A DNA stretch of 64,000 nt from Rhizobium sp. Root483D2 (GTDB taxonomy: Bacteria; Pseudomonadota; Alphaproteobacteria; Rhizobiales; Rhizobiaceae): contig NZ_LMFB01000009.1 of the NCBI RefSeq assembly GCF_001426685.1, positions 324,454-388,453 of the forward strand, in the 5' to 3' direction. A program made the translations under genes and the position numbers. This document shows, in pieces, positions 1 to 64,000 of the stretch. Numbering within the stretch: the stretch's first letter is position 1; every line of letters begins with the position of its first letter. The notes below the pieces were generated by a model, which ran no database searches, was not told where the DNA came from, and worked only from the letters and a program-made list of their open reading frames with translations.

Positions 1-14
1 TCGAACCGCTGATT

Positions 15-2129
15 TCATGCTTGATTGATATTCAGGACTGCGGTTTCGCAGGGATGATTCAACAGTTCGGTGAGCTGTTCGTCGAGATGCAGGATAGAGA
101 TCGATGCGCCGGCCATGTCGAGCGAGGTGCAATAGTACCCGATCCAGTTGGCCTCGATGACGACATTCTTGGCCGCCAACCTCTGCGCGACACGCCGGAA
201 CAGGATATAGAGCTCCATCAGAGGCGTTGCCCCGAACGAGTTGACGAGAACGGCCACCCGGTCGCCCGGCTGCGTCTTCATCTCCTTGAAGATATTGTCC
301 ATGATCGTGTCGACCACTTCATCGGCGGTACGGATGCGCTCGCGCGAGACGCCGGGTTCGCCATGGATGCCCATGCCGACTTCCATATCCTCCGGGCCAA
401 TCTCGAAATTGTGCCTGCGCGTCTGGGGCATGGAGCAGGGTTCAAGGGCAACGCCGACCGTGAAGGTGCGGGCATTGGCCTTGCGCGTGATGGCCTCGCA
501 GGCATCCAGGGTCAGTCCTTGGTCACAGGCGGCACCGGCCACCTTGAAGATGAAGAAATTTCCAGCAACGCCGCGGCGGCCATCCTTGTCTTCCAGAGGG
601 GATGAGGCGATGTCGTCGGTGGTCAGCACCGTGCGGATCTCTATCCCCTGTTCCTCTGCAATTTCAGCGGCCATTTCGAAATTCATCACGTCGCCGGCGT
701 AATTTCCGTAGACAAACAACACGCCTTCGCCACCGGAGGCGGCGACTGCGCATTGAACGATGGGATCAGGCGGCGGGGACGAAAAGATGTTGCCGATGGC
801 GACAGCGTCGGCCAAGCCCTTGCCGACATAGCCGATGAAGCATGGCTCGTGGCCGGTGCCGCCACCGATGACCAAGCCAACCTTGCCCTTGCGCGGTCCG
901 TCACGTGCCACCAGCGCCCGGTGCGAACCTTTGACCGGTTGCAGATATTTGTCATGGGCTTTGATCACGCCGTCGAGCATCTCCTCCACGACATCATTTG
1001 GGTTGTTGAGGAATTTCTTGACATGGGTTCGATAGCTGCTGGGGGTGGAAACCGGCTTCTGCCGCTGCGACAGGCGGCTATCGAGGCTGGTGACGCCATC
1101 GGCCCGGAGAATGCCGCTACCGGTGGCAGCGTCCGTAATCAGAACGTTGGCATAGCCTCCGCGCAGCGCTGCGAGCAGGGCAGGCACCTTGTCAAAACCG
1201 CCGGCGACAGCGATCCGCGTGCCGATCCCGCGCAGCATATCCAGCGATATGCCGATGGTCCGGTCATCAAGCGGCCCCGTGACCGGCTTGCCGCGTTCGT
1301 CGATGAACCGTCCGGCAACGACGCCCGCCGCACCTTTTGCCAGATAATGCTGCAGAGGGACGGACTCAAAAAAGCCGCTGGTGTGGATCGTGGAGTTTGG
1401 CCTGAGCGACGAGATGCCGAAAATGATCCGGTTTGCGCGCGACAGGGTCGCGAATTGTTCCTTGAGCAGAGGCTCATCCAGAAGCATGCGCTGCATCTGC
1501 GCTGATGCGACAATGGCAGGTGCGGTGATGTTGACGCAACGCGCCGAGATCGATTTCGCGACCGCCGATGCCGTCAGTTCCGGCGTATAGGCAAAGGATG
1601 CCGTGGTGCCACCGGTCGCCTGAATAACGGTCATGTCCTGCAACGCGCCGATATCCGTATGTTCGCCGACCGACAGGATCGTCCGGCCCCAGGCGACGGC
1701 AAGCGTGTCGCCCGATTTCAGAAGCTTTTGCAATGCGTGGGCACCGGCAACGCCAAGCCGGTTGATCAGCGGCCGGGCATTGTCATCGCTCGGGACGACC
1801 AGGCAGTCCGCAAGGCCGAAGTGGCGCTTGAGTTCCTGCGCAATCGTCAGGGACGCCAGCCGCGCCGGCTCCAGTGAAATATTGACGATCCCCTTTTCGC
1901 GCGCATCGGCGAGATAGCTGTTGACGGTGGCGCGGGACACACCCATCGCATCGGCGATTTCGCCCTGCGTCATGCCGTCCTCATAGTAGAGCCAGCAGGC
2001 CCAGACATAAGGGTCGTCGCCATAGCGCAATGGCATGGCGTCGAGGCTTTCGGTCGTGCCAATCCTGTTTGCGCCGCCCTTTCGGGGTGAAAGTGCCTTG
2101 GGTGTCATGAAATTGCGATGTTCCCTCAT
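15..2129 (-). CDS. SorC-family sugar-binding transcriptional regulator fused to a dihydroxyacetone kinase subunit DhaK
   Basis: This is one long reading frame with two complete modules. The N-terminal part (about residues 40-355) has a SorC/DeoR-type helix-turn-helix (MTQGEIADAMGVSRATV) and a sugar-binding effector domain. The C-terminal 330 residues are a full DhaK: GGGTGHEP near the start of the domain and GIHGEPG carrying the substrate-binding histidine. The protein should sense a phosphorylated or free keto-sugar and control the upstream genes; whether the DhaK half still works as a kinase or only as a sensor is not visible. It is the last gene of the minus-strand operon, 159 bases after DhaL. 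An ATG at 2129 follows GGAG closely; a GTG at 2162 and an ATG at 2108 are alternatives. Fusions of this kind are known in rhizobia, so the fusion is unlikely to be a sequencing error. Confidence 0.85.
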   Translation of the reverse strand: MREHRNFMTPKALSPRKGGANRIGTTESLDAMPLRYGDDPYVWACWLYYEDGMTQGEIADAMGVSRATVNSYLADAREKGIVNISLEPARLASLTIAQELKRHFGLADCLVVPSDDNARPLINRLGVAGAHALQKLLKSGDTLAVAWGRTILSVGEHTDIGALQDMTVIQATGGTTASFAYTPELTASAVAKSISARCVNITAPAIVASAQMQRMLLDEPLLKEQFATLSRANRIIFGISSLRPNSTIHTSGFFESVPLQHYLAKGAAGVVAGRFIDERGKPVTGPLDDRTIGISLDMLRGIGTRIAVAGGFDKVPALLAALRGGYANVLITDAATGSGILRADGVTSLDSRLSQRQKPVSTPSSYRTHVKKFLNNPNDVVEEMLDGVIKAHDKYLQPVKGSHRALVARDGPRKGKVGLVIGGGTGHEPCFIGYVGKGLADAVAIGNIFSSPPPDPIVQCAVAASGGEGVLFVYGNYAGDVMNFEMAAEIAEEQGIEIRTVLTTDDIASSPLEDKDGRRGVAGNFFIFKVAGAACDQGLTLDACEAITRKANARTFTVGVALEPCSMPQTRRHNFEIGPEDMEVGMGIHGEPGVSRERIRTADEVVDTIMDNIFKEMKTQPGDRVAVLVNSFGATPLMELYILFRRVAQRLAAKNVVIEANWIGYYCTSLDMAGASISILHLDEQLTELLNHPCETAVLNINQA

Positions 2130-2288
2130 TCGCTCCAGCGCCGCGCGTCCTGTTTGAGGCACTCAGGCTGCTGCAACAGTGCAGGCCGGGAAGATGGAAG
2201 CAATGCCGGTGGTTTGCAACAGCAATCGCAAAACTGCGGTTGCGCGGCCACAGCGTTTGTCGCCATGGCGGTTCTATCCATCGAAGAC

Positions 2289-2930
2289 TTACTGCAAGCG
2301 CTCGCGGGCGCCGAGCGAGAGTTCCTTCAAGATGATGGCGCAGGATGTTGCGCCGGCATCGAGAACGCCGAGCGAGCGTTCGCCAAGGCGGCTGGCCCGG
2401 CCGATTTTTGCAACGAGATTGATGGTGGAATCGCGGCCTGCTTCTGCAGCGCTGACAAGCGCGGCGAGCGCATCGGCGAAAGACTGCCCCTCTCTTGTCG
2501 CGGCATCAAAAGCCTCGATCGCCGGCACAAGCGTGTCGATCAGCGTCTTGTCGCCAACCTTTGCCTCGCCGATTGACTGGATGCCTTCAAGTCCTGAATG
2601 CAGCATCCGGCTGTAGGCCTCGGCATCGATCGCCTCGGTGGTTTCGATCTTTTCGGCAAATTCGGTAAACATGACGCCGTAGAGCGGCCCCATCGATCCG
2701 CCGATTTCCGTCATCAGCAGCGTTCCCAGCGTGTCGAGCGCTTCGGCCAGCGATGCGTCCTTGCCCTTCAGCCGCTCGGCCGTCATGGCAAAACCCTTGG
2801 CCATGTTGACGCCGTGGTCGCCATCGCCGATCTTGCCGTCGATTTCGCTGAGATAAGCGCGATTTTCGATGATCCGCTCAGCGAGCGAGAGAACGATTGC
2901 GCCGCCGCCCGCATTTGGAAATGTCTGCAT
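2289..2930 (-). CDS. dhaL: Dihydroxyacetone kinase subunit DhaL (ADP/ATP-binding)
   Basis: This 213-residue protein is the nucleotide-binding half of a two-part dihydroxyacetone-type kinase. The metal-binding motif DGKIGDGDHG is at residues 31-40 and the GGSMGPLYG loop follows, both typical of DhaL, and the length is normal (about 210). It would phosphorylate a ketose covalently held by DhaK, using ATP directly or with a phosphotransferase DhaM, which is not in this window. The ATG at 2930 has a clear GGGGGA ribosome binding site; an upstream TTG at 2948 would touch the DhaK stop codon and is less likely. It lies 14 bases after dhaK, so the two are surely cotranscribed. Confidence 0.9.
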   Translation of the reverse strand: MQTFPNAGGGAIVLSLAERIIENRAYLSEIDGKIGDGDHGVNMAKGFAMTAERLKGKDASLAEALDTLGTLLMTEIGGSMGPLYGVMFTEFAEKIETTEAIDAEAYSRMLHSGLEGIQSIGEAKVGDKTLIDTLVPAIEAFDAATREGQSFADALAALVSAAEAGRDSTINLVAKIGRASRLGERSLGVLDAGATSCAIILKELSLGARERLQ

Positions 2931-2944
2931 GATGCAATCCCCCG

Positions 2945-3937
2945 TCAAATTATGATGGCGCAGTGCGCCTCGGTATCGATGAGCGTCTTCAACTCGTCGT
3001 CGAGCGCCATCACCGTCAACGTCGCGCCGACCATTTCGAGCGATGTGAAATAGTTGCCGATATAGGTCTTGTGGATGTTCAGACCCCGAGCGGCGATCTC
3101 CTGCTCGATCGTATCGTAAAGAATGTAAAGCTCGTTGAGCGGCGTGGCGCCGAGGCCCGAAACCAAGACGACGACTTCCGTTTCGGAGGCAAGGTTGTGG
3201 TCATCGAGAACGATCTTGCACATATCCTTGGCGACCGCCTCTGCGGTCTTCAAGGGTTCGACACGGACGCCGGGTTCGCCATGGTGGCCGATGCCCACCT
3301 CCATCGTGCCCGGCGCGATCTGGAAATTCGGATGTCCGACCGCTGGGAGCGTGCACGGACCCAGGCCGACGCCGATCGAGCGGCAATTGTCGATGGCCTT
3401 CTGTGCGGTCGCCCGCACCTCTTCAAGACTTGCGCCGCCGGCTGCTTTTGCACCGCCGACCTTCCACATCAGGATTTCGCCTGCGACGCCGCGGCGCTTA
3501 TGGCGTTCTTCCGGCGGTGCGGAGCAGACATCGTCATTGGCAACGACAGTGGCAATCTCGATACCGTCCTTGGCCGCCAGTCTGGTGGCCATTTTGACGT
3601 TCATATTGTCGCCGGCGTAGTTGCCGTACAGGCAGACTACGCCCTTGCCACCATCGGCCTCGCGCATGGCGTCGTAAAAGCTCTTGGCCGTCGGTGATGA
3701 AAACAGCTCGCCTACCGCAACAGCATCGAGCATGTTACGGCCGGTATAGCCGATGAAAGCCGGCTCATGGCCGGATCCGCCACCGGTGACAACGCCGACC
3801 TTGCCCGGCACCGGCGCATGGCGCGACACGATCACCCGCGGATTGTCGGCGAGGCGCACGAGATCGGAATGGGCCTTGACGAAACCCTTGACGGTATCTT
3901 CGACCACTTCGTCCGGATTGTTGATAAATCTTTGCAT
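2945..3937 (-). CDS. dhaK: Dihydroxyacetone kinase subunit DhaK (stand-alone copy)
   Basis: This 330-residue protein is a full-length DhaK, the subunit that binds the keto-sugar as a hemiaminal on a histidine. GGGSGHEPAFIGY lies at residues 52-64 and the histidine motif GHHGEPG at about 217-223. With DhaL it forms a complete kinase. Next to a GolD-like polyol dehydrogenase, the expected substrate is a C4 ketose (erythrulose) or dihydroxyacetone. It is clearly homologous to the C-terminal half of the regulator fusion at 15-2129, so this operon carries two DhaK domains but one DhaL. Confidence 0.92.
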   Translation of the reverse strand: MQRFINNPDEVVEDTVKGFVKAHSDLVRLADNPRVIVSRHAPVPGKVGVVTGGGSGHEPAFIGYTGRNMLDAVAVGELFSSPTAKSFYDAMREADGGKGVVCLYGNYAGDNMNVKMATRLAAKDGIEIATVVANDDVCSAPPEERHKRRGVAGEILMWKVGGAKAAGGASLEEVRATAQKAIDNCRSIGVGLGPCTLPAVGHPNFQIAPGTMEVGIGHHGEPGVRVEPLKTAEAVAKDMCKIVLDDHNLASETEVVVLVSGLGATPLNELYILYDTIEQEIAARGLNIHKTYIGNYFTSLEMVGATLTVMALDDELKTLIDTEAHCAIII

Positions 3938-3967
3938 GGTAGCTCCTGTCTTATGGTCGTCCTTGCG

Positions 3968-4741
3968 TCAAAGGATCGTGTAACCGCCGTCGATCAAAAG
4001 ATCGGCTCCATTGATCATGTCGGCTCCGGCCGAAACCAGGAAAACGGCGGCGGCGGCGATTTCTTCCGGATAGGCAAAACGGCCGGTGGGGATGCGCTTG
4101 CGGGCAGCTTCGCCCTTTTCGCCGGCCCATGCCTTCTTGCCGAGTTCGGTCAGGACGATGGTCGGCGACAGCGTGTTGACGGTAATGCCGTGTTTGCCCC
4201 ATTCGGCCGCAAAGGTCTTCGACAGGCCGATGACGCCGAACTTGGCGGCGCAATAGGCGACATGCTCTTCGATGGCCACGGTGCCGGCCTGCGATGCGAG
4301 ATTGACGATCTTTCCACCCTTGCCGGCGGCAATCATGGCGCGGCCAACAGCCTGCGTTACGAGAAAGGTGCCCTTGAGGTTGATGTCGATGGTCTTGTCC
4401 CAGTGATCCAGCGAGAGATCCTCGGCCGGGGCGAGAAAGACGACGCCGGCACTGTTGACCGCAATGTCGATACTGCCGAACGCGGCCAGCACATCGGCGA
4501 CCGCCGCATGTACCGAAGCCGGATCGGCGACATTGCAAACGAACGGTTGTGCCCCGCCGCCAAGGCGCGCCGCCTGCGCGGCTGCGGCATCCGCATTGAT
4601 GTCGAGCACGGCAACCCTTGCGCCCTTTGAGGCGAAGGCGGCGGTTACGGCGGCACCGATGCCGGATGCGCCACCGGTGACCAGCGCCACCTTGCCGGTC
4701 AAGGGAAAGTTCAGGTCGATCTGCGGGACAGTGTCGGTCAT
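3968..4741 (-). CDS. SDR-family polyol dehydrogenase, GolD/DthD-like (probable D-threitol dehydrogenase)
   Basis: This 257-residue short-chain dehydrogenase has the NAD-binding TGGASGIG at residues 22-29, a catalytic serine at 150 and YCAAK at 163-167. The C-terminal stretch (TELGKKAWAGEKGE, RFAYPEEIAAA, DGGYTIL) closely resembles what I recall of Listeria GolD and mycobacterial D-threitol dehydrogenase, which oxidise D-threitol to D-erythrulose. The DhaK/DhaL kinase genes downstream fit that pathway. An isomerase of the RpiB/TIM type would be needed next and is not in the window; it may lie beyond base 1. The ATG at 4741 begins the recognisable domain; the frame is open further upstream but without recognisable protein. 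Confidence 0.82.
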   Translation of the reverse strand: MTDTVPQIDLNFPLTGKVALVTGGASGIGAAVTAAFASKGARVAVLDINADAAAAQAARLGGGAQPFVCNVADPASVHAAVADVLAAFGSIDIAVNSAGVVFLAPAEDLSLDHWDKTIDINLKGTFLVTQAVGRAMIAAGKGGKIVNLASQAGTVAIEEHVAYCAAKFGVIGLSKTFAAEWGKHGITVNTLSPTIVLTELGKKAWAGEKGEAARKRIPTGRFAYPEEIAAAAVFLVSAGADMINGADLLIDGGYTIL

Positions 4742-4770
4742 ATCATCAAACCTCGATTGTGAAATGGGCG

Positions 4771-4812
4771 GGGCGGCCACCCTGGATAAACTGTCAAACG
4801 GAACGGCCGCCC
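4771..4812 (-). other. Intercistronic stem-loop after the binding-protein gene
   Basis: GGGCGGCC (4771-4778) and GGCCGCCC (4805-4812) form an 8-bp stem in the 82-base gap between the binding-protein and dehydrogenase genes. Stem-loops here often protect the abundant binding-protein message or attenuate downstream genes. There is no T-tract. Confidence 0.4.
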
Positions 4813-4823
4813 TGCTGTATCTC

Positions 4824-5813
4824 TTACTTCCGTGCTTCCAGAAGCTTGTCGACATTCTCACTGGTTACCGGCGTCCACGGAACATTGTATTCCTTTTCCT
4901 TGCCGTCCTTGAACGGCATGTCAGGATACTGTGTCCAGATGGACGATTCCGGCTTGTAGTCGCCTTTCTTTGCATGGAAGATCGCAAGGTCGAGCGCGCC
5001 TTGCGCCTGGGCGCTGGCATCCTGCAGGATCGACGTCATCGTGCCGTTCTTGACGGCGGTCAGAGCGTCCGTGATGCCGTCAATGCCGGCGATGGCGAAA
5101 TCCTCGGTCTTCAGGCCTGCCGACTTGATCGCCTCGATCGCGCCGAGCGCCATCTCGTCGTTCTGGCCGATGACGCCATTGATCTGGCCGGAATGCGATG
5201 TCAGCCAGTTTTCCATCAGGGTCTGGGCTTCTGCGCGTGACCAGTTTGCCGTCTGGTCCTCAAGGATTTTCACATCCGGGCATTCGGCCAGCGCCTTCTT
5301 GTTGCCCTCAAGGCGGGAAATCTGCGCGGACTGGCCGATCGGTCCTTCGAGGATGACAACATTGCCCTTGCAACCGATTTTATCGAGCACGGTTTTGGCT
5401 TCCATGTAGCCGGAGATCGTGTCGTCCGAGCCGACATAGGAGGTCAAGAGGTCCGAGTTGACGCGGGTGTTCGAGCCGACGACAGGAATGCCCGCGTCAT
5501 GGGCTGCCTGAACGGCGGTAGCGCCGGCCTCGATGTCGATCGGGACGAAGATGATCGCGTCAAATTTCTGGGTGATCATCGTATTGAACTGTTCCTGCTG
5601 GACCAGGGCGTCGTAGCGGCCGTCAAAGACGGTGAGTTCGATCTCGCCGCTCTTGACGGCCGGGTGCTGTTCGAGCGCTGCCGACCAGATCTGCATGAAC
5701 TCGGCATTGAGACCGTAGGGAGCCGCGCCGATCTTCAGTTTCTTGTCCTGGGCAGCAGCGGGCGACACCAGGATGGCTGTCGTTGCGGCAAGTGCAATAA
5801 GCAGTTTCTTCAT
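4824..5813 (-). CDS. Sugar ABC transporter substrate-binding protein (ribose/LacI-type fold)
   Basis: This 329-residue periplasmic protein starts with a clean signal peptide (MKKLLIALAATTAILVSPAAAQ) and continues with a type-I periplasmic binding fold of the RbsB/XylF group (FDAIIFVPIDIEAG, IPVVGSNT, NGVIGQNDEMALGA, GIDGITDAL). It delivers a sugar or polyol to the permease and ATPase encoded just upstream. The neighbouring polyol dehydrogenase and ketose kinase suggest a tetritol or similar polyol as ligand; that is inference. Confidence 0.9.
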   Translation of the reverse strand: MKKLLIALAATTAILVSPAAAQDKKLKIGAAPYGLNAEFMQIWSAALEQHPAVKSGEIELTVFDGRYDALVQQEQFNTMITQKFDAIIFVPIDIEAGATAVQAAHDAGIPVVGSNTRVNSDLLTSYVGSDDTISGYMEAKTVLDKIGCKGNVVILEGPIGQSAQISRLEGNKKALAECPDVKILEDQTANWSRAEAQTLMENWLTSHSGQINGVIGQNDEMALGAIEAIKSAGLKTEDFAIAGIDGITDALTAVKNGTMTSILQDASAQAQGALDLAIFHAKKGDYKPESSIWTQYPDMPFKDGKEKEYNVPWTPVTSENVDKLLEARK

Positions 5814-5895
5814 TTCTTTCTCCTCCGTTGAGCATTCCGGCAGCCATCATGGCGCGCCGTTTCGATGACGGGTGCGGGCACCCGAAAGGCTTGGT

Positions 5896-6900
5896 TTACA
5901 GACCGTGATTGCGTTTCTGATCGAGCATGACGGCGCCGACGATCAGCGCGCCCTTCAAAACCTGCTGGTAATAGGACTGGATACCCATGAGATCGAGGCC
6001 GTTGTTCATCACGCCGATGATCAGCGCGCCGATGAGCGTACCGGTGACGCGGCCGACACCGCCCGAAAGACTGGTTCCTCCGATCACGACGGCGGCAATC
6101 GCATCCAGTTCATAGGCGATGCCGGCCTGTGGCAGAGCGGACCCCGTGCGGGCGGAAAGCATCATGCCGGCGAGGCCAGACAGGCTGCCCGAGATCATGT
6201 AGACCGAGAACTTCATGCGGGTCACGTTGATGCCGGAGGTCTTGGCCGCATGCGGGTTGCCGCCGACCGCATAGATATAGCGGCCATAGCGCGTACGGGT
6301 GAGAACCCACCAGGAGATCGCAAAGACGATGGCGAGCAGGATCACCGGCATTGGAATGCCCAGGATATTGCCGGTGCCGAGCCAGCGGAATTCGGACGTC
6401 AGCGCCGGAACGGGTTTGCCGCCGCCATAGATCAGCGTCATGCCGCGCGCCGCAGACAGCATGCCGAGCGTTGCGACGAAAGCCGGAACGGCAAAGCGCG
6501 AGACGATCAGGCCGACAAGGGCGCCGCAGGCAAGCCCGACAAGGATGCCGATCGTCAGAGCGACATAGAAGGGATAGGGGCCGCCGGCAATGCCGGCCGT
6601 CGCCGATGTCGTTGCGAAGCTGGCACTGACGATACCGGCGAGCGCCACGACCGAGCCGACCGAAAGGTCGATGCCGCGCGTCAGGATCACGAAGGTCATG
6701 CCGATCGCCAGGACACCATTGATCGAGGTCTGCAAGAGCACGTTGGAAATATTGCCCGGCGTCAGGAAATATTCGTTCGACAGCGAAAGAATGACGGCGA
6801 GCAGCAGGAAGGCGAGGAAGATGCCGTATTCCTGAATGATCAGGCGGCGCCTGTCGGAATTAAGCCAGCTATTGGCCGGTTTGTTGTCGATGCTGGACAC
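5896..6900 (-). CDS. Sugar ABC transporter permease (RbsC family)
   Basis: This 334-residue integral membrane protein has about nine hydrophobic segments and the family signatures TRGIDLSVGSVVALAG and VIGGTSLSGGVG. RbsC-type permeases form a homodimeric channel in the inner membrane. It sits between the ATPase and binding-protein genes in the usual order. Only one permease gene is present, as expected for this family. Confidence 0.92.
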   Translation of the reverse strand: MSSIDNKPANSWLNSDRRRLIIQEYGIFLAFLLLAVILSLSNEYFLTPGNISNVLLQTSINGVLAIGMTFVILTRGIDLSVGSVVALAGIVSASFATTSATAGIAGGPYPFYVALTIGILVGLACGALVGLIVSRFAVPAFVATLGMLSAARGMTLIYGGGKPVPALTSEFRWLGTGNILGIPMPVILLAIVFAISWWVLTRTRYGRYIYAVGGNPHAAKTSGINVTRMKFSVYMISGSLSGLAGMMLSARTGSALPQAGIAYELDAIAAVVIGGTSLSGGVGRVTGTLIGALIIGVMNNGLDLMGIQSYYQQVLKGALIVGAVMLDQKRNHGL

Positions 6901-6973
6901 GTTTGTACCTCTTTCGAATGCCGGACGGAAGCGTCGAGACGATTGTGCGAACCATCAGCTGATGAACGGCCTG

Positions 6974-8452
6974 TCAGGTGGACAGGTGCACAAGCGACTG
7001 GCCGTCCGTCTCCTCCCGGGCGTAGATCCCCACAGAACGGCCGCCACGCATCACCAGGATGCGGTCGGACATGCCGAGAACTTCATCAATTTCCGACGAG
7101 ATCATCACCACCGTGCCGCCCGCGGCCGCAAAGTCGCAGATGATCCGGTAGATTTCGCGCTTGGCGCCGACATCGACGCCGCGTGTGGGTTCGTCCAAAA
7201 GCAGAACCTTGGGCTTGCGCAAAAACCATTTGCCCAGCACCACCTTCTGCTGATTGCCGCCGGAAAGACCGGAGACCGGCATGGTGTCGCGCGCAGCCTT
7301 GATCCCGAAATGCGCAATCATCTCGCGGCTGGCCGCCTGTTCCTCACGCTTGCGCATGGTGAAAGCCGGGCTCATTTCCGGCAGGCTGGCAAGGCAGATA
7401 TTGTTGCGCACACTGTCGGAGAGATTGAGCCCGGTGACCTTGCGATCTTCCGTCACAAAGGCGATGCCCTGTTTCATCGCGTTGGCCGGTGTCGATACCG
7501 AAATGAGCTGACCATCCAGATGCACGTCGCCCTTGGACGACGTGTCGAGACCGAAGAGACAATTGAATATTTCCGTCCGCCCCGATCCCATCAGGCCGTA
7601 AATGCCGAAAATCTCGCCCTTGCGGACGGAAAAAGAAATGTCCTCGATCTTGCCGGGCGCCGAAAGTCCTTCAACCGCAAACCCAGTCACATCAGTCGGT
7701 TCGTTGGTCTTGATATATTCCTCGCCCAGTTCGCGGCCGACGATCAGGCGGATCAGTCCCCGCCGGTCGATATCGGCAAGCGCGCCACTTCCGACATGCG
7801 AACCATCGCGAAACACCGTGTAGCTGTCAGCGATCTGGAATATTTCCGACAGGCGATGCGAAACATAGACGACGCCCTTGCGCTCGGCCTTAAGCCGCGC
7901 GATCGCGGAAAACAGCTGTTGAGCTTCTTTCTCGCCAATCGCCGATGTCGGCTCGTCCATGAAGATCACTTCGGCATCGTGGCTAAGCGCCTTGGCGATC
8001 TCTACCAGCTGCATCTGCGCCACGGACAGGTTCATCATGTATTGATTGGCGCGGATATGAAATTCCAGCCGGTCGAGCAGCGCCTGTGCGTTCCGGTTCA
8101 TCGTCTTGAAATCGATACCGCCGAAACGGGCCGAAGGCTCGCGGCCGAGATAGATGTTTTCCGCCACGGTCATATGTGGAACCGGGCTCAATTCCTGCTC
8201 GATGATGGCAATGCCGGAGGCAAGCGCCTCGGCCGGGCTGTTGAACTCCACCTGCACACCGCGCCGCCAGATCTTGCCGCCGTCGCGCTTGTGAATACCC
8301 ATCAGGATGGAAAGAAACGTCGATTTGCCGGCACCGTTGCCGCCGCAGAGCGCATGCACCGAGCCGCTTTCAAGCTCGAAGCTGCCGTCGCGAAGTGCTG
8401 CGACGCCGCCGAACGACTTCGTAAGCCCTTCCACTTTCAAAAGCGGCTGCAT
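6974..8452 (-). CDS. Sugar ABC transporter ATP-binding protein (RbsA-type, two nucleotide-binding domains)
   Basis: This 492-residue protein carries two ABC domains. The first has Walker A GGNGAGKST (residues 37-45) and Walker B VIFMDEPTS. The second has GLMGSGRTE in place of a standard Walker A, the signature LSGGNQQKV and VLLLDEPTR. A degenerate second P-loop is normal for RbsA-type proteins. The ATG at 8452 is preceded by GGGAGGA; the frame extends upstream to 8545 but that segment overlaps the promoter. This is the first gene of the operon. Confidence 0.92.
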   Translation of the reverse strand: MQPLLKVEGLTKSFGGVAALRDGSFELESGSVHALCGGNGAGKSTFLSILMGIHKRDGGKIWRRGVQVEFNSPAEALASGIAIIEQELSPVPHMTVAENIYLGREPSARFGGIDFKTMNRNAQALLDRLEFHIRANQYMMNLSVAQMQLVEIAKALSHDAEVIFMDEPTSAIGEKEAQQLFSAIARLKAERKGVVYVSHRLSEIFQIADSYTVFRDGSHVGSGALADIDRRGLIRLIVGRELGEEYIKTNEPTDVTGFAVEGLSAPGKIEDISFSVRKGEIFGIYGLMGSGRTEIFNCLFGLDTSSKGDVHLDGQLISVSTPANAMKQGIAFVTEDRKVTGLNLSDSVRNNICLASLPEMSPAFTMRKREEQAASREMIAHFGIKAARDTMPVSGLSGGNQQKVVLGKWFLRKPKVLLLDEPTRGVDVGAKREIYRIICDFAAAGGTVVMISSEIDEVLGMSDRILVMRGGRSVGIYAREETDGQSLVHLST

Positions 8453-8500
8453 GGCGTTCCTCCCGAACCCTTGGCAGCGCTCCTCCCTGCCAATTTGACA

Positions 8501-8547
8501 AATATCAGCCAGCAATCGACATATGTCAACTATGATAATTGACATAT
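8501..8547 (-). promoter_or_regulatory. Promoter and operator of the polyol ABC/dehydrogenase/kinase operon
   Basis: On the minus strand TTGACA (8529-8524) is followed after 16 bases by TGATAT (8507-8502), a plausible sigma-70 promoter 50 bases before the ATG at 8452. A perfect 9+9 inverted repeat, ATATGTCAA (8521-8529) and TTGACATAT (8539-8547), overlaps the -35. A further TTTGACA at 8494-8500 repeats one arm. This is the natural target for the SorC-DhaK regulator encoded at the end of the operon; the assignment is inference. Confidence 0.6.
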
Positions 8548-8731
8548 TCTGCGATGGCCTGACGTTTGTAGGCTTTGGCTACGCCGCAGGTTCGAAGGCA
8601 CGCTTTCGCGATCCCCGCGCCTACACCGTGGTCCGGGTCGATAATCGATAAGTTGAATTCGAGATGATTGGTTTTGCGGCCTTCGTGCCGTCCCGCACAA
8701 GGCCGTGACGCGATCTTGGCGGGAATTGCGC

Positions 8732-8771
8732 AAGCACCAGCACACCCGGATTTCCGAGTGTGCCGGTGCTT
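8732..8771 (-). terminator. Strong hairpin downstream of the proline-racemase-like gene
   Basis: AAGCACCAGCACAC and GTGTGCCGGTGCTT form a long stem with one mismatch around an 11-12 base loop. It lies 75 bases after the stop of the 8846-9877 gene and about 200 bases before the promoter of the next operon. No long T-tract follows, so it may be a weak or Rho-assisted terminator. Confidence 0.5.
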
Positions 8772-8780
8772 GAAAACTCA

Positions 8781-8820
8781 AAGCGCTTCGCGATTTTTCC
8801 GGGCTGTGTGAAGCGCTTCA
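8781..8820. repeat. Two AAGCGCTT palindromes 30 bp apart, one extended to TGAAGCGCTTCA
   Basis: AAGCGCTT occurs at 8781-8788 and again inside the perfect 12-bp palindrome TGAAGCGCTTCA at 8809-8820. The form, with a central CG, is typical of LacI/GalR-family operators. The two copies could also pair with each other as a hairpin. No LacI gene is present in the window, so the role is open. Confidence 0.4.
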
Positions 8821-8845
8821 GGGTCCTTGATTTATGGGACAGGCG

Positions 8846-9877
8846 TTATTGCTTGCGCGGCCACGTATCCGCCAGACGGTATCCTGATGGCCAGGGATCA
8901 GTGGGGTCAAGCATGACCTGATGGGTGCCGGTCACCCAGGCGCGGCCGGAGATTTCAGGGATGATGGCGGCTTGTCCGCCGACGGTCGTTTCAGCGACAA
9001 TCTGGCAATCGAAATGCGAGCCGATGATCGATTCGCCGCGAAATTTCTGTCCGAGTTTGATCTGGCCACGGGCGTGCAGCACGGCCAAGCGCGCCGAACA
9101 ACCGGTTCCCGTTGGTGAACGGTCAAGCTTGGCCGGCTGGATCACCACCGTGTTTCTCCCATGCAGAATGCCCTCGCGTTCTTCGACCGGCAGAGTTAGC
9201 TGGCAAAAAGAGATATGGCTCCATTCCGGGTTTTCCGGATGGGAGAAGCCGAGCTGTTCGTTGGCGGCGCGGGTGATGCGGATACCGGTCTCGGCAAGTT
9301 CGCGGGCCTCGTCCGGCGTGACCGAAAAGCCGAGCGAACGGGCGTCCGCAATGACGAAGCTGTCGCCTCCATAGGCCGTATCGACAGTCAGCGTGCCCAA
9401 CCCCTCCACCTCCAGTTTGGCATCGAGCCTTGCGGCGAAGGAGGGGACGTTGGTGACGGTGATGCGTTCCGCCTTGCCGTTGCGGCAAAGTGCTACAACA
9501 TCGACCAGGCCGCCCGGCGCTTCCAGCACCATCCTGGTTTCCGGCTCCTGCATCGGCACGATGCCGGTATCGAGCAGAACGGTCGATACGCAGATCGAAT
9601 TGGACCCCGACATGGGGGGCGTGTCTTCCGGCTCCATGATGATGAAGCCCATGGTCGCGCGCGGATCCTTGGGCGGCACCAGAAGGTTGATATGGCGGAA
9701 CACGCCGCCGCGGGGTTCGTTGAGGACGAAATTGCGCAGCGTCTGATCCTCGGCGATGAACCGACGCTGTTCCCACAACGTCTTGCCGGGAGGCGGTGCG
9801 ACACCGCCCACGATCACGTCGCCCACTTCGCCTTCGGCGTGGCATGAAACGATGTGGATTACCTTGCTGCTGCGCAT
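8846..9877 (-). CDS. Proline racemase superfamily protein, probable trans-3-hydroxy-L-proline dehydratase
   Basis: This 343-residue protein has the proline racemase fold. In racemases and 4-hydroxyproline epimerases two cysteines act as acid and base (MCGH and SPCGTG). Here the positions are serine 90 (MSGSNS) and threonine 256 (SPTGTG), so racemisation is unlikely; a Thr at the second site is a hallmark of trans-3-hydroxy-L-proline dehydratases, which form pyrroline-2-carboxylate. A pyrroline-2-carboxylate reductase-like gene is at 11955-12989, consistent with this. It is divergent from the GntR regulator gene. The ATG at 9877 has AAGGAGAGG upstream. Confidence 0.8.
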
Positions 9878-10041
9878 AGTCCTCTCCTTATGGGTACACA
9901 GATTTGCCCGGCGACTGCGCCGAATATCAGCTGGCGGCAGGCTAGGGTGCCAACCTGATACTCAAAAGCGCAACGTCACCAAGATTATTACCGGCTTTTA
10001 TCCGCCAAGCTGCGGAAGTGGTTGATCCCGTTGGCAGGTAA

Positions 10042-10062
10042 AAGTATTCCTTTTGTCGACAA
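10042..10062 (+). promoter_or_regulatory. GntR-type box A in front of the regulator gene
   Basis: The 21-bp box begins AAGTATTCC and ends with the palindrome TTGTCGACAA, sitting on top of the ribosome binding site of the GntR gene. It shares spacing and 14 of 21 positions with the box at 13038-13058. Autoregulation of the GntR gene, and control of the divergent 8846-9877 gene, are likely. Confidence 0.5.
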
Positions 10063-10073
10063 AGGATTATGAC

Positions 10074-10778
10074 ATGACAGATATCGACACCAGCCCCATT
10101 CCCGAACGAAAGCGCGGCTCCGGCGTCAAGATGGTTTACGACCTCTTGCGCGACGAGATTCTCGACCTTGTTTTGCCGCCTGGCAGCCCGATCGACGAGG
10201 TACAACTCGCCGAACGCTTCAAGATGTCGCGCACGCCCATTCGCGAAGCGCTTGTGCGGCTGGCGGGCGAGGGACTGATCGATACATTGCCCAATCGTTC
10301 GACGATGGTGGCGAATATCGACTTTCTCAATATGCACACATTCTTCGATGCGCTTGTGTTGATGTACCGCGTTACCACCAAGCTGGCTGCGCAATATCAC
10401 CGGCCGGAAGACCTGAAGGTTATTCGCGCTCATCAGGCCGAATTTGCAGCCGCCGTTCAGGCGCAGGATGCGCTGGCGATGATCGCCACCAATGCGGCCT
10501 TCCATTCCGCCATCGCCGAAGCCGGCCGCAATCCCTACTTCACTGGCCTATTCAACCGCCTGCTGGATGAGGGACGGCGCATGCTCCGGCTTTACTACCA
10601 GTCGTATGACGACCGGCTGCCGCAGCGCTTCGTCGAAGAGCACGACGATATCATTGCCGTCATCGCCAACCGCGACGTCGAAGAGGCCGACCGGCTGGCC
10701 AGGTTGCACGCGGAGCAGATCGTGCATCAGATCCAGAAATTGTTCGCCCGTGAAGACAGGCTCGACATGGCCCTGTGA
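10074..10778 (+). CDS. GntR-family transcriptional regulator, FadR subfamily (FCD domain)
   Basis: This 234-residue protein has an N-terminal winged helix (IDEVQLAERFKMSRTPIREALVRLAGEGLI) and an all-helical FCD effector domain (FHSAIAEAGRN, HDDIIAVIANRDVEEADRL, HAEQI). The arrangement is the standard FadR-type repressor or activator that binds small carboxylates. It sits at the centre of the hydroxyproline region, and similar palindromic boxes lie before it and before three other transcripts there, so it is the probable hydroxyproline regulator. The frame opens at a TTG at 10053, but the ATG at 10074 with AAAGGA upstream is the better start. Confidence 0.88.
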   Translation: MTDIDTSPIPERKRGSGVKMVYDLLRDEILDLVLPPGSPIDEVQLAERFKMSRTPIREALVRLAGEGLIDTLPNRSTMVANIDFLNMHTFFDALVLMYRVTTKLAAQYHRPEDLKVIRAHQAEFAAAVQAQDALAMIATNAAFHSAIAEAGRNPYFTGLFNRLLDEGRRMLRLYYQSYDDRLPQRFVEEHDDIIAVIANRDVEEADRLARLHAEQIVHQIQKLFAREDRLDMAL

Positions 10779-10789
10779 CGATGAAATTC

Positions 10790-10810
10790 TTGTCGACAAA
10801 TAATATACAA
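10790..10810 (-). promoter_or_regulatory. GntR-type box B before the deaminase gene
   Basis: Read on the minus strand the box starts TTGTATATTA and ends with TTGTCGACAA; the palindrome itself is at 10790-10799. It lies 87 bases before the ATG at 10897 and matches the boxes at 10042, 13038 and 14707 in spacing. Confidence 0.5.
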
Positions 10811-10896
10811 CGTGCAATATGGCTCCAGAGGCAGGATTGGGCAGCAAAGGTGCGCGCCGTTCTCTGCCTGTCCGGCAAGGTCAAAAGGAGTTTGTT

Positions 10897-11856
10897 ATGA
10901 CGGCCAAAATCTTTTCAGGCGTGATCCCCGCGCTGATGACCCCTTGCAAAGAAGACCGCACTCCGGACTTCGACGCCCTCGTGCGCAAGGGACAAGAGTT
11001 GATTGCCCAGGGAATGTCGGCCGTTGTCTATTGCGGCTCGATGGGTGACTGGCCGCTTCTGACCGATGCGCAGCGCATGGAAGGCGTCGAGCGCCTGGTC
11101 AAGGCCGGCGTGCCCGTGATCGTCGGCACCGGTGCCGTCAACAGCGCGGTGGCTGTCGAACATGCAGCCCATGCGCAGGCCGTTGGCGCGCAGGGCCTGA
11201 TGGTTATTCCGCGGGTTCTGTCGCGCGGCTCTTCCGTCGTCGCTCAGAAAGCCCATTTCAAGGCGATCCTCGCTGCAGCGCCGGATCTTCCGGCCGTCAT
11301 CTACAACAGCCCGTATTATGGTTTCGCCACCCGCGCCGACTTGTTCTTCGCGCTGCGCGCCGAACACAAAAACCTTGTCGGTTTCAAGGAATTCGGCGGC
11401 CCTGCCGATATGCGCTATGCGGCCGAGCACATCACCAGCCAGGACGGCGTTTCGCTGATGATTGGCGTTGATACCGCCGTTTTCCACGGCTTCGTCAATT
11501 GCGGTGCGACCGGCGCCATCACCGGTATCGGCAATGTTCTGCCCAAGGAAGTCATCCATCTGTGCAACCTGTCGCAGGCTGCCGCCGAAGGTGACGCGGA
11601 TGCGCGCCTTCGCGCGCTGGAACTGGAACAGGCGCTTGCCGTCCTGTCTTCCTTCGATGAAGGCCCAGACCTGGTCCTCTACTTCAAGCACATGATGGTG
11701 ATGAACGGCGACAAGGAATATGCGCTCCACTTCAACGCATCCGACGCGCTGACCGACAGCCAGCGGGGCTATGTCGAAGCGCAGTTCAAGCTCTTCAATG
11801 GCTGGTATGCCGAATGGAGCAAGCTGGAAGGCGCTGTCCAGACGTACAAGGGCTGA
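10897..11856 (+). CDS. DHDPS-family deaminase/lyase, probable 1-pyrroline-4-hydroxy-2-carboxylate deaminase
   Basis: This 319-residue TIM-barrel protein is of the dihydrodipicolinate synthase/N-acetylneuraminate lyase family. The Schiff-base lysine is K164 (GFKEFGG) and NSPYYG at 137-142 supplies the conserved tyrosine. In hydroxyproline catabolism a member of this family removes ammonia and water from 1-pyrroline-4-hydroxy-2-carboxylate to give 2-oxoglutarate semialdehyde. All other steps of that route are encoded nearby, which supports the call (HypD/LhpC role). The ATG at 10897 has AAAAGGAG upstream; the frame extends back to 10819 without plausible protein. Confidence 0.82.
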   Translation: MTAKIFSGVIPALMTPCKEDRTPDFDALVRKGQELIAQGMSAVVYCGSMGDWPLLTDAQRMEGVERLVKAGVPVIVGTGAVNSAVAVEHAAHAQAVGAQGLMVIPRVLSRGSSVVAQKAHFKAILAAAPDLPAVIYNSPYYGFATRADLFFALRAEHKNLVGFKEFGGPADMRYAAEHITSQDGVSLMIGVDTAVFHGFVNCGATGAITGIGNVLPKEVIHLCNLSQAAAEGDADARLRALELEQALAVLSSFDEGPDLVLYFKHMMVMNGDKEYALHFNASDALTDSQRGYVEAQFKLFNGWYAEWSKLEGAVQTYKG

Positions 11857-11878
11857 GCTTTAGCTCTCCTGAAGTGAC

Positions 11879-11904
11879 AAAGGCCCTCCAATCGGAGGGC
11901 CTTT
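11879..11904. terminator. Bidirectional terminator between convergent genes
   Basis: AAAGGCCCTCC and GGAGGGCCTTT form a perfect 11-bp stem around the loop AATC. A-rich and T-rich flanks suit termination from both sides, for the deaminase gene on plus and the reductase gene on minus. Confidence 0.85.
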
Positions 11905-11954
11905 GCATATGTGGTGCCTTGCGATCGAAGGCGCTGGCCGGTGCCGCGACGGTG

Positions 11955-12989
11955 TTAGACCGCATCCAGTCCGAGTGCGTTCAGACGGTCGAGCTGTGCC
12001 ACCTCCGAAGCCGTCAGGACAATACCGCCGGCCTGCGATTTTGCGCGGGCGGCATAGCGGCGTTGCGAGGGCAGGCGGGCGCCCTGGCCGACCATGGCCT
12101 CGAACAGGATTTCGGCGCGGGCAAAGGGGTTGCCTGGACGATCCGCGCCAAAACCTTCCGGGGAAAAGGCGATGATCAGCTCGCCATGAGCCGGCGCAAG
12201 CGCGGTGGACCCGAGCGCATCCAGCACTTCGGGGCTCGTCAGGTCGCCGATCATGATCCCGGCCAAAAGTTCGATCATCGTGGAGATGGCCGAGCCCTTG
12301 TGTTCGCCGAAGGGCAGCATCGCACCTGCAAGGGCTGCTTCCGGATCGGTGGTCGGCTGCCCGTCGGCGTCGATCGCCCAGCCTTCCGGCAGAGTTTTTC
12401 CGGCGCGTCTGTGCAGTTCGATCTCGCCGCGCGCTGCAACCGACGTTGCGAAGTCGAACACGTAGGGTGGTTTTCCGGTGCGGGGCCAGCCGAAGGCAAG
12501 CGGATTCGTGCCGAGCAGCGGTTTGGTTCCGCCGCTTGGTGCAACCGTGGCATAGCTGGGGCACATGACGATACCGGCAAGCCCAAGCTCCGTCAGCGCT
12601 TCTGCCTCCGGCCAGAGTGCGGAGAAATGCGTGCAGTCATTGATGGCAAGGGCGGCAATGCCGCTGGAGCGGGCGCGCTCGGCCAGGACAGGAAGCCCAA
12701 GTTCGAAGGCCGCATTGGCAAAGCCGCCCTTCGCATCAACCTTGACGACGGCGGATCGCTGTTGCGGCAGAAGTTCGGGCTTGGCGGCAGGATTGACCTT
12801 GCCGGCCTTGACGGTGCGCAAGGCACCCTCGATGCGATAGATGCCGTGGGATTTGCAGGCGTCGCGCTCGGCAGCAACGATGACGCGGGTGACGGCTGCG
12901 GCCTGAAGCGCGCTCAATCCGGCCTTGGTGAAGATGGCTTTTACGCGTTCCTCCAGATCAGCGATCGTCAGGGTTAGAGTGTCGCTCAT
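11955..12989 (-). CDS. Ldh/malate dehydrogenase-2 family oxidoreductase, probable delta1-pyrroline-2-carboxylate reductase
   Basis: This 344-residue protein belongs to the NAD(P)H-dependent malate/L-sulfolactate dehydrogenase family, not the Rossmann type. Family features include the catalytic histidine region (CKSHGIYRI, NDCTHFSAL) and GTNPLAFGWP. Members next to hydroxyproline genes reduce pyrroline-2-carboxylate, the product of 3-hydroxyproline dehydratases, to L-proline. That fits the 3-hydroxyproline dehydratase-type proteins at 8846-9877 and 19993-21684. Start ATG at 12989 has AAGGAGGA. A GntR-type box lies about 50 bases upstream. Confidence 0.8.
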   Translation of the reverse strand: MSDTLTLTIADLEERVKAIFTKAGLSALQAAAVTRVIVAAERDACKSHGIYRIEGALRTVKAGKVNPAAKPELLPQQRSAVVKVDAKGGFANAAFELGLPVLAERARSSGIAALAINDCTHFSALWPEAEALTELGLAGIVMCPSYATVAPSGGTKPLLGTNPLAFGWPRTGKPPYVFDFATSVAARGEIELHRRAGKTLPEGWAIDADGQPTTDPEAALAGAMLPFGEHKGSAISTMIELLAGIMIGDLTSPEVLDALGSTALAPAHGELIIAFSPEGFGADRPGNPFARAEILFEAMVGQGARLPSQRRYAARAKSQAGGIVLTASEVAQLDRLNALGLDAV

Positions 12990-13037
12990 GTGTATTCCTC
13001 CTTTTTAGCAGCCATAACATCCAAACGGGTTGATATA

Positions 13038-13058
13038 TTGCATACAAAAAGTATACAA
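13038..13058 (-). promoter_or_regulatory. GntR-type box C in the divergent reductase/dehydrogenase promoter region
   Basis: On the minus strand the box reads TTGTATACTT then TTTGTATGCAA. It lies between two divergent genes (starts 12989 and 13127) and could control both. The first half is nearly identical to the box at 14707-14727. Confidence 0.55.
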
Positions 13059-13126
13059 ATTTTCCAAACATAATCCGGCGCAGCATATGCGCCCTTTGCG
13101 CCTGTTTGAAACAAAAGGATCTGCCC

Positions 13127-14644
13127 ATGCCCTTCATCCCCAGCGGAAAACACCTTGTCGCCGGCGAATGGCTGGATGGTGACGGCACCTTCGCCTCGTC
13201 GCCAGCCAAAGGCCCGGTTCATCAATTCGCCGTCGGAACCGCACAGCTGGTCGATCGCGCTTGCGAAGCTGCCGAGAATGCGTTCTGGAGTTTTGGCGAA
13301 ACCGATCGCAGCACGCGTGCCGCGTTCCTGCGCGCCATCGCCGACGAGATCGACATACGCGCTGACGCGATCACCGAAATCGGCAGCCAGGAGACCGGCC
13401 TGCCGGAAGCCCGCCTGATCGGCGAACGCGGCCGCACGACCGGCCAGCTCCGGCTGTTTGCCAGCCATATCGAAAATGGCGATTATCTCGACCGCCGCTT
13501 CGACGCGGCTTTGCCGGATCGCCAGCCGGCGCCGCGCCCAGAAATCCGCCTGATGCAGCGGCCCGTCGGCCCGGTCGCGGTGTTTGGCGCCTCGAATTTC
13601 CCACTGGCTTTCTCGACGGCAGGTGGCGACACGGCGGCTGCGCTGGCGGCCGGTTGCCCGGTCGTGGTCAAGGGACATTCTGCCCATCCCGGCACCGGCG
13701 AAATCATCGCGCAGGCCATCGAAGCAGCCATTCGCAGCACCGGCGTTCATCCGGGTGTCTTCTCTCTGATCCAGGGCGGCAACCGGGATGTCGGTCATGC
13801 GCTGGTACAGCATCCGCGGATCAAGGCAGTCGGCTTTACAGGGTCGCAGGCCGGCGGCCGGGCGCTGTTTGATCTTTGCGCTGCGCGCCCCGAGCCGATT
13901 CCTTTCTTCGGCGAACTCGGCTCGGTCAATCCGATGTTCCTATTGCCGGCCGCACTTGCCGAGCGAGCCGAGACGCTAGGCCAGGGCTGGGCCGGTTCGC
14001 TCGCCATGGGTGCCGGGCAGTTCTGCACCAATCCCGGCGTTGCCGTCGTGATTGACGGTGCCGATGCCGACCGCTTTGCGGCATCGGCCGTCGAAGCTTT
14101 GGGCAAGGTTGCGCCGCAGACCATGCTGACGGACGGCATCGCCAAGGCCTACCAGGATGGAGAGGCACGCTTTGCGTCGCGCAACACCGTCAAGCCGCTG
14201 CTGAACATACAATCGACCGGCCGCGCCGCATCCCCCAATCTGTTCGAAACGACGGGCGAACGGTTCCTTTCCGATCATGCCTTGAGCGAAGAGGTCTTTG
14301 GCCCGCTCGGTCTTCTGGTGCGGGTGAATTCGCAGACGGAAATGGAAGATATCGCCCGGTCGATCGAAGGGCAGTTGACGGTGACCTTGCACATGGACGA
14401 GGCCGATATCGAAATCGCAAAGCGCCTGCGCCCGCTCTTGGAGCGCAAGGCAGGCCGCATTCTGGTCAATGGCTTTCCGACAGGGGTCGAGGTCGTCGAT
14501 TCCATGGTGCATGGCGGTCCTTATCCGGCCTCCACCAATTTTGGGGCAACCAGCGTCGGCACCATGTCGATCCGCCGTTTCCTGCGTCCGGTCTCCTATC
14601 AGAACTTGCCCGACGCCTTGCTGCCGAAGGACCTGCTTTCCTAA
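13127..14644 (+). CDS. Aldehyde dehydrogenase, probable 2-oxoglutarate semialdehyde dehydrogenase
   Basis: This 505-residue ALDH has catalytic Cys300 (GAGQFCTNPG) and Glu263 (FFGELGS), with the fold start RPVGPVAVFGASNFPL. The sequence type (FFGELGSVNP, MGAGQFCTNPG, STNFGATSVGT near the C-terminus) is that of 2-oxoglutarate (alpha-ketoglutaric) semialdehyde dehydrogenases, the last step of 4-hydroxyproline breakdown giving 2-oxoglutarate. The ATG at 13127 follows AAAAGGAT; a TTG at 13106 lies upstream in frame. It is a single gene reading away from the reductase gene. Confidence 0.87.
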   Translation: MPFIPSGKHLVAGEWLDGDGTFASSPAKGPVHQFAVGTAQLVDRACEAAENAFWSFGETDRSTRAAFLRAIADEIDIRADAITEIGSQETGLPEARLIGERGRTTGQLRLFASHIENGDYLDRRFDAALPDRQPAPRPEIRLMQRPVGPVAVFGASNFPLAFSTAGGDTAAALAAGCPVVVKGHSAHPGTGEIIAQAIEAAIRSTGVHPGVFSLIQGGNRDVGHALVQHPRIKAVGFTGSQAGGRALFDLCAARPEPIPFFGELGSVNPMFLLPAALAERAETLGQGWAGSLAMGAGQFCTNPGVAVVIDGADADRFAASAVEALGKVAPQTMLTDGIAKAYQDGEARFASRNTVKPLLNIQSTGRAASPNLFETTGERFLSDHALSEEVFGPLGLLVRVNSQTEMEDIARSIEGQLTVTLHMDEADIEIAKRLRPLLERKAGRILVNGFPTGVEVVDSMVHGGPYPASTNFGATSVGTMSIRRFLRPVSYQNLPDALLPKDLLS

Positions 14645-14706
14645 TCATGCCGTGAGGCAGGCGTTGCGTTGACGATTGTTGCGCGGATATCAGCAAATAC
14701 GAATAT

Positions 14707-14727
14707 TTGTGTACTTTTTGTATACTC
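14707..14727 (+). promoter_or_regulatory. GntR-type box D upstream of the amino acid ABC operon
   Basis: The box reads TTGTGTACTT then TTTGTATACTC, nearly the same as box C. It is 89 bases before the start of the binding-protein gene. A third TTTGTAT follows at once, so the array may hold more than one dimer. Confidence 0.55.
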
Positions 14728-14815
14728 TTTGTATTTTGTGATTGATTTGCGCGATGGGAATCGAAATAGTGCGCCTGCCGCAGATCGGCACATCAATCTA
14801 GGGAGAGAGATTAAG

Positions 14816-15622
14816 ATGAAACTTTCAGTCTTCGCGTTCAGCCTCCTGGCCGCAACCGCTCTGACCAGTCAGGCACATGCCGACAAGCTGGACGACATTA
14901 TTGGCTCGGGCACATTGCGTTGCGCCGTTGTGCTGGACTTCCCGCCGATGGGATCGCGGGACGAAAGCAATAATGCGATCGGCTTCGACGTCGATTATTG
15001 CAACGATCTGGCCAAGGCCCTCGGCGTCACCGCCGAAATCGTAGAGACCCCATTCCCCGAGCGTATTCCTGCCTTGATGTCGGGCCGCGTCGATGTTGGT
15101 GTTGCATCCACCTCCGATACGCTGGAGCGTGCCAAGACCGTTGGCATGACCATCCCTTACTTCGCCTTTGAAATGGCCGTGACCGCCAACGAGAAATCGG
15201 GCATCAAGTCTTTTGAAGACATGAAGGGCAAGGTCGTCGGTGCGACAGCCGGCACTTACGAAGCCATTGCACTGGAAGAACAGGTCAAGGCCTGGGGCAC
15301 TGGCGAATTCCGTCCGTACCAGACGCAGGCCGACGTGTTCCTGGCGCTGAGCCAGGGCCAGCTCGATGCTACAGTGTCCACCTCGACCGTGGCGCAGGCC
15401 AACGTCAAGACCGGCAAGTTCCCTGGCATTGCTGTCGTCGGCAAGGCGCCGTTCGATATCGACTATGTGTCGCTGTTCACCAACCGCGAGGAATATGGCC
15501 TGATCAATTTCCTCAACCTCTTCATCAACCAGCAGGTTCGCACCGGCCGCTATGCGGAGCTGTATGAGAAGTGGGTAGGCGGCGAGGTTCCGAACCTCGC
15601 GGTCAACGGCGTCTACCGCTAA
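14816..15622 (+). CDS. Polar amino acid ABC transporter substrate-binding protein (family 3)
   Basis: This 268-residue periplasmic protein has a signal peptide (MKLSVFAFSLLAATALTSQAHA) and the family-3 fold (IGSGTLRCAVVLDFPPMG, GFDVDYCNDLAKALGV, DVGVASTSDTLERAK). It should bind an amino acid; the surrounding genes point to hydroxyproline or proline. The ATG at 14816 follows GGGAGAG. It is the first gene of a transport-plus-catabolism operon that runs to 21684. Confidence 0.92.
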   Translation: MKLSVFAFSLLAATALTSQAHADKLDDIIGSGTLRCAVVLDFPPMGSRDESNNAIGFDVDYCNDLAKALGVTAEIVETPFPERIPALMSGRVDVGVASTSDTLERAKTVGMTIPYFAFEMAVTANEKSGIKSFEDMKGKVVGATAGTYEAIALEEQVKAWGTGEFRPYQTQADVFLALSQGQLDATVSTSTVAQANVKTGKFPGIAVVGKAPFDIDYVSLFTNREEYGLINFLNLFINQQVRTGRYAELYEKWVGGEVPNLAVNGVYR

Positions 15623-15640
15623 TCACAATCGTTTCGCTCG

Positions 15641-15663
15641 CGGCGCGGATAATCTCCGCGCCG
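15641..15663 (+). other. Intercistronic stem-loop after the amino acid binding-protein gene
   Basis: CGGCGCGGA and TCCGCGCCG form a perfect 9-bp stem around TAATC, 18 bases after the stop. No T-tract follows, so it more likely stabilises the binding-protein message than ends transcription. Confidence 0.55.
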
Positions 15664-15691
15664 CTGTCCTTCTTCAGGAGATGAAACGCCG

Positions 15692-16357
15692 ATGTTGAAC
15701 TACACATTTCACTGGAACCAGGCGCTGAAAGCCCTGCCGCAGATGCTGGATGGCGCTTTGGTCACCCTGCAGATCGCGCTTCTATCGATGGTTCTCGGGG
15801 TGGCATTTGCTCTGACGCTTACCGCATTTCGCCTGTCAAGCAGCCGCATCCTGCGGGGATTCGCCACGACCTGGGTTGAAATCGCGCGCAATACGCCCGC
15901 CCTGTTCCAGATCTACATGGCGCATTTCGGGCTTGGCAATTTCGGCATTCATCTCAGCCCCTATATGGCTCTCCTGATCGGAATTGCGTTCAACAATGCC
16001 GGTTATCTGGCGGAAAATTTCCGTGGTGCGCTCAAGGCCATTCCCGATACGCAGGCCCGCGCCGGCCGTTCGCTGGGCATGACACCGTTTCAGGCGTTCC
16101 GGCTGATCGTCCTGCCGCAAATGTTGCGCGTCGCCTTCCTGCCGGCCACCAATCAGATGGTCTGGGCGATCCTGATGACGTCGCTTGGCGTGACCGTCGG
16201 CATGAACACCGACCTTGCCGGGATTACGCAGGAGCTCAACGCGCGGTCGTTCCGCACCTTCGAATTCTTCGCGCTTGCCGCAGTGATCTACTACATCATT
16301 GCAAAACTCGTGACGCTCGCTGCCCGGCTGCTTGCCGCTCGCATGTTCAAATATTGA
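15692..16357 (+). CDS. Polar amino acid ABC transporter permease (HisM/GlnP type)
   Basis: This 221-residue permease has five or so membrane segments and the inner-membrane component motif (EIARNTPALFQIY; AENFRGALKAIPDTQARAGRSLGMTPFQAFRLIVLPQ, cut here only as family markers EAA-like loop). It pairs with the second permease encoded next as a heterodimer. Spacing to the next gene is 12 bases. Confidence 0.9.
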   Translation: MLNYTFHWNQALKALPQMLDGALVTLQIALLSMVLGVAFALTLTAFRLSSSRILRGFATTWVEIARNTPALFQIYMAHFGLGNFGIHLSPYMALLIGIAFNNAGYLAENFRGALKAIPDTQARAGRSLGMTPFQAFRLIVLPQMLRVAFLPATNQMVWAILMTSLGVTVGMNTDLAGITQELNARSFRTFEFFALAAVIYYIIAKLVTLAARLLAARMFKY

Positions 16358-16369
16358 GAGAGGTGAGAG

Positions 16370-17023
16370 ATGTTTGATACTGCACTCACCTGGAATGACC
16401 TGGCGTTTCTCGCGCAGGGCGCAGCCATGACGCTGGCGGTTACGGCTGTGTCTGTGACGGCCGGCACCCTGCTTGGCATTATCTTCGGTGTCCTTCGCGT
16501 TCAACTCGGTGCCATCTGGTCGGCGCCGCTGACCTTCGTGCTCGACGTGTTCCGCTCCGTGCCGCTGTTGATCCAGCTGGTTCTCGGCAACGCGCTGCAA
16601 TCGATCGCCAAGCTGGGCTGGGCGCCGTTCACCACATCCTGCGTGGTGCTGTCGCTCTATACCGCAGCCTATTGTTCGGAAATCATCCGTGGCGGCATCG
16701 GAGCGGTGCCGGCGACGACACGTCGGGCTGCCCGCTCGCTCGGCATGACATGGTGGCAGGACATGCGCTATATTGTGGCACCTCTGGCCACGCGCGTTTC
16801 GCTGCCGGCCTGGATCGGCCTTACACTAGGCGTCATGAAGGATTCAGCGCTCGTGCTTTGGCTCGGCCTTATTGAGCTGTTGCGCGCCTCGCAAATTCTC
16901 GTGACGCGCCTGCAGGAGCCGCTGTTCATTCTCATGATCTGCGGCGTCATCTACTTCGTCATCAGCTTCCCCATCGCCCGGCTTGGCGGGTATCTCGAAA
17001 GACGGTGGTCCCCCAATGATTGA
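16370..17023 (+). CDS. Polar amino acid ABC transporter permease (second subunit)
   Basis: This 217-residue permease resembles its upstream partner: DVFRSVPLLIQL, the EAA-like loop around GAVPATTRRAARSLGMT and PLATRVSLPAW. The 3' end overlaps the ATPase start by 8 bases, so translation is probably coupled. Confidence 0.9.
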   Translation: MFDTALTWNDLAFLAQGAAMTLAVTAVSVTAGTLLGIIFGVLRVQLGAIWSAPLTFVLDVFRSVPLLIQLVLGNALQSIAKLGWAPFTTSCVVLSLYTAAYCSEIIRGGIGAVPATTRRAARSLGMTWWQDMRYIVAPLATRVSLPAWIGLTLGVMKDSALVLWLGLIELLRASQILVTRLQEPLFILMICGVIYFVISFPIARLGGYLERRWSPND

Positions 17024-17738
17024 AATTAAAGACGTTCGCAAATCCTTCAGCACGCTGGAGGTTTTGAAGGGGATCAACCTCACCGTCAACAAAGGCGAGG
17101 TGGTCACCATCATCGGCGGTTCCGGATCGGGAAAATCGACACTGTTGACCTGTATCAACGGGCTTGAGCCGATCAACGCGGGTCAGATCACCATCGACGG
17201 CACCGATGTCCACGGCAAGCAGACCGATCTCAACAAGCTGCGCCGCAAGGTCGGCATCGTCTTCCAGCAATGGAATGCATTTCCGCATCTGACAGTTCTG
17301 GAAAACGTTATGCTCGCGCCACGAAAGGTGCTGGGCCTTGCCAAGGAAAAGGCCGAGGAGATCGCCGTCAGGCAGCTGACCCATGTCGGCTTGGCCGAAA
17401 AGCTGTCGGTCTATCCCAACCGCATGTCGGGCGGGCAGCAGCAGCGCATGGCAATCGCGCGGGCGCTGGCCATGTCGCCGGAATATATGCTGTTTGATGA
17501 AGTCACCTCGGCGCTTGACCCGATGCTGGTTGGAGAGGTGCTCGATACGCTGAAAATGCTCGCGGAAGAGGGCATGACGATGATCTGCGTTACCCATGAA
17601 ATGGCGTTTGCCCGTGACGTGTCCGACCGGGTGGCCTTCTTCCATCATGGTGTCATGGCCGAAATCGGCACGCCGGACCAGCTGTTCGGGGCGCCGCAGC
17701 ATCCCGATACCCAGGCGTTCTTGGCGAGCGTCCGCTAA
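17016..17738 (+). CDS. Polar amino acid ABC transporter ATP-binding protein (GlnQ/HisP type)
   Basis: This 240-residue ATPase has Walker A GGSGSGKST, the Q-loop VFQQWNAFPHLT, signature MSGGQQQRMAIARALA and Walker B YMLFDEVTSALDP. It completes the importer. The ATG at 17016 is chosen because the ABC domain starts there; the open frame begins a little earlier inside the permease gene. Confidence 0.93.
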   Translation: MIEIKDVRKSFSTLEVLKGINLTVNKGEVVTIIGGSGSGKSTLLTCINGLEPINAGQITIDGTDVHGKQTDLNKLRRKVGIVFQQWNAFPHLTVLENVMLAPRKVLGLAKEKAEEIAVRQLTHVGLAEKLSVYPNRMSGGQQQRMAIARALAMSPEYMLFDEVTSALDPMLVGEVLDTLKMLAEEGMTMICVTHEMAFARDVSDRVAFFHHGVMAEIGTPDQLFGAPQHPDTQAFLASVR

Positions 17739-18979
17739 TGGCGCATCCCGACGTCATTGTCATCGGTGCCGGCGTCGTCGGGCTCTCGGCGGCGATTGCC
17801 GCCCAGGCGCGCGGAATGACGGTTCTGGTCTTGGACCGTGAAGGCCCGGCCGCCGGCGCATCGGCCGGCAATGCAGGGGCCTTTGCCTTCACCGATATTC
17901 TGCCGCTTGCCTCGCCCGGTATTTTGAAAAAAGCGCCGAAATGGCTGCTGGATCCGCTCGGGCCACTTTCGGTCCCACCGGCCTACGCGTTCAAGATCGC
18001 CCCCTGGATGTTCCGCTTCTGGCGGGCCTGCTCGCCCCAGCAGGTGGAAAAATCCACGACCGTGCAAACCGCGTTGATGGACCTTTCGAAGGCCGAGCTT
18101 GAACCCTTCCTGCAGCGCACGGGCACGTTTCCGATGCTGCGCAAGGACGGCAATCTGCAGGTCTATGAAAGCCAGGCAGAGCTGAATGCCTCTTTGCCCG
18201 GATGGAAGGTCCGCGAAGCGCATGGCATCGAATTCCAGCATATGGACGCGTCCGCCATGGCTGGCATCCAGCCGGGGATCGATGCGCGCTTCACCCATGG
18301 AACCTTCACACCGGGCTGGTACTCGATCGCCGATCCGAAACTCTACACGCTGGCGCTGGCGGATTATTTCCGAAGCCAGGGCGGCGTTTTGGAGCGCACC
18401 AATGTCACGGCGCTGCGGCCGGTCGAGGGCGGGGTCGAGGTTCTGAGCGAAGGTGGCGGCATCCGCCGCGGATTGCAGGCCGTGCTATCTGCCGGCGCAT
18501 TTTCCCACCGCATCGCGCGCAGCCTTGGCGAGCGCATTCCGCTGGAAACCGAGCGTGGCTACAACACGACACTGCCGGCTGACGCGTTCGACCTGCGCAC
18601 GCAGGTTACTTTTGACGGCCACGGTTTTGTCGTCACACGGCTTTCGACGGGCATTCGCGTTGGCGGCGCCGTCGAACTCGGCGGGCTGGAATTGCCACCG
18701 AATTTCCGCCGCGCGGAAGCCATGCTGAAAAAGGCCAGGGATTTCCTGCCCGGACTGAAGACGCAGGGCGGCACGCAGTGGTTCGGGTTTCGCCCCTCGC
18801 TGCCCGACAGCCTGCCAGCCATCGGCCGCGCCAAGGCGACACCACGGGTCATCTATGCTTTCGGCCACGGCCATCTCGGCCTGACGCAGTCGGCTGGTAC
18901 TGCCCGGTTGGTTGCCGATCTGTTGACTGGTAAAACACCGCCCATCGACATTGCTTCTCTTTCGCCTCAACGCTTCTGA
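17738..18979 (+). CDS. FAD-dependent D-amino acid oxidoreductase (DadA-like), probable D-hydroxyproline dehydrogenase
   Basis: This 413-residue flavoprotein begins with the dinucleotide-binding motif IGAGVVGLSAAIAAQARG and has the DAO-family C-terminal GHGHLGLTQSAGTARLVADL. In the 4-hydroxyproline route an enzyme of this type oxidises cis-4-hydroxy-D-proline, made by the epimerase encoded next, to 1-pyrroline-4-hydroxy-2-carboxylate. The stop of the ATPase gene and this ATG share a base (TAATG), so it is in the transporter operon. Confidence 0.85.
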   Translation: MAHPDVIVIGAGVVGLSAAIAAQARGMTVLVLDREGPAAGASAGNAGAFAFTDILPLASPGILKKAPKWLLDPLGPLSVPPAYAFKIAPWMFRFWRACSPQQVEKSTTVQTALMDLSKAELEPFLQRTGTFPMLRKDGNLQVYESQAELNASLPGWKVREAHGIEFQHMDASAMAGIQPGIDARFTHGTFTPGWYSIADPKLYTLALADYFRSQGGVLERTNVTALRPVEGGVEVLSEGGGIRRGLQAVLSAGAFSHRIARSLGERIPLETERGYNTTLPADAFDLRTQVTFDGHGFVVTRLSTGIRVGGAVELGGLELPPNFRRAEAMLKKARDFLPGLKTQGGTQWFGFRPSLPDSLPAIGRAKATPRVIYAFGHGHLGLTQSAGTARLVADLLTGKTPPIDIASLSPQRF

Positions 18980-18994
18980 CAAAGGTCCTTCCCC

Positions 18995-19996
18995 ATGGCC
19001 ACCTACACCTTCTCCTGCCTTGACGGGCATACCTGCGGAAACCCGGTCCGCCTCGTTTCCGGCGGCGGGCCGCGCCTCGAAGGCGCCAATATGCTGGAGA
19101 AGCGCGCCCATTTCCTGCGGGAATTCGACTGGATCCGCACCGGCCTGATGTTTGAGCCGCGCGGGCATGACATGATGTCTGGCTCCATCCTCTATCCGCC
19201 GACGCGGCCGGACTGTGACGTTGCGGTTCTCTTCATCGAGACATCAGGCTGCCTGCCGATGTGCGGTCATGGCACCATCGGCACCATCACGATGGCGATC
19301 GAGAACGGCCTGATCATGCCGCGCGAACCCGGTAAGCTGTCGATCGACGCGCCGGCCGGTAAGGTGGATATCACCTATCGCCAGGAAGGCCGCTTCGTCG
19401 AGGAGGTTCGCCTGACCAACGTGCCCGGTTTTCTCTTTGCCGAAGGCCTGACGGCCGAGGTCGAAGGGTTGGGCGAGATCGCCGTTGATGTTGCCTATGG
19501 TGGCAATTTCTACGCGATCGTCGAGCCGCAGAAAAACTTCCGCGACATGGCCGATCATACGGCAGGTGAACTCATCGGCTGGAGCCCCAAGCTGCGGGCC
19601 GCGCTGAACGCAAAATACGAATTCGTACATCCGGAACATCCCGAGATCCGGGGTTTGAGCCACATCCAGTGGACGGGCAAGCCGACCGATGCCACTGCCC
19701 ATGCCCGTAACGCCGTCTTCTACGGCGACAAGGCGATCGACCGCTCGCCCTGCGGCACCGGCACGTCGGCGCGCATGGCGCAGCTCGCCGCCAAGGGCAA
19801 GCTTGCTGTCGGCGACGAATTCATCCACGAGTCGATCATCGGTTCGCTGTTCAAGGGCCGCGTCGAGGCAGCCACCACGGTTGCCGGTTGCGATGCCATT
19901 ATCCCGTCGATCGCTGGTTGGGCCCGGATGACCGGGATCAACACCATCTTCATCGATGACCGCGATCCGTTTGCCCACGGTTTCGTCGTCAAATGA
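18995..19996 (+). CDS. 4-hydroxyproline 2-epimerase (proline racemase family)
   Basis: This 333-residue protein keeps both catalytic cysteines, C90 in MCGHGTIG and C253 in [10 protein letters not shown], as 4-hydroxyproline epimerases and proline racemases do. It converts trans-4-hydroxy-L-proline to cis-4-hydroxy-D-proline, the substrate for the flavoprotein encoded just before. Contrast with the paralogue at 8846-9877, where both cysteines are replaced. The last 4 bases overlap the next start (ATGA). Confidence 0.92.
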
Positions 19997-21684
19997 GCGA
20001 TATGCCGCACGCCTACAGCATCCTTGGCGGCCATGCCGAGGGACCGATCATCGCTTCGGCCGAGCCTTTGAGTTTCTGGGGCGGGGTTTCACCGGAGACC
20101 GGGTGCATCATCGACGTGCACCATCCCCTGCACGGGGTCTGTCTGACCGGCGGCATCCTGATGATGCCGTCGAGCCGGGGGTCCTGCACGGGATCGGGCG
20201 TGCTTCTCGATCTGATCCTGACCGGCCGCGCGCCGGCAGCACTTGTGTTCAGCGAAGCCGAAGACGTGCTGACGCTTGGTGCTCTCATTGCAGCCGAAAT
20301 GTTCGGCAAGCCGCTTCCCGTTCTGCGCCTGGCTCCGGAAAGTTTCGCCGCCTTGTCGCGCGCCAAAACCGCGCGGATCACCGCGACCTCGATCGAGGCC
20401 GGTGGTGTGACGCTTCCCATCATGCCGCCACGGCTCGCGACGCTCGATCTCAACAGCACTGATCGGGCGATGCTTGACGGCGAGCAGGGGGAGGCCATCC
20501 AGCAGGCGATGCGGATCATCTGCGCCATGGCGGCGCAGCAGGGCGCAAACCGTCTGGTGGATGTGACGCAGGGACATATCGACGGCTGTATCTATGCCAG
20601 CCCCGCCAATCTGGTTTTTGCCGAAAGAATGGCCGATATGGGCGCCAAGGTTTGCGTGCCCACCACCATGAATGCAATCTCGGTCGATCACGCCAACTGG
20701 CGGACACAAGGCGTGCCGAGCGCATTTGGCGATCCGGCCGCGAAGCTCGCCGATGCCTATGTCCGCATGGGCTGCCGGCCGACCTTCACCTGTTCTCCCT
20801 ATCTTCTGGCCAGCGCGCCGCAGGCGGGTGAAGCGATTGCCTGGGCGGAATCCAATGCGGTGATTTTTGCCAATACGGTGCTCGGCGCCCGCACGCCAAA
20901 ACATCCCGATTTTCTCGACTTGTGTATTGCACTCACCGGACGCGCGCCGCTATCGGGGGTCTATCTGACGGAAAACCGCAGGGCACAGTCGATCATCAAT
21001 GTCGATTTGCCCGATAATGTCGATGACGCCTTCTGGCCGCTGATCGGCTATCTCGCTGGTCACGCCGCACCGGACCGTATCCCGCTCTTGCGCGGTCTTG
21101 CTTCCGCCAGTCCCACGGCAGATGATCTCAAGGCGCTCTGCGCCGCTTTCGGAACCACGTCGGCAGCGCCGATGCTGCACATCGAGGGCGTAACGCCTGA
21201 AGCCGAAGGTGCAGCAATCGAGGGCGCTGAACGAAAGACCATCACCCGTGCGGACATGGCCGGCGCCTGGAAGCGGTTGAACGCAGGACCGGAGCAGGTG
21301 GAACTCGTCGCCATCGGCAGTCCCCATGCCTCGCTGACCGAATGCCGGGCGCTTGCCGCCGCACTTGCCGGGCGTCATCGCCACGCGGACGTCGCGGTCA
21401 TCGTCACTGCGGGGCACCAGGTCATCGCCGGCGCGCGTGCTGACGGCACGCTCGAAGCGCTCGAAAAAAGTGGCGTGCGCATCGTGCCGGATCTCTGCTG
21501 GTGCTCGATCAGCGAACCGGTATTCCCGACCGGCACCCGCACGCTCATCACCAATTCCGGCAAATACGCCCATTACGGCCCCGGCCTCAGCAACCGCGCC
21601 GTCCGCTTCGGCAATCTTGCCGATTGCGTGGAGGCCGCTGTATCCGGCCGCGTCCCTGTCCGGCTGCCGGGCTGGCTTGCTTAG
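19993..21684 (+). CDS. Aconitase X family protein, probable cis-3-hydroxy-L-proline dehydratase
   Basis: This 563-residue protein joins an N-terminal swivel domain (about 1-135; [20 protein letters not shown]) to the large AcnX catalytic domain ([37 protein letters not shown]). In some bacteria the two are separate genes. AcnX proteins next to proline racemase-like genes have been shown to dehydrate cis-3-hydroxy-L-proline to pyrroline-2-carboxylate. The reductase at 11955-12989 would then give proline. It is the last gene of the operon. Confidence 0.87.
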
Positions 21685-21778
21685 TCAAAGGGTCGGCATT
21701 GCTGGGGAAGATAAGCGGGCATCAGCGTTGGATGCACTGCACGAATGGAGTATCGTGCGCCGTGGAAAGGACACTGCT

Positions 21779-22045
21779 ATGGCAATACTCACTGTAACGG
21801 CGCGCGGTCAGGTGACGTTGAGCGAAGCTGTCCTCCGCCATCTCGGTGTTAAACCTGGTGGCGAAATGGAACTGAAATTGCTTCCGGATGGCAGAGCGCA
21901 ATTGACCGCTGTACAGGACAATGGTTCGTTTCGCGAACTCCATGGTTTCCTCGCGGGGAAGACGAATGGCAGGGTTCTCAGTATCGAGGAGATCAGTGAC
22001 GCTATTGCTGAAGCTGGCGCAGTAGCCGGGGCCAATGAGGCATGA
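21779..22045 (+). CDS. AbrB/SpoVT-domain antitoxin-like protein (orphan VapB type)
   Basis: This 88-residue protein has a SpoVT/AbrB swapped-hairpin DNA-binding start (MAILTVTARGQVTLSEAVLRHLG) followed by a tail that in VapB/MazE-like antitoxins wraps the toxin. A toxin gene should follow with an overlapping ATGA. It does start that way, but stops after five codons (see 22042-22059). GAAAGGA precedes the ATG at 21779. Confidence 0.8.
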   Translation: MAILTVTARGQVTLSEAVLRHLGVKPGGEMELKLLPDGRAQLTAVQDNGSFRELHGFLAGKTNGRVLSIEEISDAIAEAGAVAGANEA

Positions 22046-22059
22046 AGGTAATTGCGTAG
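22042..22059 (+). pseudogene. Remnant of a VapC/PIN toxin gene (five codons)
   Basis: The ATG overlaps the antitoxin stop by four bases, as toxin starts usually do, and encodes MKVIA, a common beginning of PIN-domain toxins, before TAG. No PIN-like sequence was recognised in the following 100 bases, so the rest seems deleted. Confidence 0.45.
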
Positions 22060-22164
22060 GGTGGGATCGGCTGTTCCAACAGCTGGCGCGAATTTAGAGG
22101 AAGTACGGAAGTCGCCCCATGTTCAAACGTGCCGGCGACAGAGTTCGGTCGCTTTCCTAAAAGC

Positions 22165-22566
22165 TCACTCCGCAGCAGCCAGAAACAACGTGCCCTGCGA
22201 GGACGATGCCAATGCCCGCACCTTGGCGTCCGCCTTGGCGATCAATTGGTAGAATTCGTCCTGCGCTTCGACATCGAGCTGGATGACGGCATTGACGTCG
22301 TCGGCGGTATCGCAAACGCAGGCAACCGCTGAAATGGGACAGACACCGCCAGGATATCGTTTTCCATTGCCGCTATAGGCGCGGCGTCCCCAACGCTCTG
22401 AATAGACGGTTTCCTCGCGGTCAATGTGCAAGATCGACCCTTTGCAAGCGGTCACGATACCGGCCTTGCCATAGGCAAACCAGTGATAGTTCAGCCTGCG
22501 CAGAATATATTTTCCAGTGATATCTTCACCGGAAAGCTCAGCCGGGTCTTCTATCATTCTAATCAT
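22165..22566 (-). CDS. Hypothetical protein, 133 residues
   Basis: I do not recognise this family. The protein is soluble, with a cysteine-containing centre (TACKGSILHID, GGVCPISAVACVCDTADD) and an acidic, helical C-terminal half (AQDEFYQLIAKADAKVRAL). The ATG at 22566 has AAGGAAG upstream; a TTG at 22590 would add eight residues. It stands alone between the antitoxin and the MATE gene, reading against both. Codon use looks like the neighbours, which favours a real gene. Confidence 0.6.
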   Translation of the reverse strand: MIRMIEDPAELSGEDITGKYILRRLNYHWFAYGKAGIVTACKGSILHIDREETVYSERWGRRAYSGNGKRYPGGVCPISAVACVCDTADDVNAVIQLDVEAQDEFYQLIAKADAKVRALASSSQGTLFLAAAE

Positions 22567-23027
22567 GGTCGCTTCCTTAACTGGAAGCAATATCCGTTAT
22601 GTGATCGCGCGCAGCAAGTTGAAAAATGCTGATTTCGGAAGCACTTAGTCACAAAGTGTTTCCGTTTCTTACAGTGGCGTCAGAATAAGCGACCGTTCAT
22701 TGCACGTAAAATAGCGCGGAAATTGCGGGTATGCGGGTTCAGGCATGTACAAATTTGGTACACAGTGTGACCTTGGCCCGGCTGGCAATGTCTTGAAGCA
22801 ATTCCCAGCGAGGCCATCATCGCCTGCCCATTCCAAATCCTCGTAAGCCGGCGTGAACGGGCGTCTCGCAAGCCGAGCGTTCGGCCCGTTACGATCCGGC
22901 GATGCAAAAATTTGAGCATCTGCTAGTGAAGAGACCGCACGAAATATGGTGCAGATTCGCTCTGGCTTCATTCATTACAGGATGATTACAGACGCGCGAT
23001 TGTTCACACCGAGGTTGGTAAGAGGCT
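22567..23027. other. Gene-free stretch between the 133-residue protein and the MATE gene
   Basis: No convincing gene was found. A short inverted repeat TGTAC...GTACA is at 22746-22762. An open frame of 100 codons on the minus strand (22669-22971) has no recognisable product or ribosome binding site. The promoter of the MATE gene must lie here. Confidence 0.4.
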
Positions 23028-24377
23028 ATGGCCCCGCTTGAAACGAAACGGCATATCGGCCGCATCATCGCCGAATTGCCGTCACTGATAAAACTGTCCA
23101 TTCCGCTGGTCTTGGGACTGTCGGCAAGTTCACTGATCGGCGTGACCGATACGATCATGCTGGCGCCGCTTGGCACCGATGTTCTGGCGATCGTATCGCT
23201 GGTCATGGCGGTTCACATGCTGCTGACAGCGATGCTCTACGGGGTAATATCGGTGGTCGGTGTCTCGATGGCCAGTGGCTTCGGGGCGAGGGATGCCCGC
23301 ATGGTCAGTTCCGCAGTCCGGCATGGCATGATGACGGCGCTGATATGTGGTGTACTGGCTGCAACGATCATGCTGTCGCTGATGCCGATCGTGCGGTTGA
23401 TGGGATTGGACGCGGCGCAGGCGCGGCTCTACTGGGTGCCAATGGCGTTGTTCATGCTGCCTTTTTCGGTCTTCTTGGTGCTCAAGTCGCTTCTTGACGC
23501 GACGGACAGTCCTTGGCTTGCGGTCGGGTTCGCCTTCTTTGGCGTCGCGATCAACGTGCCGCTGAACTATCTGCTGATTTACGGGCTCGGGCCCATCCCG
23601 GCTCTCGGCATTCTCGGCTCCGGCATTGCCAGTGTTCTGGCCGAGACGATCGCTCTTGCCGCCGCGTTTTTCTATTGGCGCAGGGCAATAGCGATGCGCC
23701 GTTTCCGGCTGCGGGCGGTGGTCACGCGCAACGGTGTCTGGCAGCAGTTTTTGCAAGGGCTGCCTTTGGGGATCAGCTATCTCGCCGAGGCGGGGGCGGT
23801 GGCAATGGCGACGTTCATACTCGGCTGGTTTGGCGCAGGCGCACTTGCGGCAAACCAGATCGTCAACTCGATCGGCGCAACGCTGTATATGCTGCCTTTG
23901 GGAATGGCGACTGCCGTTGCTATCCGCATCGCGCAGGCCGATGGCTCGGGGCAGCCGGAAAGGCTCCGCCCGATCGGCATGGCAACCTTCGGCTTTGTCG
24001 CGCTGTGGATGCTGGCGACCATGGTTGCGCTGATTTTTGCCGGCCGCTCGATAGCAGAATTGCTGAGCAAGGACGCACCGGTGGTCGCTCTGGCGTCCAG
24101 CATGTTTGTCGTGGTCGCCCTGATGCAGGTGGCGGATGGATTGCAATCGACGGGGCTTGGTGCCCTGCGTGGACTGAACGACACCAAATGGCCGTCGGTC
24201 GTGTCGATCATCTCCTACTGGCTGCTGGCGCTGCCTCTCGGCTATTTCCTGGCCTTTCATACATCGGTCGGACCGCTCGGCGTGTGGATCGGTTTTGCGG
24301 CGGGTCTTTCAATGAGCGCCATCGTTTTGCCACTTCGATTTTTCCGGCTGGTCCGGATGCGGGAAGGCAACGTATAG
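23028..24377 (+). CDS. MATE-family multidrug/sodium antiporter
   Basis: This 449-residue protein has twelve predicted membrane segments in two similar halves (PLVLGLSASSLIGVTDTIML; LPLGISYLAEAGAVAMATF), the pattern of NorM-type exporters. Such proteins expel cationic drugs or dyes using sodium or proton gradients. The start at 23028 follows AAGAGG. It appears to be a single-gene transcript. Confidence 0.88.
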   Translation: MAPLETKRHIGRIIAELPSLIKLSIPLVLGLSASSLIGVTDTIMLAPLGTDVLAIVSLVMAVHMLLTAMLYGVISVVGVSMASGFGARDARMVSSAVRHGMMTALICGVLAATIMLSLMPIVRLMGLDAAQARLYWVPMALFMLPFSVFLVLKSLLDATDSPWLAVGFAFFGVAINVPLNYLLIYGLGPIPALGILGSGIASVLAETIALAAAFFYWRRAIAMRRFRLRAVVTRNGVWQQFLQGLPLGISYLAEAGAVAMATFILGWFGAGALAANQIVNSIGATLYMLPLGMATAVAIRIAQADGSGQPERLRPIGMATFGFVALWMLATMVALIFAGRSIAELLSKDAPVVALASSMFVVVALMQVADGLQSTGLGALRGLNDTKWPSVVSIISYWLLALPLGYFLAFHTSVGPLGVWIGFAAGLSMSAIVLPLRFFRLVRMREGNV

Positions 24378-24827
24378 CCCGATGGCAGCATCCGGATTTT
24401 GCTGAGAGGCAACGGCGGGCGTCAATTGCCAACGGCACTAAACATCGATAGCACTGTGGATACGAACCGCGATCGCGGTCACCGTTATCTGCAGGACTTA
24501 TCGCGATTGCAGACGTATTTTCCTAAAAATATCACTGCGGAAATTTCGAGGCTACATTTGGTGAAAAAGATTCAACGCAGTTTCGTGATTGAGTACAAAT
24601 CCGGTCGGAAGAAAACCGATCCAAAATCGAACTCGATCTGGGGCAATATGGATCTCAAGTCTGTCGCGCGGGATGTGGAGGACGAGGCTTTGCCGTTCCC
24701 GCGACCGGACGTAAAAGACCAAGCATCCGCAAGCGAAGTCTCCTTGCCCAATGTAAATTGGAAAGAGCCGTTGTTGACACAATCAAACACACATCCGACA
24801 ACTGCAACGGCTACACAGGAGGCAACC
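24378..24827 (+). other. Long leader region upstream of the SyrB-like gene
   Basis: The frame of the SyrB-like gene is open back to 24399, which would add 143 residues, but these have no family resemblance and the region is AT-richer than its surroundings. A strong AGGAGG lies only before 24828. I take the stretch as promoter and leader and see no other gene. Confidence 0.4.
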
Positions 24828-25232
24828 ATGGCCGATGAAACCAATTCGACAATAAGCAATGACGCACCGACCTCTGTCGTCGCGTCAATCGATGCGCCGA
24901 AGAAGCAGCGCAAACCGCGCGCCAAAAAGGCCGCTCCAGAGGCAGCTGCGGTCGAAACTGCTGCGGAACCAGACGCTGCCGCCAAGCGCGGCAAGCAGGT
25001 AAGGGGACGCAAACCCAAGTCGAGCGAGGCGGCAGTCACTGGCAAGAGTGCGCCTGTGAAACGCGCTGCGAAGGCTGCGCGTGTTCCGGCCGCTGCAGCG
25101 CCGGTTGCTGCTATTGATGATATCGCCGATCTTCTGCAGCTGGAGGAAGAAAACCAGCGTCTGCGCAAATTGCTGACGGAGAAACTCCGGTCGGAAAATG
25201 CGGACCTGCGGAAGCGGCTCAACCTTGGTTGA
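24828..25232 (+). CDS. syrB: SyrB-like regulator
   Basis: This 134-residue basic, Ala/Lys/Pro-rich protein ends in a short leucine-zipper-like helix (DIADLLQLEEENQRLRKLL, RSENADLRKRL). This is the layout of SyrB, described in Sinorhizobium meliloti as a repressor in the syrM-nodD3 regulatory circuit; close relatives are common across rhizobia and their roles are mostly unknown. The middle (KKQRKPRAKKAAPEA, RGRKPKSSEAA) is AT-hook-like and probably binds DNA. Start chosen for the AGGAGG site. Confidence 0.75.
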   Translation: MADETNSTISNDAPTSVVASIDAPKKQRKPRAKKAAPEAAAVETAAEPDAAAKRGKQVRGRKPKSSEAAVTGKSAPVKRAAKAARVPAAAAPVAAIDDIADLLQLEEENQRLRKLLTEKLRSENADLRKRLNLG

Positions 25233-25363
25233 GACGAAGCGCGGTTGATCGGCGGCCGCAGGGTTTTGTACCCGATATGACATCCACTTTGGCGGCGGTC
25301 TTTTCTGCCGCCAGAGCTCAAGCTCGCACCCCATATGCGAGGTAGAACGCGAGGTCTAACAAC

Positions 25364-25894
25364 ATGGCGTCACCTTGGAATTTTCTTGCTCGACTGACGC
25401 GCAGGCGCCGGGATAGGGACGAGAAGCAGGAGAGTGCGACCGGCGATGTAACGCCGGAAGAGGCGAAAAGCGCTGAGCCCATTTCGGATGAAGCGGGCAA
25501 CACGCCAGAACCTCTGGAGAGGCCGGCGGAAGCCAAGCCGCAACCTGCCGAAACGGTCGAAACCGCCATCATCACGCCTGAATCCGCCGAAGCGGGAAAC
25601 AATGTGCACGCTAAAGCCGGCCGGAAACGCGCTGTGCCCGCAGGTCCAACTGGCGACGCGCCGGTAGTCCCGGCTTCCACTAAAAAGCCGGGGGGAAAGC
25701 AAAAACGGAACAAGGCATTCGCCGCCGTCAAGACCGTCGAAGCCGTTCCGCAGCATTCGGAAAGCGTACCCAGTTTTTCCGATGAGGTGCAAAGTATCGA
25801 GGCTGAGATCGGGCTGCTTCGCCATCAGTTGGCGCGCAAGCTTCAGCAGCAAAATGCACAATTACGGACAATGCTCGCGCGGTTCGAGCGCTGA
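25364..25894 (+). CDS. SyrB-related protein with a similar C-terminal zipper
   Basis: This 176-residue protein has a basic start (FLARLTRRRRDRDEK), a long low-complexity Pro/Ala/Glu middle, a basic patch (KKPGGKQKRNK) and a C-terminal helix (QSIEAEIGLLRHQLARKL, QNAQLRTMLARF) that mirrors the end of the SyrB-like protein just upstream. The two may be diverged tandem copies and might form heteromers. Function unknown. Confidence 0.6.
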   Translation: MASPWNFLARLTRRRRDRDEKQESATGDVTPEEAKSAEPISDEAGNTPEPLERPAEAKPQPAETVETAIITPESAEAGNNVHAKAGRKRAVPAGPTGDAPVVPASTKKPGGKQKRNKAFAAVKTVEAVPQHSESVPSFSDEVQSIEAEIGLLRHQLARKLQQQNAQLRTMLARFER

Positions 25895-25963
25895 GAGCGT
25901 TCAAACGACGGCCCCCCCGCGATCGCTCGAGATCGATATCGTAAGCGGTACTCTACTTTGGCT

Positions 25964-26635
25964 TTAAGTCTTGCGGCAGGTGCAGGCATCATAGCCGCCC
26001 GAAAACAGACGCCCAGCCCTCATGCCGATCATCAGCGGGATATCGCGGACATGCGATAGACGCAAAGACCGGGCAATGGCGATCGACGCTTCCGCGCAAA
26101 TAGCTGCATCCTCTGCTGCATTGTGGTGCACGAAGCTTAGACCGAGATGGCTGGCAAGAATATTCAGCTTATGTGACCCGAGATGGGGCCAGACTTTCTG
26201 GGCCATCTTGACCGAGCAAAGATAGGAGAGTTCCGGGTAACCCTGCCGGTAAAGATCACTGCAGGCGCGCCAGACGCTGAAATCGAAAGCGGCATTGTGA
26301 GCGATCATGGTTGCACCACGAAAATCGTCGGCGAACTCGTCCATCACTTCGGGAAACTCACCGGCGTCCTCGACATGCTCCGGCCGGATGCCGTGAATGG
26401 CAATGTTGAAGGATGAAAAGCGCATGCCCTTCGGACGGATCAGCCGCTCCTCGATGCGCACGACACGTCCATCCTCGATCCAGGCCAGGCCGACGGAGCA
26501 GGCACTGCCGCGCTGCTCATTGGCGGTTTCGAAATCGATGGCAATGGTCTTCAAGGCGACGTTCCGTTTGGTTTTTGTGGAGCTTCTACCGGTGCCCGCC
26601 TGTTTTGGCAAACGCCCCATAACCGCTATCGTCAT
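25964..26635 (-). CDS. DnaQ-like 3'-5' exonuclease (DEDDh family)
   Basis: This protein of about 223 residues has the exonuclease motifs IDFETA (Exo I), AHNAAFDFSVW (Exo II) and HNAAEDA (Exo III), with the DEDDh set complete. Relatives act in proofreading or as stand-alone RNA/DNA trimming enzymes. The C-terminus has CTCRKT and no BRCT or other domain. The start is uncertain: ATG at 26635 or 26620; the frame stays open to 26836, which would overlap the divergent regulator. Confidence 0.8.
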   Translation of the reverse strand: MTIAVMGRLPKQAGTGRSSTKTKRNVALKTIAIDFETANEQRGSACSVGLAWIEDGRVVRIEERLIRPKGMRFSSFNIAIHGIRPEHVEDAGEFPEVMDEFADDFRGATMIAHNAAFDFSVWRACSDLYRQGYPELSYLCSVKMAQKVWPHLGSHKLNILASHLGLSFVHHNAAEDAAICAEASIAIARSLRLSHVRDIPLMIGMRAGRLFSGGYDACTCRKT

Positions 26636-26682
26636 TCCTGTCTCACAAAAACGGCGGGCGACATCGTCTTGGCGGCGGTCAT

Positions 26683-26695
26683 TCAAGAGACTTGA
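26683..26695. promoter_or_regulatory. Operator TCAAGAGACTTGA upstream of the XRE regulator gene
   Basis: This perfect 5+3+5 inverted repeat has the same arms as two sites at 27423-27435 and 27442-27456. It lies 100 bases before the regulator start and between divergent genes, so autoregulation is likely. Confidence 0.6.
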
Positions 26696-26795
26696 TTGCT
26701 GTGAAAGAGAGGTGGTATTCGTGGATTTCTGAAAAGGAAATCCTCGCTTCCTAATCACAACAGTGAAAGCACAATCGCATGGAAAAAGGCGTGAT

Positions 26796-27395
26796 ATGAC
26801 GATAGCGAACCATATCGATGATGCCCAGACTACCAATCCACTTCGTTTGGGAATCCGTCTGCGGCTTGCGCGTCAGACCAGGGGTATGACGCTGAAGGCC
26901 CTTTCAGACGCGGCCAATTGCTCCGAAAGCCTGTTGTCAAAGATCGAGAACGGCAAGGCGTCGCCGTCGTTGCCGATGCTGCACCGCCTGGTGGGCGCGC
27001 TCGATACCAATATAGGCTGGATGTTTGAGGAATCCGACGGGGAGGAGGGGATCATCTTTCGTGCAGGAACGCGGCCGCTGATTGCACTTGATCCTTTGCG
27101 GCGCGGAGAGGGGATTTCGCTGGAGCGGATCATTCCCTACTCGGCGGGACATCTGCTTCAGTGCAATATCCACCATATCGAGGAAAAGGGCGAAAGCGCC
27201 GGCCCGATCCAGCATGCCGGAGAAGAGGTCGGCTATCTCCTTGCCGGTGAAATCGAGCTGATTGTCGATGGCAAGAGCTTCATGCTGGCGACCGGCGATG
27301 CCTTTGTCTTCAACTCCGAATTGCCGCACCATTATCGCAATACGGGTCGTGAGCGGGCCAGCATTTTCTGGGTCAATACGCCAGCCACGTTCTGA
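26796..27395 (+). CDS. XRE-family transcriptional regulator with C-terminal cupin domain
   Basis: This 199-residue protein has a helix-turn-helix at about 15-70 (RLARQTRGMTLKALSDAANCSESLLSKIENG) and a cupin effector domain at the end (HAGEEVGYLLAGEIELIVDG, NSELPHHYRN). This class (PuuR-like) usually represses the neighbouring catabolic operon and is released by its substrate. Three identical operator arms occur before this gene and before the ABC operon that follows. The ATG at 26796 follows AAAAAGGCG; a GTG at 26763 is in frame. Confidence 0.88.
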   Translation: MTIANHIDDAQTTNPLRLGIRLRLARQTRGMTLKALSDAANCSESLLSKIENGKASPSLPMLHRLVGALDTNIGWMFEESDGEEGIIFRAGTRPLIALDPLRRGEGISLERIIPYSAGHLLQCNIHHIEEKGESAGPIQHAGEEVGYLLAGEIELIVDGKSFMLATGDAFVFNSELPHHYRNTGRERASIFWVNTPATF

Positions 27396-27422
27396 CCATT
27401 CCCCGCTCCCTGGAAAGTCAAT

Positions 27423-27458
27423 TCAAGTGACTTGACAAAAATTCAAGTCTCTTGAATT
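27423..27458 (+). promoter_or_regulatory. Promoter with two XRE operators in front of the ABC/hydrolase operon
   Basis: TCAAGTGACTTGA (27423-27435) and AATTCAAGTCTCTTGAATT (27440-27458) are inverted repeats with centres 20 bp apart, two helix turns. TTGACA at 27432-27437 is a good -35 and overlaps the first site, while the second covers the expected -10. Binding there would block RNA polymerase. Confidence 0.7.
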
Positions 27459-27524
27459 ATACCTCAGCGCTCAAGCGCGAGATGAGCCCGGCTACGGGCC
27501 TTTCCGAAAACAAGGGGAACCCGA

Positions 27525-28466
27525 ATGCGCCTTTCCACATTTTTGATCCGCAGCACCGCAGCCGCCGCCATGACATTGGCTTTCGGTGCCGCTTCCGCCA
27601 GTGCAGATACATTTGCGCTTGTGACCATCAACCAGCAGGCCTTGTTCTTCAACCAGATCAATGACGGTGCCCAGAAGGCTGCGGATGCCGCCGGTGCCAA
27701 GCTGGTGATCTTCAACGCCAACAATGTGCCGGCCGCACAGAACGACGCGATCGAAAACTATATCACCCAGAAGGTCGATGGCATCATTCTCGTGGCCATC
27801 GATGTCAACGGCGTGAAGCCCGCCATCACGGCGGCAAAAACCGCCGGCATCCCGGTTATCGCCATCGACGCGCAGATCCCGGATGGTGACAACATCTCCT
27901 TCATCGGCGTTGACAATGCCAAGGCTGGCGAAGACATCGGCAAGTTCTTTTCCGACTATGTGAAGTCCGATATGTCCGGCACGGCCAAGACCGGCATTGT
28001 CGGCGCGCTCAATTCCTTCATCCAGAACCAGCGTCTTGATGGCTTCAAGAAGGCTGTCACCGATGGCGGCCAGGCCGTCACCTTCCTTGATACCGTCGAT
28101 GGCCAGAACCAGCAGGATATCGCGCTGGGCGCAGCCGAAAACCTGATGACCGCCAATCCCGACATGACCACGATCTACGCCACCGGCGAACCGCAGCTGA
28201 TCGGCGCCGTCTCCGCCGTCGAAAGCCAGGGCCGCCAGAAGGACGTCAAGATTTTCGGTTGGGACCTGACGGCGCAGGCCGCCAAGGGCATCGAAGAAGG
28301 CTGGGTCACCGCGGTCGTTCAGCAGGATCCGGCCGGCGAAGGCAAGGCTGCCGTCGAAGCGCTGGTCAAGCTGAAGAAGGGCGAGACCATCGAGCCGATC
28401 ATCAATGTCCCCGTCACGATCGTGACCAAGGACAACGTTGCCCAGTTCAAGGACATGTTCAAGTAA
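27525..28466 (+). CDS. Sugar ABC transporter substrate-binding protein (RbsB type)
   Basis: This 313-residue periplasmic protein has a signal peptide (about residues 1-27, ending ASASA) and the ribose-binding-protein fold (FNANNVPAAQNDAIENYITQ, VDGIILVAIDVNG, PVIAIDAQIPDGDNISFIGVD). The ligand should be a pentose or ribosyl compound. First gene of an eight-gene operon; AAGGGGAA precedes the ATG. Confidence 0.92.
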   Translation: MRLSTFLIRSTAAAAMTLAFGAASASADTFALVTINQQALFFNQINDGAQKAADAAGAKLVIFNANNVPAAQNDAIENYITQKVDGIILVAIDVNGVKPAITAAKTAGIPVIAIDAQIPDGDNISFIGVDNAKAGEDIGKFFSDYVKSDMSGTAKTGIVGALNSFIQNQRLDGFKKAVTDGGQAVTFLDTVDGQNQQDIALGAAENLMTANPDMTTIYATGEPQLIGAVSAVESQGRQKDVKIFGWDLTAQAAKGIEEGWVTAVVQQDPAGEGKAAVEALVKLKKGETIEPIINVPVTIVTKDNVAQFKDMFK

Positions 28467-28488
28467 GGGTTTTTCCCGCATCATCGCG

Positions 28489-28520
28489 GCATGGCCGGTT
28501 TTTGAGAAAACCAGCCATGC
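28489..28520 (+). other. Intercistronic stem-loop after the RbsB-like gene
   Basis: GCATGGCCGGTTTT and AAAACCAGCCATGC pair over 14 positions with one mismatch, around TGAG. It lies between binding-protein and ATPase genes, where such structures often raise the level of the first message. Confidence 0.6.
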
Positions 28521-28548
28521 CCGTTCAGGCACTCGGGGAGAACCCATC

Positions 28549-29346
28549 ATGACCGACGGCATACCCTACCGCGTCCGCATGACCGGTATTTCAAAACGTT
28601 ACAATCCCATTCAGACGCTGGACAATGTCTCGCTGACCCTCAAGCCCGGCGAAGTGCTGGGGCTGGTCGGAGATAATGGCGCCGGCAAATCGACGCTGAG
28701 CAAAGTACTTTCCGGCGCCGTCATCCCAGATAGCGGCACCATCGAAATCGACGGCAAGCCGGTTTCCTTTTCGTCGCCCGCCGACGCACGCGCCGCTCAT
28801 GTGGAAATGGTCTATCAGGACCTTTCGCTCTGCGACACCGTGGATGTTGCGGGCAATCTCTTCCTTGGCCGTGAACCGCGCCGCCGCATTCTCGGCGTGC
28901 CATTCCTCGACAATAAGACGATGCACGGCCTGACCCGCGACATGCTCGATCGTCTGGGTATCGTCATTGCCGATACGCGGCTCAAGGTCGAAAATCTCTC
29001 CGGCGGCCAGCGTCAGTCGATTGCCATCGGCCGGGCCGCTTCATTCGAGCCAAAAGTGCTCATCATGGACGAACCGACGGCAGCTCTTGCTGTGGCCGAG
29101 GTCGAAGCCGTGCTGGAACTGATCCGCACGGTCAGCGCGCGTGGCGTCAGCGTCATCTTGATCACCCATCGCCTGCAGGACCTTTTCCTCGTCTGCGATC
29201 GCATCCAGGTCATGTACGAAGGGCGCAATGTCGCCGAGCGGATGATCGGTGAGACCAGTATCGAGGAAGTGGTCAATCTGATCGTCGGACGCAAATTTTC
29301 GGCCCGTTCCGCCCGGCACGGCAATGACACCGGAGTTTCAGCATGA
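28549..29346 (+). CDS. Sugar ABC transporter ATP-binding protein (single domain)
   Basis: This 265-residue ATPase has Walker A GDNGAGKST, signature LSGGQRQSIAIGRAA and Walker B VLIMDEPTAAL. It resembles one half of RbsA but has only one nucleotide-binding domain, so it should act as a homodimer, as in the FrcA group. GGGGAGAA precedes the ATG at 28549. Confidence 0.9.
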   Translation: MTDGIPYRVRMTGISKRYNPIQTLDNVSLTLKPGEVLGLVGDNGAGKSTLSKVLSGAVIPDSGTIEIDGKPVSFSSPADARAAHVEMVYQDLSLCDTVDVAGNLFLGREPRRRILGVPFLDNKTMHGLTRDMLDRLGIVIADTRLKVENLSGGQRQSIAIGRAASFEPKVLIMDEPTAALAVAEVEAVLELIRTVSARGVSVILITHRLQDLFLVCDRIQVMYEGRNVAERMIGETSIEEVVNLIVGRKFSARSARHGNDTGVSA

Positions 29347-30368
29347 CAATGCCTTCTTCGCAAACCGGGCATGCCGGTTCCCATGTCTCGCCCTCGCGCT
29401 TGCGCAAGGCCACGCTCTGGGACAAGCTTCTGGCAAACGGCAGCGTCGTCTCGATCGCCCTGTTCTTTCTCGTCGTCTGCGTCGTCTTTTCCGTCATCAC
29501 CGATGCGTTCCTGACAGCGCCCAACCTGCTTAACATCATCCGCCAGTCGGCGCCGTTGTTGATCGTTGCCGCAGCCATGACCTTCGTCATCACCACCGGC
29601 GGTATCGATCTGTCGGTCGGCTCGGTGCTGGCGCTGGTTGCAACCTTATCGGCGACGGCATTGCAGGCGGGGATCGCATGGCCACTGGTCATTCTGTTGA
29701 TGGTGTTGCTCGGTGTCGTCATCGGCGCCATCCACGGCTTCTTCATCGCCTATGAACGCATTCCCGCCTTCATCGTCACCTTGGCTGGGCTTTCAGTCAT
29801 CCGTGGCCTGGCGCTTTTGATCACCGGCGGCTATTCGATCCCGGTCGATCCGGCGAGTTTCTTCACCGTCATTGGCAGATCCTGGTTCCTGGGTGTCCCG
29901 GTACCGGCGCTGATTGCCCTTGTCGTCTTGCTGATCGCCTATATCGTTTTCAATGAAACGCCGTTCGGACGTTACGTCACCGGCATCGGCGCCAATTCCG
30001 AAGCCGTGCGCCGGGCCGGCATCGATACGCGCTTTACGACGATGTTCGTCTATATTCTCTCCAGTGCTGCGGCAGCACTCGCCGGCATTATCGTCACAGC
30101 CCGCCTTGGTTCCGGTTCATCCAATGCGGGCCAGGGTTTCGAACTTGAAGTTATCGCCGCCGTGGTTCTCGGAGGCACAAGCCTGTTCGGCGGACGCGGC
30201 ACGATCCTTGGCACCGTTCTCGGCGCGCTCACCGTCGCCGTCATCGCCAATGGTTTGATCCTGGCTCATATGTCCCCTTTCCTCACGCCGATTGTCACTG
30301 GCACGATCATCCTGATTGCCGTCTGGCTCAACTTCCGCCTCTTCCGGGGCGCGGTCCGGGGTAAGTGA
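29343..30368 (+). CDS. Sugar ABC transporter permease (RbsC family)
   Basis: This 341-residue membrane protein has the family signatures TTGGIDLSVGSVLALVA and VVLGGTSLFGGRG. It overlaps the ATPase gene by 4 bases. It forms the channel of the importer. Confidence 0.92.
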   Translation: MTMPSSQTGHAGSHVSPSRLRKATLWDKLLANGSVVSIALFFLVVCVVFSVITDAFLTAPNLLNIIRQSAPLLIVAAAMTFVITTGGIDLSVGSVLALVATLSATALQAGIAWPLVILLMVLLGVVIGAIHGFFIAYERIPAFIVTLAGLSVIRGLALLITGGYSIPVDPASFFTVIGRSWFLGVPVPALIALVVLLIAYIVFNETPFGRYVTGIGANSEAVRRAGIDTRFTTMFVYILSSAAAALAGIIVTARLGSGSSNAGQGFELEVIAAVVLGGTSLFGGRGTILGTVLGALTVAVIANGLILAHMSPFLTPIVTGTIILIAVWLNFRLFRGAVRGK

Positions 30369-30369
30369 G

Positions 30370-31458
30370 ATGGACCATTTGTTCGATAAAGCGCCGAAAG
30401 AGCGCGTGGAGATCGGTGTCAAAACGGGAGCGGTGATGACCGTTCTGGGGCCAGTGCCGGTCACTGAGATGGGGATCACGCTGATGCACGAGCACATTCT
30501 GCTCGACGGCGCCAAATCCTGGCGTTGCCCCTGCCATCCGGAAGCGCAAGCGATCGGCGAGCAGAAGGTCAGCATGGAGATCATCGGCGAATTGCGGATG
30601 AACCCCTATATGAACCGCGACAACGTCTCGCTCGATGACAGCGATCTGGCACTCTCGGAGTTGAAACGGTTTCAGGCGCTCGGTGGTCACACGGTGGTCG
30701 ATACCACCAATATCGGCATCGGCCGGGAGCCGGCGAAACTCGCCCGCATCGCAAAGATGTCCGGCCTCAAGATCGTCATGGGGACCGGCTTCTATCTCGA
30801 ATTCAGCCATCCCGATTGGCTGAAAAATATGGATGTCGATGAGGTCACCGAATTCATCGTCAATGATGTCGGCGGCGGTACGGCGCAGCCGGACGTGATG
30901 GCTGGCATTATCGGCGAAATCGGCGTCAGCAAGGATTTCACACCGGAGGAACGCAAGTCGCTGCGGGCCGCCGCCCGCGCCTCGAAAATCACGGGAGTGC
31001 CGCTGTCCATTCATCTACCGGGGTGGGAACGGCTGGCGCATGAGGTTCTCGATATTGTCGAGGCGGAAGGCGCCGATTTGCGCCACACCGTCCTCTGCCA
31101 CATGAACCCCAGCCATGACGATCTGCCTTACCAGAAGGCTTTGGCCGAGCGCGGCGCGTTTCTGGAATATGACATGATCGGCATGGACTTCTACTATGCC
31201 GATCAGGATGCCCAATCGCCATCCGACGAACAGAACGCGCGCGCGATCCGCTCGCTGATCGACATGGGTCATAGTGATCGCGTTCTCCTGTCGCAGGACG
31301 TGTTCCTGAAAATCATGCTCACCCGTTACGGCGGCTTCGGCTATGGCTTCATCCTGAAACATTTCCTGCCGCGCCTGAAGCGTCATGGGGTCGATCAGGC
31401 AGCCATTGACCTCATGCTGATCGACAATCCGAAATCCGTTTTCTCCAGCGTGTTCTGA
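30370..31458 (+). CDS. Phosphotriesterase-like amidohydrolase/lactonase
   Basis: This 362-residue protein has the PTE-family TIM-barrel metal site: HEH at residues 40-42, a glutamate in GIIGEIGVS where many members carry a carboxylated lysine, IHLPGW, CHMNP and LSQDVFLK. The glutamate variant is found in PHP-type proteins. Family members hydrolyse lactones, phosphodiesters or sugar-lactone phosphates. Within this operon it probably opens a ring of the imported compound. It starts one base after the permease stop. Confidence 0.85.
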   Translation: MDHLFDKAPKERVEIGVKTGAVMTVLGPVPVTEMGITLMHEHILLDGAKSWRCPCHPEAQAIGEQKVSMEIIGELRMNPYMNRDNVSLDDSDLALSELKRFQALGGHTVVDTTNIGIGREPAKLARIAKMSGLKIVMGTGFYLEFSHPDWLKNMDVDEVTEFIVNDVGGGTAQPDVMAGIIGEIGVSKDFTPEERKSLRAAARASKITGVPLSIHLPGWERLAHEVLDIVEAEGADLRHTVLCHMNPSHDDLPYQKALAERGAFLEYDMIGMDFYYADQDAQSPSDEQNARAIRSLIDMGHSDRVLLSQDVFLKIMLTRYGGFGYGFILKHFLPRLKRHGVDQAAIDLMLIDNPKSVFSSVF

Positions 31459-31487
31459 ACGCTGGCAATAAAGTCCAAGGAGTTTTT

Positions 31488-32258
31488 ATGTCCAAGTCCA
31501 AAGTCCTTCTCGCAGGCGAATCCTGGGTTTCCACAGCGACCCACATCAAGGGTTTCGACCAGTTCCCGACCGTCACTTATCACACCGGTGCCGACGAACT
31601 TCTGGCCGCGCTGAAGGACAGCCCCTTCGATGTCCAGTTCATGCCGGCCCATGAGGCGCAACGCGATTTTCCGCAGACCCTGGAAGCGCTGTCTGCCTAT
31701 GACGCAATCATCCTGTCGGATATCGGCGCCAACACGCTGTTGCTGCATCCAGACACCTGGATCCACTCCAAGACCACGCCAAACCGTCTTCGCCTGCTGC
31801 GCGACTATGTCCGTAATGGCGGCGCCCTGCTGATGTTCGGCGGCTATTACAGCTTCCAGGGTATCAATGGCGGCGCCCGTTACCACAGGACGCCGGTCGA
31901 GGATGTTCTGCCGGTTTCCTGCCTGTCCGTCGATGACCGCGTCGAGGTTCCGGAAGGGTTTTCGCCTGTGGTGACCGGAACGGAAAGCCACCCGATCCTC
32001 AAGGGTCTCGGCACGGACTGGCCGGTTCTGCTGGGATATAACGAAGTGACGGTGAAGGACGGAGCCGAGGTGCTGGCGACCGTTTCGACCGATTACGGTT
32101 CGCAGCCTCTTTTGGTCACCGGCGCCTATGGCAAGGGCCGCACCGTCGCCTGGACCTCCGATGTCGGTCCGCATTGGCTGCCGTCGAGCTTCATCGCCTG
32201 GCCGGGTTACAAGACCCTATTCGAGCAGATGCTGGCCTGGGCAACGGCGAAAGCCTGA
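31488..32258 (+). CDS. Glutamine amidotransferase-like (GATase1_like, DUF1355) protein
   Basis: This 256-residue protein resembles the STM3548-type proteins with a class I GATase fold (VLLAGESWVSTATHIKGFD, AIILSDIGANTLLLHP, GGALLMFGGYYSFQG, TGAYGKGRTVAWTSDVGPHW). The usual nucleophile elbow G-x-C-x-G is replaced by GGYYS, so classic glutaminase activity is doubtful. I recall such genes beside phosphotriesterase homologues in enterobacteria, which suggests a conserved partnership of unknown chemistry. Confidence 0.75.
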   Translation: MSKSKVLLAGESWVSTATHIKGFDQFPTVTYHTGADELLAALKDSPFDVQFMPAHEAQRDFPQTLEALSAYDAIILSDIGANTLLLHPDTWIHSKTTPNRLRLLRDYVRNGGALLMFGGYYSFQGINGGARYHRTPVEDVLPVSCLSVDDRVEVPEGFSPVVTGTESHPILKGLGTDWPVLLGYNEVTVKDGAEVLATVSTDYGSQPLLVTGAYGKGRTVAWTSDVGPHWLPSSFIAWPGYKTLFEQMLAWATAKA

Positions 32259-32261
32259 TCC

Positions 32262-33176
32262 ATGCGCGTGCATGTCGTTGGCAATGTCTGCATCGACACC
32301 ACCTTCCGTCTCGACCGCTTTCCAGAAGCGGGCGAGACGCGGAATGCCTTGGGGCATGCTGATGGGCTGGGCGGCAAGGGGGCCAATCAGGCCATTGCCG
32401 CTGCCCGCACCGGGGTGCCCGTCACGCTTTGGGCCGCAATCGGCCGGGATGCCAACGGCGCCTGGATCTGTCAGATGCTCGCCGGCGAGATCGAAAGTGC
32501 CTGCCTGACGGATTTGGATCTGCCGACTGACCGCTCGACCGTTGCGGTCGATGCAGGCGGCGAGAACATCATCATCAGCGGCGTTTCCTGTGCCGTTGCT
32601 TTTGATCCGATCACGCAGACCGGCCTGCTCGACAGCATTGAGCCCGGCGACGTGCTGATCATGCAGGGCAATCTTGCGGCAGGCGTCACCAGCGCCTGCC
32701 TGCGCGCGGCGCGGGCCAAAGGACTGACAACCGTGCTGAATGCCAGCCCGCTTGTTGCCGGCGTCCGGCCGGGGTTTGAAGACGTCGATATCGTCATCGT
32801 CAATCAAGGGGAGGCGGAGGCGCTCTCGGGCCTTGCTGTTGCAGCAGAGGCTGCCGCCAAGATACTGGAACTCGGCGCGCATTCTGTGGTGATCACCCTC
32901 GGCTCAAAAGGTTGCCTGCTTCTCCCCGGTGCCGGTTCCGCGGCAATCCATATTGAGGCCCCCAGGGTTGCGGCAATCGATACCAGTGGTGCAGGGGATG
33001 TGCTGTGCGGCATCTTTGCGGGATGTCTGGCAAGGGGTATGCATCCGCAAAGGGCAATCCACATTGCCGTCCAGGCATCCGCGCTGGCGGTGACGAGAGC
33101 GGGCACGCTTTCCTCATGCCCAACGGCCAAAGAACTTTCAACTCTCATTGAAACATCAGAAACGGAACACCCATGA
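32262..33176 (+). CDS. PfkB/ribokinase-family sugar kinase
   Basis: This 304-residue kinase has the N-terminal signature GGKGANQAIAAARTG and the catalytic DTSGAGDVLCGIFAG. It should phosphorylate a pentose, nucleoside or related hydroxyl after uptake. It follows the previous gene after 3 bases and overlaps the next by 4. Confidence 0.9.
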   Translation: MRVHVVGNVCIDTTFRLDRFPEAGETRNALGHADGLGGKGANQAIAAARTGVPVTLWAAIGRDANGAWICQMLAGEIESACLTDLDLPTDRSTVAVDAGGENIIISGVSCAVAFDPITQTGLLDSIEPGDVLIMQGNLAAGVTSACLRAARAKGLTTVLNASPLVAGVRPGFEDVDIVIVNQGEAEALSGLAVAAEAAAKILELGAHSVVITLGSKGCLLLPGAGSAAIHIEAPRVAAIDTSGAGDVLCGIFAGCLARGMHPQRAIHIAVQASALAVTRAGTLSSCPTAKELSTLIETSETEHP

Positions 33177-34015
33177 CACAATCCTCAAAACCGGTCGGCC
33201 CGGGCGCAGGCGATGCCATCACCTCCCTCTTCGGCCGCAGCAAAGCCGTTATCGGCGTCGTGCACCTGGCACCTCTGCCGGGGGCTCCCCGTTATAATGG
33301 CGAAGCCATAGAGGATATCTACAGCCAGGGCCTGGAGGATGCCCGCGCCTATCTGGAGGGGGGTTGCGATGGTGTCATCGTGGAAAACCACGGCGATATT
33401 CCCTTCTCCAAGCCGGATGATATCGGACCGGAAACCGCCGCCTACATGTCGGTCATATCGGACCGCATCCGCCGTGAACTCGGGCGTCCGATCGGCATCA
33501 ACGTTCTGGCCAATGCGGCCATTCCGGCACTGGCCATTGCCGGTGCCAGCGGTGCCGGTTTCGTGCGTGTCAACCAGTGGGCCAATGCCTATGTCGCGAA
33601 TGAAGGGTTTATCGAAGGCGAGGCCGCCCGCGCCATGCGCTACCGCGCAAAGCTTAGAGCCAACGGCATCCGGATCTTTGCCGATGCGCATGTGAAGCAT
33701 GGCGCGCACGCGATCGTTGCCGACCGGCCGGTGGAAGAGCAGGTCAAGGATCTCGTCTTCTTTGACGCAGACGCGGTGATTGCCACCGGCCAGCGCACCG
33801 GCCATGCAGCCGATCTCGGCTATATCCGCCTGATCAAGGAGGCCGCCGGCCTGCCAACGCTGGTCGGCAGCGGCGTCACGCCCGACAATGCCCGCGATAT
33901 CCTTGACATCGTCGATGGCGTCATCGTTGCCAGTTCGCTGAAATATGATGGCGTCTGGTGGAACAAGGTCGAAAAGGCGCGTGTCACTGCCTTTATCAAC
34001 GGACTGAAGAAATGA
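33173..34015 (+). CDS. BtpA/SgcQ-family TIM-barrel protein
   Basis: This 280-residue protein matches the BtpA family (VIGVVHLAPLPGAPRY, DGVIVENHGDIPF, GINVLANAAIPALAIAGASGAGFVRVNQWANAYV, here only cited by parts). BtpA was first named from photosystem I assembly in cyanobacteria, but relatives such as SgcQ lie in sugar catabolic operons, and their reaction is not established. Context here favours catabolism. Overlaps both neighbours by 4 bases. Confidence 0.82.
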   Translation: MTQSSKPVGPGAGDAITSLFGRSKAVIGVVHLAPLPGAPRYNGEAIEDIYSQGLEDARAYLEGGCDGVIVENHGDIPFSKPDDIGPETAAYMSVISDRIRRELGRPIGINVLANAAIPALAIAGASGAGFVRVNQWANAYVANEGFIEGEAARAMRYRAKLRANGIRIFADAHVKHGAHAIVADRPVEEQVKDLVFFDADAVIATGQRTGHAADLGYIRLIKEAAGLPTLVGSGVTPDNARDILDIVDGVIVASSLKYDGVWWNKVEKARVTAFINGLKK

Positions 34016-35271
34016 TCTGCTCCGCAGACATCAACGCTGCACGCCTTCTGAAAAGACTGGATGATTTCGCGGCAATCGGCGCAACGCCGGCAGGCGGCGT
34101 CAACCGGGCAGCGCTGGGACGTCAAGACCAGGCTGCCCGCGCGCTGCTGGCAGGCTTGGCGCTGGAGCGCGGTTTCCGCGTCTTCCAGGATCCGCTCGCC
34201 AATCTGTTCATTCGCCGCGATGGGAAAAACGGCAGCCTTGCCCCCTTTCTGATCGGCAGTCATCTCGACAGCCAGCCGACGGGCGGACGCTATGATGGCG
34301 CCCTCGGCACGCTGGCCGCCTTTGAGGTTCTCGAGGCTCTGGAGGATGCGGGACTGGAAACGGAGGCGTCGATTGAGGTGGTCGCCTGGACAAACGAGGA
34401 AGGCAGCCGCTTTGCACCGGGCGCGATGGGCTCCATGGCATTTTCGCTAGGGCATATTCCGCAGAATTGGCAGGATATCCGTGGAACAGACGGCGTCTTT
34501 TGGCGTGACGCCCTTGCGGAGACGCTTGCGGCCTTGCCGGTCGCCGAGCAAAGGCCGCTCGGATTTCCGATTTCAGGATATCTTGAACTTCATATCGAAC
34601 AGGGGCCGTCCCTGGAAAACGAAGATATCCCGATCGGCATCGTCACCGGCGTGCAGGGAACCCGTTGGCTCGATATCACGGTTACCGGCCAGGCCGCGCA
34701 TGCGGGCACGACCCAGCTGGCGTTTCGCCGCGATCCGATGATGGCGGTGACCCATGCGCTGCATACGCTTTACGAAACCATCATGCCCGAAGACGGCGAT
34801 GCACGCCTGACGGTCGGAAGGATCACAGCACTTCCCGGCTCCGTCAACGCAATTCCAGGATCCGTCAGCCTCAGCATCGACCTGCGCCATCCGCAATCAG
34901 ATCGCCTGGACAAGATCGAGGCACAGGTCTCGGAAGCCTTTCAATCGTCGGTGGCCCCGCATGGCTGCAAAGCCGATATCCGCCGCACATTCGATATGAG
35001 CCCGGCCCGGTTCTTCCAGCCGGTGATTGAAGGCGTGGAAAGGGCGGCACGTCATTTGAGGCTCCGGTTCAAGCATATGGTCTCCGGCGCCTTTCACGAT
35101 GCGCTCTATGTGGCGCGTATAGCACCGGCCGCGATGATCTTCGTGCCCTGCAGGGATGGCCTCAGCCACAATGAGGCTGAGTATGTGGAGCCGGACCATT
35201 GTGTGGCCGGCGCTCGCATGCTGCTTCAATCGGCGCTGGAAGTGATCAGCGCCGGCGCAGGCAAACATTAA
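34012..35271 (+). CDS. M20-family amidohydrolase (allantoate amidohydrolase/N-carbamoylase type)
   Basis: This 419-residue metallohydrolase has the family ligands GSHLDS, GGRYDGALG, WTNEEGSRF, LELHIEQGP and SHNEAEYV. Members split N-carbamoyl amino acids, allantoate or ureidoglycolate, releasing ammonia and carbon dioxide or a related group. Its place at the end of a ribosyl-type uptake operon suggests the substrate carries a ureido or amide group. ATGA overlap with the previous gene. Confidence 0.88.
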   Translation: MICSADINAARLLKRLDDFAAIGATPAGGVNRAALGRQDQAARALLAGLALERGFRVFQDPLANLFIRRDGKNGSLAPFLIGSHLDSQPTGGRYDGALGTLAAFEVLEALEDAGLETEASIEVVAWTNEEGSRFAPGAMGSMAFSLGHIPQNWQDIRGTDGVFWRDALAETLAALPVAEQRPLGFPISGYLELHIEQGPSLENEDIPIGIVTGVQGTRWLDITVTGQAAHAGTTQLAFRRDPMMAVTHALHTLYETIMPEDGDARLTVGRITALPGSVNAIPGSVSLSIDLRHPQSDRLDKIEAQVSEAFQSSVAPHGCKADIRRTFDMSPARFFQPVIEGVERAARHLRLRFKHMVSGAFHDALYVARIAPAAMIFVPCRDGLSHNEAEYVEPDHCVAGARMLLQSALEVISAGAGKH

Positions 35272-35463
35272 TAACGCGAAAAGCCAGGGCGTAGCGGCCG
35301 CAATTTGGGCAGCTGCGCCGCGAGCGCTGCAGCCGGTGCATAGGTGCTGTGATGCATTGTCGATATTCTGATCAAAGAGAAGGGCCTATATTCTCTTCAT
35401 CAAACGACGCCGGAACCAAACGCGGTTGCTGACGTCAACAGAACCTCACGAAAGGGGATCATC

Positions 35464-35610
35464 ATGAACGTAGCACGCACCTTGAACAACTGGCGCAAGT
35501 ATCGTCAGACCGTATCCGAACTCGGCCGTATGACCAATCGCGAGCTGAGCGACCTGGGTATTGCCCGCGACGATATCCGCAGCGTTGCCCGCGCAGCCGT
35601 CGCTTTCTAA
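35464..35610 (+). CDS. DUF1127 small protein
   Basis: This 48-residue basic protein has the DUF1127 core (NWRKYRQTVSELGRMTNREL, SDLGIARDDI). In Rhodobacter a DUF1127 protein (CcaF1) is cotranscribed with CcsR small RNAs and binds RNA. Exactly that arrangement follows here at 35786-35943. AAAGGGG precedes the ATG. Upstream CCTATAT at 35385-35391 could be a heat-shock-type -10, but no matching -35 is clear. Confidence 0.88.
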   Translation: MNVARTLNNWRKYRQTVSELGRMTNRELSDLGIARDDIRSVARAAVAF

Positions 35611-35630
35611 GCAAGCCTTGAGTTTTGGAT

Positions 35631-35657
35631 GAAGCGCCCGCCCTGTGCGGGCGCTTC
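35631..35657 (+). terminator. Hairpin after the DUF1127 gene
   Basis: GAAGCGCCCGC and GCGGGCGCTTC form a perfect 11-bp stem around CCTGT, 20 bases after the stop. The downstream T-run is short (GCGTTTC), so some read-through into the small-RNA array is possible. Confidence 0.7.
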
Positions 35658-35785
35658 GCGTTTCGGGCTTGCTGACGGGGCAGAGACCCGCTGGAACGCC
35701 GTATCTTCCGATGTGCATTTCCTGCATAGCTGCAGTGCAGCATAAACGCTTTGAAATCATCGCGATCAGCGTATGATCGTTTCCA

Positions 35786-35943
35786 TCGAAGCAATGCACC
35801 TCCTCCCGCAGAGCTTCGAATTTCAGGCGGCCCACTCCTCCTCCCAAGGGGCGCCTGAAGGAACAGCGGCACTCCTCCTCCCAGTCGCTGTTCGGTTCTT
35901 TTCGAAAAGCCTGCCGCACCTCCTCCCGCGGCAGGCTTTTTCG
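35786..35943 (+). ncRNA. Array of four CCUCCUCCC-loop small-RNA hairpins (cuckoo/CcsR-like)
   Basis: Four hairpins follow each other, each with CCTCCTCCC in the loop: 35786-35819 (stem TCGAAGC/GCTTCGA), 35822-35859 (TTCAGGCG/CGCCTGAA), 35861-35893 (GAACAGCG/CGCTGTTC) and 35905-35940 (13-bp AAAAGCCTGCCGC stem, then TTTTTCGTTTT). The loop motif starts at 35799, 35837, 35874 and 35919. The stems differ in sequence while the loops are the same, so structure is conserved rather than DNA. The motif is complementary to Shine-Dalgarno sequences. The last hairpin is also a Rho-independent terminator. Similar arrays are described in alphaproteobacteria as cuckoo RNAs, often after DUF1127 genes. Confidence 0.85.
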
Positions 35944-35962
35944 TTTTAGGGGATTTGGCCGT

Positions 35963-37117
35963 CTATAAATCGAGATCGAATTGTGGCTGCCGTTCTGCAT
36001 CGTCGCGAACGGGAGCGTTTGTCAGCGACGACAAGGTCACGCCCAGTAGCCGGATGGCGCGTTTGAACGGATAGACCGTGGCCAGAAGTGTCGATGCGGT
36101 ATCGAGGATATCTGCGGCATTTGCAAAGGGCGTCGCTTTCGTACGGCTGCGCGTCGCCTGGGTGAAATCGGAATATTTGATCTTCACGGTCACCGTCTTG
36201 CCGCTGATCCCCTGCGCCTCGCAATAGCGCCAGACCTTTTCGGCAAGCGGCTTAAGCTCCAGCCGGGCCAGATCGAAATCGGTGATATCTTCAACGAACG
36301 TGTCCTCCGCACCGGCGGATTTGCGGATGCGGTCGGGCCGGACGAGGCGCTCATCGATACCGCGCGCGATCCCGTAGAAATAGGGACCGGACTTGCCGAA
36401 ATGCTCCTGAAGGAAAGCCAGCGATTTCTGCTTCAGATCAAGTCCGGTTTCGATGCCGTATTTGCGCATCCGCTCGGCGGTTGCCGGTCCAACGCCATGA
36501 AACTTCTTCACTGGCAAAGCCTCTACAAAGCCTGGGCCGTTCTTTGGCGTAATCACGGCCTGCCCATTCGGCTTGTTGAGATCGCTTGCCATCTTGGCAA
36601 GGAACTTGTTGTAGGAAATTCCGGCGGACGCACTGAGACCGGTCACCTCAGCGATCCTCGCGCGGATTTCTGCGGCGATCTCGGTGGCGATTGCCATGCC
36701 TTTCAGGTTTTCCGTCACATCGAGATAGGCCTCGTCCAGCGATAGAGGCTCGATCAGCGGCGTGTATTCGGCAAAGATCGCACGGATCTGCTGGGAGACC
36801 GCCTTGTAAACGTCAAAGCGCGGCGGCACGAAGATCAGGTCTGGACATTTTCGCTTGGCGGTGACCGACGGCATGGCCGAATGCACGCCAAATGCTCTCG
36901 CCTCGTAGCTGGCCGCAGCCACGACCCCGCGCGCCGCCGATCCACCAACGGCAAGCGGCTTGCCGCGCAGCTCCGGATTGTCGCGCTGCTCGACGGATGC
37001 ATAGAAGGCATCCATGTCGACATGGATGATCTTGCGCTGACGCACTGGCTCATCCGGCGTTTGAGCCCGGGATATCGGATCTGGAATGGCTGTAGTATCG
37101 TCGCCGGGGATATACAT
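35963..37117 (-). CDS. dinB: DNA polymerase IV (DinB)
   Basis: This 384-residue Y-family translesion polymerase has HVDMDAFYASVEQRDNPELRG in parts typical of DinB, the steric region SYEARAFGV, PLSLDEAYLDVT with the catalytic Asp-Glu pair, and the SAGISYNKFLAKMASD fingers motif. It ends QPQFDLDL, a beta-clamp-binding tail. It copies damaged DNA with reduced accuracy. It converges on the small-RNA array, whose terminator lies 20 bases beyond its stop. Confidence 0.95.
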   Translation of the reverse strand: MYIPGDDTTAIPDPISRAQTPDEPVRQRKIIHVDMDAFYASVEQRDNPELRGKPLAVGGSAARGVVAAASYEARAFGVHSAMPSVTAKRKCPDLIFVPPRFDVYKAVSQQIRAIFAEYTPLIEPLSLDEAYLDVTENLKGMAIATEIAAEIRARIAEVTGLSASAGISYNKFLAKMASDLNKPNGQAVITPKNGPGFVEALPVKKFHGVGPATAERMRKYGIETGLDLKQKSLAFLQEHFGKSGPYFYGIARGIDERLVRPDRIRKSAGAEDTFVEDITDFDLARLELKPLAEKVWRYCEAQGISGKTVTVKIKYSDFTQATRSRTKATPFANAADILDTASTLLATVYPFKRAIRLLGVTLSSLTNAPVRDDAERQPQFDLDL

Positions 37118-37359
37118 CAGGAGGCGTCCAGCTTGATTGCGCTTGGTCTATGAAGACAAATGCGCCGTTGAACAAAAGAGGAACATACAGCGCTGCGGCT
37201 GGGATTGTAAGTCAGATATATCGCGTCTCGCAAACTTTGGGACACTTCGTGTGGGGCAAGAGCTGGGGGCTGTGTCGTCCCGATGCGTAACCTGAGACTT
37301 GCGGGGTGCCACCGGCCTTCCTACCTCTAGGAGAGATTAAAATCCGGCGGGACCGAAAC

Positions 37360-38265
37360 ATGGATGTACACTCAGTCAAACACTCGATGGTGGCCGTTCG
37401 GACTTCCATCTCGGACGATGCCTTCACGGCCCGCTCGCTGGGCACGGTGCGCGAAGGTAGCGGTGTGGTCATTCGCGACGATGGCCTGGTGCTCACCATC
37501 GGCTATTTGATCACCGAGGCGGATGAGGTTTGGCTGACAAGGCCGGATGGCACGGTCATTCCGGGTCATGCGCTTGCCTATGACCAGGAAACGGGGCTTG
37601 GCCTGATCCAGGCGCTTGGGGCCCTGGACTGTCCGGCACTGACGCTTGGTGACGCATCGAAAACCAGGGTTGGCGATCCCGTCGTCTTTGCCGACGGTTT
37701 TGGCCGGCTGGTAGAGACCAAGATCGTCGCGAAACGCGAGTTTGCCGGATATTGGGAATATCTGCTGGATGAAGCGATTTTTGTTTCTCCCGCCCATCCA
37801 TCCTGGGGCGGGGCTGCCATTGTCGGGCAGGATGGCAAGCTTCTGGGTATCGGTTCGCTCAAGCTGGTCATGAGCCGGAACGGAGAGAGTTCCGACATCA
37901 ACATGATCGTCCCGATCAATCTGCTGCCCCCCATTCTCGACGATCTGCTCACGCTTGGACGCGTGAACAAGCCACCGCGCCCCTGGCTTGGCGCCTTTGC
38001 GGCCGAAAGCAATGGTGACGTGGTCGTCATGAGTGTTGCAGCGGATGGTCCAGCCGCGCAGGCCGGGCTGCGGGGAGGCGATGTTATCGCAGAGGTGCGC
38101 GATGGAGAAATTTCCAGTCTTGCTGACTTTTACCGCAAGGTCTGGAAGAGCGGCCGCGCCGGATCGGAAATCCCCGTCCGCGTCCTGCGCGACGGCCGCG
38201 AAGTCTGGCTCCGTGTCAGATCGGGGGATCGCGACGAGTTTCTGAAAAAACCGCAGCTGCAGTAA
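37360..38265 (+). CDS. HtrA-like (S1C) protein with PDZ domain, catalytic triad missing
   Basis: This protein of about 301 residues has a trypsin-like domain followed by a PDZ domain (VMSVAADGPAAQAGLRGGDVI). Compared with DegP-type motifs, the histidine of the GxVLTxxHV segment is Y49 (GLVLTIGYL), the aspartate of the D-x-x-x-D-L segment is G79 (DQETGLGLI) and the serine of GNSGG is W149 (PSWGGA). It cannot be a normal serine protease. No signal peptide is seen, so it should be cytoplasmic. The start is uncertain (weak site before 37360; GTG at 37306 in frame). Confidence 0.8.
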   Translation: MDVHSVKHSMVAVRTSISDDAFTARSLGTVREGSGVVIRDDGLVLTIGYLITEADEVWLTRPDGTVIPGHALAYDQETGLGLIQALGALDCPALTLGDASKTRVGDPVVFADGFGRLVETKIVAKREFAGYWEYLLDEAIFVSPAHPSWGGAAIVGQDGKLLGIGSLKLVMSRNGESSDINMIVPINLLPPILDDLLTLGRVNKPPRPWLGAFAAESNGDVVVMSVAADGPAAQAGLRGGDVIAEVRDGEISSLADFYRKVWKSGRAGSEIPVRVLRDGREVWLRVRSGDRDEFLKKPQLQ

Positions 38266-38376
38266 GTCCAAGGATCGGCAACAAGCAACGATCCTATAGA
38301 TTTCAGGCGTCGACCTTTGGCTTACGAGCCGCGTCTGCCCGCAGGTTGCAACCACTCTTGAGGCTGGTTGATTCGC

Positions 38377-40731
38377 TCAAGGCGTGTTTTCGATCTCATT
38401 TAATTTATCAAGCACGACGGCGATTTCGCCTTCTGGCACGCTATCGCCAACAAACCAGCTCAATGTGTCGTAGAATCCGAGGAATGAGCCGCGCACCTTG
38501 TCGAGAATGGCTGCTGCCTCCTCGTCGGAAAGCGATAACTTTGTTTTGAGGAAATCTCTGAGGATTGTTTCCGCTTCCAGATGGGCAAAGACCAGTGATG
38601 GTGGGGATTGACGGGAGAGTTTTGCTGGAGGAAAGATCTGGGATTTGCAGGCAATCGTCTGGTTCAGGCGGACATCGCGTGACGATGCCGCGGCCTCAAT
38701 GACGAAAGCGTCTGCATCCAGCACCCACTGCGCGCGCGAAACGTCGAAATACTGGAAATCGCGCGGCTGCAGAGTGAGTTCAACCGTTTTTGCTTCGCCT
38801 GGCTCCAGTTGCACCTTGGCAAACGCCTTCAGTTCCCGGACCGGGCGTTTCAGTCCCGGCTCGATGGGCTGCATGTAGAGCTGAACAATTTCCTTGCCGG
38901 CAACCTTCCCGGTATTGCGAATGGTAACAGTGACGGTGCAGCTCTCGCCGGGTGTGATCACTTCCTTGTCGAGAGACATGGTTTCATAGGAAAATTCGGT
39001 GTAGCTCAGGCCGTGTCCAAACGGGAAAGCCGGTGCGATGGCCTTCAGGTCGTAGTAGCGGTATCCGACGAAAATGCCTTCGCTATAAACATGGCGGCCG
39101 TGGTCGCCGGGATAGGTGTGCCAGCCGGGGATATCCTCGATGCGGACGGGCATGCTGGCCGACAGCTTGCCGCATGGGTTCTGGTCGCCGAAGAGAACAC
39201 GGGCGATGGCCTCGCCACCGCCTTGTCCGGGGAAAAAGCAGGCGAGAACCGCATCCACTTCATCAAGCCAGGGCATCTCCACCGTATCCGGTATCGACAG
39301 AACAACGATAACGCGGTGGCCGGCAGCTGCTAAGGCGCTGATGAGGTCATCATGGCCTTTCATCAGTTTCAGCGTATCGCGATCATTGCCTTCGCCGTTG
39401 CGGCTCTTGGCGTTTTCGCTGAAGATCACGACAGCATCGCTGTCTTCAGCCGCATGCAAAACCGTATCGATGGCGGATGCTATCGCGGTCGCGTCATCGA
39501 CGTCGAACGGCATGTGACGGATGGTGCAGTGTTCGCCTGCCCTTTTGCAAATCTGCTCGAAGGGAATATCGACGCGGTAAGGGTTGGTGGTCGCCGAGCC
39601 GGAGCCCTGGATGACCGGCGCGATTGCCCCATTGCCCACGACCACGATTCGCGGAGACGCGGTCGCGTCAAGTGGCAAAGCCGCGTTTTCGTTGCGCAGC
39701 AGAACGATCGATTCTGCCGCGATCTGGCGAGACAAAATGTGGTGATCTTCGAGATCAACCGGAATGCCCGGCCTCTCGTTCGCTTTGCAGCGCTGGACCA
39801 GCTCGAGCACCCGCACGCAGGCTGCGTCAACTGTTTCCCGGTCGACTTTGCCGGTTTCAATTGCAGCAAGAAGCTGCGCCTTGCGCGGTTTGCTTTCCGG
39901 CATGTCCAGATCAGTTCCCGCTGTGAGCGAAGCCGGCCTATCCTTGATCGCATGCCAGTCGGAGAGAACGAGCCCGTCATAGCCCCATTCCTCGCGCAGC
40001 ACCGTCGTCAACAGCCATGCGTTTTGCGTCGCATGAATGCCGTTGACTGGATTATAGGCGCTCATGACAGTCCATGGCTTGCCTTTTTCGATCGCACGCT
40101 CGAAGCCGGCCAGGTAGATTTCGCGCAGGGCGCGCTCATCGACATCGGAACTGGTCGTGGTGCGGTCGATCTCGGAATTGTTGCAGGCGAAATGTTTCAG
40201 CGATGCGCCGACGCCGTTATCCTGCAGGCCGCAGATCAGGGCTGCGGCGAGGTCGCCGTTGATGACCGGGTCCTCGGAATAATACTCATAGGCACGGCCG
40301 GCAAGCGGCGTGCGCCGCGTGTTGATCCCCGGCCCGAGCAGCAGGTGGACGCCGAAATTCTGGCACTCCGCCGCAAGGGCAGCCCCCATGCGGTAAGCTA
40401 GGTCCACGTCCCAGGAGCAGCCGAGCAGATTGCCATTGGGAAAACAGGTGGCCGGCCGCGTCGTGCCAAACATGGTGCCTGCGTCATCCGCCTGCTGGTT
40501 GACCAGCGTCAGAAACCCTTGCAGGCTGTTGTCGTCGCTATCGCCGGCATCGATCTGCGTGGTCGAGTAGCGCACACCATAGGCGCCGTCAGTCATCAGG
40601 ATGGAGGGAATACCGAGCCTTTCGATGGCAGCCGTTTTCCAAAGGCCCCGGCCGCTCAAAAGATCGGCCTTTTCCGCAGCCGTCATTTGATCGACAAGCA
40701 ATGTCAGATCGTCCTGAGTGTCCTGAACCAT
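38377..40731 (-). CDS. Glycoside hydrolase family 3 beta-glucosidase
   Basis: This 784-residue enzyme has the GH3 (alpha/beta)8 domain with nucleophile D258 (GLVLSDWHAI), KHFACNN with the conserved histidine, the alpha/beta sandwich domain and a fibronectin-III-like domain (VTVTIRNTGKVAGKEIVQLYM in parts). About 100 extra residues at the C-terminus look helical and have no known fold. There is no signal peptide, so it acts on imported glycosides. It follows the MarR gene after 27 bases and is probably its target. Confidence 0.9.
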   Translation of the reverse strand: MVQDTQDDLTLLVDQMTAAEKADLLSGRGLWKTAAIERLGIPSILMTDGAYGVRYSTTQIDAGDSDDNSLQGFLTLVNQQADDAGTMFGTTRPATCFPNGNLLGCSWDVDLAYRMGAALAAECQNFGVHLLLGPGINTRRTPLAGRAYEYYSEDPVINGDLAAALICGLQDNGVGASLKHFACNNSEIDRTTTSSDVDERALREIYLAGFERAIEKGKPWTVMSAYNPVNGIHATQNAWLLTTVLREEWGYDGLVLSDWHAIKDRPASLTAGTDLDMPESKPRKAQLLAAIETGKVDRETVDAACVRVLELVQRCKANERPGIPVDLEDHHILSRQIAAESIVLLRNENAALPLDATASPRIVVVGNGAIAPVIQGSGSATTNPYRVDIPFEQICKRAGEHCTIRHMPFDVDDATAIASAIDTVLHAAEDSDAVVIFSENAKSRNGEGNDRDTLKLMKGHDDLISALAAAGHRVIVVLSIPDTVEMPWLDEVDAVLACFFPGQGGGEAIARVLFGDQNPCGKLSASMPVRIEDIPGWHTYPGDHGRHVYSEGIFVGYRYYDLKAIAPAFPFGHGLSYTEFSYETMSLDKEVITPGESCTVTVTIRNTGKVAGKEIVQLYMQPIEPGLKRPVRELKAFAKVQLEPGEAKTVELTLQPRDFQYFDVSRAQWVLDADAFVIEAAASSRDVRLNQTIACKSQIFPPAKLSRQSPPSLVFAHLEAETILRDFLKTKLSLSDEEAAAILDKVRGSFLGFYDTLSWFVGDSVPEGEIAVVLDKLNEIENTP

Positions 40732-40758
40732 CAAAGTCTCTTCAAATTCTGGCTGATA

Positions 40759-41247
40759 TCAACAGATCTTCTGAAGCAGTTCCATCAGCATCATCCGTTC
40801 TGCCGGGGTGAGCGTGCTCAGTGTCTCTTGCGAAATTTCCAAGGCAATCGAGAGATTGCGATCGACCGTTGCATCGCCTTCCGCCGTCAGCGTCAAAACC
40901 AGCCGGCGTGCATCTGCCGGATCCGGTTCGGTGTGGACGAGACCGCGCTTGACGAGCCGATCGACGACGCCCTTGATCGTCGCCATGTCCATCGCCGTTT
41001 CGCGCCCAAGGTTGCCTTGCGAACATGGCTGCAAATCCTTGAGCTTCACGAGTGCTGCCCATTGGGTGGTCGTCAGCTTTTCCGAAATCAGGCTGGCAAA
41101 GATGGCGACGTGGCGCTGGTTGGCCTGGCGCAGATAAAAACCGATCTGTTCACCGAGCGTATAGTGCGTCTGGCCGCCGTTCATCTGCGAGCTTGACGGT
41201 GGCGCACTGTCTGGCAAACCAGACTTGTCTTTCAACGGAACATCCAT
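40759..41247 (-). CDS. MarR-family regulator, NicR-like paralogue
   Basis: This 162-residue winged-helix protein aligns by eye with the NicR-like protein at 62600-63082 along its whole length: EQIGFYLRQANQRHVAIF against EQVGHLLRKAYQRHLAIF, MATIKGVVDRLVKRGL against QATIRGIVERLKARGL, LTPAERMMLMELLQKI against LNPAERVALLYLLRKI. It may therefore respond to a related pyridine or aromatic acid. It sits between a cysteine hydrolase and a GH3 glucosidase at the end of an ABC-importer operon. Confidence 0.85.
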   Translation of the reverse strand: MDVPLKDKSGLPDSAPPSSSQMNGGQTHYTLGEQIGFYLRQANQRHVAIFASLISEKLTTTQWAALVKLKDLQPCSQGNLGRETAMDMATIKGVVDRLVKRGLVHTEPDPADARRLVLTLTAEGDATVDRNLSIALEISQETLSTLTPAERMMLMELLQKIC

Positions 41248-41299
41248 CCGGATCCCTCAATCATGCTGCGCTACGAAGTCCGCGGGCCGTTTCTCAACG

Positions 41300-41896
41300 T
41301 CATGCCTGCCATAGCTTTAGAATAGCGTCTGTCGATAAAACTTCGACCTGATCCGAGAGCCTGGGGACGAGCGTCTCCAAAACGGCGTCATGCGCCTGCA
41401 CATTGCTGCTGGCCAGGGCATCGGCGGCAAGTATGACGCGGTAGCCCGCATCGACCGCATCCAGCACACTGGCATAGACGCAGACATCAGTCTCCACGCC
41501 GGAGAAAATCAGCGTATCGATGCCTGCGGCCTGCAGCCGTTCGGAAAACCCTTTCGAACCGAAAATCGAGTAGGTTTCCTTATCGACGATGGAGCGGTCA
41601 TCCGCGATCGCAACCAGCGGCGCGACGAGACCGAGCATGGCCGGATCGATCGCATCGAGCGTAACGGACGACCATCGCCGGTAATAGGTTTTCCACGCGC
41701 CTTTTGCAGCATCGGCATTTTGCGGAACGACGAAGCGTGCGAACAGCGTATCCGAGGGCCGGGCCCTCGAAAGTTTCAGGACGTTCGGGAGAATGACGGC
41801 AATCGCCGGCGTGTGCCATTCGGTTTCTTCGGCAAAGAGGCGTTGCATATCGATGACGAGATGCAACGTATTTTTTGAGAACGGGACCGTTTCCAT
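41300..41896 (-). CDS. Isochorismatase-family cysteine hydrolase
   Basis: This 198-residue enzyme has the Asp-Lys-Cys triad of the isochorismatase/nicotinamidase superfamily: D16 (LVIDMQ), K106 (VDKETYS) and C139 (ETDVCVYAS), with the usual cis-peptide segment GVETDV. Members cleave amides such as nicotinamide, ureido or carbamoyl compounds. It is 2 bases after the ABC ATPase gene, so it probably acts on the imported molecule. The specific substrate is not visible. Confidence 0.85.
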   Translation of the reverse strand: METVPFSKNTLHLVIDMQRLFAEETEWHTPAIAVILPNVLKLSRARPSDTLFARFVVPQNADAAKGAWKTYYRRWSSVTLDAIDPAMLGLVAPLVAIADDRSIVDKETYSIFGSKGFSERLQAAGIDTLIFSGVETDVCVYASVLDAVDAGYRVILAADALASSNVQAHDAVLETLVPRLSDQVEVLSTDAILKLWQA

Positions 41897-41898
41897 GA

Positions 41899-42948
41899 TC
41901 AATCCGCGACTGCGACAGTGTGATCGGCAGCCCAGCTCAGGGCAATGTTGTCGCCTTCGCTGAGCACGGTGCCATCGCGATTCTGCGCAAACAGCTTGAG
42001 CGGCAGGCCATCGGCCGTTTCCAGGTGATAGGAAAGCACCGGGCCCGCATAGATGACGGTGGTGATGCGCGCCCTCATGGTGTTTTCGCCGGTCTGCGCT
42101 GGCGCGATCGACATCTTCTCCGGGCGTATGGCAAGCGTCACGGTGGAACCCGCTGACGGCAATGGGCTCGTGCTTTTGACCAGAGAGCCGTCCGCCAGGC
42201 GAACGGCGCCGTTTTCGACGGTTCCGCTGAGGAAATTGGAATCGCCGAGAAATTCGGCGGCAAACCGGGTCAGCGGCTTTTCATAGACCGTTTCCGGTTC
42301 GCCGATCTGAACGATGCGGCCCTTGTCGAGAATGGCGACCTTGTCCGACAGCGTCAGGGCTTCTTCCTGATCGTGCGTGACGAAAATGGTCGTCAGGCCA
42401 CTCTCGCGCTGGATGCGCAGGAGTTCCACCTGCATTTCCTGGCGCAGTCTCCGGTCCAGTGCCGATAGCGGTTCATCAAGCAGAAGCACGCTCGGCTTGA
42501 TGACGATGGCGCGCGCCAGGGCGACGCGCTGCTGCTGGCCGCCGGACAGCTGCTTGGGCGTGCGGTCGCCGAAGCCGGGGAGGCGTACCATCTCCAGGGC
42601 ACGGTCGACTTCCTTGCGGGCGGCTGCTCCCTTGATGCCGCGCCGCTCCAGGCCGAAGGCGACATTCTGGGCGATCGTCATATGCGGAAACAGGGCGTAG
42701 GACTGGAACATCATGCCGATATTGCGGCCCCAGACCGGGACATCGGTGACATCCTTGTTGCCGATCATCACCACGCCGTGGTCCGGCTTGATGAAGCCCG
42801 CAATGATGCGCAGCAGCGTTGTCTTGCCCGAGCCTGATGGTCCAAGAAGGCTTGTGAAGGAGCCTTCGGTGAACTCGGTGGTGATATCGGCGAGAACCGG
42901 TGTGTTGCCATAGGTCTTGGCGACGGAATCGACTTTAACGTTTGTCAC
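41899..42948 (-). CDS. Spermidine/putrescine-type ABC transporter ATP-binding protein (PotA-like)
   Basis: This 349-residue ATPase has Walker A GPSGSGKTT, signature LSGGQQQRVALARAI, Walker B VLLLDEPLSALD and a C-terminal TOBE regulatory domain. The chosen GTG at 42948 has GGAG seven bases upstream and overlaps the permease gene by 14 bases. Confidence 0.92.
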   Translation of the reverse strand: MTNVKVDSVAKTYGNTPVLADITTEFTEGSFTSLLGPSGSGKTTLLRIIAGFIKPDHGVVMIGNKDVTDVPVWGRNIGMMFQSYALFPHMTIAQNVAFGLERRGIKGAAARKEVDRALEMVRLPGFGDRTPKQLSGGQQQRVALARAIVIKPSVLLLDEPLSALDRRLRQEMQVELLRIQRESGLTTIFVTHDQEEALTLSDKVAILDKGRIVQIGEPETVYEKPLTRFAAEFLGDSNFLSGTVENGAVRLADGSLVKSTSPLPSAGSTVTLAIRPEKMSIAPAQTGENTMRARITTVIYAGPVLSYHLETADGLPLKLFAQNRDGTVLSEGDNIALSWAADHTVAVAD

Positions 42949-43714
42949 TTGTGTCTCCGGGCTTGGCGAAGCGCGCAAAAATCAGGATGACGGTCATGGA
43001 GCCGAGCAGAAGCACGGTCGAGATCGCATTGATTTCAGGGGTGAAGCCCTTGCGGATCGAGGAATAGATCTGCACCGGCAGCGTCGTGTAGCCGGGCGTT
43101 GCGAGAAAGTAGGAAATCACGAACTGATCGAGCGAAACCGCAAAGGCAAACAGTGCCGCACCCAGAATGCTGGGATAGAGCAACGGCAGCGTCACGGAGA
43201 AGAACGCATGGACCGGCGTCGAGCCTAAGCTCATGGCGGCTTCTTCAAGATCGGCACGGATCGTCTTGAAGCCAGTGCCGACAACGAGGACGACATAGGG
43301 GATGGCCAGCGCGACATGGCCGATCAACAGCGCATGCATGCCACGGCCGATCCCGCTCCAGTAAAAGAAGATCAGCATTGCAGTGCCGGTGATCAGCCAG
43401 GGAATGGCGATCGGCGGGAGCAGCATCAGTTGCAGCAGGCTCTTGCCGCGAAAGGTGCGCCGCGACAGCGCCACCGATGCCATCGTTCCCAGCGCCGTTG
43501 CCAGAACGGCGGTGATGGTGGCGATGACGATACTGTTGAAGCCCGCCTTCAGAAGAACCGTATTGCTCCAGAGCGCTTCATACCATTGGGTCGAAAACGA
43601 AAAGGGCAGTTCATAGAGCGGCGAGGCATTGAAGCCCATCGCCATCATCACGAGGATGGGGGTGTAGAGAAAAACCAGGATGGCGATGAGATAGAAGCGG
43701 CCAAGCGATGTCAT
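42935..43714 (-). CDS. Spermidine/putrescine-type ABC transporter permease (PotC-like)
   Basis: This 259-residue permease has six membrane segments and the EAA-like loop (DLEEAAMSLGSTPVHAFFSVTLP). The ATG at 43714 follows GAGGAGA; the open frame begins further upstream in the partner gene. It is the second of two channel subunits. Confidence 0.92.
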   Translation of the reverse strand: MTSLGRFYLIAILVFLYTPILVMMAMGFNASPLYELPFSFSTQWYEALWSNTVLLKAGFNSIVIATITAVLATALGTMASVALSRRTFRGKSLLQLMLLPPIAIPWLITGTAMLIFFYWSGIGRGMHALLIGHVALAIPYVVLVVGTGFKTIRADLEEAAMSLGSTPVHAFFSVTLPLLYPSILGAALFAFAVSLDQFVISYFLATPGYTTLPVQIYSSIRKGFTPEINAISTVLLLGSMTVILIFARFAKPGDTSDKR

Positions 43715-43724
43715 CAGCGTCTCC

Positions 43725-44639
43725 TCACAGTGCCGTGCCACGGCGCAGGACGCCGGAGAAGGTTGCGAAAATGGCAAGGACCACGGCGAGCAGCGTGAAG
43801 GAAAGCGATGCACCGAGCGGCCAGTTGAAGGCCTGCGTGAACTGGTCCTCGATTACCGTCCCCATGGTCACGCCGACGCGGCCGCCGAGAATACGCGGCT
43901 CCATGAACGAGCCAATCACCGGGATGAAGGTCAGCACGGCGCCGGAAATCAGGCCGGGAGCTGCCAGAGGCAGAAGTATCTTGAAAAGGATGGTCCACCA
44001 GCGCGCGCCAAGGCTTGCGGCTGCCTCGATGATAGCGTCATCAATCGTCGAAAGCGCGATATAACAGGTCAGGATCATATAGGGCAGGTAGCCGTGAACA
44101 AGGCCGACGACGATGGCATAGCGCGTGTAAAGGAAACCGATCGACCCCGCTTCAGGCGCCACCATGTGCAAAAGGCTGTCCAGAAAGCCGTTTTCGCGAA
44201 GCACCATCGTCCAGGAAAAGACGCGGACCAGACCGTTGGTCCAAAACGGCAGGAGAATCAGGATCAGCAGCATTTCGCGCGTCTTGCCGAAGGTCGAACG
44301 CACCAGCGCAACGGCGGCGAGAAAGCCGAGAATGGCGCAAAACAGCGTCGTCCAGAAACCGATCAGCAGCGACGTAATCCCGATCCCGACCAGATAGGGC
44401 TGATCGATGAAGGCCCGGTACTGCTTGAGCGTGAAGACGATCGGCGCCTTGCCCATCGGCGTTGCCGACAAAAAGCTGAAGGCGAACATCGTCAAGAGAG
44501 GCAGAAAAACCGCAATCGTGAGCCAGCCATAGGTCGGCATGAGCAGGGCCGTCGTCGAGACCCATGACGGGAGCGAGCGCTGGCTGCGCGGACCCGAAGG
44601 TCCGCGCGCTGACGCCAATGTCAGCTGATCATTCTGCAT
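43725..44639 (-). CDS. Spermidine/putrescine-type ABC transporter permease (PotB-like)
   Basis: This 304-residue permease has six membrane segments and the loop DDAIIEAAASLGARWWTILF. It overlaps the binding-protein gene by 11 bases, which implies coupled translation. Confidence 0.92.
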   Translation of the reverse strand: MQNDQLTLASARGPSGPRSQRSLPSWVSTTALLMPTYGWLTIAVFLPLLTMFAFSFLSATPMGKAPIVFTLKQYRAFIDQPYLVGIGITSLLIGFWTTLFCAILGFLAAVALVRSTFGKTREMLLILILLPFWTNGLVRVFSWTMVLRENGFLDSLLHMVAPEAGSIGFLYTRYAIVVGLVHGYLPYMILTCYIALSTIDDAIIEAAASLGARWWTILFKILLPLAAPGLISGAVLTFIPVIGSFMEPRILGGRVGVTMGTVIEDQFTQAFNWPLGASLSFTLLAVVLAIFATFSGVLRRGTAL

Positions 44640-45708
44640 AGAAAGCCTTCACTTCCTGCCAGACATTGTTGAAGGCTTCGCGGCGGTCATCCGGAATTCC
44701 CGATACGATGCCCATCGTCTTCAGATATTCCGGCTTGTGCACCTGGCGGCTGAGGTCGTTAGCGGGAAGGGCTTCCAGAGCGGCCGAGTTGGAGGAGGCC
44801 GGGGCGCCGACCTTGGTTGCCCATTCGACGTAGAATGCCGGATCGATCATCCAGTTGGCGAAGGCAAGCGCGCCTTCGGCGTTCGGAGCCGATGCCGGAA
44901 TGCCGAGACCATCGACCCAACCGATGCCGCCTTCTTTCGGAACGACGAAGGTGACCGGCAGTTTCGAATTGCGCTTGGAACGCACGGAACCACCGGACCA
45001 GAACAGCGACAGGTCGAATTCCTTGGCGGCAAAGGACTTGTTCCACTGATCTTCCGTCGACCACAGAAGCTTAACATTCGGCTTGATCGATTTCAGCGCT
45101 GCAGTCACAGCGGCCAGATCTTTCGGATCGTTGATGTCCTGTCCGCTCATCAGGGCGCCGACGCCGACATTGATGATCGCGTCGTCGTCCATGGCGACAC
45201 GGCCCTTGTAAGCCGGATCGGCCAGAGCGGCATAGCTATCGGGAACAGGCATGCCCTCGCGAATGGCAAGTGACGTCATGCCCCAGACCCAGGGAACCGC
45301 ATAGCCCTTGCCGTCCTTGCTGAAGTTTGGATTGGACAGGAGATTGTCATCGACAGTCTTGGCGTTCGGGACCTTGGTGAAATCGATCGGCTGGAGCAGA
45401 TCTTCGGCGACGGCCTGCGCACAACGGGCGGCATTCAGAACGACCAGATCATAAGTGCCTGGATTGGTGCGCAGCTTTGTGAGCATTTCCGATTCGGAGC
45501 TGTAATAGTCATGCACGACTTCAATGCCGGTCGTTTCGGTAAAGGCCTTGACGGACCAGGCTTCGTCGGTGCCGTATCCCTGCCAGTTCAGGACCGTGAT
45601 GGTGCCGGCCGCAAAGGCCTTGCCCGGCAGGCTGGAAAAGCCGACGCCCGCTAAAAGCAGCGCTGTGGACATCAGTTTCAAAGTATTGCGTCTGGTGATC
45701 TCTGTCAT
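44629..45708 (-). CDS. Spermidine/putrescine-type substrate-binding protein with Tat signal (PotD-like)
   Basis: This 359-residue protein begins with a twin-arginine leader (TRRNTLKLMSTALLLAG) and has the PotD fold (ITVLNWQGYGTDEAW, YDLVVLNAARCAQ, PWVWGMTSLAIREG). Family ligands include polyamines, betaines and other cationic or small organic compounds; the ligand here is unknown. Start ATG 45708 after GAGGGG. First gene of an operon of seven that runs to the GH3 gene. Confidence 0.9.
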   Translation of the reverse strand: MTEITRRNTLKLMSTALLLAGVGFSSLPGKAFAAGTITVLNWQGYGTDEAWSVKAFTETTGIEVVHDYYSSESEMLTKLRTNPGTYDLVVLNAARCAQAVAEDLLQPIDFTKVPNAKTVDDNLLSNPNFSKDGKGYAVPWVWGMTSLAIREGMPVPDSYAALADPAYKGRVAMDDDAIINVGVGALMSGQDINDPKDLAAVTAALKSIKPNVKLLWSTEDQWNKSFAAKEFDLSLFWSGGSVRSKRNSKLPVTFVVPKEGGIGWVDGLGIPASAPNAEGALAFANWMIDPAFYVEWATKVGAPASSNSAALEALPANDLSRQVHKPEYLKTMGIVSGIPDDRREAFNNVWQEVKAFYAE

Positions 45709-45819
45709 TTTTGGCACCCCTCTTAAAAATACACAGTTGCACGTGATCGTGACCGCAGTCATCGATCTCAACGGGATCGGCAAAGCCGAAGCGTTAGCGC
45801 GAAAAACGCGCCAAAATAG

Positions 45820-45831
45820 TTTGTGTACAAA
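45820..45831. promoter_or_regulatory. TTTGTGTACAAA box, proximal copy
   Basis: This near-palindrome occurs 112 bases before the PotD-like gene. An exact second copy is 214 bp further upstream. The form suits a GntR-, LacI- or MarR-type repressor. Confidence 0.5.
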
Positions 45832-46033
45832 GTAAAATCAGGGACGTGATGGTGACCGCGATGTCGATTTTCAGCGCAAGCCAAGGCCTGTCCCGAACAA
45901 GAGTGGAACAAAACATCCGAGCTAGCAATGCATTCCAAATCGCGATGCGGGGCCTGTCAGGAAAACTTAGGTTTTCCAATTCAGTCCTCAGTTCAAACCC
46001 TCTGATCTTAACGTCAGTCTTTTCATTTTTTAT

Positions 46034-46045
46034 TTGTGTACAAAC
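46034..46045. promoter_or_regulatory. TTTGTGTACAAA box, distal copy
   Basis: Identical 12 bases to the copy at 45820-45831. Two distant copies would allow repression by looping. Confidence 0.5.
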
Positions 46046-46098
46046 TATTATGGATGAATCTTTTTCTGTCAAGGTCTTCTTAGTGTCATCGAAGCATC

Positions 46099-48324
46099 CT
46101 AAGACGAAAAATAGACCTCCAGGCGTTGCGTGTCAGCGCTTTCCGCGATCTCAACGCGAATGCCTCCGGCGTTTGTGTCGTGACGGATGACGGTTCCGTC
46201 CATACGGGCGACAGTGGCGTTGCCCGCCTGGATGCCTCCCAGGTCGATAAAGCCGCCGCTGGCAACGGGCCCGATGGTAAAGGCAAACCGTCCGGCGCCG
46301 ATTTCGATCTGAGACAAGCTCGTCTGCAGGTCCGTCTGCAGCACAATCCGGTCATTGATCGTCATGGACAGAACGGTAGCGTTTACGGAGACATGCAATG
46401 TCCCCGCCGGGCATAGCATGGGGCCGATCGACAGGTCCTCACCCGTATTGCGCACAGTCCACCCGGACCAGGGATCGAAATCGATGATTTCGCCCGCCGC
46501 CATCAGCGGGAGCATTGCTGCCCAGATATAGAAGGGATCGGTATCGCCCTGGTCCATCGCCTCGCCGGTCACCGCGTTATAATTCTCCGACGCGATGCGG
46601 TCCTTGCTCCAGGATGTCATGAACAGTTCATAGCTCTGGCTGGCGAGCTTGCTCGCCTCTGCCATAAAGCCGTAACGGCGCAGGCCGAGCCAAACCATAT
46701 AGTTGACGTTCGGCCAGATGCGCCCGCGCCAATAAACGTTGTCGGCAAAGGCGGGGTCGTCGCGCGTGGCGTTCGGCAGGACGAAATCGCCGCCGAACGT
46801 CGCCTCGTTACTTAGGTGCTCCAGCAATCGCGCGGCCTGCACCGGCGTGGCAGCCCCGCACAGCAGCGGATAGAAACTGGTGGGCGACAGCGAGCGCACG
46901 AAGCCGCCATTGCGCTGGCGGTTGGCGAAGAGACCGCGGCTCTCATCCCACAATGTTTCGCAAATCAGCGTTCGGCAGCGTTCTGCAATCTGCGTAAATT
47001 CCTGTGCGTCCGCATGCTTTCCAAGCACCGTGGCCATGTTCGCCAGCATTTCGGCATCGAGTGCGGCCGCGCAGTTCAATCCGAGATCGAACGTCGACAA
47101 GGTGCGAGTGACGGGGTCGTAGATCGCCTCGTCATGGGTCGCCGAATTGTCCATGCCGGTCTCATTACGGGCGCCGAATGCAGTCCCTTTGTAGAGGCCT
47201 TCGCCGACATCGGAGGTGCCGCAGGAGAGAAGGCCAAACGCGCCGGGATCACGGTTTTCCCACCACCAGCGTTGATTGCGGGAAAGCGCATCATAGTTTG
47301 CTGTCAGCATCGAGCGTTCGCCGGTGCGCTGGTAAAGCTGCCAGGCGACGAGTGCTCCATTCGGGTGCTGGCTGCGATCGACCCAGGCATCGTTGGAGGT
47401 GACGATGCAGGCGATATTGCCTTGCGGCGTGGCGCTGGCCATGGCTGTCGCCATGTTTTCGCGCGCGAGGTCCGCATCGAAAACACCGGCCAGAAGTGCT
47501 GCGAACAGCTGATCGTTGTACCAGACCGCAAATTTTCCGAGGTTCCAGATCCGGGTCACCGCCGTGTAAGGCCGCGCATTGGTGTCGTCCCAGATTGTGT
47601 TCCAGGCGACCACATCGCGAATCGCGTCGAGCGATCCTTGAAACAGACCCGTCTGCGCATCTGGTATCTGCGCCGGCGCCTGTTCTGCAAGGCAGGCGCG
47701 CGCTTTTGCGATGGCGAGGTCCGCACTGTCGGCGACGGCGGCAGCGTACGCGCCCGTGCGCATCATTTCGAGATTGAAGCGAAGCGCAATGACAGGTGCC
47801 TCGTTGCTGCGGGTTGCGGTATAAAAATATCCGTTTTCCTCGAAATCGGCCCGCAGCGCTTCGATCGTCTCATGACCGGTGACGTGGACCGGCGCTTGCG
47901 CGGTGACCACAGCCACAAACCGGGTACCGATCTTCAGGAGGGTTGTATTGCCACCGCCGTCATAGATTCCGATCTCGCCGCCATCGGATGAAATCGCCAG
48001 CGTCACCCAGAACCGGAGGCCCCATTCAGCCGATACGGTTCCCTCCCAGCGTCCGCAAACGGCAAATGGACCCGTTTTCGTAGCGGAGAAGGCGACCGTC
48101 GTGCCGGTGTGGTCCGTTTCGAGTTCGATCGTCGAGCCGTCGATGGCGTGACGTCCCAGGCGGACAGGATTGCGCCGGGGCTCGATTGCCGACGTCGTCT
48201 TGCTGCGCGTGGAATAGAGCACCGGCGTGATCCGCACCCCGAGCGGCAGGAAAACCATTTCGGCCGGCCGGTCCGACCAGCTGTTCCAGGCGCGCATCAG
48301 GGGGATTGTCGAGTGTTTTGGCAT
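46099..48324 (-). CDS. GH63-like (alpha/alpha)6 glycoside hydrolase
   Basis: This 741-residue protein has an N-terminal beta-rich domain and a C-terminal (alpha/alpha)6 barrel with the GH63/GH37-type motifs ARNETGMDNS and VYWRGRIWPNVNYMVWLGL. Bacterial members cleave mannosylglycerate, glucosylglycerate or other alpha-glycosides. There is no signal peptide, so it works on imported substrate. It starts 13 bases after the GH106-like gene and so probably belongs to the nicA-nicB-xdhC transcription unit. Confidence 0.8.
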   Translation of the reverse strand: MPKHSTIPLMRAWNSWSDRPAEMVFLPLGVRITPVLYSTRSKTTSAIEPRRNPVRLGRHAIDGSTIELETDHTGTTVAFSATKTGPFAVCGRWEGTVSAEWGLRFWVTLAISSDGGEIGIYDGGGNTTLLKIGTRFVAVVTAQAPVHVTGHETIEALRADFEENGYFYTATRSNEAPVIALRFNLEMMRTGAYAAAVADSADLAIAKARACLAEQAPAQIPDAQTGLFQGSLDAIRDVVAWNTIWDDTNARPYTAVTRIWNLGKFAVWYNDQLFAALLAGVFDADLARENMATAMASATPQGNIACIVTSNDAWVDRSQHPNGALVAWQLYQRTGERSMLTANYDALSRNQRWWWENRDPGAFGLLSCGTSDVGEGLYKGTAFGARNETGMDNSATHDEAIYDPVTRTLSTFDLGLNCAAALDAEMLANMATVLGKHADAQEFTQIAERCRTLICETLWDESRGLFANRQRNGGFVRSLSPTSFYPLLCGAATPVQAARLLEHLSNEATFGGDFVLPNATRDDPAFADNVYWRGRIWPNVNYMVWLGLRRYGFMAEASKLASQSYELFMTSWSKDRIASENYNAVTGEAMDQGDTDPFYIWAAMLPLMAAGEIIDFDPWSGWTVRNTGEDLSIGPMLCPAGTLHVSVNATVLSMTINDRIVLQTDLQTSLSQIEIGAGRFAFTIGPVASGGFIDLGGIQAGNATVARMDGTVIRHDTNAGGIRVEIAESADTQRLEVYFSS

Positions 48325-48337
48325 GGCTCTTATCCGG

Positions 48338-51016
48338 TCAGTTTGAAAGCGGGATGAGTTTTGGTGCGGCGGTCAATCCGCTTTTATCTGCGGTATCGCC
48401 GCGATAGGGCGTGTGGCTGTAATAGCGGTTTGCCGCAGTGTTGGCGACGTGAAGCTCCAGACTATGCGTGCCGGGGCTGAGAGTGCTAAGCGCAAACCGG
48501 TAGGGCCGCCAGGCCCGGCGGTCGATCTCTTGGCCGTCAAGAAACGCGGTCACAGCTGTTTCCACCTGCGGCAATTCCAGAAGCCAATCGCCTTGCGTTG
48601 CTATCGTCAGGGAGCATCGGTAAATGCCCGTGCCGGAAAAATCCGCGAACCCTTGCGTTTCCCAGCCTGCATCGACAGAGATGGATTGGAAATCCGCCTC
48701 AAGCGCGGGAGAAAAACTCCAGCCATCGGCAAGCGATATCGTTTCCACAGGATCGTGAATGGCCCCGGTCTGCGTGGCTGCCTGATCCGCTACGACCTCC
48801 GATGCTTCGCGCAACCGGATGCACCGAACCTCGTGCGGCTGGAGCACGACCAGGGACCGTTCAAGATTGACCGGCGCATGGATCACGCCATCCGCCGGCG
48901 ACCATTCCTCGGATTCAAAACCACAGCCATACGAGATTTCAACGACAAGGTCGTCCGATCCGTCGTTGAACAGCACAAGTCTCCACCAGCCGTCCGCCTC
49001 ATATCCGATCCACTGCCATGGTTTGCCGCCTGAAGCACTCTCGACTTTCGGCCCCTCGGCTGGAAGGGACGACACCAGAGCGGCAATATCCCGGCTTTCC
49101 GGATGCCCTTCGATATGCGTGGAAACCTTAAAGCACGTCACCTGCGCGTCACTGTCGCAGATAACGGACAGGCGTTCGCCGGATGACCAGATCGCGCCGC
49201 CGGCTGTCTTGAAAGCCTCCAGTTTCCGCGAGCTCTTCATCGTTTCCAAGACGGTGACGCAGGGCAGCACGACGGCAGCGAAAACCAGCCCTGATGCGAT
49301 GAGCTTCCCGTTTTCGATTGTTGCAGCAGCAAGATCGGCCTCGCTCACGAACATGAAATCGCATCCCTGCGCGAGAAGATGTTCGCACCATGCGCCGATA
49401 TGCGTTGCGTGGCCGTGGCGCGGTCCCTGCGCAAAGGCGGTGTAGAGCGGATAGAGAATGGCAACCGGCGTGCGTGGTTTGGCCGGTTCGATAAAGGCGG
49501 AAATCCGGGCGGTCTCGCCGGCAAACAGGTCGTGATAATGCCACCAGGGCTCGAAGTTGATGCCAGGAGCAAAATCGAACCTCGGATTGGCGAACGGCGT
49601 CGGGTCATTGTCGCGGCCATCGGTCTGATAGACGCCGTGCCAGATGAACTGCCGCATGCCAAGGCAATGCAGGCGGATCGCCTGGGCGCGTGCCGTTTCC
49701 AGCGTCATTTCCCATTGGCCTGCGGCACGCCGGGTGGTCCGTTCGGCGCTGGCATAGGTTTCGACCATGCAGCGGCTACGCCCATTGGAGCGCGCAACGG
49801 AATCGCCGAGTTTCGGCGCCAGTTGCGCACTGAAATTGTTGGAATCCACGGCGGTTTCATGCCGGTAGGCATCGATCCCGAAGAAATCGACGGCTGGCGC
49901 CACGCGCGGATCGATGCTGGTAAAGCCGCCGTTCAGCGACCATGACGCGATATGCGGCAGGATTTCGTGTCCGGTCAGCGCGATGCCGTGCATGTCGGAC
50001 CATCGTCGCAGGGTGCCGAAAAAGGCTTCGTTCATCAAAGCCGAATATCCGGCGTAAAATTCTGCCCGCAGCCGCAGCGTGCCGCTGCCGATATCCTGCA
50101 AAAGCGCCAGAAGAATTTTCGCAAAGGACACGCCGGTTCGGTGCGCCATTGTTTCCTGCAATGCCGGTGCAAAAAGCAGGCTGTTGCCGAGATCACCGGA
50201 CATCTGGTCCCAGCGATAAAAGCCTGCTGCCGGCTGGTCGTAGAATACGAAGCCGGCCGGGTCCGGCAACAGACCCTCCAATGTCTTGACGAGCGGATTG
50301 AGACCGACGTCTATAAAACGCTCAGCCGCTTCCGGCAGCAGATAGTTGATCAGGCGGGATGTCGAGGAGCGGGCGCTGATGAAAACGGTGAGCGCCTGAC
50401 CCGCCTCGATCCGGCCATCAAAGGCATAGGCACAGGATACGGCGTCGCTTGCGGTGATGATGATTTGCGCCGTCACATCGGAGATCGCCTCCAGAGTTTC
50501 AATGCCCGAAATGGGGTGCAGGACGGCGGCCTCGACCGTCCAGTCGCACCACTCGACCTTGCCCGCCTCATATTGCCACTCCAGAATATCCGGACCCATT
50601 GTCTCGACGAAAGGCGGATGGATGCCGCTGATCGCGCCTTCAGATGCGGATGCTGACGACCAGAACAGGTGCCGTTCGCGCACGGCATCGCAGCCATCAA
50701 CCGTGCGTCCTCCGGCATGACCGCTGATCCAGTTGTAATCGTCATAGATGCCCAGTTTCAGGCCGAGTTCACCGGCAACGCGGGCAGCGTATCGATAGGC
50801 GGCGAGATATTCAGGCGACAGATAATCTTCGCGCGGCAGCGCAAGACGGGCCTGAATGAGGATCGTCCCGATCCCTTTTGCCTGGAAATCAGACAGCTGC
50901 GCGCAGCAGAGGGCTTCATCGGGAATGGAATGCCAGAACCAATAGGCGGAAGGACGAAAGGCAGCCGTCGGATTTTCAAACAGCGCCCGGTTTGTAATCT
51001 GGATAGGATCACACAT
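48338..51016 (-). CDS. GH106-like glycoside hydrolase (alpha-L-rhamnosidase family resemblance)
   Basis: This 892-residue protein has the GH106-like opening (FRPSAYWFWHSIPDEA, LGIYDDYNWISGHAGG) and a C-terminal galactose-binding-like jelly roll (GIYRCSLTIATQGDWLLELP, AVTAFLDGQEIDRR). It lacks a signal peptide. GH106 enzymes remove rhamnose from plant glycosides, but sequence divergence makes the sugar uncertain. Its start overlaps the xdhC stop by 8 bases, tying a glycosidase tightly to a nicotinate-hydroxylase maturation gene. Confidence 0.7.
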   Translation of the reverse strand: MCDPIQITNRALFENPTAAFRPSAYWFWHSIPDEALCCAQLSDFQAKGIGTILIQARLALPREDYLSPEYLAAYRYAARVAGELGLKLGIYDDYNWISGHAGGRTVDGCDAVRERHLFWSSASASEGAISGIHPPFVETMGPDILEWQYEAGKVEWCDWTVEAAVLHPISGIETLEAISDVTAQIIITASDAVSCAYAFDGRIEAGQALTVFISARSSTSRLINYLLPEAAERFIDVGLNPLVKTLEGLLPDPAGFVFYDQPAAGFYRWDQMSGDLGNSLLFAPALQETMAHRTGVSFAKILLALLQDIGSGTLRLRAEFYAGYSALMNEAFFGTLRRWSDMHGIALTGHEILPHIASWSLNGGFTSIDPRVAPAVDFFGIDAYRHETAVDSNNFSAQLAPKLGDSVARSNGRSRCMVETYASAERTTRRAAGQWEMTLETARAQAIRLHCLGMRQFIWHGVYQTDGRDNDPTPFANPRFDFAPGINFEPWWHYHDLFAGETARISAFIEPAKPRTPVAILYPLYTAFAQGPRHGHATHIGAWCEHLLAQGCDFMFVSEADLAAATIENGKLIASGLVFAAVVLPCVTVLETMKSSRKLEAFKTAGGAIWSSGERLSVICDSDAQVTCFKVSTHIEGHPESRDIAALVSSLPAEGPKVESASGGKPWQWIGYEADGWWRLVLFNDGSDDLVVEISYGCGFESEEWSPADGVIHAPVNLERSLVVLQPHEVRCIRLREASEVVADQAATQTGAIHDPVETISLADGWSFSPALEADFQSISVDAGWETQGFADFSGTGIYRCSLTIATQGDWLLELPQVETAVTAFLDGQEIDRRAWRPYRFALSTLSPGTHSLELHVANTAANRYYSHTPYRGDTADKSGLTAAPKLIPLSN

Positions 51017-52034
51017 GGCCGTCGAACTTCATGGTGGAGCGCGCCGCAGCGACATCGGCGAGAATGGATAGCGCCAGTGCATTTCCATCACGGGCTGGTC
51101 CGAAGAGGCCAATCGGGGCCTTGATGCGATCCATATCGTGATCGCTATATCCATGCTCGCGTAAAGCTTCACGGCGCTTTTCATGCGTGCGTTTGCTGCC
51201 CAGCGCGCCAATGTAGAAAGGATCGCGTTGCAGTGCGACTTTCAGGAATGGCAGTTCCTGGGCGAGATCGTGAAACAGCAGCGCGACTGCGGTATCGGCA
51301 TCAACAAGCGCCTCGTCGAATCGCGGTTCGGATTGGCCGTCAAAGGCAAATGTCTCGAAACCCGAGTGACACGCAACCCGTGTTGCGCAATCCAGTTCGA
51401 TGCCTCGGCCGCAGATCACCAGGCGTGGGCGCGGTCTGTAGCGGCGAATATAGGATGCACCGTTTTCCGTGTCCTCGATATCCGTGATGCTCTGTTTCAC
51501 GGCGTCGTAGCAGAGCGCGCCCACTTTCCGGGATCGAAGACTGTCGAGAACATGGCGAAGCGGACCCACGTCTTTCAAAACGTGGATGGCAAGCGTGATA
51601 CCGCCACCGCAGGGAAGCTGGATGTCGAAAAAGGTCGATCCCTCGCCAAGAAGCAGAAACCGGTCGGCTCCCCGCTTCATCGCATCGACCGCCTCGGCGG
51701 CAACGGCTGCCTCGGTGCAGCCGCCCGAGACATAGCCGCAATAGCCACCATCCATTCCAACAGCCATCTGGGCGCCAAGCGCGCGTGCGGACCCGCCGCG
51801 GATATCGACCAATGTGACCAGCGCGCTTTTTCCTTCTTTCTCAAAACGCTCGGCGGCATAGTTCAAGATCGTTTCCGGATCATCCGTCATGATGGCGCAG
51901 AAAGGCAGAGTGGGGATAACGTCGTGAAGTGATCGCGCGTTCGATACGGCGGCGTGTCTCGCACTGCCGCTGACAAAGATGCCGTCGCTCTCGAAGAACC
52001 CACGTGCGGTGATGCCGGTCTCAAACTGCTGCAC
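51009..52034 (-). CDS. xdhC: XdhC/CoxI-family molybdenum cofactor insertion protein
   Basis: This 341-residue protein has the XdhC_CoxI domain (SALVTLVDIRGGSARALG, YVSGGCTEAAV) and the C-terminal Rossmann domain (YIGALGSKRTHEKR, PIGLFGPARDG). Such proteins bind the mature, often sulfurated, Mo cofactor and hand it to xanthine-dehydrogenase-type enzymes, here the NicB-like subunit encoded 13 bases upstream. The start appears to be GTG at 52034; an ATG at 51890 would begin close to the domain. Confidence 0.88.
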   Translation of the reverse strand: MQQFETGITARGFFESDGIFVSGSARHAAVSNARSLHDVIPTLPFCAIMTDDPETILNYAAERFEKEGKSALVTLVDIRGGSARALGAQMAVGMDGGYCGYVSGGCTEAAVAAEAVDAMKRGADRFLLLGEGSTFFDIQLPCGGGITLAIHVLKDVGPLRHVLDSLRSRKVGALCYDAVKQSITDIEDTENGASYIRRYRPRPRLVICGRGIELDCATRVACHSGFETFAFDGQSEPRFDEALVDADTAVALLFHDLAQELPFLKVALQRDPFYIGALGSKRTHEKRREALREHGYSDHDMDRIKAPIGLFGPARDGNALALSILADVAAARSTMKFDGHV

Positions 52035-52047
52035 GTTGCCCGCTCCT

Positions 52048-55000
52048 TCAGTGGCTTGCCGCCGTTACGCGCTGCATGGCGCCTGCCGTATTTGTCCATG
52101 CCGGTTTTCCCGGCGCAAAACGCGCCCTCAGATAGGCTGCGAGGTCCTTGATCTGGCCCTCGCTTAACGTATCGCCGAACGCGGGCATGGACATGACTTC
52201 CGGCGCTTCGCGTCCTCTGGTTTTGGCAAGGATGGCCGGTGCTTCGACACCGTGCAATATGACCTGCAGAATGTTGTCCGGTGTATCGGCATGCAGGTTG
52301 CTGTTCAGCGCCAGCGACGGCAGGATGGTGTTGCCTGTATGGCAGGTCGCGCATGCCCCGTTGAAGATCCGTTCGCCCTTGGGCGACAAAAGGGCTGCAG
52401 TGGACTTGGTTGTTTCGCTCGCGGCAATGGCAGCCTCGCTCTGGGCGGTCGCGACGGCGGGTTCGGTCCCACCGTTCAAGCTTGCGAGATAGTTGGCCAT
52501 GGCGCGGATGTCGCTATCGGGAAGCGGCTGCATGACATCGACCACCTGCGCCATCGGGCCAGCGGCGCTGCCGTGGTCGCGCGAATGCCCGGTGCGCAGA
52601 TAGTCGTAGAAGGCGTCCGCCGTCCAGCCGACGGGTCCTTTGGCAAAAGTGTTGAGCGCGGGCGCTTCCCAGCCATCGGCAAATCCACCGGACAAGAGGA
52701 CATTGCCGGTCCTTTCCGCGCCCAGCACATTGCGCTGCGTATGGCAGGCCGAACAGTGGCCAAGGGTTTCGACCAGATAGGCGCCGCGATTCCACTGCGC
52801 ATCGCGCGTCTCGACATAGCGGAACGGCTCGGCCTTCAGGAACAGGGCATTCCAGCCGGCCATCATCGCGCGAATATTATAGGGAAATGTCAGCTTGGTT
52901 TCCGGCGGCTTATCGGAGGCCGGACTTTGCGTCATCATATAGGCATAAAGCGCCTGGAGGTCGGCATCCTCTGCGCCGGCAAATGATGTGTAGGGATGAG
53001 CGGGATAGAGATGATGGCCGTCGCGGCTGACACCCTCGCGCATGGCACGCTCGAAGGCAGGATAGGACCAGGCGCCGATACCGTTTTTCGCATCAGGGGT
53101 GATGTTGGTGGCATAGACCGCGCCAAACGGCGTGTCGAAGCGCCGTCCGCCGGCGAACGGGGTTCCGTCGGGGCCGGCATGGCAGACATTGCAGGCGCCG
53201 GCAGCAGCAGCCATGCGTCCGCGTTCGATCGTTGCAGCGCTATAGACATTGCTGTCGGGTGTCGGGATCGTGCCGATGGCGGGGCGCCATGGCGAGGCCA
53301 TGGTGACAATCCCCGAAAGGGCGGCGACGGCCCCTGCGGCGGACAGACCGACTGTCCACCATCTGCGCTTCTTTGCGGGTTCGGCCGGCGATGCCGCGTT
53401 CTTGCCGCTGTTCAGCGTGGCCAGCACCAGTTCCGGCGTCAAAGGCAATTCGCGGAAACGGATGCCGGTTGCGTCATAGACGGCATTGGCGATGGCAGAG
53501 GCGCTCGGCACGGATGCGGACTCGCCGACGCCGAGCGGTGGCTCGTCCTGCCGGGGGATCATCAGGACATCGATATCGGGGACTTCGGGGAAGGTGATGA
53601 GCGAATAGCCGCCCCATTCCTTCGAGGTCACGGCTGTCGATGAAAACTCCACCTTTTCCTTCAGCACCCGGCTGGTGGACTGGATGATATTGCCGTGGAT
53701 CTGGTGACGAACGCCATCGGGATTGATCATCATCCCGGAATCCTGCGCGCAGGTCACTTTCGTGACGGCCACTTCGCCGGTCTTGGTGTTAACGGCGACA
53801 TCAGCGACCCATGCGGCCCAGGCCGCCGCCTTGCCGGGAAAGGGGCCGTGGATATAGACGGCATAGGCAAAGCCGCGACCGTAGAGAAGATCGCCTTCGC
53901 CGCCCAGCGTACCCCACGTGGTGTGCGGCACCCAATTTGCCCGCGCGGCCAGCGCGTTGACGAGATCGACCGCGCGCGGATCCTGCAGATAGCGCAGCCG
54001 GTATTCGATCGGATCGACACCGGCTGCGGCCGCCAGTTCATCCACATAGCATTCATGGGCGAAGGTGTTGGGCATGGCCGAAACACCGCGAAACCAGGAA
54101 GCACGGGCGATCGGCGGCATGTCATGCACGGTGACGCGCAGATTGCCATAGGCATAGGGCGGGATCGCGGTGCGGTCGCCCATCTGCACCACGTCCGAAA
54201 TTGGCGGCACCTTGCCGGTGAGGATGAGCGGCAGGGTCGGGGCGAGGTTTGAGGGATAGCGCGTTTCGAAATCATAGGCCGAGGGGCCGCCCTCCAGATC
54301 GAGGCCGCCGCGAACGTCCATGATCTGTGCTGCCCCCTTGGGCTCCCAGGCATGTTCCTGCTCGCGGCTCAATTGCACCCTGACCGGCGCTTTGACAGCG
54401 CGCGATAGAAGGGCCGCATCGGCGGTGACGTCGTCGGCGCAGTTCCGGCCATAGCATCCGGCCGCTTCAAGCCGTTCGACGAGGATCAAGTCTTCGGGCA
54501 TATCCAAAAGCAGGGCGAGATCGCGGCGCATGGGAAAAGGGTTTTGCGTCCCGGACCAGACGGTCAGGCCATCGTCGCGATAGTCTGCCACGGCGCAGGA
54601 CGGTCCGATCGATCCGTGCATCTGGTAGGGCCAGACATAGGTTCGGTTCATCGGCTGGGCGCTGCCGGCGAGCGCCATATCGACATTGCCGCGATCGGCA
54701 AGCTTGCGCGGGGTCGAAGGATTGGCGCGCAGCGCTGCTTCCGGTGCGTTGAGGTCCGGGCGTTCCTGCGCGGCACGCCAGACCACCTTGAGTGTCTTTG
54801 CCGCTTCGATGGCGATTTCCTCACGCGTGGCGACAACCCCGACGAAATCACCGATGGCGACCACGCCAACCAGGCCCTCGATACCGGCAACGGATGTCTC
54901 ATCGATGGAGATCAGACTGTTGCCGACATGCTCGCCATGATCAAAGCCGGCATAGGGCGGGCGGATGACGCGGCCATGCAGCATGCCGGGTACGCGTACG

Positions 55001-55596
55001 TCGTGCACATAGGTCCAGCGCCCCGTCGCTTTCGCGGGAATATCGACGCGCGGACGCGAGGAGCCGACAATCGTATAGGCAGAGGCCGGTTTGAGTTCGG
55101 CAGAAGCGTCGATCGACAGACGCACATGCGCGCCGGCGACGAGATCGGCAAAGCTCAGGCTCCAGTTTTCACCGGTCGCAGCGCGAATGATGCCGTCGTC
55201 CAGGATGAGCTTTTCGACCGGCGTGCCGGTCCGCATCGAAGCCCTGACAAGCAGGTGACGTCTTGCGGTCGCCGCCGCATAGCGCAGCGGAATGGCGGTG
55301 ATCTGGATGGTTTCGCTGGCAATGGTTGCGCCCTGGTTGGGGGCGGCTGATGTTGCCCCAAGCACCATATCGACCTGCTCGAACGGGACATGGAGTTCTT
55401 CGGCGACGATCTGCGCCAGCGACGTCCGGATGCCTGTTCCCAAATCGACATGGCCATTGAACGCCATGACGCGCCCATCCGGACCGATGGCGATAAAAAG
55501 CTCGGCCGCGTCGCCCAATTCCACATCTGAAACGATGAGCAGCATCTCGGCGGCGGCCATATAGGCCGATTTGGGTGTTTCGCGGTGCAGGGTCAT
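52048..55596 (-). CDS. nicB: Nicotinate hydroxylase large subunit: Mo-cofactor domain fused to tri-haem cytochrome c (NicB-like)
   Basis: This 1182-residue protein joins a molybdopterin-binding part of the permuted isoquinoline-oxidoreductase type (Mo segment first, hammerhead near 210: GRWTYVHDVRVPGMLHG; active-site GVGESA near the end of the Mo part) to a membrane anchor (about 746-768) and a cytochrome c region with three CxxCH motifs: CNVCH at 802, CSACH at 948 and CATCH at 1082. Pseudomonas putida NicB has the same layout and size. Electrons from ring hydroxylation at C6 pass through the iron-sulfur subunit to the haems and then to an oxidase. The ATGA overlap with nicA couples the two. 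Confidence 0.92.
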   Translation of the reverse strand: MTLHRETPKSAYMAAAEMLLIVSDVELGDAAELFIAIGPDGRVMAFNGHVDLGTGIRTSLAQIVAEELHVPFEQVDMVLGATSAAPNQGATIASETIQITAIPLRYAAATARRHLLVRASMRTGTPVEKLILDDGIIRAATGENWSLSFADLVAGAHVRLSIDASAELKPASAYTIVGSSRPRVDIPAKATGRWTYVHDVRVPGMLHGRVIRPPYAGFDHGEHVGNSLISIDETSVAGIEGLVGVVAIGDFVGVVATREEIAIEAAKTLKVVWRAAQERPDLNAPEAALRANPSTPRKLADRGNVDMALAGSAQPMNRTYVWPYQMHGSIGPSCAVADYRDDGLTVWSGTQNPFPMRRDLALLLDMPEDLILVERLEAAGCYGRNCADDVTADAALLSRAVKAPVRVQLSREQEHAWEPKGAAQIMDVRGGLDLEGGPSAYDFETRYPSNLAPTLPLILTGKVPPISDVVQMGDRTAIPPYAYGNLRVTVHDMPPIARASWFRGVSAMPNTFAHECYVDELAAAAGVDPIEYRLRYLQDPRAVDLVNALAARANWVPHTTWGTLGGEGDLLYGRGFAYAVYIHGPFPGKAAAWAAWVADVAVNTKTGEVAVTKVTCAQDSGMMINPDGVRHQIHGNIIQSTSRVLKEKVEFSSTAVTSKEWGGYSLITFPEVPDIDVLMIPRQDEPPLGVGESASVPSASAIANAVYDATGIRFRELPLTPELVLATLNSGKNAASPAEPAKKRRWWTVGLSAAGAVAALSGIVTMASPWRPAIGTIPTPDSNVYSAATIERGRMAAAAGACNVCHAGPDGTPFAGGRRFDTPFGAVYATNITPDAKNGIGAWSYPAFERAMREGVSRDGHHLYPAHPYTSFAGAEDADLQALYAYMMTQSPASDKPPETKLTFPYNIRAMMAGWNALFLKAEPFRYVETRDAQWNRGAYLVETLGHCSACHTQRNVLGAERTGNVLLSGGFADGWEAPALNTFAKGPVGWTADAFYDYLRTGHSRDHGSAAGPMAQVVDVMQPLPDSDIRAMANYLASLNGGTEPAVATAQSEAAIAASETTKSTAALLSPKGERIFNGACATCHTGNTILPSLALNSNLHADTPDNILQVILHGVEAPAILAKTRGREAPEVMSMPAFGDTLSEGQIKDLAAYLRARFAPGKPAWTNTAGAMQRVTAASH

Positions 55597-56117
55597 GGCG
55601 AAACCTCCGTCGTCCCGTCCGTCATTGTCGTATGTGCCAGCTCCGCCTTGGCATAGGCAACGGCGCGCCGCGCGGCGGCCAGTATCTCAAGATGCGTGCC
55701 GCACCGGCAAAGATGATGCTTTAGTGCCTCGCGTATATCGCTCTCGTCAGGATCGGTATTGCGTTTGAGCAGTCCGACCGTAGCGATGATCATGCCGTTG
55801 AGGCAATAGCCGCATTGCGCCGCCGCTTCCTCGATAAAGGCCCGCTGCACCGGGTGCAGATCTCCGGCCACCGAAAGCCCCTCGAGCGTGGTCACGCGCC
55901 GCGTCCCGATTGCGCCAAGCGGCACGGTACAGGAGCGCACCGGGCGGCCGTCAACCAGAACAGCGCATGCGCCGCATTCGCCCAGGCCACAGCCGTATTT
56001 CGGGCCGTTCAGGGAAAGGTCGTTGCGCAGAATATAGAGGAGTGGTGTTTCCGGCTTGGCGTCAACGTGCCAGAGGGCGTCGTTTACGGTCAATGAAACG
56101 GAAACGGGCCGCGTCAA
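55593..56117 (-). CDS. nicA: Nicotinate hydroxylase iron-sulfur subunit (NicA-like)
   Basis: This 174-residue protein has two 2Fe-2S sites: the plant-ferredoxin type (C43, C48, C51, C63 in YGCGLGECGAC and RSCTV) and the second helical type (QCGYC, LCRCGTH). It carries electrons from the molybdenum centre of the NicB-like subunit. The frame begins with TTG at 56117 behind GGAGCAG; no ATG fits better. First gene of the minus-strand nic operon. Confidence 0.9.
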   Translation of the reverse strand: MTRPVSVSLTVNDALWHVDAKPETPLLYILRNDLSLNGPKYGCGLGECGACAVLVDGRPVRSCTVPLGAIGTRRVTTLEGLSVAGDLHPVQRAFIEEAAAQCGYCLNGMIIATVGLLKRNTDPDESDIREALKHHLCRCGTHLEILAAARRAVAYAKAELAHTTMTDGTTEVSP

Positions 56118-56270
56118 GGCAGCTGCTCCGGCGCCGCGTCAGCGGTTCGGCCAAAGCCTTTTGCACCCGGACGGATCGCTATCAGGCTGGCCCCTTTGTG
56201 GTGCCTGTTCCTCATAACGATGCGACTGTCACCGACATCACGCATCTGCTGCCCCTTATTTTTATATAAA

Positions 56271-56284
56271 AAGCGTATACGCTT
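56271..56284. promoter_or_regulatory. Palindrome AAGCGTATACGCTT, probable NicR operator 1
   Basis: A perfect 14-bp palindrome lies in the 357-base divergent region between nicA and nicC. It has a twin at 56399-56411. MarR-type regulators bind such sites. Confidence 0.65.
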
Positions 56285-56398
56285 CATATGGTAAGCTGGC
56301 AAGCCAAATTTTACCGTTGCAAACGGCGAGAAACCCGGTAGGCTTTGATTTATAAATTGCAAAGCCGATAAAAACTGATGCCTGGTGCTTGCTATTTA

Positions 56399-58408
<2,010 letters not shown>

Positions 58409-58481
58409 CCGGCAGCGGCGGATTACCCGATCCGCCGCTGTTTCTTTTTTGCCATTGTTCGTGAAGCAGAGGATGTCATCC

Positions 58482-59234
58482 GTGCAGAAATATTACCGTA
58501 TCGGTCAGATCGTACCCAGTTCCAACACCACCATGGAAACCGAAATCCCGGCCATGCTGACAGCGCGGCAATCCATCCGCCCGGAACGCTTCACCTTCCA
58601 TTCCAGCCGCATGCGCATGAAGAAGGTGGTCAAGGAAGAACTGGCGGCGATGGATGCGGAATCCGACCGTTGCGCCATCGAACTCTCCGATGCCCGTGTC
58701 GATGTGCTGGGTTACGCCTGCCTGGTTGCGATCATGGCCATGGGGCTCGGCTATCATCGCCAGTCGGAAAAACGCCTGACCGGCCGCACCCAGGAAAACG
58801 GAACGGATATCCCGGTCGTCACCAGCGCCGGTGCCCTGATCGAAGGGCTGAAGGTCATGAAGGCGAAGAAGATCGCCGTCGTGGCACCCTATATGAAGCC
58901 GCTCACCGAACTCGTCGTCGATTATATTCGCGAAGAAGGTTTCGAGGTTGTGGATTGGCGCGCGCTGGAAATTCCCGACAACCTCGATGTCGCGCGCCAC
59001 GATCCGGAGAACTTGCCCGCCATCGTGCAGACGCTCGATCTGACGGATGTCGACGTGATCGTGCTGTCGGCCTGCGTGCAGATGCCGTCTTTGCCTGTCA
59101 TTGCCAAGGTCGAGGCGATGACCGGAAAGCCGGTGCTGACGGCCGCCGCCGCCACCACCTACTGCATGCTGAAATCGCTCGGTCTGGAAGCGGTCGCGCC
59201 GGGTGCCGGTGCGCTTCTGTCCGGGGCCTATTAG
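58482..59234 (+). CDS. nicE: Maleate cis-trans isomerase (NicE)
   Basis: This 250-residue Asp/Glu racemase-superfamily protein has the two catalytic cysteines C80 (LGYACLV) and C198 (LSACVQM) in the expected places, and the start RIGQIVPSSNTTMETE. It converts maleate to fumarate. I chose GTG at 58482 because AGAGG is nine bases upstream and the length then equals the family norm; ATG at 58473 is possible. Confidence 0.92.
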   Translation: MQKYYRIGQIVPSSNTTMETEIPAMLTARQSIRPERFTFHSSRMRMKKVVKEELAAMDAESDRCAIELSDARVDVLGYACLVAIMAMGLGYHRQSEKRLTGRTQENGTDIPVVTSAGALIEGLKVMKAKKIAVVAPYMKPLTELVVDYIREEGFEVVDWRALEIPDNLDVARHDPENLPAIVQTLDLTDVDVIVLSACVQMPSLPVIAKVEAMTGKPVLTAAAATTYCMLKSLGLEAVAPGAGALLSGAY

Positions 59235-59241
59235 GGAGACG

Positions 59242-59886
59242 ATGATGCAAAGCGCGGAAACGAACTATCAGGGTGTATGGGGCAACCGGATCGGTTTTGG
59301 TCAACGTCCGGCTCTTCTCGTTATTGATTTCCTGAAAGCCTATACGATCGAGGGCGCTCCGCTCTATGCACCCGGCGTGATCGATGCGGTCGCGCAGACA
59401 CCCGAACTGATCCAGGCCGCCCGCGCCGCCGGCATTCCCGTCATCCATACCCGCATTCTCTATCTGGCGGAAAACTGCGCGGATGGCGGCATGTGGGTGA
59501 AGAAGTCGCCGGTCATGAAGGCGATGGTCGAGGGCAATGTACTGGCTGAGTTCTGCGATGAGGTGCAGCCCGAACAGGGTGAACTCGTCATCGTCAAACA
59601 ATATGCCAGCGCTTTCTTCGGCACCAGCCTGGCGTCGCATCTGCACGCGCAGGGCATCGACACGGTCATCATGGCGGGCTGCTCGACCAGCGGCTGCATC
59701 CGGGCAAGTGCCGTCGATGCGGTTCAATACGGGTTCAGGCCCATCGTCGTGCGCGATTGCGTCGGCGACCGGCATCCCGACCCGCACAATGCCAACCTCT
59801 TCGACATCGACAGCAAATATGGCGATGTCGTCTCAAAGGAAGAAGCGATCGCCGAAATCGCCAAGGTCAAGATCGGCTGTCCGTAA
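59242..59886 (+). CDS. nicF: Maleamate amidohydrolase (NicF)
   Basis: This 214-residue isochorismatase-superfamily hydrolase has the triad D29 (LLVIDF), K119 (VIVKQYASAFFGT) and C152 (TSGCIRAS). It hydrolyses maleamate to maleate and ammonia. AGGGAGA lies just before; ATG at 59245 is an equally good start. Confidence 0.9.
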   Translation: MMQSAETNYQGVWGNRIGFGQRPALLVIDFLKAYTIEGAPLYAPGVIDAVAQTPELIQAARAAGIPVIHTRILYLAENCADGGMWVKKSPVMKAMVEGNVLAEFCDEVQPEQGELVIVKQYASAFFGTSLASHLHAQGIDTVIMAGCSTSGCIRASAVDAVQYGFRPIVVRDCVGDRHPDPHNANLFDIDSKYGDVVSKEEAIAEIAKVKIGCP

Positions 59887-59929
59887 CGGGACAAAATACC
59901 CACGCCTTGAATCAATAAAGGGAACAAGC

Positions 59930-60961
59930 ATGGATCACTTCAGCTTTACGGAAATCTGCCTGCATCAGTTGAAGATGTCGGGCGTCCACGAGGGCGAAAA
60001 ACTCATCGTCCTGACCCAGGGCAACGAGCGCCTCGATTATGCCGATGCCTTCATGGCGGCAGGCATGCGTCTTGGCGCCAAGATGTACCACATGCGTTTG
60101 CCGCCGGTGCCGCCGGCCGGTGCATGGGCAGTCGGCCAGACGGGTCTTGCAGCCATGCCGGAAGCGGTCGAGGCGCTGAAGGCCGCCGACATGTTGATCG
60201 ATTGCATCTTTCTGCTCTTCAGCCCGGAACAGATGGCAATCCAGGCGTCCGGCACGCGTATTCTGACGGCCGTGGAACCGCCGGAGCTTCTCGCCCGCAT
60301 GCTGCCGACGAAGGAATTGCGCGAGCGCGTTGAATTTGCCGGCGACCTGCTCTCCAAGGCGAAGGTGATGCGGATCACGTCCGAGCATGGCACAGACGTG
60401 ACTTACAAGCTCAACACCTATCCCGCCATCACCGAATATGCCTGCACCGACGAGCCGGGCCGCTGGGACCATTGGCCGTCCGGCTTCGTGTTTACCGGTG
60501 GGGACGATGACGGCGTCGACGGGACGATCGTCGTTGCTCCCGGCGATATCCTGCTGCCGCAGAATATCTATGTGCGCGATCCGATCATCTACACGATCGA
60601 AAATGGCTGGATCACCGATATCCGCGGCGGCCTCGATGCCGAGCTTGTGAAGTCGTACATGGACGGTTTCAACGATCCGCGCGGCATGGGCATGAGCCAT
60701 GTCGGCTGGGGCCTCAATCAGAACGCCAAATGGCATCGCATAGTGCCCGGCGAATTCCCGGGCGGCATGGGCATGGAAGCACGCTCCTTCTACGGCAACG
60801 TGATGTTCTCGACCGGCCCCAACAACGAGCTGGGCGGACCGAACGATACGGCCTGCCATCTGGACATCCCGATGCGCAATTGCTCGCTGTTCCTGGATGA
60901 CGAGCCGATGGTTCTGAACGGCGACATCGCCGTCAAGGAAATGCAGTACAAATTCGACTGA
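59930..60961 (+). CDS. nicX: 2,5-dihydroxypyridine 5,6-dioxygenase (NicX)
   Basis: This 343-residue enzyme belongs to the extradiol-type family of NicX, which resembles leucine aminopeptidase-like M29 proteins. The iron ligands are consistent with E175, H310 and D312 (TACHLDIPM). It opens 2,5-dihydroxypyridine to N-formylmaleamate. AAAGGG precedes the ATG. The operon order C-D-E-F-X places it after nicF. Confidence 0.92.
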   Translation: MDHFSFTEICLHQLKMSGVHEGEKLIVLTQGNERLDYADAFMAAGMRLGAKMYHMRLPPVPPAGAWAVGQTGLAAMPEAVEALKAADMLIDCIFLLFSPEQMAIQASGTRILTAVEPPELLARMLPTKELRERVEFAGDLLSKAKVMRITSEHGTDVTYKLNTYPAITEYACTDEPGRWDHWPSGFVFTGGDDDGVDGTIVVAPGDILLPQNIYVRDPIIYTIENGWITDIRGGLDAELVKSYMDGFNDPRGMGMSHVGWGLNQNAKWHRIVPGEFPGGMGMEARSFYGNVMFSTGPNNELGGPNDTACHLDIPMRNCSLFLDDEPMVLNGDIAVKEMQYKFD

Positions 60962-61140
60962 TCCTTCGGCTTCCGGCCGGATTCTCATCGAAGCGACGGA
61001 GAAATTTTAAGAGCCCTGGCCGCCATTCGTGGTGGCCTGGGCACGGCAAACCCGTGCGTTCGCTGTCGAGAGACAAGGTGGCAGAGACCACCGCTCTTGA
61101 ACCACAGCGACCGCCATGATTTCAAATAAAGAGGGGTACC

Positions 61141-62454
61141 ATGCAGTCACCAATTACAGTTGAAGACGGTCTGAGAATGGCCGGTGTCGGCGCTTTCCAA
61201 AAGCGTCTGTTCGTCATTTTCGGCCTGGTCTGGGCGGCGGACGCCATGCAGGTGCTGGCGATCGGTTTCAGCGCGCCGTCGATTGCCGCCAGTTTCGGCA
61301 TTACCGTTCCGCAGGCGCTGCAGACCGGCACTTTGTTTTTCCTCGGAATGCTGATCGGTGCCTTCGTTTTCGGACGCTTGGCAGACAGGATCGGCCGCCG
61401 CCCCGTGCTGTTCATCGCCATCATCCTCGATGCGATCTGCGGTGTCGCCTCGGCTTTCGCCCCTGATCTCCAGTGGCTGCTTGTGGCGCGGTTCCTGACC
61501 GGCCTTGGCGTCGGCGGCACGCTTCCGGTCGATTACGCCATGATGGCCGAGTTCCTTCCCTCCGATAGGCGCGGCCGCTGGCTGGTTCTGCTTGAAGGCT
61601 TTTGGGCTGTTGGCACCGTCGCCCTCGCTCTTCTGGCGCTCGGTGCCGGAACACAAGGCGGCGAAGCCTGGAGGACGATTTTCTTCGTGACCGGTCTTCC
61701 CGCCCTGATCGGTGTCGTGCTGCGCTTCTACGTTCCGGAATCGCCCCTCTATCTCAACCAGCAGGGACGCTCGGACCAGGCGCGGAAAGTGCTGCAGACG
61801 GTCGCCAAGGCCAACGGCACGAATGTTGAAATTCCGCCGCTCGTGCAGCAGAAGCCGCAACGCAAGTCGATATCAGCGCTCTTTTCCGGCGATCTGCGCC
61901 GCCGGACGATTTTCCTGATGCTCGCCTGGATGCTGATCTCGGTCTCCTATTACGGCGTGTTCGTCTATCTGCCGGTAAAGCTTGCCGCCGATGGTTTCGG
62001 TTTTGTCCGTGGCCAGGTCTTCCTCGTCATTCTGGCAATCGCACAGTTGCCGGGCTATGCACTTGCGGCCTATGGCGTCGAGAAATGGGGCAGGAAGCCC
62101 ACATTGATCGGCTTCCTGCTGCTCAGCGCTATTGGAACGCTGGCCTACGGCCTGGGGCAGACGGCGGAGATTATCGTGGCCGCAACCCTGCTGCTGAGCT
62201 TTGCGCTTTTGGGCACATGGGGTGCAATCTATGCATTTACGCCCGAGATATACCCGACGACGCTGCGGGCAAGCGGCATGGGCATGGCCGGCTCGGTCGC
62301 ACGTTTTGGCGGTCTCCTGGCACCGTCGATCGTGGCCCCTCTGATGACCTCGAACTTCGGCCTTGCTCTGGGCGTGATCTCCGGCCTGCTGGTTGTCGCT
62401 GCCGTCAGCGTCTGGCTGATCAACGCGGAATCGAAGGATCGTGTCCTCGAGTAA
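61141..62454 (+). CDS. nicT: MFS transporter, probable nicotinate uptake (NicT)
   Basis: This 437-residue transporter has twelve membrane segments and MFS loop motifs (GRLADRIGRRPVLF; EKWGRKPTLIGF) of the aromatic acid:H+ symporter group. Its location in the nic operon points to nicotinate or 6-hydroxynicotinate as cargo. GAGGGG precedes the ATG. Confidence 0.88.
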   Translation: MQSPITVEDGLRMAGVGAFQKRLFVIFGLVWAADAMQVLAIGFSAPSIAASFGITVPQALQTGTLFFLGMLIGAFVFGRLADRIGRRPVLFIAIILDAICGVASAFAPDLQWLLVARFLTGLGVGGTLPVDYAMMAEFLPSDRRGRWLVLLEGFWAVGTVALALLALGAGTQGGEAWRTIFFVTGLPALIGVVLRFYVPESPLYLNQQGRSDQARKVLQTVAKANGTNVEIPPLVQQKPQRKSISALFSGDLRRRTIFLMLAWMLISVSYYGVFVYLPVKLAADGFGFVRGQVFLVILAIAQLPGYALAAYGVEKWGRKPTLIGFLLLSAIGTLAYGLGQTAEIIVAATLLLSFALLGTWGAIYAFTPEIYPTTLRASGMGMAGSVARFGGLLAPSIVAPLMTSNFGLALGVISGLLVVAAVSVWLINAESKDRVLE

Positions 62455-62464
62455 ATTGCGAACT

Positions 62465-62497
62465 GTCTCACGGCACGCTAGCACCGTGCCGTGAGAC
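62465..62497 (+). terminator. Perfect 13-bp inverted repeat after nicT
   Basis: GTCTCACGGCACG and CGTGCCGTGAGAC pair around CTAGCAC, ten bases after the nicT stop. There is no T-tract, so it may act as a weak terminator, message stabiliser or binding site. Confidence 0.55.
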
Positions 62498-62599
62498 CAT
62501 ACCGCCGCCCACAACCGCTCGTGTCAGTCCGGTCTTGACGATCGATCCGCTTGCGATTTGCAGCGTTTTGGAAGAAGACAGAATGGAATGGGAGCGAGC

Positions 62600-63082
62600 G
62601 TGACAACGATGACTGGCGGCGATGACAGGAAGGACTTGGGCCGGCGGGACCCTTATCTGGTCACCGAGCAGGTGGGCCATCTGCTGCGCAAAGCCTATCA
62701 GCGGCATCTCGCCATCTTCCAGAGCAATGCCAGCGATCCCGACCTGACATCCGTGCAATTCGTGACACTTTGCGCCCTACATGACCTCGGCCCCAGCTCG
62801 CAGGTCGAACTCGTCAAGGCGACCTCGGTCGATCAGGCAACCATCCGCGGCATCGTCGAAAGACTGAAGGCGCGGGGCCTGATCGATCTTTCCCGGGATG
62901 AGGCAGACGGCCGCAAGGTGGTGATTTCGCTTTTGCCCAAGGGCGATGCGGTGCTGGAACAGATGTATCCGCAAGGCCATCTTATCAGTGAAAAGACGAT
63001 GGGCCGTCTCAACCCGGCCGAGCGGGTGGCGCTTCTCTACCTTCTGCGCAAGATCGCGGAAGAGGATGAACAGGACAGTTGA
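62600..63082 (+). CDS. nicR: MarR-family regulator of nicotinate genes (NicR)
   Basis: This 160-residue winged-helix protein has LTSVQFVTLCALHDLGPSSQ, QATIRGIVERLKARGL and the wing DEADGRKVVISL. In Pseudomonas NicR represses the nic operons until 6-hydroxynicotinate binds. The palindromes at 56271 and 56399 are its likely targets. I chose GTG at 62600 behind GGGAGCGA; ATG at 62588 and 62609 are alternatives. A paralogue lies at 40759-41247. Confidence 0.88.
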   Translation: MTTMTGGDDRKDLGRRDPYLVTEQVGHLLRKAYQRHLAIFQSNASDPDLTSVQFVTLCALHDLGPSSQVELVKATSVDQATIRGIVERLKARGLIDLSRDEADGRKVVISLLPKGDAVLEQMYPQGHLISEKTMGRLNPAERVALLYLLRKIAEEDEQDS

Positions 63083-63122
63083 AAGCCAGGGCGCCGTGCC
63101 AGAACCGACCGGAGTGTTCCCG

Positions 63123-63785
63123 ATGGAGATCGATCCACAATCAAAACCGGTTGGCGCAAATGATATGCTTGATGGCACGGCATCGGTCGCGATCGTCCTT
63201 CTGGCTGCCGGCAAGGCAAGCCGTATGGGCGAGGGGGGAGCTCATAAGCTGCTGGCCGAATTCGACGGTATCCCGCTCGTGCGGCGTTCAGCGCTTGCTG
63301 CCCTTGGTGCCGATGCCGCGACCGTTGTCGCCGTCACCGGCCATCGCCGCGCGGAGATCGAAACCGCACTTGCCGGTCTCGACATACACATTGCCGAAAA
63401 TCCCGATTATGCAACGGGTATTGCAAGTTCGCTGGTGACCGGCTTTGCCGCACTGGGCGTGCATGAAGCCGACGGCGTGCTGGTCATGCTCGCTGATATG
63501 CCGGGCGTCACACATGCCGATCTCAACGCGCTGATTGCTGCGTTCCGGAGGTCGTCCGGAGATGTGATTGTGCGGGCGGTGTCCAACGGCAAGCGCGGCA
63601 ATCCGGTGATCCTGCCACGCTCTTTGGGGCCTGCGGTAACGAGGCTTGTTGGCGATACCGGCGCGCGGCACCTCATCGAGACCTCCGGCCTCCCGGTGAT
63701 CGATGTCGATATCGGCGACGCCGCCCATCTGGACGTCGATACGCCGCAAGATGTCATCGCTGCCGGTGGTGTTTTGCGCGGATAG
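63123..63785 (+). CDS. MobA-like nucleotidyltransferase (molybdopterin cytidylyltransferase, MocA type)
   Basis: This 220-residue protein has the NTP-transferase start LLAAGKASRMGEGGAHKLLAEFDGIPLVRR, cited in parts, with the metal-binding VLVMLADMPGV. MocA-type enzymes make molybdopterin cytosine dinucleotide, the cofactor form used by xanthine-dehydrogenase-like hydroxylases such as NicAB. Its position after nicR is a functional link. Start 63123 follows GGAG; ATG at 63066 would overlap nicR. Confidence 0.85.
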   Translation: MEIDPQSKPVGANDMLDGTASVAIVLLAAGKASRMGEGGAHKLLAEFDGIPLVRRSALAALGADAATVVAVTGHRRAEIETALAGLDIHIAENPDYATGIASSLVTGFAALGVHEADGVLVMLADMPGVTHADLNALIAAFRRSSGDVIVRAVSNGKRGNPVILPRSLGPAVTRLVGDTGARHLIETSGLPVIDVDIGDAAHLDVDTPQDVIAAGGVLRG

Positions 63786-63848
63786 ACCTGCACGCTGCCG
63801 GATCAAGGACTCTGATCGGTACCTATCAAGCCGAACAGAAATGCCGTC

Positions 63849-64000
63849 TCAGCGCGCGTTGCCGGGCAGGTGAAAGGCCTGCTGGAAATAGGCGCGAAAG
63901 GCGAGCATCTGCGGCGAGAGGTCGATATTCTTGCGCCAGGCCAATCCGACGTCCATCGCCGGTATGGTGTCGCGAACATTGATGGTTTCAATGCGCCGGC
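63849..64000 (-). CDS. LysR-family regulator, C-terminal fragment cut by the window edge
   Basis: Only about 50 codons are present, on the minus strand, ending AYFQQAFHLPGNAR before TGA at 63849-63851. The segment DVGLAWRKNIDLSPQM is typical of the end of a LysR effector domain. The helix-turn-helix lies beyond base 64000. Relation to the nic genes is unknown. Confidence 0.65.
   Translation of the reverse strand, partial: RRIETINVRDTIPAMDVGLAWRKNIDLSPQMLAFRAYFQQAFHLPGNAR

Follow-up and report, generated by a model that had tools for sequence, protein, structure and literature searches.

A DUF1127 gene and its four-hairpin alpha-r14 neighbour in Rhizobium sp. Root483D2: probably two units, each behind an LsrB/VtlR-type box

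A small DUF1127 gene is followed, in the 64-kb stretch of DNA analysed here (the window; G000:C9:324454-388453, part of a 6.04-Mb genome), by four hairpins with identical loops, and the question is whether gene and hairpins form one transcript or two. We consider it probable that they are two neighbouring units, each with its own promoter: a monocistronic mRNA that encodes a 48-aa protein, and a trans-acting sRNA of ~160 nt with four hairpins (~35785-35943). The original prediction had described a 48-codon DUF1127 gene and four hairpins with a common loop, which ORF calling, Pfam, motif positions and folding confirmed. Folding also agreed with it that the last hairpin is a 13-bp stem with a T-run terminator, and the perfect 11-bp hairpin that it had placed between the two parts is present. 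These features have the following window coordinates:

35464..35610, plus strand: gene for a small arginine-rich DUF1127 protein (ORF call, 48 aa; Pfam PF06568, E=9e-16)
35631..35657, plus strand: perfect 11-bp hairpin 3' of the DUF1127 gene, which probably terminates the DUF1127 unit, perhaps leakily (folding; 3-T tail)
35786..35819, plus strand: hairpin 1, loop CCTCCTCCC at 35799; RNA 5' end expected at ~35785; double-sided change in 2/10 pairs
35822..35859, plus strand: hairpin 2, loop CCTCCTCCC at 35837; double-sided change in 8/9 pairs
35861..35893, plus strand: hairpin 3, loop CCTCCTCCC at 35874; double-sided change in 7/10 pairs
35905..35943, plus strand: hairpin 4, intrinsic terminator, loop CCTCCTCCC at 35919; 13-bp stem and T-run
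35818..35943, plus strand: Rfam RF02344 (ar14) match over hairpins 2-4, 108.3 bits (gathering score 58.8)

The DUF1127 gene is flanked by a gene for a Zn-dependent hydrolase and, on the opposite strand, by dinB. Plasmid p2 of Pararhizobium qamdonense has the same gene order (BtpA/SgcQ, Zn-dependent hydrolase, DUF1127, dinB, serine protease); a 631-base query matched this plasmid over 99% of the query length, at 97.1% identity.

All four CCTCCTCCC copies start inside a hairpin loop, and each hairpin presents one CCUCCUCCC unpaired there. Folding gave z values of -4.9, -2.4, -3.5 and -7.0 for hairpins 1-4 and of -5.7 for the 361-nt region, for which 0/100 shuffles were equally stable. Chance clustering of the loop motif is ruled out by 200 first-order Markov copies of the window, which held a mean of 0.5 copies of CCTCCTCCC on both strands and never two within 60 nt on one strand, compared with four in 129 nt in the window itself. 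Single copies of CCTCCTCCC are unremarkable (52 in the 6.04-Mb genome versus 40 for the reversed pattern), and what is unusual about the array is their clustering in loops. A lone CCTCCTCCC outside any array is found at position 27040 of the window, on the minus strand.

Judged by its sequence, the array belongs to the known alpha-r14 or "cuckoo" sRNA family and has the four hairpins of the SmelA099 type. The ar14 match is the sole gathering-level Rfam match in the 64 kb and bears out the predicted cuckoo-type RNA with anti-Shine-Dalgarno loops; hairpin 1 lies outside it because ar14 is a three-hairpin family. The number of hairpins, three there and four here, distinguishes the array from alpha-r14 (RF02344), whose founder NfeR1/Smr14C2 shares with it the anti-Shine-Dalgarno loops and an LsrB-type box upstream, as reported for nfeR1. 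An RNA with four hairpins and these loops has been known since 2011 in S. meliloti, where it is called SmelA099 or smrA6 (model RFMSmelA099; PMC3927594), and PMC7143759 gives it in a table as 1328175-1328334, minus strand, 160 nt. This stretch of pSymA is a 160-nt four-hairpin sequence that can be aligned along the array of the window, with near-identical hairpins 1 and 4, the same loops and a length like the ~160 nt predicted here, whereas hairpins 2 and 3 diverge in sequence. By this alignment the listed SmelA099 5' end, with a VtlR-type box at -59, corresponds to ~35785 of the window. The ~970 nt read upstream of SmelA099 showed no DUF1127 ORF. AbcR1 and AbcR2 (ar15, RF02345) are also LsrB/VtlR-linked RNAs with anti-Shine-Dalgarno-like motifs and ABC-transporter targets (PMC10746234; PMC7486931), but they belong to a separate Rfam family, with five ar15 matches elsewhere in the genome.

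The genome holds five copies of ar14: two on C13 beside DUF1127 genes, the one in the window, one on C38 and, again with four hairpins, one on C5. The C13 pair (L001/L002, G000:C13:35067-35485) consists of two tandem arrays upstream of DUF1127 genes at 35711 and 36367, and this order of two arrays and two DUF1127 genes recurs in many loci of a 49-locus survey.

A set of 151 genomes, that of the window included, was searched with the window DNA, which matched in 54/151, and with ar14, which matched in 108/151 and above the cut-off in 90. From 55 loci put into an alignment we removed the duplicates L107 and L128 as well as L125, L127, L140 and L141, in which the terminator pattern is missing, leaving 49 distinct arrays; L067, L103, L105, L108 and L114, which have lost or gained loops or the terminator, were kept out. 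Loops 1-4 are exact in 47, 46, 44 and 48 of the 49. When the structure of the window copy was applied, 97.4% of the cells paired (91.4% after shuffling), double-sided change was found in 17/42 pairs (shuffled mean 9.9, with 0/500 reaching 17; 5-9 for slid structures) and double-change cells numbered 110 as against 27.4, although the shuffle count is not a probability because the structure was taken from one row and the rows are related. The covariation signal comes from stems 2 and 3, that of hairpin 1 is slight (2/10), and the nearly invariant hairpin 4 gives none, with 0/13 pairs changed on both sides and 100% of its cells paired. RNAalifold recovered the identical four hairpins, with 36 pairs, from the same 49-row alignment. 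The comparison with relatives that had been proposed as a check thus showed stems 2 and 3 changing in compensation and the loops kept, and the converse pattern, in which the loop motif is lost and the stems are kept, was absent from these arrays, except that a few copies have single loops that have degenerated. Near-invariant loops on stems that go on pairing through compensation indicate that selection maintains both, as expected of an anti-Shine-Dalgarno RNA.

Some copies depart from the common form. L108 (G007:C7) is a five-loop array (loops at 1132, 1169, 1206, 1269 and 1314) in which a copy of hairpin 3 was apparently inserted into hairpin 4, and in L105 (G022:C116) the first loop alone remains; this gain and this loss suggest that the unit number shifts quickly. 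The third loop of L056, L058 and L110 is now CCTCCTCTT, on a remodelled stem; the other three loops are exact in L056 and L058, and loops 2 and 4 are also altered in L110.

The same alignment bears on the possibility that the array serves chiefly as a 3' structure or as a terminator in several copies, with a loop motif that plays no part in pairing, a proposal to which hairpin 4, a nearly invariant intrinsic terminator, lends some credit. However, loops that are exact in 44-48/49 arrays while stems 2 and 3 covary are the opposite of what a pure terminator needs, and, according to PMC10746234, NfeR1 with mutations in its three loops fails to reduce an ntrB reporter in S. meliloti. A plain terminator array was therefore rejected on loop conservation and stem covariation in the 49 arrays, and we give a mainly terminating role very little chance.

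As to how the two units would be controlled, the VtlR box has been given as GCAT-N3-TG-N3-T (PMC7486931), an LsrB motif TGCA-N6-GCAT lies upstream of nfeR1, which LsrB binds and activates (PMC10746234), and three DUF1127 genes of Brucella are under VtlR control (PMC12595884). The published accounts of LsrB disagree, since the AbcR RNAs of S. meliloti are unaffected by loss of lsrB in one of them (PMC7486931) and LsrB is named as an activator of AbcR1 in the other (PMC10746234). The window has an exact box of this type in front of each unit:

35338..35350, plus strand: LsrB/VtlR-type box GCATAGGTGCTGT of the DUF1127 promoter, exact GCAT-N3-TG-N3-T, 126 nt before the ATG
35385..35392, plus strand: probable -10 CCTATATT of the DUF1127 promoter, picked by eye; similar in most relatives compared
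35724..35736, plus strand: LsrB/VtlR-type box GCATAGCTGCAGT of the sRNA promoter, exact, 75 nt before the first loop
35771..35778, plus strand: probable -10 region GTATGATC of the sRNA promoter, GTATGAT-like in many relatives

The spacing from box to probable -10 is 48 nt for the DUF1127 gene and 47 nt for the array, and the probable -10 of the array directly precedes the point at which the SmelA099 5' end, as listed, falls in the alignment. A promoter scan with an E. coli-type consensus found no sigma-70 site, and no clear RpoH-like -35 was seen by eye in the DUF1127 promoter. We do not claim that the array promoter arose as a duplicate of the DUF1127 promoter, because from the box on the two agree at only 30/66 positions without gaps.

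The position of the box is kept in relatives. Among window-type loci (38, less L105, without an array, and the duplicate L107) the exact box lies at -71 to -76 from the first loop in 32/36 arrays; L063 was scored as a miss, though its box is at 1894 and its loop at 1969, an earlier loop-like word having been taken. Arrays of a second type (22 loci, less L127, without an array) have it in 20/21, at -74 or -75, so that both types pooled give 52/57, compared with ~0.002 expected for a stretch of 13 positions at other places in these loci; the rows with box positions are mostly of one genus. For the window-type loci the box lay inside the search query, whereas the second-type matches start at least 44 nt past it, and these boxes are free of that selection bias because their 22 places were matched by BLAST from query positions 481-486, with the box at 425-437. 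In front of the DUF1127 gene the box is found at the same place in the window-type loci, exact in 14/29 and with one mismatch in 15/29 (38 loci, less eight in which no DUF1127 ORF was found and one duplicate). Both boxes are exact in 13 loci (L043, L044, L046, L047, L050, L054, L059, L060, L062, L063, L104, L105 and L111), among them L105 with its one remaining loop, and the DUF1127-array pair on pSMED02 of Sinorhizobium medicae WSM419 has both boxes as well. By itself the box pattern shows no enrichment in the window (12 matches versus 11.7 expected), and only its fixed position counts as evidence; a tighter form of the box, chosen post hoc, gave 7 matches versus 2.6 expected.

Elsewhere in the genome, an exact box precedes the DUF1127 genes of L006, L007 and L008, at -111 to -127; two more distant DUF1127 genes, L010 and L012, have no exact box (L011 being outside the count). 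No exact box was found within 150 nt upstream of 3/5 ar14 copies (both on C13 and that on C38), nor before the first arrays of the C13-type loci in the 49-locus survey. A LysR gene of the genome sits between trxB and tandem ar15 RNAs, which is the order described for vtlR/lsrB (PMC7486931). By gene order and Pfam family, this gene at the lsrB place is a putative LsrB/VtlR and the likely regulator; of the 25 NCBIfam matches listed for it, none reached the cut-off.

The original prediction had taken the Rhodobacter CcsR1-4 RNAs and the DUF1127 protein CcaF1 as its model. According to PMC10253847, an RpoH promoter drives ccaF1 and the CcsRs as one transcript, from which RNase E releases the separate RNAs, and a short DUF1127 gene beside a CcsR-like RNA defines a CIN1 or cuckoo locus. 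The window has exactly this neighbourhood, a DUF1127 gene and then fourfold anti-Shine-Dalgarno-type RNAs, so that the association was, as had been stated, already known and this part of the model stands. Its wiring probably does not, since the array has its own conserved box and a -10-like sequence: a single RpoH-driven precursor processed by RNase E in Rhodobacter sphaeroides contrasts with what are probably two units behind separate boxes here. CcaF1 has 71 aa versus 48 aa in the window, and the Rhodobacter locus is likened to ours by description. CcsR1-4 is also not supported as the best model, because the homologue SmelA099 is listed as one 160-nt RNA that contains all four hairpins (PMC7143759).

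Applied to the window, the published Rhodobacter operon would mean a single DUF1127-array transcript that runs through a weak hairpin at 35631-35657 and that RNase E, assisted by the DUF1127 protein, would cleave into individual hairpin sRNAs. The tail of this hairpin has only three T (the bases 3' of it are GCGTTTC), and a terminator scan of 35270-35970 reported no site, this hairpin included; the scan covers loops of 3-8 bases and is thus blind to hairpin 4, whose loop has 10. Moreover, in 10 genomes of 10 genera of the 49-locus survey (L097/L158, L098, L144, L147, L148, L149, L150, L151, L152 and L153) 19-32 nt separate the DUF1127 stop from the first exact loop, a gap that makes a joint transcript likely in those genomes, and in 6/10 of them an exact box lies 102 to 111 nt before the DUF1127 start; the survey was made of the best ar14 matches and hand-picked places, with at least one overlap (L097/L158), and is not a random sample. 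Against such an operon in the window stand the exact box ahead of the array in 32/36 window-type loci, the stem 3' of the DUF1127 stop in 26/29 of them, which carries a T-run of 5 or 6 in 13/26, and SmelA099, a single listed RNA with no DUF1127 ORF found upstream. We therefore hold a processed common transcript to be unlikely for this locus. Among the routes originally proposed for the array, read-through, processing or a promoter of its own, the last is favoured by the conserved box and the SmelA099 5' end, and leaky read-through in this strain is possible.

On the two-unit explanation, we lean slightly, and for all of its parts taken jointly, towards a broader reading. Two wirings would exist inside one bacterial family, the tight DUF1127-array arrangement and the pair of boxed units, the latter in no fewer than three genera besides that of the window. 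As a regulon module, the locus would let one LysR regulator set a DUF1127 protein and an anti-Shine-Dalgarno RNA in parallel, and the same regulator would act on further DUF1127 genes and on the genome's second array of four hairpins.

In the mechanism that we propose, the CCUCCUCCC that each hairpin exposes single-stranded would serve as an anti-Shine-Dalgarno element, and the loops would pair with purine-rich ribosome-binding sites and block translation start, foremost at GGGAGGAG-type sites of mRNAs for periplasmic solute-binding proteins, with four redundant loops perhaps giving higher avidity or dose. The LsrB/VtlR LysR-type regulator would activate both units through the like boxes before each probable -10, so that repression of uptake and the level of DUF1127 protein would rise in step. 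We infer the binding of LsrB, transcription in this strain, the repression of targets and the effect of four loops. PMC10746234 reports that NfeR1 silences ntrB with such loops and that most of its predicted targets are ABC-transporter mRNAs. The pattern GGGAGGAG-N3-9-ATG is listed at 39 places of the genome, 38 of them distinct and all read, and Pfam identifies 13/24 ORFs of at least 190 aa behind it as periplasmic binding proteins, including two TctC, compared with 2/15 behind a control pattern, AAAGGAGA-N3-8-ATG (50/51 places). This contrast (Fisher 0.012 one-sided, 0.017 two-sided) covers two ribosome-site patterns only, depends on a 190-aa cut of our own choice and includes some starts that may be internal (L187), and it is supporting, not decisive, because the first 28 ORFs had given 8/19 versus 1/9 (p 0.11) before both sets were enlarged.

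The main partner of the loops could instead be the DUF1127 protein or its mRNA, in a local feedback unit, as the adjacency of gene and array in the window and the reported binding of RNA by CcaF1 (PMC10253847) might suggest. However, the predicted pairing of the loops with the DUF1127 gene's own ribosome site is weak (-7.0 to -8.5 kcal/mol), and the same loops are found where no DUF1127 ORF was found close by, that is on the array strand in the ~1-3 kb read around second-type arrays and in the stretch upstream of SmelA099. In addition, Salmonella YjiS, which is also a DUF1127 protein, showed no binding of RNA (PMC12501420). A mainly local feedback would thus come as a considerable surprise to us.

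The family, its four-hairpin form, the DUF1127 link, the LsrB-nfeR1 relation and the control of Brucella DUF1127 genes by VtlR are already in print. In the open literature searched we did not find the twin-box arrangement, which may nevertheless be in print, nor the regulatory logic of the linkage between DUF1127 genes and cuckoo RNAs outside Rhodobacter, and the useful addition of this work is the twin-box layout at a DUF1127-array locus. With this layout, the four-hairpin form of alpha-r14, which is widespread but has received little study, shares its likely regulator with the DUF1127 gene beside it, which opens a direct test of whether DUF1127 proteins and anti-Shine-Dalgarno RNAs work together, and the work adds a list of candidate targets, about half of which are periplasmic binding proteins. 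If the broader reading is true, the locus would switch nutrient uptake and DUF1127-dependent signalling jointly, with one LysR regulator over both.
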